This document shows, piece by piece, positions 1 to 40,040 of a stretch of DNA of 40,040 bases (position 1 is the stretch's first letter; each line of letters starts with the position of its first letter). The stretch comes from Candidatus Moraniibacteriota bacterium. GTDB taxonomy: Bacteria; Patescibacteriota; Minisyncoccia; Moranbacterales; GWC2-37-73. The translations under genes were made by a program, and so were the position numbers. The notes beneath the pieces were generated by a model. The model saw only the letters and a list, made by a program, of their open reading frames with translations, did not search any database and was not told where the DNA came from. The stretch spans positions 1-40,040 of the forward strand of contig JAQTLF010000007.1 of assembly GCA_028715015.1 (NCBI GenBank). Direction: 5' to 3'.

Positions 1-688
1 CAGCAACAGAAAACGGGGGCAGCTCAGCAGAAAGATTTCCGTCAGCTCCCTCTATGATATTGCCAGAATAAGTCGTGCCGTCTCCAAGCTCAGCAACAAT
101 CTTGAGTCCTTGCTGGAAATCAACTTTTTGCTTCGTGCCGAAGATTAAATCGCATCCAGCATTCCACTTCAATGTTGCTTTCATTGTTGCCACATCCAAG
201 AAAAGTGTCATCAATGATTCGGCGGGCTGACCATAAGAAATACTCCCACTGTCATTCACAACGACTTTCATTGGCTTGTATGTGACAACCCTCTTGTCAA
301 AAAGCACATTGCAAATGTCGCCGTTTTTCAAGATCAACATATAACGCACATTTTCATTATTTGGAACACCTGAAAATGAAGTGAGCCCGTGTTGATCAAT
401 CTGGCTAACTATTTGGGAATATTTATCATATCCCGTTCGATAGCTGCAGAAAGCAACCCTGTCAACATCCGCAGGAAAAACAGGAATCGTGCCGTATTCG
501 ATAAAACGAATCGACCCGTCCTTGTTCATGAAAAGTTGAACTTCCTGGGTGTTTTTCCCAGTTATCTTGAGCTGTGATCCTGTCTGGTCAGCCGGTGCCT
601 TACGATATACGATACGCTCGCCACAGCCAGCCAAAAGAAACATACAGAACAGCGCCATTAGACCAATAAATCTCACCATGTTTTTCAT
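1..688 (-). CDS. Putative lipoprotein, C-terminus cut by window edge
   Basis: Open minus frame from ATG at 688 (MKNMVRFIGLMALFCMFLLAGCGERIVYRK...) with lipobox LLAGC and Shine-Dalgarno AAGGAGAGG just upstream; runs off the left edge, so absent from the ORF track. Confidence 0.8.
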   Translation of the reverse strand, partial: MKNMVRFIGLMALFCMFLLAGCGERIVYRKAPADQTGSQLKITGKNTQEVQLFMNKDGSIRFIEYGTIPVFPADVDRVAFCSYRTGYDKYSQIVSQIDQHGLTSFSGVPNNENVRYMLILKNGDICNVLFDKRVVTYKPMKVVVNDSGSISYGQPAESLMTLFLDVATMKATLKWNAGCDLIFGTKQKVDFQQGLKIVAELGDGTTYSGNIIEGADGNLSAELPPFSVA

Positions 689-759
689 TTTCCTCTCCTT
701 GTCAAACAACTAGAATGCCAGCTCTGAGGAGTCTGGTGTGTAATCCAACACAATATATC

Positions 760-788
760 ATTATACTCCCTTTTCATGTTTTTGTCAA
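760..788 (-). promoter_or_regulatory. Consensus sigma70-type promoter for the lipoprotein gene
   Basis: Minus strand TTGACA (783-788), 17-nt spacer, TATAAT (760-765): exact consensus. Confidence 0.85.
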
Positions 789-794
789 GCAAGC

Positions 795-823
795 AAAAAG
801 ACACCCGCGAGGAGTGTCTTTTT
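795..823. terminator. Intrinsic terminator (symmetrical) downstream of rplA
   Basis: AAAAAGACAC ccgcgagga GTGTCTTTTT, perfect 10-bp stem with A/T tails. Confidence 0.85.
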
Positions 824-867
824 CTGTATCTTGCTTTATGAGCTTGACGTACTTTATAAACTTTCGA

Positions 868-1545
868 CTACAAAACTACCTTTACTCCAGGTCCCATGGT
901 GGAACAGATGGAAATCGCAGTCACATATTTTCCTTTGACTCCGGCTGGGCGGGCTTTCTGGATCGCATCCAAGAAAGATGCATAGTTTTCTTCGAGCTTC
1001 TTGGCATCAAAAGAAATTTTTCCCACAACTTGGTGGACATTTCCAGTGTTGTCATTTTTGAAGCTCAATTTTCCTTTCTTCAACATTTCCACAGCTTCCT
1101 TGATCTTATCAGTCACTGTTTCAGTCTTTGGAGAAGGCATGAGGCCTCGGGGCCCAAGGATTTTGGCAACAGTTGCAAGTTTTGGCATCATTTCAGGGCT
1201 GGCCACGATCACATCAACTTCTTCCATTTTTCCAAGTTTGATTTTTTCAATCAAATCTTCAGCTCCGACAAAGTCAGCACCAGCTTCTTTGGCTTCAGTG
1301 GCTTTGGTTGAAGTGATGACAGCAACTTTGGCCATCTTGCCGATTCCGTGAGGAAGAACGACAGCGCCTCTGACTTGTTGGTCACCTTTCTTCGGGTCAA
1401 CTGCAAGCTTCACATGAACCTCAACAGATTCATCAAATTTTGCAATTTTGCTGGCTTTCACCAACACCAAAGCTTCTTCCAAAGAATATAGCTTGTTTTT
1501 TTCAACTTTCTCTGCAATAGCCTTGTACTTTTTTCCTCTTTGCAT
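868..1545 (-). CDS. rplA: 50S ribosomal protein L1
   Basis: MQRGKKYKAIAEKV...GPRGLMPSPKTETVT...TMGPGVKV; clear L1 sequence. Confidence 0.98.
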   Translation of the reverse strand: MQRGKKYKAIAEKVEKNKLYSLEEALVLVKASKIAKFDESVEVHVKLAVDPKKGDQQVRGAVVLPHGIGKMAKVAVITSTKATEAKEAGADFVGAEDLIEKIKLGKMEEVDVIVASPEMMPKLATVAKILGPRGLMPSPKTETVTDKIKEAVEMLKKGKLSFKNDNTGNVHQVVGKISFDAKKLEENYASFLDAIQKARPAGVKGKYVTAISICSTMGPGVKVVL

Positions 1546-1589
1546 AACATTGTTTTGTGGTTATAGCAGACGCGTGAATTTTTCACTCA

Positions 1590-1712
1590 TCCTCCCACAT
1601 AAATTAAATTATAACCTGCAAATCTACAAATTTTCTACAAATCTACAAATGGATTTAGTCTGTGTTTGAATTTTATTTGTATATTTGCAGCCTATTTGTA
1701 TATTCGTGGGTT
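1590..1712. repeat. Intergenic repeat hairpin, 'acaaatctac / ttgtatatttg' word family
   Basis: CCCACA...acaaatctacaaat...atttgtatatttgcagcc...TGGG between rplK and rplA; same word family at 36968-37055 and 27655-27695. Confidence 0.65.
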
Positions 1713-2141
1713 CTAGTTTTCAATCTTGATTCCCATTGATCTTGCTGTTCCGGCCACAATCTTCATTGCGCCTTCCACATCATTGGCGTTGAGATCAACC
1801 ATTTTTGTCTTGGCAATTTCTTCCAATTGGGCTTTGGTCACAGGTTTTCCAACTTTGTCTTTCAAGGGATTTCCAGCACCTTTTTCAGCGCCGGCAGCTT
1901 TTTTCAAAAGCTCAGCAGCTGGAGCAGTCTTCATGATGAAGTCAAAAGATCTGTCTTCATATACTGTGATTTCCACTGGCACAACTTCTCCCATCTTATC
2001 TCTGGTCGCATCATTGAAACGCACGCAGAATTCTTGGATGGCCACACCGTGTTGACCCAAAACCGGTCCCACTGGAGGAGCTGGATTTGCTTTTCCTCCG
2101 ACTATTTGCAACTTGATAATTGTCTTGATTTTCTTTGCCAT
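1713..2141 (-). CDS. rplK: 50S ribosomal protein L11
   Basis: [33 protein letters not shown]...; start moved to the internal Met because the ORF-track extension lies in repeat DNA. Confidence 0.97.
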
Positions 2142-2157
2142 ACGAATGTCATTAATC

Positions 2158-2242
2158 ATGGAGCATGGAGCATGGAGCAGATGTGCTAGAAGCATGCAAT
2201 ACTGGATTTCCTTGTTCTATGTTCTATGTTTTATGTTATATG
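2158..2242. repeat. Period-7 repeat hairpin (CATGGAG / TTCTATG)
   Basis: CATGGAGCATGGAGCATGGAGCA (2158-2180) and TGTTCTATGTTCTATGTTTTATG in 2213-2242; complementary on + strand if G-U pairs are allowed. Confidence 0.8.
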
Positions 2243-2245
2243 AAT

Positions 2246-2791
2246 TTATATCTTAGTGATTTGCAAAAAGTCCAATTCTACTGGTGTTTCGCGTCCGAAA
2301 ATGGTCACGAGCACTTTCACTTTGCCTTTTTCCTCATCAAATTCCTGAACTTTTCCATCAAAATCTTTGAATGGTCCTTCATTGATCTTGACTGCATCAT
2401 TGATCTTGAGATCAATCTTGTATTTTGGTTCTGAAACTCCCATTCTCTTTTTCAGCATTTCGATCTCTCTTGGGTCAACCGGAGTCGGGGTTGTTCCCAA
2501 GCCGATGAATCCAGTCACATTTGGAGTGTTTCGCACGACATACCAAGACGCATCAGTCACCACCATGTTTACCAGAACGTATCCAGGATAGATCCTTTCT
2601 TCGATCACGGTTCTCTTTCCATTTTTGATCTTGATCTTGTTTTCTTTTGGCACCATCACATCGAAGATGAGGTCTTGCATATCCATTGATTCGATACGCT
2701 GTTTCAAATTTCGTGTAACATTATCTTCATAGCCGGAATAGGTGTGGATCACATACCAAGCCCTTCCATGATGTTGTGTCTGTTTCGCCAT
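2246..2791 (-). CDS. nusG: Transcription termination/antitermination protein NusG
   Basis: WYVIHTYSGYEDNVTRNLKQRIES...YPGYVLVNMV...NVTGFIG plus KOW region. Confidence 0.97.
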   Translation of the reverse strand: MAKQTQHHGRAWYVIHTYSGYEDNVTRNLKQRIESMDMQDLIFDVMVPKENKIKIKNGKRTVIEERIYPGYVLVNMVVTDASWYVVRNTPNVTGFIGLGTTPTPVDPREIEMLKKRMGVSEPKYKIDLKINDAVKINEGPFKDFDGKVQEFDEEKGKVKVLVTIFGRETPVELDFLQITKI

Positions 2792-2799
2792 TTATTTCA

Positions 2800-2884
2800 T
2801 GTAAACATTTTATCATTTAAGCATCTAATCATTTTGATCATGAATTTATGCTTATATGTTTAAATGTTTGTATGTTAATATGAT
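2800..2884. repeat. Period-8 repeat hairpin (CATTTAAG / TTTATATG family)
   Basis: tcatttaagcatctaatcatttt...aatttatgcttatatgtttaaatgtttgtatg between nusG and secE. Confidence 0.65.
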
Positions 2885-2887
2885 GTG

Positions 2888-3076
2888 TTATTTAATGATA
2901 AATGTCTTTAAAATATATCCGAAAACCGAGTCTAATCCCCCCAAAAACCCTGCCACCACCAGACTCACTGCAATCACCAAGGCGGTGTAGTTGATGGTCT
3001 GTTTTTTGCTTGGCCAGTTCACTTTCAGCATTTCAGCCTTGGCTTCAATAAAAAACTGTATTGCTTTTTGAAACAT
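2888..3076 (-). CDS. secE: Preprotein translocase subunit SecE
   Basis: Small single-TM protein MFQKAIQFFIEAKAEMLKVNWPSKKQTINYTALVI...; upstream of nusG-rplK-rplA. Confidence 0.93.
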   Translation of the reverse strand: MFQKAIQFFIEAKAEMLKVNWPSKKQTINYTALVIAVSLVVAGFLGGLDSVFGYILKTFIIK

Positions 3077-3077
3077 T

Positions 3078-3170
3078 GAGCATGGAACATGGAGCATGGA
3101 ACATGTGATTCATTTGGCGCAAATGCTTTTTTTGCATTTTTGCTTCATGTTCTATGTTTTATGCTCTATG
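3078..3170. repeat. Period-7 repeat hairpin upstream of secE
   Basis: GAGCATGGAACATGGAGCATGGAACATG (3078-3105) vs CATGTTCTATGTTTTATGCTCTATG (3146-3170); 25-nt stem with five G-U and one A-C on the + strand. Confidence 0.8.
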
Positions 3171-3185
3171 AAATTAGGGTTTTTT

Positions 3186-3206
3186 AAAAAGCCCTGGGGG
3201 CTTTCT
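3186..3206. terminator. GC-rich hairpin with T tract in the leader of the secE operon
   Basis: AAAGCCC tgg GGGCTTT; on minus followed by TT then A-run. Lies directly downstream of the promoter at 3215-3243. Confidence 0.5.
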
Positions 3207-3214
3207 TTATCTGA

Positions 3215-3243
3215 AGTGTACCTTATCAAGGGTTTTTTGTCAA
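3215..3243 (-). promoter_or_regulatory. Candidate sigma70-type promoter of secE-nusG-rplK-rplA
   Basis: Minus strand TTGACA (3238-3243), 17-nt spacer, TACACT (3215-3220). Confidence 0.65.
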
Positions 3244-3309
3244 TAAGGCCATTTCGGGGTATGGACAAATTTTTTTATACTGCTATAATTATTTTTGTAG
3301 CTCAAATAT

Positions 3310-3382
3310 GGGCCGGTAGCTCACCTGGTAGAGCGCCTCATTTGCACTGAGGAGGTAGCGGGTTCAAGTCCTGTCCGGTCCA
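3310..3382 (+). tRNA. tRNA-Ala (anticodon UGC)
   Basis: Complete cloverleaf; acceptor GGGCCGG/CCGGTCC with G3-U70; anticodon loop TTTGCAC; GTTCAAGTC T-loop region; discriminator A; CCA not encoded. Confidence 0.95.
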
Positions 3383-4886
3383 CCCGACGAGAGGACGCTG
3401 TTGAAAAAGCGTCTTTTATTGTGAAAGGAAGCGAAATTTCGGGTGTTCCAAACCCATTTTTGACATCAAACATAGGATTAGCAGTAAAAACCATGTTGTG
3501 GAGCATGAATTTGCCTTCAAGGTTGGTCTTCTTCCAATAATCAGCAGGTGTTCCAAGAAAGTGCAACACCTCAAAAATAGCCTCATCACCGTTCAGATAA
3601 TTGCTTGGCAAAGTCTGTTTTTTTATTGCCAAAATATCATTTTCCAACATCTCAATTCTCGATTCATATTTACCTCTAACAGAATCATTAGTTGCCTTTG
3701 GTATAAGATTTAAATATGTTTCAACCTGTTGCTCTTTCTCCTTAACTTCTTTTTCAGTTTCTTTCTCAGAGGCTTTAATGCCATTCATGGACTTTTGCCA
3801 TACATCAAGAGCAACTGAGCGTGTAAGCTCAATTATTTCACTTCCAGGGGTAATCCTATTCAACAGCATTTCAAATTCCTTTTCCAATATTGGCTTCTGT
3901 ATATTTCTTGGACTAGCCGTACACCCCTTAGTTGTACAAAAATAGTGAGGGTAATATATGCCAGCTTTTCCAGGATGATAACTACTTTTCATTTTTTCTC
4001 CACATAAAGAACAACAAATGAGACCAGTTAGTGGAAATTCTTCATTGTCCCTTTCTGTCACTTTCTTTTCTGGCTTTTTTAGTTTAGCTTGTATTTTTTC
4101 GTATGTCTCAAGACTTATCAATGCTTTATGGTGTCCCTTTTTTCGTGCAACTTCCCAGGGGGCATATTCAATATAGCCAGCATATATAATTGCGGACAAA
4201 ATTCTTTTTACAAAATTAAGATTGATACCCTTGGTATTTCCAAGTTTATCCTTGTGTTTTAATAGAAAATTCAAAACATCTGTCTGCATTATAAATCTGC
4301 CACTGGCAAACCCCTCAAGTGCCTCTCTTATTGTGCTTGCCTCGGGTTCTTTGAGATGAAGAAGTTTTCCATGCTCAGTAGTTTTCTTGTATTCCATTCC
4401 ACACGGGCAAGCAGAAAAGCAATATACGCCACATTCTAAACGAGCTTTCATTTTTTGTCTTACTTGTCTTGCATTCTGTTGTCTATCAAGTTGAGATTTA
4501 CCTGCAAGTATAGTTTCAATAAAGGTGCCTTCTGGTGTATCTTCGAATTTGAAATTAGGAGATTCGATTCTTGCACCTCTTGATTCAAATTCTTTTTTAA
4601 TTGCCCAATGCACCTGCACATCTCTTGCAATCCTGTTTATATCATCAAAAATCACAACGTATTTCTTGCTTGGATTTTTGTCGATATGCTCAAGCATTTG
4701 TTTTATTGCTGGTCTATCAAGTATTGCACCAGAAATGCCTTCGTCTGGAAATGTTGCTTCATAAATATAACCCTTTTCATCTGAGAATTTTTTACATCGC
4801 TGTTCTTGACCTTCAAGACCGTGACCCTCCCTAACTTGTTTTTCAGATGAAACACGAGTTGAAATTATTGAGTATAGCTTTTCCAT
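3321..4886 (-). CDS. Large serine recombinase / site-specific integrase
   Basis: N-terminal resolvase domain (STRVSSEKQVREGHGLEGQEQRC, FPDEGISG, DRPAIKQML, VVIFDDINRIARD), recombinase region, Cys4 zinc ribbon (CCSLCGEKM...CTTKGC), coiled coil. Last about 20 aa are antisense translation of tRNA-Ala. Confidence 0.93.
   Translation of the reverse strand: MEKLYSIISTRVSSEKQVREGHGLEGQEQRCKKFSDEKGYIYEATFPDEGISGAILDRPAIKQMLEHIDKNPSKKYVVIFDDINRIARDVQVHWAIKKEFESRGARIESPNFKFEDTPEGTFIETILAGKSQLDRQQNARQVRQKMKARLECGVYCFSACPCGMEYKKTTEHGKLLHLKEPEASTIREALEGFASGRFIMQTDVLNFLLKHKDKLGNTKGINLNFVKRILSAIIYAGYIEYAPWEVARKKGHHKALISLETYEKIQAKLKKPEKKVTERDNEEFPLTGLICCSLCGEKMKSSYHPGKAGIYYPHYFCTTKGCTASPRNIQKPILEKEFEMLLNRITPGSEIIELTRSVALDVWQKSMNGIKASEKETEKEVKEKEQQVETYLNLIPKATNDSVRGKYESRIEMLENDILAIKKQTLPSNYLNGDEAIFEVLHFLGTPADYWKKTNLEGKFMLHNMVFTANPMFDVKNGFGTPEISLPFTIKDAFSTASSRRVDRTGLEPATSSVQMRRSTR
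3394..3417 (+). terminator. Intrinsic terminator after tRNA-Ala
   Basis: GACGCT gttgaaaa AGCGTC TTTT. Confidence 0.75.
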
Positions 4887-4888
4887 AT

Positions 4889-5212
4889 TTAAGTTAATTT
4901 ACATCCGCTTAATTTTGATAGCTCTGATTTTTCTTTTTCATTTTTTATATAGCTAGTTATAACATTTTCAGAAATGCAGTACAGTATGTTTGTTATTTGT
5001 GTAACTTGCTCATTTGATAGATTATACCTGTCTCGTAAAATCTTTTGCTTTTCTTCCACAGTACCATTAGAAACAAATTTTGGAAACGACGACAACTCCT
5101 CACTTAGATAATCTGTTATAAACTCAATGAACTCTGCCTCTGGAAGTTCCCTTAGGCTTGGAGGCAATCTTAAATACAATTCTTCTTCTGTCATTTCAGC
5201 GTATTTGTTCAT
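4889..5212 (-). CDS. Hypothetical protein directly upstream of the recombinase
   Basis: ORF ends 2 nt from the recombinase start; MNKYAEMTEEELYLRLPPSLRELPEAEF...; likely co-transcribed. Confidence 0.65.
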   Translation of the reverse strand: MNKYAEMTEEELYLRLPPSLRELPEAEFIEFITDYLSEELSSFPKFVSNGTVEEKQKILRDRYNLSNEQVTQITNILYCISENVITSYIKNEKEKSELSKLSGCKLT

Positions 5213-5338
5213 TTTTATTTGTTGCATTATTACTCTTATTTATCTTGTTTTCAATCGAAACCACATCAATGTATAGGTGACACCGCAAAGGGGGCTTAGA
5301 AGTGATTTATCTCTCTAGGAGAACCTTGCATTGACCAC

Positions 5339-5539
5339 TTAAATTGAACTTAGGAATTTTAAAATAGCCTTTCTGTCCTTCTTGGCATATTCATCCTTTT
5401 TAACTAGCTTGCCGAACCATTTAACAATTATTCTTTTTGAGCAACCTCTGCCCTTTATTGATTCTGCAAGGCAAGTGAAACTGCTCCATTGCGGATTTAC
5501 TTTTTGAATTTTCAGCACTCTTTGCTTAATCGAATTCAT
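5339..5539 (-). CDS. Small basic hypothetical protein
   Basis: MNSIKQRVLKIQKVNPQWSSFTCLAESIKGRGCSKRIIVKWFGKLVKKDEYAKKDRKAILKFLSSI; internal start preferred over the ORF-track start. Confidence 0.55.
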   Translation of the reverse strand: MNSIKQRVLKIQKVNPQWSSFTCLAESIKGRGCSKRIIVKWFGKLVKKDEYAKKDRKAILKFLSSI

Positions 5540-5941
5540 TTCTTTTGTAAAATTTATTAGTGTCTTTTGGAAAATTGGGCAAAATAAAAAAGCACTTTCT
5601 GAGATTATCAACTCGTGGGAAAGACAATATCAGGTGTTGCTCTTGATGAGGTGTGACCTGTTGTTTAATTAAGCGTTGTAGTTGTATGGCTTAATGTATT
5701 TCACTATCTTGTTTTTTTATTTGCCTACATCCATTGTATCAAATGGAACTCCAAAAACGGCACTTTAAAAAGTGCATAACTTTTAAAAATCTAAAAAACT
5801 CACTATTAAGGCTTAACTTAGCACTGACTCAAAAATATTTTTGACTCGCTTTTTGCACAAAAGAGCAACCACACAATTCTATCAATATCCAGACATGCTA
5901 CACGCAACTTTCAACATTGAAATTTATGCCCTAATAAAGCA

Positions 5942-5967
5942 AAAGCCATTCATAAAAAAATGGCTTT
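5942..5967 (-). terminator. Candidate terminator for the 6079-6681 gene
   Basis: AAAGCCATT cataaaaa AATGGCTTT; on minus the stem is followed by TTTGC. Confidence 0.55.
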
Positions 5968-6078
5968 GTCCTAAATATTGAATTTGATTACTTTGATAAG
6001 ATTGATTTATTTTTCTACATGTATTCTAGCTACTATCATTAGTAACATCTGAACTCTGTATGGGCGACATTTCAGCCA

Positions 6079-6681
6079 TTACAGACAAGGATTTTGGTAG
6101 TTAGTGCAATCTTTAGTGATGTTACTGAGTTGCTCTTTTGCATTACTTAGTTTATTTTCCATATCACTTAAGGAACTAGGGCCGATAATACCAGCCCTGC
6201 TTTCAAGCTCACATTTTTGCTCTTGAGCTTGCTTTAGTGATTCAATATTGGTGGTGCCTATTTTGTCCTTACATTCTTGCTCTTTGTCTTTTAAATCTCT
6301 TTCGTATTTTTGCTTGGCTTTCTTATAATCTACTTCACTCATTGCTACTGCCTGTTTACTAGAAGCTATCTTTACGGGGCATTCTTTTTTTCTGTTTTCA
6401 CATGACGCTAGTGCCACTTTCTTTTCTTGCTCTGACTGTTCTATTTTTTGTTGTTCTGACAAAAGCACAGCTTCATCCTCTTGCTTCTTTTTTTCCTCTG
6501 CCGTCCTGATTTCTTCTGCTTGCTTTGCCATGTTGTTTGCTTCCAGTTTTGAGATTCTATTTTGCTGGTCTTCAATCTTATTTTTTACCTTAGCCACTGC
6601 ATACCAAGAAGAAGTAACAACAACAAACACAACAGCCAAAAGAGATATTAGTACCTTCTTATTTTTTATGAGGTCTATCAT
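6079..6681 (-). CDS. Membrane-anchored coiled-coil protein
   Basis: N-terminal TM (VLISLLAVVFVVVTSSWYAVA), then long Lys/Glu/Gln-rich coiled coil with paired Cys. Confidence 0.7.
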   Translation of the reverse strand: MIDLIKNKKVLISLLAVVFVVVTSSWYAVAKVKNKIEDQQNRISKLEANNMAKQAEEIRTAEEKKKQEDEAVLLSEQQKIEQSEQEKKVALASCENRKKECPVKIASSKQAVAMSEVDYKKAKQKYERDLKDKEQECKDKIGTTNIESLKQAQEQKCELESRAGIIGPSSLSDMENKLSNAKEQLSNITKDCTNYQNPCL

Positions 6682-6781
6682 TTATTTGAAAGTTAAAAGT
6701 TATTTTTCAAGAATTTTTTAGCTTAAGGTGCATAACTCTTTTGAGATAGGGACTCCTTATATATAAAGCGACCCCCACCCC

Positions 6782-7231
6782 CTAAGCTCTCAAGCTTTCT
6801 AAAAACTTGTTCAAATATATCTGCTCCTTTTTGTTGAAATTCTCATTGTTAATAAACTCCAGAACCTTAGCAGAGCTATTTGTTGGACTTTCCCTAAAGA
6901 AATCAGCAAGGGACGTCTTGTCATCATTAGCAATGTATTCTTTAACATCCTTTAATCTGTCGCTAGTTAATTTTGTAATTAGTCGTAATACTGTTTTTTC
7001 CATTTTTACCCTAAAGGCATAATCCATTTTCAATGCAAATCCAGCGTCAATATAGGCTTGAGCCTTTTCAATTGGCAAATCAGTTTCGTAGTTGCTTCTC
7101 TCAAAGCTATCAACACTCCCAATAAAGAAAACTGGTAACAAAGAAGGATTGTGTACGTAGCAAAATTGCGAACCGCTATCAGCTTCGTATTTACAACCTT
7201 TTCCGTTTCTGTGTTTTTGTTTGCACTTCAT
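6782..7231 (-). CDS. Hypothetical protein with N-terminal Cys/His zinc-knuckle-like motif
   Basis: MKCKQKHRNGKGCKYEADSGSQFCYVHNP = C-x9-10-C-x9-C-x2-H spacing; rest unrecognised. Confidence 0.65.
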   Translation of the reverse strand: MKCKQKHRNGKGCKYEADSGSQFCYVHNPSLLPVFFIGSVDSFERSNYETDLPIEKAQAYIDAGFALKMDYAFRVKMEKTVLRLITKLTSDRLKDVKEYIANDDKTSLADFFRESPTNSSAKVLEFINNENFNKKEQIYLNKFLESLRA

Positions 7232-7236
7232 ATTTC

Positions 7237-7839
7237 TTAATCTAATTCTTCAATCTTTTTATCATATTTGTTATCTCCATATTTCATACCAAGAAGCTTT
7301 CTTAAGTTCAAAAAGTATTCATCTGAATAGGCTCTTTCCTCATCAGAATAAGAAATTCTCTTTTCTCGTTCATCCTCAATTTTAGGTATCCTGTTGGCTA
7401 TTTTTCTTATTTCAGATTTTAGCTTACTTAAATTTTTGATTTCATCAAGTTCAAATAAAGACAAATCTGTAATATCTCCTGTTGCTTTCTGCCATTCATT
7501 TTCTCTATTTAAGAACTCATACTTAAGAAATTCATACTGTGGAATTAAATCATCGTAATCATGAGCGATTTTTTCAAACCCTCTTGATTCATTTAGTTTG
7601 TAAATCAAATAAACAATACAAGGAGTAAAGAATACAATCCAAAACCTAATTGCAGTCGCTGACCGCACATAAGAAAAATCTCCACCAAAAACATTGACCG
7701 TTATTATGAAGAACAATATAAAGCAAAAATACAAATACATTTCCCATAAACCACTTACTATTTCCTTACGTTTTTTCTTGGGTTTAGATGAGCCAACGCC
7801 TGGAACTTTATTCCAGTCGATTTCTTCAGTTTTGTTCAT
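7237..7839 (-). CDS. Two-TM membrane protein, unknown
   Basis: MNKTEEIDWNKVPGVGSSKPKKKRKEIVSGLWEMYLYFCFILFFIITVNVFGG...FWIVFFTPCIVYLIYKL; start placed at the internal Met because the upstream ORF extension is in the structured element. Confidence 0.65.
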   Translation of the reverse strand: MNKTEEIDWNKVPGVGSSKPKKKRKEIVSGLWEMYLYFCFILFFIITVNVFGGDFSYVRSATAIRFWIVFFTPCIVYLIYKLNESRGFEKIAHDYDDLIPQYEFLKYEFLNRENEWQKATGDITDLSLFELDEIKNLSKLKSEIRKIANRIPKIEDEREKRISYSDEERAYSDEYFLNLRKLLGMKYGDNKYDKKIEELD

Positions 7840-7860
7840 AATATTATTTTTTAGACAACA

Positions 7861-7887
7861 AAAAAGGACAACCACATACTGGTTGTC
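7861..7887 (-). terminator. Intrinsic terminator between structured leader and 7839 gene
   Basis: Minus strand GACAACC agtatgt GGTTGTC CTTTTTT; 7-bp perfect stem plus T6. Confidence 0.75.
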
Positions 7888-7995
7888 ACACCGAACCAGG
7901 CAGGTTGTGCCTAATTCTTTTAAGTATGGGTTGCCCGTTTCTAAGCGCAACCCACCCTTGTTTATATAAACAAAGCCTATTTGGTTCGATGTGAC
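7885..7995 (-). ncRNA. Candidate structured RNA / attenuator leader (multi-stem)
   Basis: Outer 14-nt stem 7885-7898/7982-7995 (one G-U on minus strand) enclosing hairpins GGCA..TGCC (7899-7911), TGGGTTGC..GCAACCCA (7927-7954), TTGTTTATATAAACAA (7958-7973); overlaps the following terminator by 3 nt. Confidence 0.5.
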
Positions 7996-8347
7996 ATATA
8001 TAATCTACAGCAAAACCAACAAAAAAACAACCATTGAGATTGTTTTATGCTTATTAACATTTTTGAGCCTTATTTGTTGCTATGGCTCTCTTAAAGCAAA
8101 AACCCCTTGTTATACTATTCTATTGTGTGTAATAACAAAGACTAGCAAAGACAGAAATTGCCTGATTAGGCTATGAAATGAAGTTTTCACGTATTCTCTT
8201 GACGATAGGTCTCCATTGCATTATAGTTATTAAAAGGTGGTTCCATGGAAATTGTTCTTTGTCCACCAATTTAACTCACAACTAACAACCAATAGCTAAC
8301 AACATTAATTCGTTGATAGTTATATGTTATCAGTTATAGGTTATTTT

Positions 8348-8421
8348 GGGCTTATAGCTCAGTTGGTTAGAGCGCGTCACTGATAATGACGAGGTCTCAA
8401 GTTCAAATCTTGATAAGCCCA
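8348..8421 (+). tRNA. tRNA-Ile (anticodon GAU)
   Basis: GGGCTTA...anticodon arm CGTCA CTGATAA TGACG, GTTCAAATC T-arm, TAAGCCC-A. Confidence 0.96.
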
Positions 8422-8427
8422 CATGAC

Positions 8428-8451
8428 AAATCCCCTTTATGGGGATTTTTG
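8428..8451 (+). terminator. Terminator after tRNA-Ile
   Basis: AAATCCCC tttat GGGGATTTTT. Confidence 0.85.
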
Positions 8452-8593
8452 TTTTGCTTGACAATGGGTGTATAATTAAATTATTATCATATGTCAATGT
8501 TCATTCCCAATTGAAGGAGGTGAAATCAAGCAACAAAATCCGAAACAGGATGGCACAATCCAATGGCACTTAAAAACCAAACTGGAGGCCAAT

Positions 8594-8770
8594 ATGCCAA
8601 GGAACTCAAGCACGGGACGCAAGCCGAGAAACGACACCAGCACAAAAAAAAGAAAGCGGATTCGTTTCATGAGAGAGGAACAGCGAAGGCGTGAGCAATA
8701 TATTCAAAGACAAGAGGCCGCGAAAGAGTCAGCTGAAAAAGCAGATTTCAAAGTAGGCTTTGGACTCTGA
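8594..8770 (+). CDS. Small basic protein (58 aa), unknown
   Basis: MPRNSSTGRKPRNDTSTKKRKRIRFMREEQRRREQYIQRQEAAKESAEKADFKVGFGL* with GGAGG upstream; below the ORF-track length cutoff. Confidence 0.6.
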   Translation: MPRNSSTGRKPRNDTSTKKRKRIRFMREEQRRREQYIQRQEAAKESAEKADFKVGFGL

Positions 8771-8790
8771 TACAAAAATTCCAACACTGG

Positions 8791-9039
8791 GTGGTGCACA
8801 ATATGTTAGACATCAAAAAAGTACACTTATCTCGATCATTAGGCGCAGAAGCCTCACATAAAAAAATGGCGAGGGAAGAGAAAGGAATGATCGGCCCTCA
8901 TAGTATTGGAGATGTTGTAAAAAATAAACTAAAAAGTTTTCAACCTCCTGCCGGACCAGAAGAAATGAGACAATGGATGTTGGAACACCGAAGCGTGCCG
9001 CATCCGGAACTTTCATTCAATGGAACAGCGGATGAATAG
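8791..9039 (+). CDS. Hypothetical small protein
   Basis: 82-aa ORF followed by a strong terminator; no convincing SD seen. Confidence 0.5.
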   Translation: MVHNMLDIKKVHLSRSLGAEASHKKMAREEKGMIGPHSIGDVVKNKLKSFQPPAGPEEMRQWMLEHRSVPHPELSFNGTADE

Positions 9040-9056
9040 TGCGTAAAAACGCACGT

Positions 9057-9090
9057 AAAGCCCCGACAGACATGGATCGTCGGGGCTTTA
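9057..9090. terminator. Bidirectional terminator between 8791-9039 and trxB
   Basis: AAAGCCCCGAC agacatggatc GTCGGGGCTTT. Confidence 0.88.
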
Positions 9091-9112
9091 GAATTATACA
9101 GACAAAAATATT

Positions 9113-10030
9113 TTATTTCTTCAAAAACTTCTGGATGCTGTGGGCGGCGATGGCGCCTTCGGAAGCTGCGGTGATGATCTGTTTGAATTGGTCCGAACCG
9201 GTCGTGATGTCCCCTGCCGCCCAAATGCCTTTTTTGCTGGTCCTGCCTGAAGTGTCGATTTTCACATATCCTTGGTCATCCAATTCGATCCCCAAATTTT
9301 TGATGAGTTCAGTGTTGGGATCTGATCCGATTTCCGCGAACACTCCATCGACTTTCAAAATCTCACTGTTTTCATAGAGATTGTCCAAAACCAATTCTTC
9401 AACTTTTTCTTGTCCTTTGATTTCTTTGATGTTGGTCATGAAGATGCTTTCTATTTTAGAATTTTTCGCGATTGCTTCTCCCCAAAAAGTTTCGCATCTC
9501 AATTTGTCTCCGCGATAAATCAGATATACTTTTTCGGCGATGTCACCCAGATATACAGCTGCTCCGGCCGCGCTGTCATTGCCGCCAACCACAGCCACAG
9601 TTTTTCCGCGATAGAAAAATCCGTCGCAAGTCGCGCAATATGAAACGCCTTTGCCGGCAAATTCTTTTTCGCCAGGCACGCCAAGATGACGATGTTTTGT
9701 TCCCATGGCCAAAATGATCGTCTTGGCTTCAATTTTGTTTCCATTGCTCAGCAATAAAACAAAGTGTTCATCTTTTTCTTCAATTTCATCCACCAAAAAA
9801 TTCATGATGCCGGCCTTGTCATAGCTTTTTACATGGGCAGTCGCTTTTTGGGCAAATTCAAACCCGGCAATCTTTTCAGTTCCCAACCAATTGCCGATCT
9901 CATGGGTTTGGGTTGTCAGTCCGCCAGCAATTCCGCCAACAACGATGTTGGAAATTCCATAGCGCGAAGCATATACCGAGGCCGAAAGTCCAGCCGGACC
10001 AGAGCCGATTATTGCAAGATCGTAAACCAT
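9113..10030 (-). CDS. trxB: Thioredoxin reductase-like FAD/NAD(P)-dependent oxidoreductase
   Basis: GSGPAGLSASVYASRYG (FAD), CATC redox motif, GIWAAGDITTG; start placed at MVYDLAIIGSG. Confidence 0.88.
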   Translation of the reverse strand: MVYDLAIIGSGPAGLSASVYASRYGISNIVVGGIAGGLTTQTHEIGNWLGTEKIAGFEFAQKATAHVKSYDKAGIMNFLVDEIEEKDEHFVLLLSNGNKIEAKTIILAMGTKHRHLGVPGEKEFAGKGVSYCATCDGFFYRGKTVAVVGGNDSAAGAAVYLGDIAEKVYLIYRGDKLRCETFWGEAIAKNSKIESIFMTNIKEIKGQEKVEELVLDNLYENSEILKVDGVFAEIGSDPNTELIKNLGIELDDQGYVKIDTSGRTSKKGIWAAGDITTGSDQFKQIITAASEGAIAAHSIQKFLKK

Positions 10031-10097
10031 GTAGCATGTAGCATGTAGCATGTAGCATGGGAATTCATGTTACATGTTATATGTTTTGTGTTATATG
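10028..10097. repeat. Period-7 CATGTAG repeat hairpin overlapping the trxB start codon
   Basis: CATGTAG x4 + CATG (10028-10059) opposite CATGTTACATGTTATATGTTTTGTGTTATATG (10066-10097), 6-nt loop. Confidence 0.85.
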
Positions 10098-10101
10098 AAA
10101 A

Positions 10102-10356
10102 TTATTGCATTTTTATAAGCGCCCTGATTTGTTTTTCATCAATCTTTTTTCTTTCCGTGATGTTGCAAACCAAACTGTTTTGCAAAATTTCTGCGCCAAG
10201 AGCAGCCACTGCTTCCCTGACAGCCAGAACTTGGTTGATGATCGAGCTGCAATCTTTTTTGCTTTCCACCATCAAGCGCAGTCCTCGCATCTGCCCTTCG
10301 ATGCGCGAGATCCTGTTGATGATTTTCTCTTCGGTTTCTTTTTTGGATTTAGCCAT
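10102..10356 (-). CDS. CsoR/RcnR/CstR-family (DUF156) repressor
   Basis: RISRIEGQMRGLRLMVESKKDCSSIINQVLAVREAVAALGAEILQNSLVC; family signature. Confidence 0.9.
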   Translation of the reverse strand: MAKSKKETEEKIINRISRIEGQMRGLRLMVESKKDCSSIINQVLAVREAVAALGAEILQNSLVCNITERKKIDEKQIRALIKMQ

Positions 10357-10403
10357 ATTGAAAATATTATTTTATTAACGAATTAAAGGATTAATAAAAA
10401 AAT

Positions 10404-10601
10404 TTATTTTTTTCCGCTCGTATCAATGTCCAAAAATTTGTACAGGAGGCAAAATCCTGTCGTTGAAGTGATCACCATCATCAATGAAAGCACATACAGC
10501 GCCAACCTGGCATAGCCATCAACATACAAACTCCCCACTGCAAAGAAAACCAACGCCAGCACGAAACGCACAATCCTATCCCAAATTCCTTCGTTTTTCA
10601 T
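10404..10601 (-). CDS. DUF2892 (YgaP-type TM) protein
   Basis: MKNEGIWDRIVRFVLALVFFAVGSLYVDGYARLALYVLSLMMVITSTTGFCLLYKFLDI. Confidence 0.85.
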   Translation of the reverse strand: MKNEGIWDRIVRFVLALVFFAVGSLYVDGYARLALYVLSLMMVITSTTGFCLLYKFLDIDTSGKK

Positions 10602-10713
10602 ATTTTTGTGTATAAATTTTTAATATTTTCCTTTTTATTGGAAATTGAAAATTAGAAATTGGAAATTAAACTTAATACCCCTCCAGGGTATATTAACACC
10701 TTATCCACAGCTG

Positions 10714-11487
10714 TCAATAACATTTTTTGCCAACAAGCACAATATTCCTGCCATCAACCACTTCACACTTTTGAATTTCAAACCCGGCTTCAGCAAAAAG
10801 TTTTCTGAGTTCACGCTTGGTGAAAGCGTGATGGAAACGCTGAAATTTTTTTCCGGCATTGTCAGTGAAAGAAATGTGACAATCATTCCAATCCAGTTCA
10901 CTTTGCCCTTTCAACTTTTCAATCCAATTTTTTATGACATATTTATAATATTTTTTTTGCTTGCCTCGACGAAGTGAAACGAAGGCGGGCTTGCCTCGAC
11001 GAATCCGCCAGCTGGCGGAGAAGGCGGGCCATAAATACCAAACCGTGACCACCACCTGTCCCCCATTTTTTGTTGCCCTGAAAAGTTCCTTGGCCACCTC
11101 TTGGCGATATTTTTCCGATGGAAAATGATGAAAAACCGCAATGCTATAGATGCTATTGAAATATGCGTCGGGAAATGCTAGGCTGGTTTGACTGGGATCT
11201 ATTTTTTTGAACTGTCTGTTTTCAGCTCCGTAATGCCCCGCGGCATCATCAATCAGTTGCTGGGAAACATCGACTCCGACATAATTGATTTTTTTGTTTT
11301 CAAAAAGTTCCAACAGTCGTCCATTGCCGCAGCCATAATCCAAAACTGAGTCGCCATCTTTGGCAAAGTCAGCGATGAATTCCAGATTGCGCCAAAAATG
11401 TTTCCGCGTCTGCGAAAATTTCTGCGAAATCATATCATAACCATGTTTCGTCTGCGATAATATTTTTTCAACAGTTTCCTTTTTCAT
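10714..11487 (-). CDS. SAM-dependent methyltransferase, Trm9/ALKBH8-like
   Basis: VLDYGCGNGRLLELF, IYSIAVFHHFPSEKYRQEVAKELFRATKNGGQVVVTVW, FHHAFTKRELRKLFAEAGF; start at MKKETVEKIL. Confidence 0.8.
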   Translation of the reverse strand: MKKETVEKILSQTKHGYDMISQKFSQTRKHFWRNLEFIADFAKDGDSVLDYGCGNGRLLELFENKKINYVGVDVSQQLIDDAAGHYGAENRQFKKIDPSQTSLAFPDAYFNSIYSIAVFHHFPSEKYRQEVAKELFRATKNGGQVVVTVWYLWPAFSASWRIRRGKPAFVSLRRGKQKKYYKYVIKNWIEKLKGQSELDWNDCHISFTDNAGKKFQRFHHAFTKRELRKLFAEAGFEIQKCEVVDGRNIVLVGKKCY

Positions 11488-13182
11488 ATGAATAAAGCTT
11501 ACGACAATTTCATCATCTCGGCAATCGAAGAGCTTCCTGGCCATCAGGAAGATTTTGGCAAACTCAAAAAAAGTCTTTGCAAAAAATTCGGAGTGGCCAT
11601 GCCGACCAATGCCGATCTGCGAGACCGCTATAATCAAATGGTTGCCAAAAGAAGCATCAAAAAATCTCCAGCTTTTGAAAAAATCCTTTTGAGCCGTTTG
11701 GTCCGCACACAATCAGGTGTGGCTGTGGTGGCTGTTTTGACCAAGCCTTCGACTTGTCCGGGCAAATGTCTGTATTGCCCATCAGAAAAAGGCATGCCAA
11801 AAAGTTATCTTTCCAATGAGCCGGCTGTGATGCGCGCCATCGATTCAAAATTTGATCCATATTTGCAAGTGCAAAACCGTTTGCGTTCATTGGAACTCAA
11901 TGGGCATCAAACCGACAAGATCGAGTTGATCGTGATGGGAGGAACATTTTCATATTTTCCAAAGACGTATCAGAAAAAATTTATTATCAGATGTTTTCAG
12001 GCAGCGAATGATTATGGAAAAAAGTCATCGGTCATCGGTCATCAGTCATCAGTAAAAAATTCGCCAGCAAATGATGTGCTCCTGAAAGAACAAAAGAAAA
12101 ATGAATCTGCCAAGCACAGGATCATCGGGCTGACTTTGGAAACAAGACCGGACTATATTGATGAAAAGGAAATTTTGAATTTTCGCCAATTGGGCTGCAC
12201 CCGCGTGGAACTTGGAGTGCAAAGCATTTTTGATGACGTTTTGGAGCTGAACAGGCGCGGACACCTCGTTCAGGAGACCGCCAGAGCCACAAAACTGCTC
12301 AAAGATGCCGGTTTCAAGATAAACTATCATATGATGCCAGGGCTTCCAGGAAGCACGCCCAGGCGCGATTTTGCGATGTTTAAGACCCTTTTTTCGGACC
12401 CCAGATTCCAGCCTGACATGCTGAAAATATACCCGACTGTGGTGCTCAAAGACAGTGATCTCTATGACATTTGGAAAGCTGGAAAATATCAGCCGCTCAC
12501 CAACAAACAATTTGAAAAACTGGCCATAAAAATCAAAAGCGAGGCCATCACCCCCTATGTCCGCATCGCGCGATTGGTGCGCGATGTTCCCACATCTTCA
12601 ATCATGGCTGGTCCGATTGTTTCCAATCTCAGACAGATCATCGAAAACAAAACGACCTGCCCTTGCATACGTTGCCGGGAAGTAAAAGGCGGATATCAAA
12701 TCAAAGAAGAAATAGTTTTGGACAGGATCAACTATGCCGCTTCTGATGGTCAGGAAATTTTTTTGCAATATGCTTCACCTGACAAAAAGAAATTGTTCGC
12801 ACTTTTGCGCCTGCGAATTCCCAACACTTCGTGTCATTCCGGACTTGATCCGGAATCCAGTAAGTCTCATCAGACAAAAAAGAACCTGGATTCCCATTTT
12901 CATGGGAATGACAATCTTTATAAATTATTTCCAGTCTTGCAAAATGTCGCGCTTATCCGCGAAGTGCACACCTATGGCAAAATGACCAAGATTGATTCCA
13001 AAGATGCAACTTCCCCACAACATATCGGCCTGGGGAAAAAATTGCTGCTTGAAGCCGAGCGCATTGCCAAAGAAGAATATGGCCTCAAAAAAATTGTAGT
13101 AATTTCGGGAGTAGGAGTGCGCAATTATTATAGAAAGCAGGGGTATAAATTGAAAGACACTTATTTGGTTAAAAGTTTGTAA
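11488..13182 (+). CDS. elp3: Elp3-family tRNA U34 carboxymethyltransferase (radical SAM + GNAT)
   Basis: RTQSGVAVVAVLTKPSTCPGKCLYCPSEKGMPKSYLSNEPAVMRA...GHQTDKIELIVMGGTF; C-terminal ALIREVHTYG...VISGVGVRNYYRKQGY. Confidence 0.95.
   Translation: MNKAYDNFIISAIEELPGHQEDFGKLKKSLCKKFGVAMPTNADLRDRYNQMVAKRSIKKSPAFEKILLSRLVRTQSGVAVVAVLTKPSTCPGKCLYCPSEKGMPKSYLSNEPAVMRAIDSKFDPYLQVQNRLRSLELNGHQTDKIELIVMGGTFSYFPKTYQKKFIIRCFQAANDYGKKSSVIGHQSSVKNSPANDVLLKEQKKNESAKHRIIGLTLETRPDYIDEKEILNFRQLGCTRVELGVQSIFDDVLELNRRGHLVQETARATKLLKDAGFKINYHMMPGLPGSTPRRDFAMFKTLFSDPRFQPDMLKIYPTVVLKDSDLYDIWKAGKYQPLTNKQFEKLAIKIKSEAITPYVRIARLVRDVPTSSIMAGPIVSNLRQIIENKTTCPCIRCREVKGGYQIKEEIVLDRINYAASDGQEIFLQYASPDKKKLFALLRLRIPNTSCHSGLDPESSKSHQTKKNLDSHFHGNDNLYKLFPVLQNVALIREVHTYGKMTKIDSKDATSPQHIGLGKKLLLEAERIAKEEYGLKKIVVISGVGVRNYYRKQGYKLKDTYLVKSL
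12833..12912. repeat. In-frame palindromic element within elp3
   Basis: GTCATTCCGGACTTGATCCGGAATCCAG...CTGGATTCCCATTTTCATGGGAATGAC. Confidence 0.88.
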
Positions 13183-13271
13183 GATAAATAAAGGTGTATA
13201 ATGTATCTTGTAGAATGTATTACGTATAAGCACATTCTATACATCATACATAATACAAAATACATACTGCT

Positions 13272-13661
13272 ATGCTTAAGATTATCATTGCATAAGGGCC
13301 GGTTATTGTTAAGGATAATAAAGTACTGCTAGACATCTCAGGAGAAGATGTTTTTTGGAAGTTTTGTGGCGGACGGGTTCGTGAAAATGAAACACTTATT
13401 CAAACAGCAACCAGACGCGCGAAAGAAGAACTTGGGATTTATTTAACAATACGAAACGAACAACCATTTTTATTACACACCACCAAGGAAAAAGATGGTG
13501 AGATTTTTGACGTTATTCTTGCGCACTTTCTTGCTGATTTTTCCGGTGAACTTGTTTTGGGAGAAGATGTTAAAGAATATGCCTGGCTTGATATCGACAA
13601 TTTGCAAAACAATCTTGCCCCAAACATACCCCCCACTTTGAAACATTTCGGTTTTATTTAA
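13272..13661 (+). pseudogene. Nudix hydrolase with in-frame TAA at codon 8
   Basis: MLKIIIA*GPVIVKDNKVLLDISGEDVFWKFCGGRVRENETLIQTATRRAKEELGI...LKHFGFI*; the only Met precedes the stop. Confidence 0.65.
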
Positions 13662-13802
13662 AGCATTTTTCATTAAAACTTGCTACAAGCGTGCTGAACA
13701 ATTGTTGACAGCATGCTTTTTTGATGTTAAATTCAGACATGTTCTTTTTGATGTTTTCAATGTCTTCGGACATTATGTCCCAACTCAATTGGAGGAGAGA
13801 TT

Positions 13803-13949
13803 ATGGAAAAGGCAAGACACCCTTTGGCAACTATCCAAAGATGGCTGGAAAGAAGAGAAAGGATTCTCAAATTGCTAGGCTTCAGAAAAGAAGCTGTCAC
13901 CAAGCCATTGCCAGCACACTCTCCAGGACTCCCGCATCATCGCCGCTAA
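13803..13949 (+). CDS. Small basic protein (48 aa)
   Basis: MEKARHPLATIQRWLERRERILKLLGFRKEAVTKPLPAHSPGLPHHRR* with GGAGGAGAG SD. Confidence 0.5.
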   Translation: MEKARHPLATIQRWLERRERILKLLGFRKEAVTKPLPAHSPGLPHHRR

Positions 13950-13967
13950 ATATTAGCGGCAAAACAA

Positions 13968-14000
13968 AAGGAACCGCCACGCATGGCAGTTCCTTTTTTA
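13968..14000. terminator. Bidirectional terminator between small ORF and rlmN
   Basis: AAAGGAACCGCCA cgca TGGCAGTTCCTTTTTT. Confidence 0.82.
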
Positions 14001-14018
14001 AAAGCAAAAATTCCTGTT

Positions 14019-15083
14019 CTATTTTTCCCCTGCCAACTGTCCGCAAGCAGCTTTTATTTCGTCGCCGAGACTTTTTCTGATGGTGGCGTTGATGCCATAT
14101 TTTTCAAGCTCCTGTTTGAAAATTTGCGTTCTGGTTTTGGAAGACGGTTTCAAATTTTCACTGGTGGCGTTGTAGCGGATGAGATTCATATGCAGAAGAT
14201 GCGCGCGGCCAACGGAGCAAATGAAATCCGAAAGCAATTTGGCATCGAGCGCTGTGTCATTGATTCCATCCAACATGATATATTCCAAAAAAACTTTGCG
14301 CTTGGTGATTGCAAAATATTTTTTCAATGCTTGTCTCAAATTTTCCAGATTATCTTTTTTGTTGACCGGCATGTAGCGGTCACGTTTTTCATCACTGGTA
14401 AAATGCAAGGAAATGGCCAAATTTACTTGGGGAAACTCATACGCCATTCTTTCGATCCCCTCAGCAATCCCTGAAGTTGAGACAGACAAACTTCTTGAAC
14501 CGAAACCGAAAAGTTTTTCATTTGTCAGATCTTTGATGCTTTGAGAAACTTCTTGCCAATTGTTGAACGGCTCGCCCATGCCCATAAAAACGATATTACT
14601 CAATACTGCTCCTCTCCCTTCGGGAGAGGATGTCATGTACTCATGACAGGAGAGGGCGCGTTTCAAATATTGTTTCCAAAAAAGAATTTGGTCGGTGATT
14701 TCTTCGGCGGTCAGATTTCTTTTAAATCCCATTTTTCCGGTCGCGCAAAATCTGCATCCCATGGCACAACCGACCTGACAAGAAATGCAAGCAGACCATG
14801 TTCCAGGTTTAGGAGAAATCAAAACTGTTTCAATCAAATTATCATCTGCTGTTTTAAGCAAGGCCTTGATTGATTGCCCATCTGCGGCCACCAAAACTTT
14901 TTCCACCTCAAAAGAAAGCAGCTTCATTTCTTTCTCCATTTTTTCTCTCAAATCTTTGGAAAGTGTGGTGATTTCAGCAAACGAAGAAACGCCATCAACA
15001 AAGATGGCTTTCTGAATTTGTCCTAGGCGAAACTTGGGCAAATTATTTTCTTGCAAAAATTGTTCCAGTTTTTCAATATTCAT
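14019..15083 (-). CDS. rlmN: 23S rRNA (adenine2503-C2)-methyltransferase
   Basis: CQVGCAMGCRFCATGKMGFKRNL, NIVFMGMGEP, SVSTSGIAEGI. Confidence 0.96.
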   Translation of the reverse strand: MNIEKLEQFLQENNLPKFRLGQIQKAIFVDGVSSFAEITTLSKDLREKMEKEMKLLSFEVEKVLVAADGQSIKALLKTADDNLIETVLISPKPGTWSACISCQVGCAMGCRFCATGKMGFKRNLTAEEITDQILFWKQYLKRALSCHEYMTSSPEGRGAVLSNIVFMGMGEPFNNWQEVSQSIKDLTNEKLFGFGSRSLSVSTSGIAEGIERMAYEFPQVNLAISLHFTSDEKRDRYMPVNKKDNLENLRQALKKYFAITKRKVFLEYIMLDGINDTALDAKLLSDFICSVGRAHLLHMNLIRYNATSENLKPSSKTRTQIFKQELEKYGINATIRKSLGDEIKAACGQLAGEK

Positions 15084-15095
15084 AGTCAATCAAGT

Positions 15096-16970
15096 TTATT
15101 CTACCGTCACTGATTTTGCAAGGTTACGCGGTTTGTCCACATCGTAACCTTTGGAAATTCCGACATAATATGCCAGCAACTGAAGAGGAATGACAGCCAA
15201 AAGCGGTGTCAGCATTTCCAATGTTTTGGGAATGTAGATGACATCACTGGCATGCTTGGAAATTTCCTTGTCGCCTTTGGTTGCAATGGCAATGATTTTT
15301 CCGCTGCGAGCTTTGATTTCCTGCATGCCTGAAATGTTTTTTTCATACACACTGTCGCGCGGAGCAACAAACAAGGAGGGGAAATTTTCATCAATCAGTG
15401 CGATCGGCCCATGTTTCATTTCTCCCGAAGCGTAGCCTTCGGCGTGCACATAGGATATTTCCTTGATTTTAAGCGCTCCTTCCAAGGCGATCGGAAAATT
15501 GTATTTTCTTCCCATGTATAAGAAATCAGAAAAATTCGCATATTTTTTGGCGATCTTTTTTATTTCCTTGTCGCCAGAAAGAATTTCATTGATGTGTTTG
15601 GGAATTTTTTCAAGCTCACTCAAAATGCGCTTGCCAGTGACCAATGACATGTCACGTTGTCTTCCCAAAAATACGGTAAGCAGCGTCAAAATCGTCAATT
15701 GCGAAGTGAAAGCCTTGGTGGATGCCACTCCGATTTCCGGTCCGGCATGATTGTATATTCCCGCATCAGTTTCGCGCGCAATCGTCGAGCCAACCGTGTT
15801 GATGATTCCAAGCGTGAGGGCGCCTTTGTTTTTGGCTTCGCGAATGGCAGCCAAGGTGTCAGCTGTTTCTCCAGACTGCGAAATTGCAATCACCGCAGTT
15901 CTTTTGTCGAGAAGTGGTTTGCGATAACGAAATTCGCTGGCATATTCGACTTCCACTGGAATTCCTGCATATTCTTCCAACATATATTCTCCGATAAGTC
16001 CGGCATTATATGATGTTCCGCAACTAACAATGATGATCCTGTTTATGTCTTTCAGTTTTTCTTCAACATCCCTGAGACCACCAAGCCTCGCCATGCCATC
16101 CGTCTTTGAAATTCTTCCGCGCATGGCATTGGCAATCGATTCCGGTTGTTCAAAAGTTTCTTTGAGCATAAAATGGGCGTAGCCATTTTTTTGAGCCTGC
16201 TCAATGTCCCAATCAAGTTTGCTGATTTCCTTTTTAATCAATTTGTTCTTCACATTGAAAACTTCGAAATTGTCAGCTGAAACAACTGCCATTTCCCCAT
16301 CTTCAAGATAGACGACTTTGTCGGTATATTGCACGATGGCTGAAGCATCGGAGGCGACAATAAATTCATCTTTGCCGACACCCAACAAAAGAGGGCTTCC
16401 CAAGCGTGCCACAATCATCTGTTCAGGACAATTGCGATCCAAAATTGCCAAGCCGTAAGTTCCCTTGATCAATTTCAATGACTCCAAAACAGCTCCACGA
16501 AAATCAAGCCCGCCTCGCGTCGACGAGCGGTCGTCTCCGCGAGTCGAGGCGGGCTTTTGGGAAAATTCCTCGATCAGGTGCGCCACCACTTCGCTGTCGG
16601 TTTCAGAAGTGAATTTGTGCCCTTTCTTTTGCAGTTGATCTTTGAGCTCCAAATAATTTTCAATAATGCCATTATGCACGATGGAAATGTTTCCTTTGCA
16701 ATCAGTGTGCGGATGGGAATTTTTGTCACAAGGTTTTCCATGAGTAGCCCAACGGGTATGAGCGATCCCGATTTTGCTGGCCATTTTCTTTTCACCAATT
16801 TTGTTCTGCAATTCGACAACTTTGCCAGTGGCTTTGACTGTTACTATTTTTCCATTTTCAATAATGGAAATTCCGGCGCTGTCATATCCTCGATATTCCA
16901 AGCGTCTGAGACCATCAAGCAGAATTGGCGCAGCTTCTTTTTTTCCAACATATCCGACTATTCCACACAT
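15096..16970 (-). CDS. glmS: Glutamine--fructose-6-phosphate aminotransferase
   Basis: MCGIVGYVGKKEAAPILLDGLRRLEYRGYDSAG..., SIS domains, C-terminal KPRNLAKSVTVE. Confidence 0.98.
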   Translation of the reverse strand: MCGIVGYVGKKEAAPILLDGLRRLEYRGYDSAGISIIENGKIVTVKATGKVVELQNKIGEKKMASKIGIAHTRWATHGKPCDKNSHPHTDCKGNISIVHNGIIENYLELKDQLQKKGHKFTSETDSEVVAHLIEEFSQKPASTRGDDRSSTRGGLDFRGAVLESLKLIKGTYGLAILDRNCPEQMIVARLGSPLLLGVGKDEFIVASDASAIVQYTDKVVYLEDGEMAVVSADNFEVFNVKNKLIKKEISKLDWDIEQAQKNGYAHFMLKETFEQPESIANAMRGRISKTDGMARLGGLRDVEEKLKDINRIIIVSCGTSYNAGLIGEYMLEEYAGIPVEVEYASEFRYRKPLLDKRTAVIAISQSGETADTLAAIREAKNKGALTLGIINTVGSTIARETDAGIYNHAGPEIGVASTKAFTSQLTILTLLTVFLGRQRDMSLVTGKRILSELEKIPKHINEILSGDKEIKKIAKKYANFSDFLYMGRKYNFPIALEGALKIKEISYVHAEGYASGEMKHGPIALIDENFPSLFVAPRDSVYEKNISGMQEIKARSGKIIAIATKGDKEISKHASDVIYIPKTLEMLTPLLAVIPLQLLAYYVGISKGYDVDKPRNLAKSVTVE

Positions 16971-17047
16971 ATTGGCTGAATTTCCAATGATCAATTTTCA
17001 ATTTACAGCAAAGAATTCTTGCCAAAAATATGAATTGAAATTGGATA

Positions 17048-17692
17048 TTATTTGATTAATGATTTTATTATTTCCATGGCCTCCTCGAGATCATGGACTT
17101 CGAAATCACAATATCCGTTCTTTTGATCACAATATCTTCCCTCTTTGCGGCAGAGCAAAAAAGTGTGCATGTTTGGAAAAGTTTTCTTGATGTCCTGGAT
17201 CTGTTCCAATCTGTCATCAATAAAAATCATCTCTTCATTAACATCAATTTTCATCTTCTCAATCACGCTTTTGATGGCTTCAGCTTTTGACCCTTTGGTC
17301 ACCACGCATCCACTCACCAACCTGTCGATTCCGCTGCCGATTATTTTTTCATTTTGAAAAGATGGCAGCCCGAAGGAAATGAGATAAGCATTTTCTTTGC
17401 CGACAAAATTTAAAAAATCATCAACATCAGCAAACACGAAACTGTCCATGTCGGCGAGATGTTGTGACAGTCCCCTTCGCAAAGCGGTCACATCCATTTT
17501 TTCATTTTCTTCCAAACGCGAAAGCAGTCCGTCGGGATCGAACAATTTCACTTCGCTTGTATCATTGGGATCATAATAATGTTTTTTGAAAAGTTCTGGG
17601 CTGACTTCATGACTTTCAAAAAAAATTTTCAGACCGCCACTGAAATCCTTCGTGTTGAGAATTACATCATCAAAATCAATAAATATCTTCAC
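17048..17692 (-). CDS. HAD-family hydrolase
   Basis: MKIFIDFDDVILNT (DxD motif I), MIFIDDRLEQI (motif IV). Confidence 0.85.
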   Translation of the reverse strand: MKIFIDFDDVILNTKDFSGGLKIFFESHEVSPELFKKHYYDPNDTSEVKLFDPDGLLSRLEENEKMDVTALRRGLSQHLADMDSFVFADVDDFLNFVGKENAYLISFGLPSFQNEKIIGSGIDRLVSGCVVTKGSKAEAIKSVIEKMKIDVNEEMIFIDDRLEQIQDIKKTFPNMHTFLLCRKEGRYCDQKNGYCDFEVHDLEEAMEIIKSLIK

Positions 17693-17715
17693 AACATTAT
17701 TTTCTTTAAAAATGA

Positions 17716-18252
17716 TTATCGTAAAATTTGCACCAAAGCCAAAGCCAAATAGCCGTAGGAAACACCAAGCAGCACTCCGGCCAAAATGTCAGTTGGATAG
17801 TGCATGCCATTATGCAGGCGGGAGAATGCTATGATCGCTGCAAAAATAATTGCTGGTATGATCAGCGACGGATAAAAACTGCCGATCACCACAAGCATCG
17901 CCACTGTGGTTGCCATGTGGCTTGAAGGAAAAGATGAGTCGCTAAATTTTCTTCCAATGGGTGTTATTGACTGCGGATATGCAACGAAAGGACGTTTTCT
18001 TTTGGGAATGATGCGCAACAGCAAATGTTTTATGATTCCCTCAGTGATGCCAAAATGCAAAACTGCGACAATTACGATGGCCTCAAGAAATGGCTTGGCA
18101 ATTTCAGGATGCTTATCTATCGCCAGCACCACCAAAACTGTCCAAAAAAAAGCCAGAAATGATATCGAATTTATAAACCCCAAAAAAACAGCAGCATTTT
18201 TTCCGCCAATTCCATTGAAATATCGCACTATTTTTATTTCTAAATCATTCAT
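17716..18252 (-). CDS. PAP2-family phosphatase
   Basis: KRKRPF...FPSSHMATTVA...SRLHNGMHYPTDILAG. Confidence 0.92.
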   Translation of the reverse strand: MNDLEIKIVRYFNGIGGKNAAVFLGFINSISFLAFFWTVLVVLAIDKHPEIAKPFLEAIVIVAVLHFGITEGIIKHLLLRIIPKRKRPFVAYPQSITPIGRKFSDSSFPSSHMATTVAMLVVIGSFYPSLIIPAIIFAAIIAFSRLHNGMHYPTDILAGVLLGVSYGYLALALVQILR

Positions 18253-18275
18253 ATTTTTTCAATAATGCTCTCGGC

Positions 18276-19733
18276 CTATATTATACTTACAATTATCATC
18301 CCGATTAATGCCACAGTGGTTGCAATTACAGCAGACCAACCGAAAATTTTCACCCATGTAGGATTTGTTTCTTTGCCCATAATTTTTTCATCGTCACCAA
18401 TTTTCATGATGATGGCCAGCAGCGGAAGAGCGATCACACCATTGAGAAAAGCTGACCAATATAGGGCTGCAATCGGATTGATGCCCAGAAAATTCATTGC
18501 CAAACCTACAATAATGGAAAAAACAATCACCAAATAAAATCCTTTGGCCTGAGAAAATTTTTCTTCAAGTCCACTATTCCAGCTCATGAGTTCACTTAGT
18601 GCGTAGGCTCCACTTCCAGCCAAGATGGGAACTGCCAAAAGTCCGGTGCCAATAATCCCCAATGCAAAAAGTAGGAATGCATAATCCCCTGCCAACGGAC
18701 GCAATGCTAGTGCTGCATCCTGAGCAGAATCGATGTTGGTTATGCCGTTGGCAAAAAGAACATTGGCCGTGGTCAAAACAATAAAGAAAAAAACTATATT
18801 GGCCAAAATCATGCCCGCGTTAACATCAGTGCGCATGCGCGAAACACGTTCCACAATCACCTTCTTTTTTTGCGAAACATGATTCATCTTGCCATCCTCA
18901 ACTTCCTCGGACGCCTGCCAGAAAAAAAGATACGGGGTGATTGTTGTTCCGAAAACTGCGATCATGGCAAAAATGTAATCCTTATTTAAAGACACATGAG
19001 GCACAAAAGAATTTTTAAAAACACTGATCCAATTCGGATGTGTCATGAAACCAGCGATTATGTAGGCAAAAACAGAAAGCGTCAGCCATTTTAAAAATTT
19101 CACATACACATGATATTTCACGAAAACTTCCAGAAAAATTATAAGCACCGCAAAAAATATGGCGCCCGTGGCATAATTTATGCCTGAAACCATATTAAGA
19201 GATGCTGCCATGGCACCAAGGTCGGCGCCGATGTTGGCAATGTTGGCAATCATCAAAAGCAGGACAGCTCCCATGACAGTTCTTTTTTTGAAATATTTTT
19301 TCAGCACAGCCGCCAATCCATTGTTGGTGACGATCCCGATTCGCGCACAAGTTTCTTGGATTGCCAACATCATCGGCAAAAGCCAAAACGCCATCCATAA
19401 AATTCCCATGCCGAATTTTGCACCAACAGCACTGTATGTTCCAATTCCTCCCGGATCATCATCTGATGCACCCGTGATGAGGCCTGGCCCCAAAGCTCGC
19501 ACGAATAAATATGCCCTTTTGATCGGTGTTCCAATTAAAATTCTGGCAACAGCAACTTCAGGAGCTGCGATTCTGAGTGTTCCATCGATGGCTTTGACCG
19601 CTTCAATTTCTCCCCACACGATCAACTTCTTGGCCAAAACCAATGGGATTCCCAACTCTCTTCTAAATTCGGAAAGAGTCAACATTTTTTCAGAAGGATT
19701 TATCTGTTGATCCTGTTTTTTTCCACTAAACAT
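18276..19733 (-). CDS. Nramp-family divalent metal transporter with N-terminal HTH-like extension
   Basis: ALGPGLITGASDDDPGGIGTYSAVGAKFG..., multi-TM; N-terminal about 80 aa soluble. Confidence 0.88.
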   Translation of the reverse strand: MFSGKKQDQQINPSEKMLTLSEFRRELGIPLVLAKKLIVWGEIEAVKAIDGTLRIAAPEVAVARILIGTPIKRAYLFVRALGPGLITGASDDDPGGIGTYSAVGAKFGMGILWMAFWLLPMMLAIQETCARIGIVTNNGLAAVLKKYFKKRTVMGAVLLLMIANIANIGADLGAMAASLNMVSGINYATGAIFFAVLIIFLEVFVKYHVYVKFLKWLTLSVFAYIIAGFMTHPNWISVFKNSFVPHVSLNKDYIFAMIAVFGTTITPYLFFWQASEEVEDGKMNHVSQKKKVIVERVSRMRTDVNAGMILANIVFFFIVLTTANVLFANGITNIDSAQDAALALRPLAGDYAFLLFALGIIGTGLLAVPILAGSGAYALSELMSWNSGLEEKFSQAKGFYLVIVFSIIVGLAMNFLGINPIAALYWSAFLNGVIALPLLAIIMKIGDDEKIMGKETNPTWVKIFGWSAVIATTVALIGMIIVSII

Positions 19734-19775
19734 AGATTTTTCAATAATTATTTATGACCAACAAAAATACGAGTG

Positions 19776-19903
19776 TTAGACAAAAATCCAAATGACAAAA
19801 TCCAAATTTCCAATAAATGACTCAAATCCAAATGTCTAAAAATTTTTAGGATTTAAGATTTTGGATTTTGTTTGACATTGGAAATTGAGATTTGAGATTT
19901 TTT
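19776..19903. repeat. Intergenic repeat hairpin, 'aatccaaat / ggaaattgagattt' words
   Basis: caaaatccaaatttccaataaatgactcaaatccaaatg ... ggatttaagattttggattttgtttgacattggaaattgagatttgag. Confidence 0.7.
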
Positions 19904-19910
19904 ATTATTT

Positions 19911-20942
19911 TTATATTATTTCTTTGATGATGTTTTCGTATTCTCCCATCTCGGCAATCATCATCAATACTTTGGCCAGTTTGTCACTGTCATGACGGAT
20001 AAATGAGCGTGTTCCGGAAATCAGATCCCCGATTTTTTCCTTGATTTCTTCCCTGCGCAAAAGATCGGCCATCACAATTTTATAGCTTCCACTTTTCTGC
20101 TGCCTTTTGAAAACAATGACCGAGCCTTTGCCTTCACGCTTTTCATATTTTTTCACCAACAAAGGAGGAATGTTATTGTTGTTGAATGTCACGAAATCAA
20201 TTTTATTTTTTCCAATATAACTCTCCAACACTTTGACATAATCATCGATGGTAAAATTTTCAGTCTGACCTTTTTTGTTGGTGAGGTTGCAATTGAAAAC
20301 AATTCTTGCCTTGGTTTTTTTGATTGCTTCAGCGATTTCCTTGACCAAGAAAATCGGCAGAATCGATCCATACAAATCGCCAGGACCGATGACGACCACA
20401 TCTGCGGATTTTATGCGTTCAATGGCTTTTTTATGAGCACTTACCTGGGGTTTCAAAAAAACATTTTGCAAGCCTATCTCTCTGATCTCCTCATTGTGAT
20501 CAAGATTATTTTCCCCAGCCAGGATCTGTCCATTTTTCAATTGGATGAATAGTCTCATACTTTCATCACTAACAGGAATGACTTCTCCTTTCACATCCAA
20601 AATTTTTATGGCCTGTTCCACCCCCACTGAAAAACTTTCATTTATTTTCTCCAGAGCTGAAAGAAACAGATTGCCAAAATTGTGACCTTTCAAACCGCCT
20701 TCTTCAAAACGATAGTTCATCAAATTTCTGAGCATCTGTGGAGAATCACTGAGTGCGACCAAGCACTGACGCACGTCGCCAGGAGGAAGCACACCCAATT
20801 CATCACGCAGAATTCCCGTGGATCCTCCATCGTCAGCCATGGAAACAATAGCCGAGATGTCGACCGAATATTTTTTCAAACCGCTAAGCAGCGTGTAACT
20901 TCCTGTTCCCCCGCCAATTGTGACAATTTTTTTATTTCGCAT
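19911..20942 (-). CDS. yvcK: YvcK/CofD-like gluconeogenesis factor
   Basis: VTIGGGTGSYTLLSGLKKY...SMADDGGSTGILRDELGVLPPGDVRQCLVALS. Confidence 0.93.
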   Translation of the reverse strand: MRNKKIVTIGGGTGSYTLLSGLKKYSVDISAIVSMADDGGSTGILRDELGVLPPGDVRQCLVALSDSPQMLRNLMNYRFEEGGLKGHNFGNLFLSALEKINESFSVGVEQAIKILDVKGEVIPVSDESMRLFIQLKNGQILAGENNLDHNEEIREIGLQNVFLKPQVSAHKKAIERIKSADVVVIGPGDLYGSILPIFLVKEIAEAIKKTKARIVFNCNLTNKKGQTENFTIDDYVKVLESYIGKNKIDFVTFNNNNIPPLLVKKYEKREGKGSVIVFKRQQKSGSYKIVMADLLRREEIKEKIGDLISGTRSFIRHDSDKLAKVLMMIAEMGEYENIIKEII

Positions 20943-20947
20943 AAAAT

Positions 20948-21628
20948 CTAGATGAATTTATCAATAATGTCTTCGGCTTTTTTCAGATCTTCTGGATTGC
21001 CGATTGGAAACCAGTCTGTGGCTTTTTCAACATGGAAAGAAAAATCCTGCGCCATGGACGATATCGGTTGGATTATTTCATATTCGCCACGTTCACTCAA
21101 TGTCATCGGATAGTCAAAGAATTTTTTGTTCAGCTTGTATAGTGCTATGTTGGCAAAGGCCGGTCCTGAAATGTCAGGTTTTTCAATGATATTTTTCAAA
21201 TTACCATCCTTGTTAAGATATATGATGCCGAATTTTTTGGGATCATCAACTTCAAGCCCCAACATGGCAAGATCATGATGCATAAGTTTTTCCACATCTT
21301 TTTTCATATAAAGATCATCAGCCATCATCAATAAGAAATCGTCTTTGATCAGATCTTTCACCAACTGCACTGCGCCTCCTGTGCCATTGAGCTGCTCTTG
21401 GACAACATAGGATATTTTTTTGCCAGCATAAGAATCTCCGAAATATTCTTGGATCTGTCCGCCAAGATAGCCAACCACGAAAATAACCTCCTCAACTTTT
21501 TCCGGAAGCGCTTCGATTTTATAAGCCAAAATAGGCTTGCCTTTTATTTCCAACATAGGCTTGGGAACCGAATCGGTCAGATCTTTCATGCGTGTTCCCC
21601 TACCTGCCGCCAAAATGACAATCTGCAT
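20948..21628 (-). CDS. Sugar-phosphate nucleotidyltransferase
   Basis: MQIVILAAGRGTRMKDLTDSVPKPMLEIKGKPILAY. Confidence 0.93.
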   Translation of the reverse strand: MQIVILAAGRGTRMKDLTDSVPKPMLEIKGKPILAYKIEALPEKVEEVIFVVGYLGGQIQEYFGDSYAGKKISYVVQEQLNGTGGAVQLVKDLIKDDFLLMMADDLYMKKDVEKLMHHDLAMLGLEVDDPKKFGIIYLNKDGNLKNIIEKPDISGPAFANIALYKLNKKFFDYPMTLSERGEYEIIQPISSMAQDFSFHVEKATDWFPIGNPEDLKKAEDIIDKFI

Positions 21629-21662
21629 ACTAATTCATTTAATCATTTAAACATCTAAACAT

Positions 21663-22019
21663 TTAATCAGTAGTTATGGACTCCATTGACTTCCACAACA
21701 TAGCACCTATTTCATCGGATAATCCCAAAAGCACATCATACTCACTTTTATCTTCTATAAGACATTCATCAAATGAAAACTTTAATAGATATTTTGATTC
21801 CTGCAATGACCCATAAGAAATTTCCCAAAAATTTTTCTTCACCAAGTTTCTTTTTCTTGCATATCCTTCAATATAATTCAAAACTACTGAAAGTGAAGCT
21901 CTTCTTATTTGAGAAGTAACACCGTATATTTCCTCTCTGGGAAATTTTTTGGTGCATTTATAAACTCCATGAACAAACAAATCCATTTTTAATTTTAGTT
22001 TCTCAGAAAAATCATCCAC
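21663..22019 (-). CDS. Four-helix bundle protein (23S rRNA intervening-sequence protein family)
   Basis: VYKCTKKFPREEIYGVTSQIRRASLSVVLNYIEGYARK..., family-typical. Confidence 0.88.
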   Translation of the reverse strand: MDDFSEKLKLKMDLFVHGVYKCTKKFPREEIYGVTSQIRRASLSVVLNYIEGYARKRNLVKKNFWEISYGSLQESKYLLKFSFDECLIEDKSEYDVLLGLSDEIGAMLWKSMESITTD

Positions 22020-22055
22020 TTTGTTTTTTGTTTATATGTTTATATGTTTGTATGC

Positions 22056-25000
22056 TTATATGACTATATTGATAAGCTTTTCGGGCACGAAAATTATTTT
22101 TCTGATTTCTTTGCCTTCGGTGAAAACTTTCACCTTCTCACTTTCCAAAGCGGTTTCCTTGATCTCATCTTCAGTCACGTCTGCGGCCACCATGAGGCGC
22201 TCGCGAACTTTTCCATTAACCTGCACCACGATTTCAATCTCGCTTTCTTTCATCAATTCCAGATCATGTTGAGGCCAAGACTGCAAAAAGATTGATTGTT
22301 CGTGGCCAAGTTTTTCCCAAATTTCTTCTGCCATATGCGGCGCAAACGGAGCCAAAATCGTGACCAATAATTCATAATCGGCAACCAATATTTTTTCCTC
22401 CTTTTCCATCGCATTGACCAAGATCATCATTTGGGAAATTGCCGTGTTGAATCTGAAGTTTTCAATGTCACTGGTGACTTTCTTGATGGTCTTATGCAGC
22501 AAGGATTTATTTTTTTTGCCTTTACTTATGATCTCTAACAAAGTTTTAGTTCTTGTATCTATTTTTGGATTATTTACAGCCTCACCTAAAGACATAACTA
22601 CATATCCCTTTCCCTCTTTGACTGTTATATTATTAATGTCTAAATAGGTATGCAAATTGAAGAAGCGATCAAATTCTCCGTCAACATAATTTTTGGAGGT
22701 CATATCAGCTATGGTTTCAAGATCATTTTCTTGAACGTCTATTCCCAATTCTTCATTAAGTTCTCTTATTGCACACTGTGACGGTGTCTCGTTTTTTTCT
22801 CTTCCACCTCCCCAAAAAGCTACACTTCCTGGGGCAATTTTTGCAAATTGATCTCTTTCATGAAACAAATAGCTACCATTGCCAACTTCAATAAAAATTC
22901 CAGCTCCACAAATATTATCCGCAGACTGAATTTGGACTTTTTTTCTAAGACCATAAACCTTTTCCAAAAATCTGCGCACACCACTAACACCAGAGGTGCT
23001 CCATGCAACACTCTGTGTGAATGGTCCCATGAACATTTCATACAGACGCATCGCATCAGCTCCGAATTCATCAATGACATCATCAGGATTAATTACATTG
23101 TTCCAGCGTTTGCTCATCTTTCTTCCATCCTCAGCCATGATCAATCCCACGTGTACCAATTTTTTGAATGGCTCAATGGTGGAAACAGCCCCAATATCAA
23201 ACAAAAATTTGTGCCAAAAACGCGCATACAAAAGATGACGTGTGGCATGTTCTGCTCCACCGACATACAAATCAACTGGCATCCATTCTTTTTCAAGTTC
23301 TTTGCCAACCAAGGCACCATTATTTTTTGGATCAATATAGCGCAAATAATACCAAGATGATCCGCCCCACTGCGGCATGGTGTTGGTTTCACGTTTTCCC
23401 GCGCCTCCACATTTCGGACAAGTTGTGTTCACCCATTCGGCAATGTTGGCCAAAGGCGATTCACCAGTTCCAGTCGGTTCATAATTTTCAACCTCAGGCA
23501 AAACCACCGGCAAATCACTTTCTGGAACACCCACGGCTCCACATTTTTCGCAATGGATAATCGGGATTGGTTCTCCCCAATATCTTTGGCGAGAATACAC
23601 CCAGTCGCGCATTTTATAATTCACTTTTCTTTTGCCAATTCCTTCTTTTTCTAACCAATCAGCCATCTTCTCGCGCGCTTCTTGTGAACTCAATCCGCTA
23701 TACTTTTCGGAATTTATTAAGTATCCGTCTTCAACAAAAGATCCCTCGCCAAAAAGTGCATAATCATGAATATCTTTTAATCGCTTGCTCTTAGTTCTTT
23801 CCGCTTCTGATTTTTTATATTTCAGAATCTCAATTGGATTAAATGTTGTAAATTCTATATTTTCAATTGTATTTTTTATTAATTTTTCCACATCATCAAT
23901 ATAACAACCAAAATCAATATGCAAAGACTCTAATTCAGCAACATATAATTCAAACCTCTCATCTGGATTTTTTTTAATAACAAATCCTTTATCTTCAAAA
24001 TATTTCTCCCAAACTTCTAATTTTTCTTTTTCGACTTGCAAATCAATATCGCCATGATTTCTCGTAATCATTCCCATCGCTATATCCAATCCTATTCCTC
24101 CATCAAAAGCAGCGACAAGCTTATTTTCCTTTGCAAATATTGCTATTTCTTTTGCGACTTCAAAAATTTTTCTCGTTTGGTCATTAAGGGCATCATCAAC
24201 AGCAATAGCTGGCTTTATTGCAAGGTCATATTTCTTTGCAAATTCGAAATCCCTTTCGTCATGTGCTGGAACTGCCATGACTGCGCCTGTTCCATAATTT
24301 CCCAAAACATAGTCAGCCACAAAAAGCGGCACCGCCTTTTGCGTAAAAGGATTTATAACCTCAACACCTTCCAATCTTATGCCTGTTTTTTCTTTTTGAA
24401 GTTCTGCTCTTTCAAGATTTGTTTTTTTGTTGGCACTCAAAACATAATCCTCCACTTCTTTCAAGTTTAAAATTTGAGATTTGAGATTTTCTATAACAGG
24501 ATGTTCTGGAGCCACCACGCAATATGTACACCCAAAAATTGTATCGACGCGAGTTGTAAATACTTCTATAAATTCCTGACTATTTGAAATTGGAAATTTT
24601 ATAGTAACTCCCTCACTTCTACCAATCCAATTTCTTTGTTGGTCAGTGATGGAATCTTCCCAATCAAGCTCAGGACTGTCCAAATCATATAGTAATCTGT
24701 CCGCATAGGCAGTCATCTTCAAAACCCATTGCCGCATCGGCTTTTGCTCAACTTCGCTGCCACATCTTTCACACAGACCATTTTCCAAATCCTCATTGGA
24801 AAGAACAGTCTTGCAACTTGGGCACCAATTGACAGGCTCATTTGATTCATAGGCCAAACCTTTTTCAAAAAGTTTCAGAAAAATCCACTGTGTCCATTTG
24901 TAATATTCAGGATCAGTCGTGTTAATTTCCCTGTCCCAATCATAAGTAAAACCAAACGCTTCAAGCTGTTTTTTGAATGTTGCAATATTTTCTTCCACTG

Positions 25001-25289
25001 CGATACGTGGATGAACTTTGTTTTTGATCGCATAATTTTCTGCCGGCAAACCGAAAGCATCCCATCCCATCGGGTGCAGCACACTGTAACCATTCAGCAA
25101 TTTGAAACGTGAAATCACATCGGTGGCGATATACCCTTTCGGATGACCAACATGAAGTCCTGCTCCAGATGGATATGGAAACATATCCAAAGTATAAAAT
25201 TTCTTATCCCTGGTATAATTTTTATAAATTCCAGATTCCTCCCAAACTTTTTGCCATTTTTTTTCAATATTTTTTGGTTCGTATTTCAT
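22056..25289 (-). CDS. leuS: Leucyl-tRNA synthetase with two extra embedded domains
   Basis: FPYPSGAGLHVGHPKGYIATD (HIGH), TGAVMAVPAHDERDFEFA (editing), KMSKRWNNVINPDDV, C-terminal VQVNGKVRERL; 1077 aa, continuous frame. Confidence 0.97.
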   Translation of the reverse strand: MKYEPKNIEKKWQKVWEESGIYKNYTRDKKFYTLDMFPYPSGAGLHVGHPKGYIATDVISRFKLLNGYSVLHPMGWDAFGLPAENYAIKNKVHPRIAVEENIATFKKQLEAFGFTYDWDREINTTDPEYYKWTQWIFLKLFEKGLAYESNEPVNWCPSCKTVLSNEDLENGLCERCGSEVEQKPMRQWVLKMTAYADRLLYDLDSPELDWEDSITDQQRNWIGRSEGVTIKFPISNSQEFIEVFTTRVDTIFGCTYCVVAPEHPVIENLKSQILNLKEVEDYVLSANKKTNLERAELQKEKTGIRLEGVEVINPFTQKAVPLFVADYVLGNYGTGAVMAVPAHDERDFEFAKKYDLAIKPAIAVDDALNDQTRKIFEVAKEIAIFAKENKLVAAFDGGIGLDIAMGMITRNHGDIDLQVEKEKLEVWEKYFEDKGFVIKKNPDERFELYVAELESLHIDFGCYIDDVEKLIKNTIENIEFTTFNPIEILKYKKSEAERTKSKRLKDIHDYALFGEGSFVEDGYLINSEKYSGLSSQEAREKMADWLEKEGIGKRKVNYKMRDWVYSRQRYWGEPIPIIHCEKCGAVGVPESDLPVVLPEVENYEPTGTGESPLANIAEWVNTTCPKCGGAGKRETNTMPQWGGSSWYYLRYIDPKNNGALVGKELEKEWMPVDLYVGGAEHATRHLLYARFWHKFLFDIGAVSTIEPFKKLVHVGLIMAEDGRKMSKRWNNVINPDDVIDEFGADAMRLYEMFMGPFTQSVAWSTSGVSGVRRFLEKVYGLRKKVQIQSADNICGAGIFIEVGNGSYLFHERDQFAKIAPGSVAFWGGGREKNETPSQCAIRELNEELGIDVQENDLETIADMTSKNYVDGEFDRFFNLHTYLDINNITVKEGKGYVVMSLGEAVNNPKIDTRTKTLLEIISKGKKNKSLLHKTIKKVTSDIENFRFNTAISQMMILVNAMEKEEKILVADYELLVTILAPFAPHMAEEIWEKLGHEQSIFLQSWPQHDLELMKESEIEIVVQVNGKVRERLMVAADVTEDEIKETALESEKVKVFTEGKEIRKIIFVPEKLINIVI

Positions 25290-25440
25290 ATATCATTTAA
25301 GCATTTAAGCATTTAAGCATATAAACATAACGACATTTAAATGCATACCCATAATAACATTTAAATGCATAAACACGCCAGAGTAAAAGCAAAAACAAGC
25401 ATTTTTGTTTTAATGCTTGCATGTTTATATGTTTTTATGA
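25288..25440. repeat. Period-8 CATTTAAG repeat hairpin between folD and leuS
   Basis: tcatttaagcatttaagcatttaagcatataaacat ... tgcttgcatgtttatatgtttttatga. Confidence 0.75.
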
Positions 25441-26289
25441 TTATGACTTCTTTTCCTTTTGTTGAGCCTCAAAAGCCAAATACACATTCTCCAAAAGACA
25501 AGCGATCGTCACTGGTCCCACTCCGCCAGGAACCGGGGTGATGTGTCCGGAAAGTTCCTTTGTTGAGCCAAAATCAACATCTCCCAAAACCTTATCGTCA
25601 ACTTTTTCAATGCCACCATCAATAATGATGGCGCCCTCCTTGAGCATTTCACCCCTAATCAGCCCTGGCGAGCCTACAGCGCTCACCAGCACGTCAGCAG
25701 CCTTGATTTTCCCCAGATTCCAGGAAACATCCTTGGAAAGGACATACTCTGAACTTATCTCTAATTTGTCCAAACAGGCGCACATTATTTTTCCAAACTC
25801 ATGTGAATTGGCCACCACCACCCCATTTTTGCCGGTCAATTTTTCGCCGCTGTTTTCAATAAGCTGCATGATTGCCCGAGGAAAAACTGGCCAGACATTT
25901 CCAGTTCCCGCCAAAAAATGTTCGATGTTTTCACTGTGGAATCCATCGGCATCTTTTTGAGGCATGATGGCTGAAATTATGCGGTCGGTGTCGAATTTTT
26001 TGGGCAATGGCAATTGGACAATGATTCCATGCACATTTGGGTCAACATTGAATTGCGAAATCATGAGCAACAATTCATCTTCAGAAATGTTTTCTGACAA
26101 ATCCCGACGAAAAAAATTCATCCCGATTTCTTTGGCCATTTTTTCTTTCAATGTCACATACAGGTGAGAAGCCTGGTCATCCCCGACCAAAATCACCGCC
26201 AATCCAGGTTTTGAAGCATGGCGAAAAATGTCCGTTTTCAGACGACCCAGAATTTTTTCCGCAACAGGTTTTCCGTATAATAATTTCAT
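25441..26289 (-). CDS. folD: Bifunctional methylene-THF dehydrogenase/cyclohydrolase
   Basis: VILVGDDQASHLYVTLKEKMAKEIG..., GIIVQLPLP, PQKDADGFH, TPVPGGVGPVT. Confidence 0.97.
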   Translation of the reverse strand: MKLLYGKPVAEKILGRLKTDIFRHASKPGLAVILVGDDQASHLYVTLKEKMAKEIGMNFFRRDLSENISEDELLLMISQFNVDPNVHGIIVQLPLPKKFDTDRIISAIMPQKDADGFHSENIEHFLAGTGNVWPVFPRAIMQLIENSGEKLTGKNGVVVANSHEFGKIMCACLDKLEISSEYVLSKDVSWNLGKIKAADVLVSAVGSPGLIRGEMLKEGAIIIDGGIEKVDDKVLGDVDFGSTKELSGHITPVPGGVGPVTIACLLENVYLAFEAQQKEKKS

Positions 26290-26420
26290 ATAATCACATA
26301 ATCATTTAAGCATACAAACACAGAATCATATGGACATGCTAGCATTTAAACATTTAAAAGAGCAAGCTCCATGCATACTTGTTTATATGTTTATATGTTT
26401 ATATGTTTATATGCTTGTAT
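26285..26420. repeat. Period-8 TTTATATG repeat hairpin
   Basis: catataatcacataatcatttaagcatacaaac ... tttatatgtttatatgtttatatgtttatatgcttgtatga. Confidence 0.75.
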
Positions 26421-26423
26421 GAT

Positions 26424-27653
26424 CTATTTGTATCTGAGTGCATCCAATGGATCAGTCTTGCTGGCGCGACGCGCAGGCACAAGCCCGGTGAAAAGTCCCA
26501 CAAAAGCAGAGGAAACCAAGATCACAACCACCAGCGCCATGGGTGTGGAGAAAAGTGTGACTTTTTCTCCGCCAAATCTTGTGGCCACGAAATTGATCGC
26601 GTAGTTGAAAGCTTGTCCACCAAGCCAACCGATTATGACACCAGCGATACCTCCCAAAAATCCCATGATGGCTGATTCCATGAAAAACATCACCGAAATA
26701 CTCCAATCTGAAGCGCCGATTGATTTCATGATTCCGATTTCTTCTGTTCTTTCGAGCAATGTGATGGTCATGGTGTTGAACATACCGATAGCTGAAACAA
26801 CCAAGGCGATAAAACCGAAGAGCATGAGCACTATTTGCACGACTTTGAAAATCTGATTGGCTTGATCGACAGTGTCTGAAAGTGAAGAAACTAAAAGTCC
26901 ATATTCCAAAATCTTGTCACGTATGACACCCATTTCTGAATTTGATTTCGTCTTTACTTTGACTTGACCATATTTTTGGATGTTCAAATCACTCAGGGAT
27001 GATTTGTTGATATAGACGATGTTGTCTTCGCCATCAATCACTCCGACAATTTTGTATTTGACTTGGCTATCGATTTTTTCAAAATCACTTTGCGCCTGGG
27101 AGTCGGAAGCGTTTTCCGTAATGTTTGTGTCTGAATTTGTTTTCGGCACAAAAAATGAAAATGTCATTTCTTTGCCAAGCATCTCATCGACGCCCTTGCC
27201 AAAAACCTGACCGACGGCGCTGCTGATGACAATTCCATTCGGATCATTGTCATTGAACAACACGCCTTTGCTTGTTTTGTATCCTCCCAATTTCAAAAAT
27301 GACGGCTTTGAACCGATCGTAACCAGATCAGCGGAAAGATCATCAAGATGTCCCTGGGTGGTTATTTGGAATGCCGGACTGACATCTTCGACACCTGGCA
27401 TGGCTTCGATTTTTTTGATCATGTCATTGTCCAGGGAAACAATTCCTGATTTTGCCTCGGAAATGTCCAGCGTCAAGAGAGAATCTGACGTTGTGATCCT
27501 TTCCAACAATGTTTTTTGCAAACCATATCCCAAGGAAACCAAAAACAAAATGGCACCAATTCCGATGCTCATACCCAACACGGTCAAAAGCGTTCGAGAG
27601 GTTCTCGCTTTAAACATCCTGGTCGACAATTTGAATAGATCTAAAAATTTCAT
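26424..27653 (-). CDS. ABC transporter permease (MacB/FtsX type)
   Basis: N-terminal TM, large extracellular region, C-terminal FtsX TMs (MTITLLERTEEIGIMKSIGASDWSI). Confidence 0.92.
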   Translation of the reverse strand: MKFLDLFKLSTRMFKARTSRTLLTVLGMSIGIGAILFLVSLGYGLQKTLLERITTSDSLLTLDISEAKSGIVSLDNDMIKKIEAMPGVEDVSPAFQITTQGHLDDLSADLVTIGSKPSFLKLGGYKTSKGVLFNDNDPNGIVISSAVGQVFGKGVDEMLGKEMTFSFFVPKTNSDTNITENASDSQAQSDFEKIDSQVKYKIVGVIDGEDNIVYINKSSLSDLNIQKYGQVKVKTKSNSEMGVIRDKILEYGLLVSSLSDTVDQANQIFKVVQIVLMLFGFIALVVSAIGMFNTMTITLLERTEEIGIMKSIGASDWSISVMFFMESAIMGFLGGIAGVIIGWLGGQAFNYAINFVATRFGGEKVTLFSTPMALVVVILVSSAFVGLFTGLVPARRASKTDPLDALRYK

Positions 27654-27697
27654 ATCCTATTTTTTGTAATTTTGTAAATATTTGTAATTTTGTAGAC

Positions 27698-29008
27698 CTA
27701 TGCTGAATATCGAAGAAGCATGATGACTTCTACTTCCCTGACAACTTTTTCAGCAGTTCCCTTGTATAGTCCGATTCCGCCAATTTTTCTTGGCGCATCC
27801 AATCGTTGTTGCAAGCCGAACCTGTCAACCCTATTTTCAACTCGCAATTTTATGAATGCTCTGAATCTCAAAATCAAATCCTGATCAAGCTTGAGCTGGA
27901 ATGTATTCACCAAGTAATCGGAAAAAGTTATTATACCCTCTTCTTGATTGCTGTTCAAGGAATCAGCCTGCATCAGGATGCTTTGCGTGCGATTGGTGAA
28001 TGACATCGCCCGCATCTTGTTCCAGCCAGCTCCACCCTTGTCATAGTCAAGATCAAGCTTGTTTGACAGCGTTTCGCCATCAATATTTTTGAACAAAAAT
28101 TCTTTTAACAAGTTTTCTGCAGATCCTATCTGTTCTTCATTGAGTTCGGAAATGATGTGAGAGAGAAGTTGTTTGGCTTTGAATGGAATCAGCAGCACAC
28201 CGACTTGCTGCAATGACAAATTCTTGAATGTGCGCATGAGCAGTCGCAACTCGCTGGAAATCACTTCCGGAGTGGCTGCGACATCTTTTTGCAACGCTTC
28301 ATTCGGACGTTTGTCATTGTTCACTTCCTCATTTACCTTTTTCCCATCTTTCATGTAGATGATACGGTCAGCATACACAAGATGCTCCGGATTATGGGTG
28401 ACCATTATCAAGGTTTTTTTGTCGGTGCTGTTTATTTCTTTGAAAATATCCAACACATTCTGCGCCGATTCGGAATCAAGGTTACCAACCGGTTCGTCGG
28501 CCAAAATTATTTCCGGATCATTGACCAATGCCCTGGCAATGGAAACGCGCTGTTTTTGACCGCCAGAGAGCGTTGCCGGAAATTTGTCCGCTTGCTCCGC
28601 AATGCCAAAACGCCTCAAAAGCTCCATGGCTTTTTCACGACGTTCTTTCAGGTTTTCACCCCGAAAGACTTTGGGTAAACAGACATTATCCAAAACCGTA
28701 AGTGTTTCAATAAGATAGAAAGCCTGAAAAACCATACCTATGCGCGTCTGGTGAAAATCGACCTTTTCTTTTTTTGTCATTTGGGCCAGATTTTTGCCTT
28801 GCACGATGACGTCTCCATAGGTGGGAGCTTGCAGTCCGGAAATCCCATACAACAAGGTGGATTTTCCACAACCCGAAGGTCCATAGATTATGATGTATTC
28901 TTCCGGATAAATTTCCACACTGACACCATCCAACGAACGGACTTCGTTGGATTTTCCTTTGTTATATATGACCCTTAACTGATCAACTTTTATGCATGGC
29001 TCAACCAT
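27698..29008 (-). CDS. ABC transporter ATP-binding protein with about 200-aa C-terminal extension
   Basis: GPSGCGKSTLLYG (Walker A), LSGGQKQRVSIARAL, IILADEPVGNLD. Confidence 0.95.
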   Translation of the reverse strand: MVEPCIKVDQLRVIYNKGKSNEVRSLDGVSVEIYPEEYIIIYGPSGCGKSTLLYGISGLQAPTYGDVIVQGKNLAQMTKKEKVDFHQTRIGMVFQAFYLIETLTVLDNVCLPKVFRGENLKERREKAMELLRRFGIAEQADKFPATLSGGQKQRVSIARALVNDPEIILADEPVGNLDSESAQNVLDIFKEINSTDKKTLIMVTHNPEHLVYADRIIYMKDGKKVNEEVNNDKRPNEALQKDVAATPEVISSELRLLMRTFKNLSLQQVGVLLIPFKAKQLLSHIISELNEEQIGSAENLLKEFLFKNIDGETLSNKLDLDYDKGGAGWNKMRAMSFTNRTQSILMQADSLNSNQEEGIITFSDYLVNTFQLKLDQDLILRFRAFIKLRVENRVDRFGLQQRLDAPRKIGGIGLYKGTAEKVVREVEVIMLLRYSA

Positions 29009-29219
29009 CTTTTTTGTTTCTATCTATGTTTTAGCTTAAATTGTTTTTAAGCGGTTATGATAACATTTTTCAAATTCTTATCAATCGAAAAAATCATGAA
29101 GTCTATGAAATAATAATACCACAAAAAGCAAAAAAAGCACAGATAAAAAATGCTATAAAAACAAAAATAAACTGCCTTTTGTTTCAGCAGTTCATTTTGA
29201 TGGCAAAAATTCACAAAAA

Positions 29220-29537
29220 CTATATCTTCAAAAGATCCTTGAGAAGCTTGGCATATTCCTTGAGTTTTTTTGTGTTGACGCCGTAGTGTCTAAAAACACC
29301 TTCTCTTTTTTCACTGAGCAAATCCACACTTTTGAGCTTGGAGATGTGATGTGAGGTGAGATTCTGTGGAAGATTCAATTTGTTGTGGATCTCAGTGACG
29401 TTCATTGGACCATTGGAAAGTGTCAGCAATATTTTCAAACGATTTTCATCAGCCACAATCTTCAAAAAATTGTTGACTTCCAAAAATTTGCCTGTTTCGG
29501 CTGTTTGTTTGCTGGAGCTTTTTTTTGCCTTTGCCAT
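29220..29537 (-). CDS. ArsR-family HTH transcriptional regulator
   Basis: ADENRLKILLTLSNGPMNVTEIHNKLNLPQNLTSHHISKLKSVDLLSEKREG. Confidence 0.92.
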   Translation of the reverse strand: MAKAKKSSSKQTAETGKFLEVNNFLKIVADENRLKILLTLSNGPMNVTEIHNKLNLPQNLTSHHISKLKSVDLLSEKREGVFRHYGVNTKKLKEYAKLLKDLLKI

Positions 29538-29719
29538 ATATTTATATCCGACGCACCTTGCCTGAAATCTTCATAAGACCATGCTTACAAAAATGGTAAG
29601 GTCATCAAATTTGATAAAAATTTATTAATAATTTTATACTTGCCTTATCTGATACGTAACATCAAGCTGGAATATTTCATCTTTCGATGATTTTTGCCTT
29701 ATTTGAGATATTTATATTG

Positions 29720-30922
<1,203 letters not shown>

Positions 30923-30994
30923 TCATTATAAATCAATTTTCAATAAAGTCCAGCATTTTTAGGTAGCAAAACGTACTATCCATATATTTAAAAA

Positions 30995-31055
30995 GTCACC
31001 AGTCATCTGTCATCATGTCTCAAGAAACTTGATGGATTTTTCGATGACTGGTGAC
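30995..31055. repeat. Inverted repeat upstream of tgt
   Basis: GTCACCAGTCATC (30995-31007) / GATGACTGGTGAC (31043-31055), perfect 13 bp. Confidence 0.8.
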
Positions 31056-31080
31056 TGGTAACCTATGCTGTTTTTATTTT

Positions 31081-32991
31081 TTATTTGGCCACTTTTCCAT
31101 TGGCAAAACCGACGGTCTGATCTTCATAGAGCTGAGTGTTTTTCTGATCACCCTCAAGTGTAATGCTGCGATCCACAAAGTTGTCGGTTGCAGTGAAAAT
31201 AGATTTATTCACCAACATCAAAGGCTCATTTATTTGGTTTATCTGTGGCTTTACAGCCACTTGAAACACCACCTCCCGCGCAGGATTCAAAACTCCGGAT
31301 CCGGCCGGCACATCACCCGCATCCCAAACGATTTGATTTGTACGGTCATTATAGGAGATTTTTTCATTTGATGGATAGACTTGTCCGGTCCAACGAACAC
31401 CAGCCGGAAGAGAAGAAACCACTTTGGCTTCTGAAATATCATTGGAAACATCAACAACCAACCAATGTATGGTGAAAGTTGTTTCTGCTCCTGCCACCAT
31501 CGGAATCGGTCCGGAGTTTTTTATTTTTGCGTCAGTATAATATCCCCTGGTGTCAAAAAGAACTTTTGAAGCAAGCTTTAGATCAAGTTTGTTGCTGCCA
31601 ATGATCTTGTTTGACCCTATGGCTGTCGGAATGTCAGGACTGTCGATTTTTGCCACTGAAGAAATAACAAAATTTTTGTCCAATTTGTTTTCAATCGGAA
31701 TAACTGATTTCACCGGAATCGTGAAACTGACTGTGCCACCTGCTTTAGGGTTGATATTGGCCAGCCCTGGAACATCCGAAGCTTTCCAAGTGATAAGATT
31801 TGTGCTCGCATCATAGGAACCATTGGCCACATTTATTTTTGAAAAATCCAAAATGTTACCCTTTATTTCAGAAGAAATTATGGCATCGCGAAGACCGATA
31901 GTGCCAGTGTTTTGATATGTGATCGTATATTTCAGATTTTCTCCGGCATCCACAACGTTGTCAGTCTTGCCCTCCAATTTTTGCGAAACAGCCAGAATCG
32001 GAGAAACTATCCTGGTTATGATTTCTTGTTTGTTGTAGACGACAAAACTGTTGTCATTCCCCACGTATCCCAAAGAAACGATGATGTTTTTGCCCTCATC
32101 CGTTGATCCTTTTATTTGTCCATGCACCACAATTTTTCCCGACTGATCCGGCTGCAAACTTCCCAGATACCAGTATGATTCTTTCTCTGACGGCCGAGGT
32201 TCGGCAGCGCCAAATTGAAATCCTTGTGGAAAATCCACCCGTATCTGCACATTGGCGATGGCTTTGACATCAATATTTTTGTAATTGATGACATAGTCCA
32301 AACTGTCACCATCAACCGCATCTTGGGGCGCCGCAACTTCAAGTGTGACCGGGGCAGCAGTGACTCTGACACCGATCTGATTTTCCATGGAAAGATCAGC
32401 TGTTCCATTTGAAGGGGTGAAATGAATTTCGCCATGCAGATAGACAGGAAAATCCTTAGGAGCATAGAAAATTCCTTTCAATTCCGCTTGTCCTTCACTC
32501 ATGGGTTTCACATCGCCAATAAATATCTTGCTGGCAGAAGGACTCAGATATTTCAAATTCAAATTGTCAGTTGGTTGAAAATTTTCGGAATAGCTGAGTT
32601 GGATTTCAGCATTTCTCAAAGTGACCCGGTTGTTGTTGGAATAGTGGATGATGTATTTGGTGATTTGGGTGCTGTCAGCTTCCTTGGGACCTTCAAAAGA
32701 GATTGCCACCCGATCTTGGTGAAAGGCGTTTTTGAGCCACCATTGATAAAAAAATCCTCCCGCAATCGAAAGCAACACGAAAAGCAAGACGCCCAAACCG
32801 ATCCAAAGCTTCTTTTTTTGAGAAGGAGTAAATCCCTTTTGTGGCTGATTCCAGCGCTGTTCCTGTTCAAATGGGCTCATTCCCTGTCCTGCAACGACAG
32901 TGGGATCATAGGCGCTCTGCTCATGAGACCTTGGAACATTGGCATCCAAATTTTGATTGTACAATTCCTTATTAAGATCATCCAGAGACAT
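31081..32991 (-). CDS. Membrane-anchored surface protein with DUF11-like beta repeats
   Basis: N-terminal TM (LWIGLGVLLFVLLSIAGGFFYQWW), repeated LKYTITYQNTGTIGLRDAIISSEI-type segments. Confidence 0.75.
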   Translation of the reverse strand: MSLDDLNKELYNQNLDANVPRSHEQSAYDPTVVAGQGMSPFEQEQRWNQPQKGFTPSQKKKLWIGLGVLLFVLLSIAGGFFYQWWLKNAFHQDRVAISFEGPKEADSTQITKYIIHYSNNNRVTLRNAEIQLSYSENFQPTDNLNLKYLSPSASKIFIGDVKPMSEGQAELKGIFYAPKDFPVYLHGEIHFTPSNGTADLSMENQIGVRVTAAPVTLEVAAPQDAVDGDSLDYVINYKNIDVKAIANVQIRVDFPQGFQFGAAEPRPSEKESYWYLGSLQPDQSGKIVVHGQIKGSTDEGKNIIVSLGYVGNDNSFVVYNKQEIITRIVSPILAVSQKLEGKTDNVVDAGENLKYTITYQNTGTIGLRDAIISSEIKGNILDFSKINVANGSYDASTNLITWKASDVPGLANINPKAGGTVSFTIPVKSVIPIENKLDKNFVISSVAKIDSPDIPTAIGSNKIIGSNKLDLKLASKVLFDTRGYYTDAKIKNSGPIPMVAGAETTFTIHWLVVDVSNDISEAKVVSSLPAGVRWTGQVYPSNEKISYNDRTNQIVWDAGDVPAGSGVLNPAREVVFQVAVKPQINQINEPLMLVNKSIFTATDNFVDRSITLEGDQKNTQLYEDQTVGFANGKVAK

Positions 32992-33180
32992 ACTATTTTA
33001 TTTATTTTTATTTTAAGATTTATTTTAATTATACTATAAAATAACACTTTTTCAAAATAATATCATCAACAATTTCAAATTTCAAATTTTAAATTTTAAA
33101 TCATTTTTAAATGACAAAAAATTTAAACATTTAATCATTTGAATTTCATTTCAAACTTAAAACTTTAAATTTGAAATTTA

Positions 33181-33900
33181 CTACAGTGTCCATCTCAAAA
33201 AGTCATCGACAACCAAGCGCGCGCTGTCGCAATCTTCCCTGCTGGCCTGTATTTTGGCCAAAGTCGTCATGTTGTTTTTGAGAAACAGGCGCATCATTTT
33301 CACGGCGTTGGCACGGATGGGCAGTGCCTGATTATCGCTGTCCTGAGAACAATGTTCGCACAAGACTCCGCCTGCCTGCGAACTGAAATGGAGGAAATTT
33401 TCAGACAATATCTCGCCGCAAGCAACGCAACAATTCATTTCCAAGGCATATCCCAGAGCATGCAAAAGCTTCACCAGAAAACCCAGCCTGAGCAAAGTCT
33501 GTTTCTCCACACCGCCAACCGCAGCCAAACAATCGACCGCTTCAAGATAGCTCCTCAAAAGCACGAAGATTTGAGGATCAGGATTTTCATAGTCAACAAG
33601 CTTGTCAAAAATATGCAGGCCGGCAAAAGTTTCCGTCAAAGCATCCAGGTCTTGTTTCAGGGAAGAAAAGTTGTTTTCCACGATTGATCCTGTTATTTTT
33701 CCCAACCCTCTAGCTCTGGCTATGGTTATGTCTGCCAAAGTCACATTTTCCAATGAGGCCGCCAATTTGGCATGCGATTTCCGCACACCTTTGGCCAGTG
33801 AGCGGACTTTCCCACCTTCAAGAGTATAGATCGTATAAATCCTGTCAGTTTCACCCACATCACGCTTGCTCAAGACAATGCCTGTATATTTATATTCCAT
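33181..33900 (-). CDS. recO: DNA repair protein RecO
   Basis: YKYTGIVLSKRDVGETDRIYTIYTLEGGKVRSLAKGVRKSHAKLAASLE; Cys zinc motif CCVACGE...CEHC. Confidence 0.92.
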   Translation of the reverse strand: MEYKYTGIVLSKRDVGETDRIYTIYTLEGGKVRSLAKGVRKSHAKLAASLENVTLADITIARARGLGKITGSIVENNFSSLKQDLDALTETFAGLHIFDKLVDYENPDPQIFVLLRSYLEAVDCLAAVGGVEKQTLLRLGFLVKLLHALGYALEMNCCVACGEILSENFLHFSSQAGGVLCEHCSQDSDNQALPIRANAVKMMRLFLKNNMTTLAKIQASREDCDSARLVVDDFLRWTL

Positions 33901-33901
33901 T

Positions 33902-36805
33902 TTATCTTTTTATTTGCACAGAAAATTTTTGTCCGTCAATTTCAAATTCTTTTTCCAAATCAAATGCCTCCAATTTTGCGTCTGAAATTTTATTGGCTAA
34001 AGTTTCTTTGGAAATCATTTCTCCGAATTTTTCAAAAACCTCATCCATGCCGGCATGTCCGACTTCGATTCGATTATCAACTTCATACCCTGCCTCTTTG
34101 CGCATTTCCTGAACGAAGCGCACAATCTCACGCGCAATTCCTTCTTGGCGAAGTTCTTCAGTTATAACCTCATCCAAATAAACTTCAACATTTGCCATGG
34201 TGCCGCCAATAGGACTTCCTTCAATGACATATTCCACTTCTTTCACATTCACTTCGTCCTTGATTATGTCAAAAAATTCTTCAGAAAGAGCGACTGTGAA
34301 TTTGGCAGTCAATTTGGCCAGCGGTTGACGCACTTTTATTTTGGCAGCTGAACGTTTCTGCAAACCTTCGGTTATGACCAAGCGAGCCAGACCCATTTGT
34401 TCATTAAGTTCCCTATTTATCAATGCCGCATCTTCCACGGGAAACTGCGCCAAATGCACTGACATTTCACCGGTCAAATTTTTGTAAATTTCTTCCGACA
34501 TGAACGGAGCAAACGGCGCCATCAATTTGGAAAGCTCGACCAAGACAGTGTGCAATGTCTGATAGGCAAAATCTTTGTCTTGATCATTTTCACTTTTCCA
34601 AAATCTTTTTCTTGATCGGCGAATATACCAATTGGAAAGATTGTCGATGAACACAGGAAACAGCCTGGCAGTACGTGCCAAATCATATTTTTCCATGTTA
34701 ACATTGACTTCCTTGATGAGAGTGTGTAGTTCAGACAACATCCATTTGTCCAAAAGATTGGCTGATTTTCCAATTTCTTTTTTCGCATCAAAGCCATCGA
34801 TGTCGGCATACAAGACAAAAAACGAATACGAATTCCAAAGCATGCGGAACATTCCCCTGACAAGATCAGCCACATCCGATTCCTTGAAATTCAAATTATC
34901 AGCCGCCACCACCGGAGAAGACATCAGATAAAATCTGAGCGCATCAGCTCCATATTTGTCGAGCATGAAAGTTGGATCAGGATAATTTTGAAGTTTCTTG
35001 CTCATCTTTTTGCCGTCTTCTGCTAATACGATCCCGTTGACGATAACATTATTGAAAGCGTTTGTTTCTTTTATGCTGGTGGCAATCACATGCAGATAAT
35101 AAAACCAAGCCCTGGTTTGATCAACACCTTCGGCAATATATTCCGCCGGAAAACCTTTCTCGAATTTTTCCTTGTTTTCAAAAGGATAATGTTGTTGGGC
35201 GTATGGCATGGAACCGGAATCAAACCAAGTGTCCAAAACATCAGGCACGCGCTGCATATCTTGGCCGCATTTTCCACAAGGCACTGTTATTTTGTCCACC
35301 ACATGCTTGTGCAAGTCATCAACTTTTTTTCCGCTGGCTTCTTCCAATTCTTTCACGGATCCAAAAACTTTCATCTCTCCGCATTCGCATTTCCAAATCG
35401 GCATCACCGAAGCCCAAAAACGCTGACGGGAAATTGACCAATCGCGCGCTCCTTCCAGCCATTTTCCAAAACGTCCATGTTTGATGTGCTCCGGAAACCA
35501 ATTGATGTTTTCCGCATTTTGCAAAGCTTTTTCTTTCACCTTGCCAACATTCACAAACCAAGAAGTGGTCGCATAATTGATCAGCGGCGTGTCACATCTC
35601 CAACAATGAGGATAACTATGTTCATATTTTTCCTTGGAAAAAAGTGTTCCGTTTTTGGCCAAATGTTTGATGATTTCCACATCGGTCTGCATGTGATCTT
35701 CCAATGATTTCACATTCATACCTGAAAATTCAACAGCTTGCTCCTTGATTGTTCCATCCATTTTCACATGCTGAACGAAAGGCAGATTCTTTTCTTTGCC
35801 CAAATTCATATCATCTTCTCCGAAGGCCGGTGCGATATGCACCACACCGACACCATCAACCGTGGTCACAAAATCAGCCGCATATATTTTCCAACCGTTT
35901 TGTTCATTTTCCAAGCCGACATTCTGATAATAGTCGAAAAGCGGTTTATAAGCTTTGCCGACCAGATCATTGCCTTTGAATTCCGCCACGATTTCAAATT
36001 CTTTTTCCTTGAAAACTTCTTCCACTCTGTTTTTTGCCATAACATAGAAATCTCCGGCAAATGAAATTTTCACGTATTCAATTTCTGCGCCCACAGCCAA
36101 AGCCACATTGCCAATCAAGGTCCAAGGAGTGGTGGTCCAAGCCAACACGAATGTGCCAGGCTCATCCAAAAGTTCAAATTTGGCAATCACGGACAAATCC
36201 TTGATGTCTTTGTAGCCTTCGGAAACTTCCTGTTGTGAAAGGGTTGTTTCGCAGCGCGTACAGATGTGCATGGAGCGATAGCCTTCATATATCAATTCTT
36301 TTTCCCATAATTGCTTGAAGACCCACCAAACGGATTCCATGTAATTCAAATCCATGGTTTTGTAGCTGTTTTCCATATCAGCCCAGCGTCCGATGCGATT
36401 GATGACTTTTTTCCACACATCGCCATAACCCAAAACTCTGGAGCGACAAGCTTCATTGAATTTTTCCACCCCATATTCTTCAATATCTTTCTTGTGTTTA
36501 AAGCCCAATTCTTTTTCAACAATATTTTCAATCGGCAAACCATGGCAATCCCAACCCCATTTTCTTTCCACATAGCGCCCTTTCATGGTCCAAAATCTTG
36601 GCACCACATCTTTCATAATGCTGCCAACCAAGTGTCCATAATGAGGATTCCCTGTGGCGAAAGGCGGACCATCATAGAAAGTGTACAGCTGGCCATTCTT
36701 TGTCTGCTCCAATGTTTTTTCAAATATTTTTTCTTCCTCCCAAAATTTCAGAATTTCTTCTTCCATTTTCGGAAAGGTCTGTTTTGGATCGATTTTTTTA
36801 AACAT
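33902..36805 (-). CDS. ileS: Isoleucyl-tRNA synthetase
   Basis: FYDGPPFATGNPHYGHLVGSIMKD, WGWDCHGLPIE, DGKKMSKKLQNYPDP. Confidence 0.96.
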   Translation of the reverse strand: MFKKIDPKQTFPKMEEEILKFWEEEKIFEKTLEQTKNGQLYTFYDGPPFATGNPHYGHLVGSIMKDVVPRFWTMKGRYVERKWGWDCHGLPIENIVEKELGFKHKKDIEEYGVEKFNEACRSRVLGYGDVWKKVINRIGRWADMENSYKTMDLNYMESVWWVFKQLWEKELIYEGYRSMHICTRCETTLSQQEVSEGYKDIKDLSVIAKFELLDEPGTFVLAWTTTPWTLIGNVALAVGAEIEYVKISFAGDFYVMAKNRVEEVFKEKEFEIVAEFKGNDLVGKAYKPLFDYYQNVGLENEQNGWKIYAADFVTTVDGVGVVHIAPAFGEDDMNLGKEKNLPFVQHVKMDGTIKEQAVEFSGMNVKSLEDHMQTDVEIIKHLAKNGTLFSKEKYEHSYPHCWRCDTPLINYATTSWFVNVGKVKEKALQNAENINWFPEHIKHGRFGKWLEGARDWSISRQRFWASVMPIWKCECGEMKVFGSVKELEEASGKKVDDLHKHVVDKITVPCGKCGQDMQRVPDVLDTWFDSGSMPYAQQHYPFENKEKFEKGFPAEYIAEGVDQTRAWFYYLHVIATSIKETNAFNNVIVNGIVLAEDGKKMSKKLQNYPDPTFMLDKYGADALRFYLMSSPVVAADNLNFKESDVADLVRGMFRMLWNSYSFFVLYADIDGFDAKKEIGKSANLLDKWMLSELHTLIKEVNVNMEKYDLARTARLFPVFIDNLSNWYIRRSRKRFWKSENDQDKDFAYQTLHTVLVELSKLMAPFAPFMSEEIYKNLTGEMSVHLAQFPVEDAALINRELNEQMGLARLVITEGLQKRSAAKIKVRQPLAKLTAKFTVALSEEFFDIIKDEVNVKEVEYVIEGSPIGGTMANVEVYLDEVITEELRQEGIAREIVRFVQEMRKEAGYEVDNRIEVGHAGMDEVFEKFGEMISKETLANKISDAKLEAFDLEKEFEIDGQKFSVQIKR

Positions 36806-36817
36806 ATTTATATTTAT

Positions 36818-36935
36818 GACTTACGCGTTTGTCCGAGCCAAACATCAGGTGAGGTCAACCCAAAGATTATTTTTGTTTCATAAAAACCTGTGTATGACGA
36901 ACTTTGATGTTTGGTCGAGGGCAAATGCGTAAGTC
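36818..36935. mobile_element. Candidate MITE-like palindromic element
   Basis: About 40-bp imperfect terminal inverted repeats GACTTACGCGTTTGTC...GGCAAATGCGTAAGTC; no coding capacity. Confidence 0.55.
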
Positions 36936-36967
36936 CTAATATTATTAAGTGAATTAAATTATTTCAA

Positions 36968-37055
36968 CAACCTACGAATCTACAAATCTTTTACAAATCT
37001 ACAAATTAGAATTTTTATTTGTATATTTGCAGCAAATTTGTAAATTTGTGGGATA
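36968..37055. repeat. Intergenic repeat hairpin, acaaatctac family
   Basis: cctacgaatctacaaatcttttacaaatctacaaatt ... atttgtatatttgcagcaaatttgtaaatttgtggg. Confidence 0.7.
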
Positions 37056-37335
37056 AAAAAAATCCCTATGCAAAAAAATGCATAAGGACGAAATGATCCA
37101 ACTTCGCTGAAGCTACGTCGGACAAAGCGTGGTACCACCTTATTTTAGCTTATCAGCTTTTAGCTTCTCAGCTTTTTAGTGAATAAATTTCCTAAAAAGC
37201 TAACAACTAATGCCTAACAAGCTCTCCATTGCGGCTGTTACGGGCCTACCCGACAGGATCTACTCTCCAAATTGGATTTCTGCCTGTGGCTCAGGAGTGA
37301 TGGCTCCTTCTTTGCCTTTATTGCATACTACTGCT
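37054..37335 (-). promoter_or_regulatory. T-box leader upstream of ileS
   Basis: Minus strand AAGGTGGTACCACG ... TTCGTCCTT (T-box/antiterminator) then TCCTTATGCA tttttt TGCATAGGGA TTTTTTTT terminator; UGGU matches an ACCA tRNA end; ileS is next gene. Confidence 0.85.
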
Positions 37336-38497
37336 ATTTCAAACTTTTGTAAATCTCCAAGGTCTTTCTGGCTGTGTCATCCCAATCAAATTTTTTGGCT
37401 TGTGCAATTCCCTTTTCAATATAGCTTTCTCGCAAAGATTGATCGGAGGCAAATTTTCCAATGGCTTCAGCCATTTCAGTCGTGTTCAAAGGATCAACAA
37501 AGAATGCAGCCTCTCCTGCCAATTCAGGCAAAGACGCAACCTTGGAAACGATGGCTGGGGTTTTGGTTGCAAAAGCTTCCAAAACTGTCATGCCGAATCC
37601 CTCATACAACGATGGCATCACAAAAAATTCAGCTTGGCGGAACAACGGCTCCAGCTCATCACCAATGACATAGCCTGTAAAAACAACATCTTTTGACAGT
37701 CCCAAATCCTTGATGATCTGATGATATTCTTGTGCCAACCAACCCCTTTTTCCAGCCAACACCAATTGATATTCAAATTTCCCTGAATTTTTCTGCTTTT
37801 GCACGTTCTTGAATTTTGAAAAGGCCTCCAAAAGACGAGCAATGTTTTTGGATGGTTCAAGCGTGCCCAAAAACAGGACGTATTTTTTGGTGATGTCATA
37901 TTTGCCCAAAACCTTTTTGGCATCAACTTCTGATTCTTCAAAAAACCTCTTGTCCAATCCGCTGTAGATAACAGAAGTTTTTTCCTCAGGAATGTTGAGG
38001 AACTTTTTCACATCATCTTTGATGGAAGTTGAAACTGCAATGATCTTGTCAGCTTTCCTTGCCATCAAGCGTGCGATGGCCTTGTTGCGCGCCCGCTTCA
38101 CAGCTGACAGATATTCAGGAATGTCGAACATCGACATGTCATGGAATGTCACCGCCACCTTCCCGCCATAGCTCATCGGAATGCGATTGAAAGCAGAAGT
38201 CGAATGCAGCACATCAAGTTTTTCTTTTTGCAAAGTGGCTGTTCCCAAAATCTCATTATAAGCGCCTGGCAAATATTTTTTATAATCAGAAAACGGATAG
38301 AATTTTATTTTCACATTTGATTGTGAGAACTTTTTCACATCTTTTTCCCTCACACGAAAATCAAAGAAAAGAACGTATTCATTTTCCTTGTCTATTTTCA
38401 AGAGATGTCTAATAAGTTGATAGGTGTAGTGTCCGACTCCGATGGCATCTCCTTTTTCCGGATTCAAGATTGAGCGAGCGTCAATTCCTATTCTCAT
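37334..38497 (-). CDS. Glycosyltransferase family 4-type protein
   Basis: RIGIDARSI..., VLFLGTLEPSKNIARLLEAF, FVMPSLYEGFGMTVLEAFATKTP. Confidence 0.92.
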   Translation of the reverse strand: MRIGIDARSILNPEKGDAIGVGHYTYQLIRHLLKIDKENEYVLFFDFRVREKDVKKFSQSNVKIKFYPFSDYKKYLPGAYNEILGTATLQKEKLDVLHSTSAFNRIPMSYGGKVAVTFHDMSMFDIPEYLSAVKRARNKAIARLMARKADKIIAVSTSIKDDVKKFLNIPEEKTSVIYSGLDKRFFEESEVDAKKVLGKYDITKKYVLFLGTLEPSKNIARLLEAFSKFKNVQKQKNSGKFEYQLVLAGKRGWLAQEYHQIIKDLGLSKDVVFTGYVIGDELEPLFRQAEFFVMPSLYEGFGMTVLEAFATKTPAIVSKVASLPELAGEAAFFVDPLNTTEMAEAIGKFASDQSLRESYIEKGIAQAKKFDWDDTARKTLEIYKSLK

Positions 38498-38653
38498 ATA
38501 ATTGTGTACAATTTTAAATTTTAAGTTTTAAGTTTGAAATTAATTTTAAATAATCAAATGTTTTAAAATTTAGACATTTAGATTTGATTTAAAATTTCAA
38601 ATTTAGCCTTTAAAATTTAACCTTAAATTAAATACCCTTACTGAAGCCAAAAT

Positions 38654-40040
38654 CTACATGTGCTCTGGCGCATCCACCCCTATTAAATATAGGGTTTCGG
38701 CTAACACTATTCTAACAGCATTTACCAAAGAAAGTCTAGCTTTTGTCAGTTCCTCATTTTCGCAGTCAATCACACGACAGGCGTCATAGAATGAGTGGAA
38801 TTTGTCAGCTATTCTGATTGCGTATTGGGGTAATTTGTGAACTTCATAGCTATCAGAAATTTCTCCCACAAGTTCTGGAAATTTATTCAATTCTTTTATC
38901 AAGCTTAATTCTTTTTCATGAGTCAATAAAAACAAATCTTCATCATTTTTGGAAATTCCAGATTCTTGAGCCTTCTCAAGAATTCCAGCGACTCTGGCAT
39001 GCGCATATTGCACATAAAAAACAGGGTTCTTTGAGCTATGTTCCTTGGCTAGACCCAAATCAAAATTCATGTGCGTGTCCGGGGAATACATCAAAAAGAA
39101 AAATCTGGTCACATCATGCCCAATTTCATCAATAAGGTCATCGAGATTGATAACATTTCCTGCGCGCTTACTCATACGGGCTTCTTTTCCATCCTTGATG
39201 AGCCTTACCAATTGAGAAATGATAATTCTGAAATCTCCAACAAATCCCAGTGCCAAAGCAACCGCTTTCAGACGTGACACATAACCGTGATGATCAGCAC
39301 CAAGTCCCATGATCAAGCGGGCATTGCCTCTTTCAATCTTATTAAGCATATATCCGCAATCACCAGCAATATAGGCATTTTTTCCATCTTTTTTTATCAA
39401 AACCCTATCCTTGTCATCACCAAATTCGGTAGTCTTAAGCCACAGCGCACCTTCAGACTCATAAGTCAATCCCCTCTCTTTGAGCAGCGTAATAGCACGT
39501 TGATCATACCCATCATCACTTAATTTTTGCTCGCTAGTCCATTGATCAAAAGAGATTTGCATTTTTTCCCTGGTAGTTTTTTGAATAATATTTTCCAAAA
39601 CTTCTTTGGCAGAAATTTTTCCAATTTCACGCACATCGTTCATGGCTGCATATTTCAAATTCAGTTCATCAATATATTTTCCGATATAGGCAGCTTCTTC
39701 ATCTTTGAGCACACTGTGTCCAAGTTTTTCAATTTGTCCTCCAGCATCATTTACATAATATTCACTTGTGACATCAAAGCCAGCTTTTCTTAAAATTCTC
39801 GAGAGTGAATCGCCATAAAATCCGCCACGTCCATTTCCCAAATGCAATGGCCCAGTTGGATTGGCTGAGATAAATTCATTATTTATTTTAATACCCTTTC
39901 CAATTTGCAAAGCTCCAAATTCTTTTTGCTCCAAATTTATTTTAGCAACAACATCTTGCAGATATTTTTGGGAAAGATGAAAATTGAGATATCCCGGAGC
40001 GGCAACTTCTATTTTTTCGAAAACCTCCGAATTCAGTGAC
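38654..40040 (-). CDS. argS: Arginyl-tRNA synthetase, N-terminus cut by window edge
   Basis: EFISANPTGPLHLGNGRGGFYGDSL, RMSKRAGNVINLDDLIDEIG; frame stays open to 40040 (EKIEVAAPGYLNFHLS). Confidence 0.96.
   Translation of the reverse strand, partial: SLNSEVFEKIEVAAPGYLNFHLSQKYLQDVVAKINLEQKEFGALQIGKGIKINNEFISANPTGPLHLGNGRGGFYGDSLSRILRKAGFDVTSEYYVNDAGGQIEKLGHSVLKDEEAAYIGKYIDELNLKYAAMNDVREIGKISAKEVLENIIQKTTREKMQISFDQWTSEQKLSDDGYDQRAITLLKERGLTYESEGALWLKTTEFGDDKDRVLIKKDGKNAYIAGDCGYMLNKIERGNARLIMGLGADHHGYVSRLKAVALALGFVGDFRIIISQLVRLIKDGKEARMSKRAGNVINLDDLIDEIGHDVTRFFFLMYSPDTHMNFDLGLAKEHSSKNPVFYVQYAHARVAGILEKAQESGISKNDEDLFLLTHEKELSLIKELNKFPELVGEISDSYEVHKLPQYAIRIADKFHSFYDACRVIDCENEELTKARLSLVNAVRIVLAETLYLIGVDAPEHM

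Follow-up and report, generated by a model that had tools for sequence, protein, structure and literature searches.

Small enzyme domains at an insertion site of leucyl-tRNA synthetase in Patescibacteria: a nucleotidyltransferase insert and its counterparts

The leuS locus and its inserted domains

The window, by which the whole analysed stretch of 40,040 nucleotides from a Candidatus Moraniibacteriota bacterium is meant, carries the gene for leucyl-tRNA synthetase (LeuRS) as a single unbroken open reading frame (Table 1), and no second LeuRS was found in the genome, which is 95.5% complete. The encoded protein has the characters of a bacterial LeuRS: it reaches 1038 bits with the NCBIfam equivalog TIGR00396 leuS_bact (cut-off 548), and its HIGH and KMSKS motifs of class I (here HVGH and KMSK) as well as the threonines and aspartates of the editing site (T245, T246, D344, D347) are invariant among 28 homologues. 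With these residues kept, charging and editing should be intact. In the surroundings of the gene, short AT-rich repeats of the TTTATATG / CATTTAAG type lie in the gaps around leuS and its neighbours (22000-22060, 25290-25440 and 26290-26420), and an open reading frame for a four-helix bundle (S23-like) is found at 21663-22019.

Table 1: Features of the leuS gene in the window.
Feature	Position	Strand	Residues	Basis or remark
leuS, leucyl-tRNA synthetase, 1077 aa	22056..25289	minus		Single copy, two inserted enzyme domains
CP1 editing domain, N-terminal part, ending at socket flank FAKKYDLAIKPAIAVDD	24192..24635	minus	219-366	PF13603 match 219-370
Site-2 insert, ANT(2'')/Lnu-like minimal nucleotidyltransferase domain within CP1 editing domain	23739..24191	minus	367-517	PF10706 E=8.7e-11; Foldseek
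Catalytic signature GGIGLDIAMGMITRNHGDID (GG ... R-x-H-x-D-x-D) with metal-binding D414 and D416	24042..24101	minus	397-416	Invariant positions
HIDFG strand with third catalytic carboxylate D459	23907..23921	minus		H/E-[IV]-D-[FI]-G pattern
Downstream socket flank FVEDGYLINS, LeuRS resumes	23709..23738	minus	518-527	Alignment to 1h3n and relatives
Site-4 insert, MutT-like Nudix, between KMSKS region and anticodon-binding domain	22503..22937	minus	785-929	PF00293

Within the CP1 editing domain the LeuRS sequence breaks after ...IKPAIAVDD and picks up again at FVEDGYLINS, the part between being an in-frame insert. LeuRS of T. thermophilus (1h3n) aligns up to residue 362 and again from residue 375, so that the insert takes the place of about 12 residues of the CP1 loop, here termed site 2. 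A nucleotidyltransferase-like insertion in the editing region had been claimed in a preliminary description of this DNA, and the reading frame, the PF10706 match and the alignment with 1h3n show it to be real; the length of about 150 residues given there was also right, while its end at residue 516 fell one residue short. The higher AT content suspected for the insert was borne out as well, with a GC content of 30.2% versus 38.5-43.3% in the LeuRS segments and a GC3 of 0.20 versus 0.38 for LeuRS, which is lower than in all 151-codon stretches of the LeuRS core examined (0.26-0.41).

An independent genome (L071 in G112) has at the corresponding LeuRS position an NTase of this subtype with 58% identity, so the insert is no accident of assembly, and the doubt whether the insertion would recur in independent sequence is thereby removed. 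An assembly chimera or a pseudogene was accordingly rejected, given the open frame and the independent relatives with the same insert. Inteins lie in frame in essential genes, recur at particular sites, are patchily distributed and move horizontally, and the LeuRS inserts are like them in every one of these respects. That the domain is an intein or intron removed before the protein works, or that it does not exist at all, is nevertheless barely credible, although in-frame insertion into an essential, conserved gene is intein-like: the HN[CST] motif of intein C-termini is absent from all 84 inserts checked, Pfam reports no Hint domain in the window LeuRS, no Rfam intron was found, and the relative in G112 repeats both subtype and site. 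Unlike inteins, the LeuRS inserts possess active-site residues of enzymes and lack splicing motifs and a homing endonuclease; neither a transposase nor homing machinery was detected in the NTase insert.

Family, motif and fold of the nucleotidyltransferase

The profile PF10706, which covers nucleotidyltransferases of the ANT(2'')/Lnu type, matches the insert with 42.6 bits (E=8.7e-11) against a cut-off of 21, which excludes chance as a source of the assignment. The G-G pair, the arginine and both aspartates of the DxD in the catalytic signature are invariant in nine inserted NTases (that of the window and eight others) and are also kept in free-standing relatives. All seven LeuRS inserts of the ANT type show the pattern around the third aspartate, and G397-G398, D414, D416 and D459 can all be aligned with free-standing NTases. 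Two inserted domains deviate: the related NTase of L075, located in PheRS beta, lacks the third aspartate, and a divergent type called NTase-B (L008) is without the canonical motif.

For the structural comparison an AF2 model of the insert was built, with relatives that included sequences from viral contigs (some of the 12 free-standing NTases). Its quality is moderate (mean pLDDT 60.6), with core residues from about 11 to 90 near 80 and the C-terminal third below 50; in the full-length AF2 model of the window LeuRS the core is fine and both inserts are not modelled confidently. In Foldseek, ANT(2'')-Ia, LnuA and CCA-adding enzymes rank first for the insert model, the best matches being 5kqj (E=1.9e-4) and 4fo1 (E=2.2e-4) with a TM of about 0.4. 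The fold search proposed in the preliminary description thus returned a nucleotidyltransferase fold for the core, the C-terminal part being poorly modelled, and the same proteins, LnuA and ANT(2'')-Ia, came first, weakly, in a phmmer search of the PDB. Profile, motif and fold agree with the ANT/Lin-type assignment (PF10706-like, with GG...R-x-H-x-D-x-D) made beforehand, and together they support a minimal nucleotidyltransferase of the ANT/Lnu kind as the predicted identity of the insert.

The insert shares with ANT(2'')-Ia and LnuA (PDB 4xje, 5kqj, 4fo1) the signature, the third aspartate and the N-terminal fold; it differs in being embedded in LeuRS, in a divergent C-terminal half and in scores far below the cut-offs for resistance enzymes. 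The NCBIfam models for Lnu and ANT(2'') recognise it with E-values between 1e-7 and 1e-3, an order of magnitude under those cut-offs in score (31.6 versus 325 bits for Lnu(D), 19.3 versus 350 for ANT(2'')-Ia). These values, together with a tblastn search of plasmid and phage collections that gave no match, make it very improbable that the domain serves on LeuRS to inactivate drugs or toxins, possibly inhibitors of the aminoacyl-nucleotide type which hit synthetases, even though its nearest named families are antibiotic nucleotidyltransferases and an NCBI model (NF040702) describes an IleRS that includes an acetyltransferase domain. The single viral match of the insert (L214) proved to be a chance match.

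Occupants, hosts and history of the insertion sites

In 56 relatives the LeuRS frame measures between about 800 and 1,214 amino acids, the differences being due to insertions at a few positions. In 129 LeuRS of the Patescibacteria type, a set which the search biased toward filled LeuRS and which is not an even sample, site 2 holds a Nudix domain in 53, an ANT-like NTase in seven, NTase-B in one, a serine hydrolase (PF06821) in one and other inserts in two, while 65 are without a large insert; where no enzyme is present, the loop is short and amounts to some 30 residues. An even sample of the phylum with 380 genomes contained about 50 with a LeuRS-type Nudix. Serine hydrolases, a PD-(D/E)XK domain and a DUF559 domain were found at site 1 (near residue 240), serine hydrolases and one insert without a family label at site 3 (near 584), and the Nudix of the window at site 4 (near 785). 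Part of the inserts were labelled by Pfam, the others by alignment to Pfam-labelled families or by motif, and most of the genomes compared are metagenome assemblies. An ASCH label for the site-3 insert of L081 was dropped for want of a Pfam match, and an apparently split LeuRS in G021 turned out to be masked sequence with no split gene. A flank such as KQ[SV][VI]AP precedes the site in about half of the filled and in 4/65 of the empty LeuRS, and is thus frequent, not universal.

The largest protein encountered, a LeuRS of 1,795 amino acids (L253; G133:C23, reading frame from about base 677), carries at least four inserted enzymes. Pfam supports HAD, Ham1, Nudix and NTase domains, to which a further long insert is added; HAD and Ham1 lie at site 1, the Nudix at site 2, the long, Ham1-like insert at site 3 and the NTase further on. 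Several other observations were made at these loops. A related module of about 45 residues occupies site 2 in L020 and L050, the LeuRS cores of which are only 54% identical. Nuclease-like domains of the PD-(D/E)XK_3 (GxxExxY) and DUF559 families are placed at site 1 beside repeat-like linkers in L131, L132 and L246, and could have a bearing on how inserts move. The peptides LDSRLRGND, SREGGNP, AERTQ and NREQGTRN in LeuRS loops near insertion sites (L245, L056, L131, L045) resemble translation products of intergenic or palindromic repeats. Four records titled Clostridia (L103, L104, L105, L134), the titles being taken as given, contain LeuRS with a site-2 Nudix.

The second insert of the window LeuRS matches PF00293 with 42.8 bits (E=6.5e-11, cut-off 21.1) and has an intact Nudix box, GX5EX7REUXEEXGU. 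By eye it resembles the site-2 Nudix of L098. The preliminary description had seen in the combination of nucleotide transfer and nucleotide hydrolysis a feature of this one synthetase, and both domains are indeed present; a conserved two-part device they do not form, since the usual site-2 occupant in relatives is itself a Nudix and since a Nudix at site 4 is known, among the LeuRS examined, from the window alone.

The hosts of these domains were determined by searches with the domains as queries, blind to the host protein. Across 131 genomes of the order all nine strong matches of the two NTase subtypes (E < 1e-46, scores which are inflated because the profile was built from those nine) lie in long frames of synthetases, seven in LeuRS and two in PheRS beta. 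After these come matches no better than 1e-12, which belong to other NTases; most of them stand alone or form part of short fusions, and the divergent NTase-B inserted in a LeuRS is also among them. No stand-alone copies fall between the two classes in these 131 genomes. Among the best 30 Nudix matches phylum-wide, 29 are in LeuRS (27 by the flanking editing motif, L193 and L211 by reading frame) and one stands alone. Serine hydrolases of the order are hosted by LeuRS, ValRS or IleRS in 16 of 17 cases, the other host being a glycosyltransferase; IleRS, ValRS and glycosyltransferase were named from their own sequence. An inserted hydrolase tends to go with loss of the stand-alone gene, though as a trend only (1/14 versus 38/110, p=0.06, uncorrected for phylogeny).

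Individual hosts deserve mention. The serine hydrolase is found in ValRS at the same place in two genomes (L242, L247) and in IleRS in L243 and L248, the latter, a frame of 1,408 amino acids, also with a histidine-phosphatase-like insert; in one genome (G048) LeuRS, ValRS, IleRS and PheRS beta all bear inserts. A UvrC from outside the order (L171 in G176) contains an inserted NTase and a glycosyltransferase (L244 in G046) an inserted serine hydrolase, and judged by these two sequences insertion is not strictly confined to synthetases. Outside synthetases, ANT-type NTases were also seen fused to a serine hydrolase (L179, 355-aa frame) and to an acetyltransferase-like domain (L064, 444-aa frame).

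The strong bias toward synthetases in host-blind searches could be taken to mean that Nudix, Ham1, HAD, hydrolase and NTase domains are located there because their substrates arise there, the NTase acting on substrates or products of LeuRS (the tRNA 3' end, leucyl-adenylate or aminoacyl esters) and the others on by-products such as Ap4A. Nudix, Ham1 and NTase are nucleotide-handling enzymes by family, and CCA-adding enzymes are among the Foldseek matches of the NTase. Such a functional coupling is nonetheless rather unlikely, for at a single site unrelated chemistries stand in for one another in closely related LeuRS, roughly every second LeuRS in the sample has no inserted enzyme, a UvrC and a glycosyltransferase serve as hosts too, and none of the Pfam profiles for tRNA nucleotidyltransferases (CCA-adding) matches the window LeuRS up to E=1.

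The history of the inserts is decoupled from that of LeuRS. On a FastTree phylogeny of the 129 LeuRS cores with local support, the states of site 2 require at least 33 changes, and the seven ANT-type NTases alone require six, each of which well-supported branches make unavoidable. The NTase insert is missing from the three LeuRS closest to that of the window (81-83% core identity). In one genus (g7), the cores of six LeuRS are 86-93% identical, and site 2 contains NTase-A in one, NTase-B in another, mutually unrelated Nudix domains (30% identical) in two and no enzyme in the remaining two; L007 with an NTase and the empty L016 share 93% of their core. The window and L071 are 58% identical in the NTase and 56% in the LeuRS core, whereas the window and L007 are 79% identical in the core and 26% in the NTase. 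For the 52 Nudix inserts, insert identity and core identity are barely correlated (Mantel r=0.12), and in 10/52 the nearest neighbour by insert is also the nearest by core. One recent exchange can be seen: between L102 and L150 the insert has a dS of 0.02, the remaining gene 0.24-0.36, and nearly identical tracts alternate with diverged ones across the insert and its flanks, a pattern expected from homologous recombination between leuS alleles. In an attempt at dN/dS, synonymous sites proved saturated between the inserted NTase copies. The core tree also separates two deeply different LeuRS types within the genus of the window (L036-L038 versus L001, L017, L020), pointing to whole-gene replacement by transfer.

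Rapid gain, loss and exchange, families that are almost exclusively inserts, and short in-frame repeat-like linkers beside some inserts, which resemble Rickettsia palindromic elements (PMC10969869), are what a selfish or neutral domain might leave, hitch-hiking in an essential gene at a socket which tolerates it and with no gain for the host. Selection has nevertheless held the active sites: of the 52 site-2 Nudix inserts, 52, 52 and 51 retain the respective catalytic glutamates and 49 the arginine, though many pairs are only 25-50% identical, and in the hydrolase inserts G-H-S and the catalytic histidine are invariant in the aligned set. As the NTase insert moreover has no machinery for its own transposition or homing, we regard a purely selfish or neutral domain as unlikely. 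The retention of catalytic residues in Nudix and hydrolase inserts argues for active enzymes and not for spacers; the inserts are probably active, in the case of the NTase on the basis of its conserved motif. The fact that close relatives have exchanged one chemistry for another at this loop speaks against a role of the insert in leucylation.

A probable socket for exchangeable enzymes and its meaning

We consider it fairly probable that LeuRS of the window functions as a synthetase and that its CP1 loop at site 2 is an insertion-tolerant socket for small enzymes, themselves presumably active and repeatedly exchanged. Site 2 and at least three other sockets of LeuRS, as well as positions in ValRS, IleRS and PheRS beta, would gain, lose and exchange whole small enzyme domains. 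The inserted NTase would fold independently on its loop and remain in the mature protein, where it may be active and move NMP from an NTP to some acceptor. LeuRS would serve as a constitutively expressed, never-lost platform that carries the NTase, with leucylation and editing unaltered, and spread would proceed mainly by homologous recombination between leuS alleles, new captures being occasional. A further reading, which we put forward tentatively and hold to be possible, sees in the inserts non-splicing mobile domains, the subfamilies of which, an ANT-like NTase and a lineage of Nudix, occur almost only as synthetase inserts of Patescibacteria, move between leuS alleles and between synthetases such as LeuRS and PheRS beta, keep their catalytic residues and accumulate; if true, accumulation would proceed until a single LeuRS carries four or five enzymes.

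The classical editing insertions, CP1 of LeuRS, IleRS and ValRS and INS of ProRS, are ancient, vertically inherited and tied to proofreading. The inserts described here are likewise nested within the catalytic architecture, but their occupants differ among near-identical LeuRS. The IleRS with an N-acetyltransferase (NF040702 ileS_w_GNAT) also unites a class I synthetase with an unrelated small enzyme in one polypeptide, a likeness drawn irrespective of domain position; it is one defined architecture, whereas the LeuRS site has exchanging occupants. The palindromic elements of Rickettsia, in-frame repeats of about 150 bp that encode short peptides in unrelated metabolic genes (PMC10969869), are similarly compatible with the host protein, but are no folded enzymes and are not found mainly in synthetases. 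Domain insertion and fused synthetases are thus known kinds. In the literature searched, subscription papers and preprints lying outside its scope, no paper contained 'leucyl-tRNA synthetase' together with 'Parcubacteria', and what was accessible of the texts on synthetase insertions in CPR bacteria, on Nudix insertions and on domain insertion held no description of such an exchange; as far as these texts reach, an essential synthetase in which unrelated enzymes rapidly replace one another at a fixed socket seems not to have been reported before.

The domains of synthetases, and those for editing in particular, are as a rule regarded as evolving slowly and by vertical descent. In the present case an essential enzyme of this class swaps enzyme domains at one loop between cores about 90% identical, and the common type of insert keeps its active-site residues. 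This amounts to a natural experiment in domain insertion and points out loops of LeuRS, ValRS, IleRS and PheRS beta that can take up foreign enzymes. It is also a warning that annotation pipelines may miss or misname genes bearing such inserts, and it suggests how bacteria with tiny genomes may add functions without new genes.
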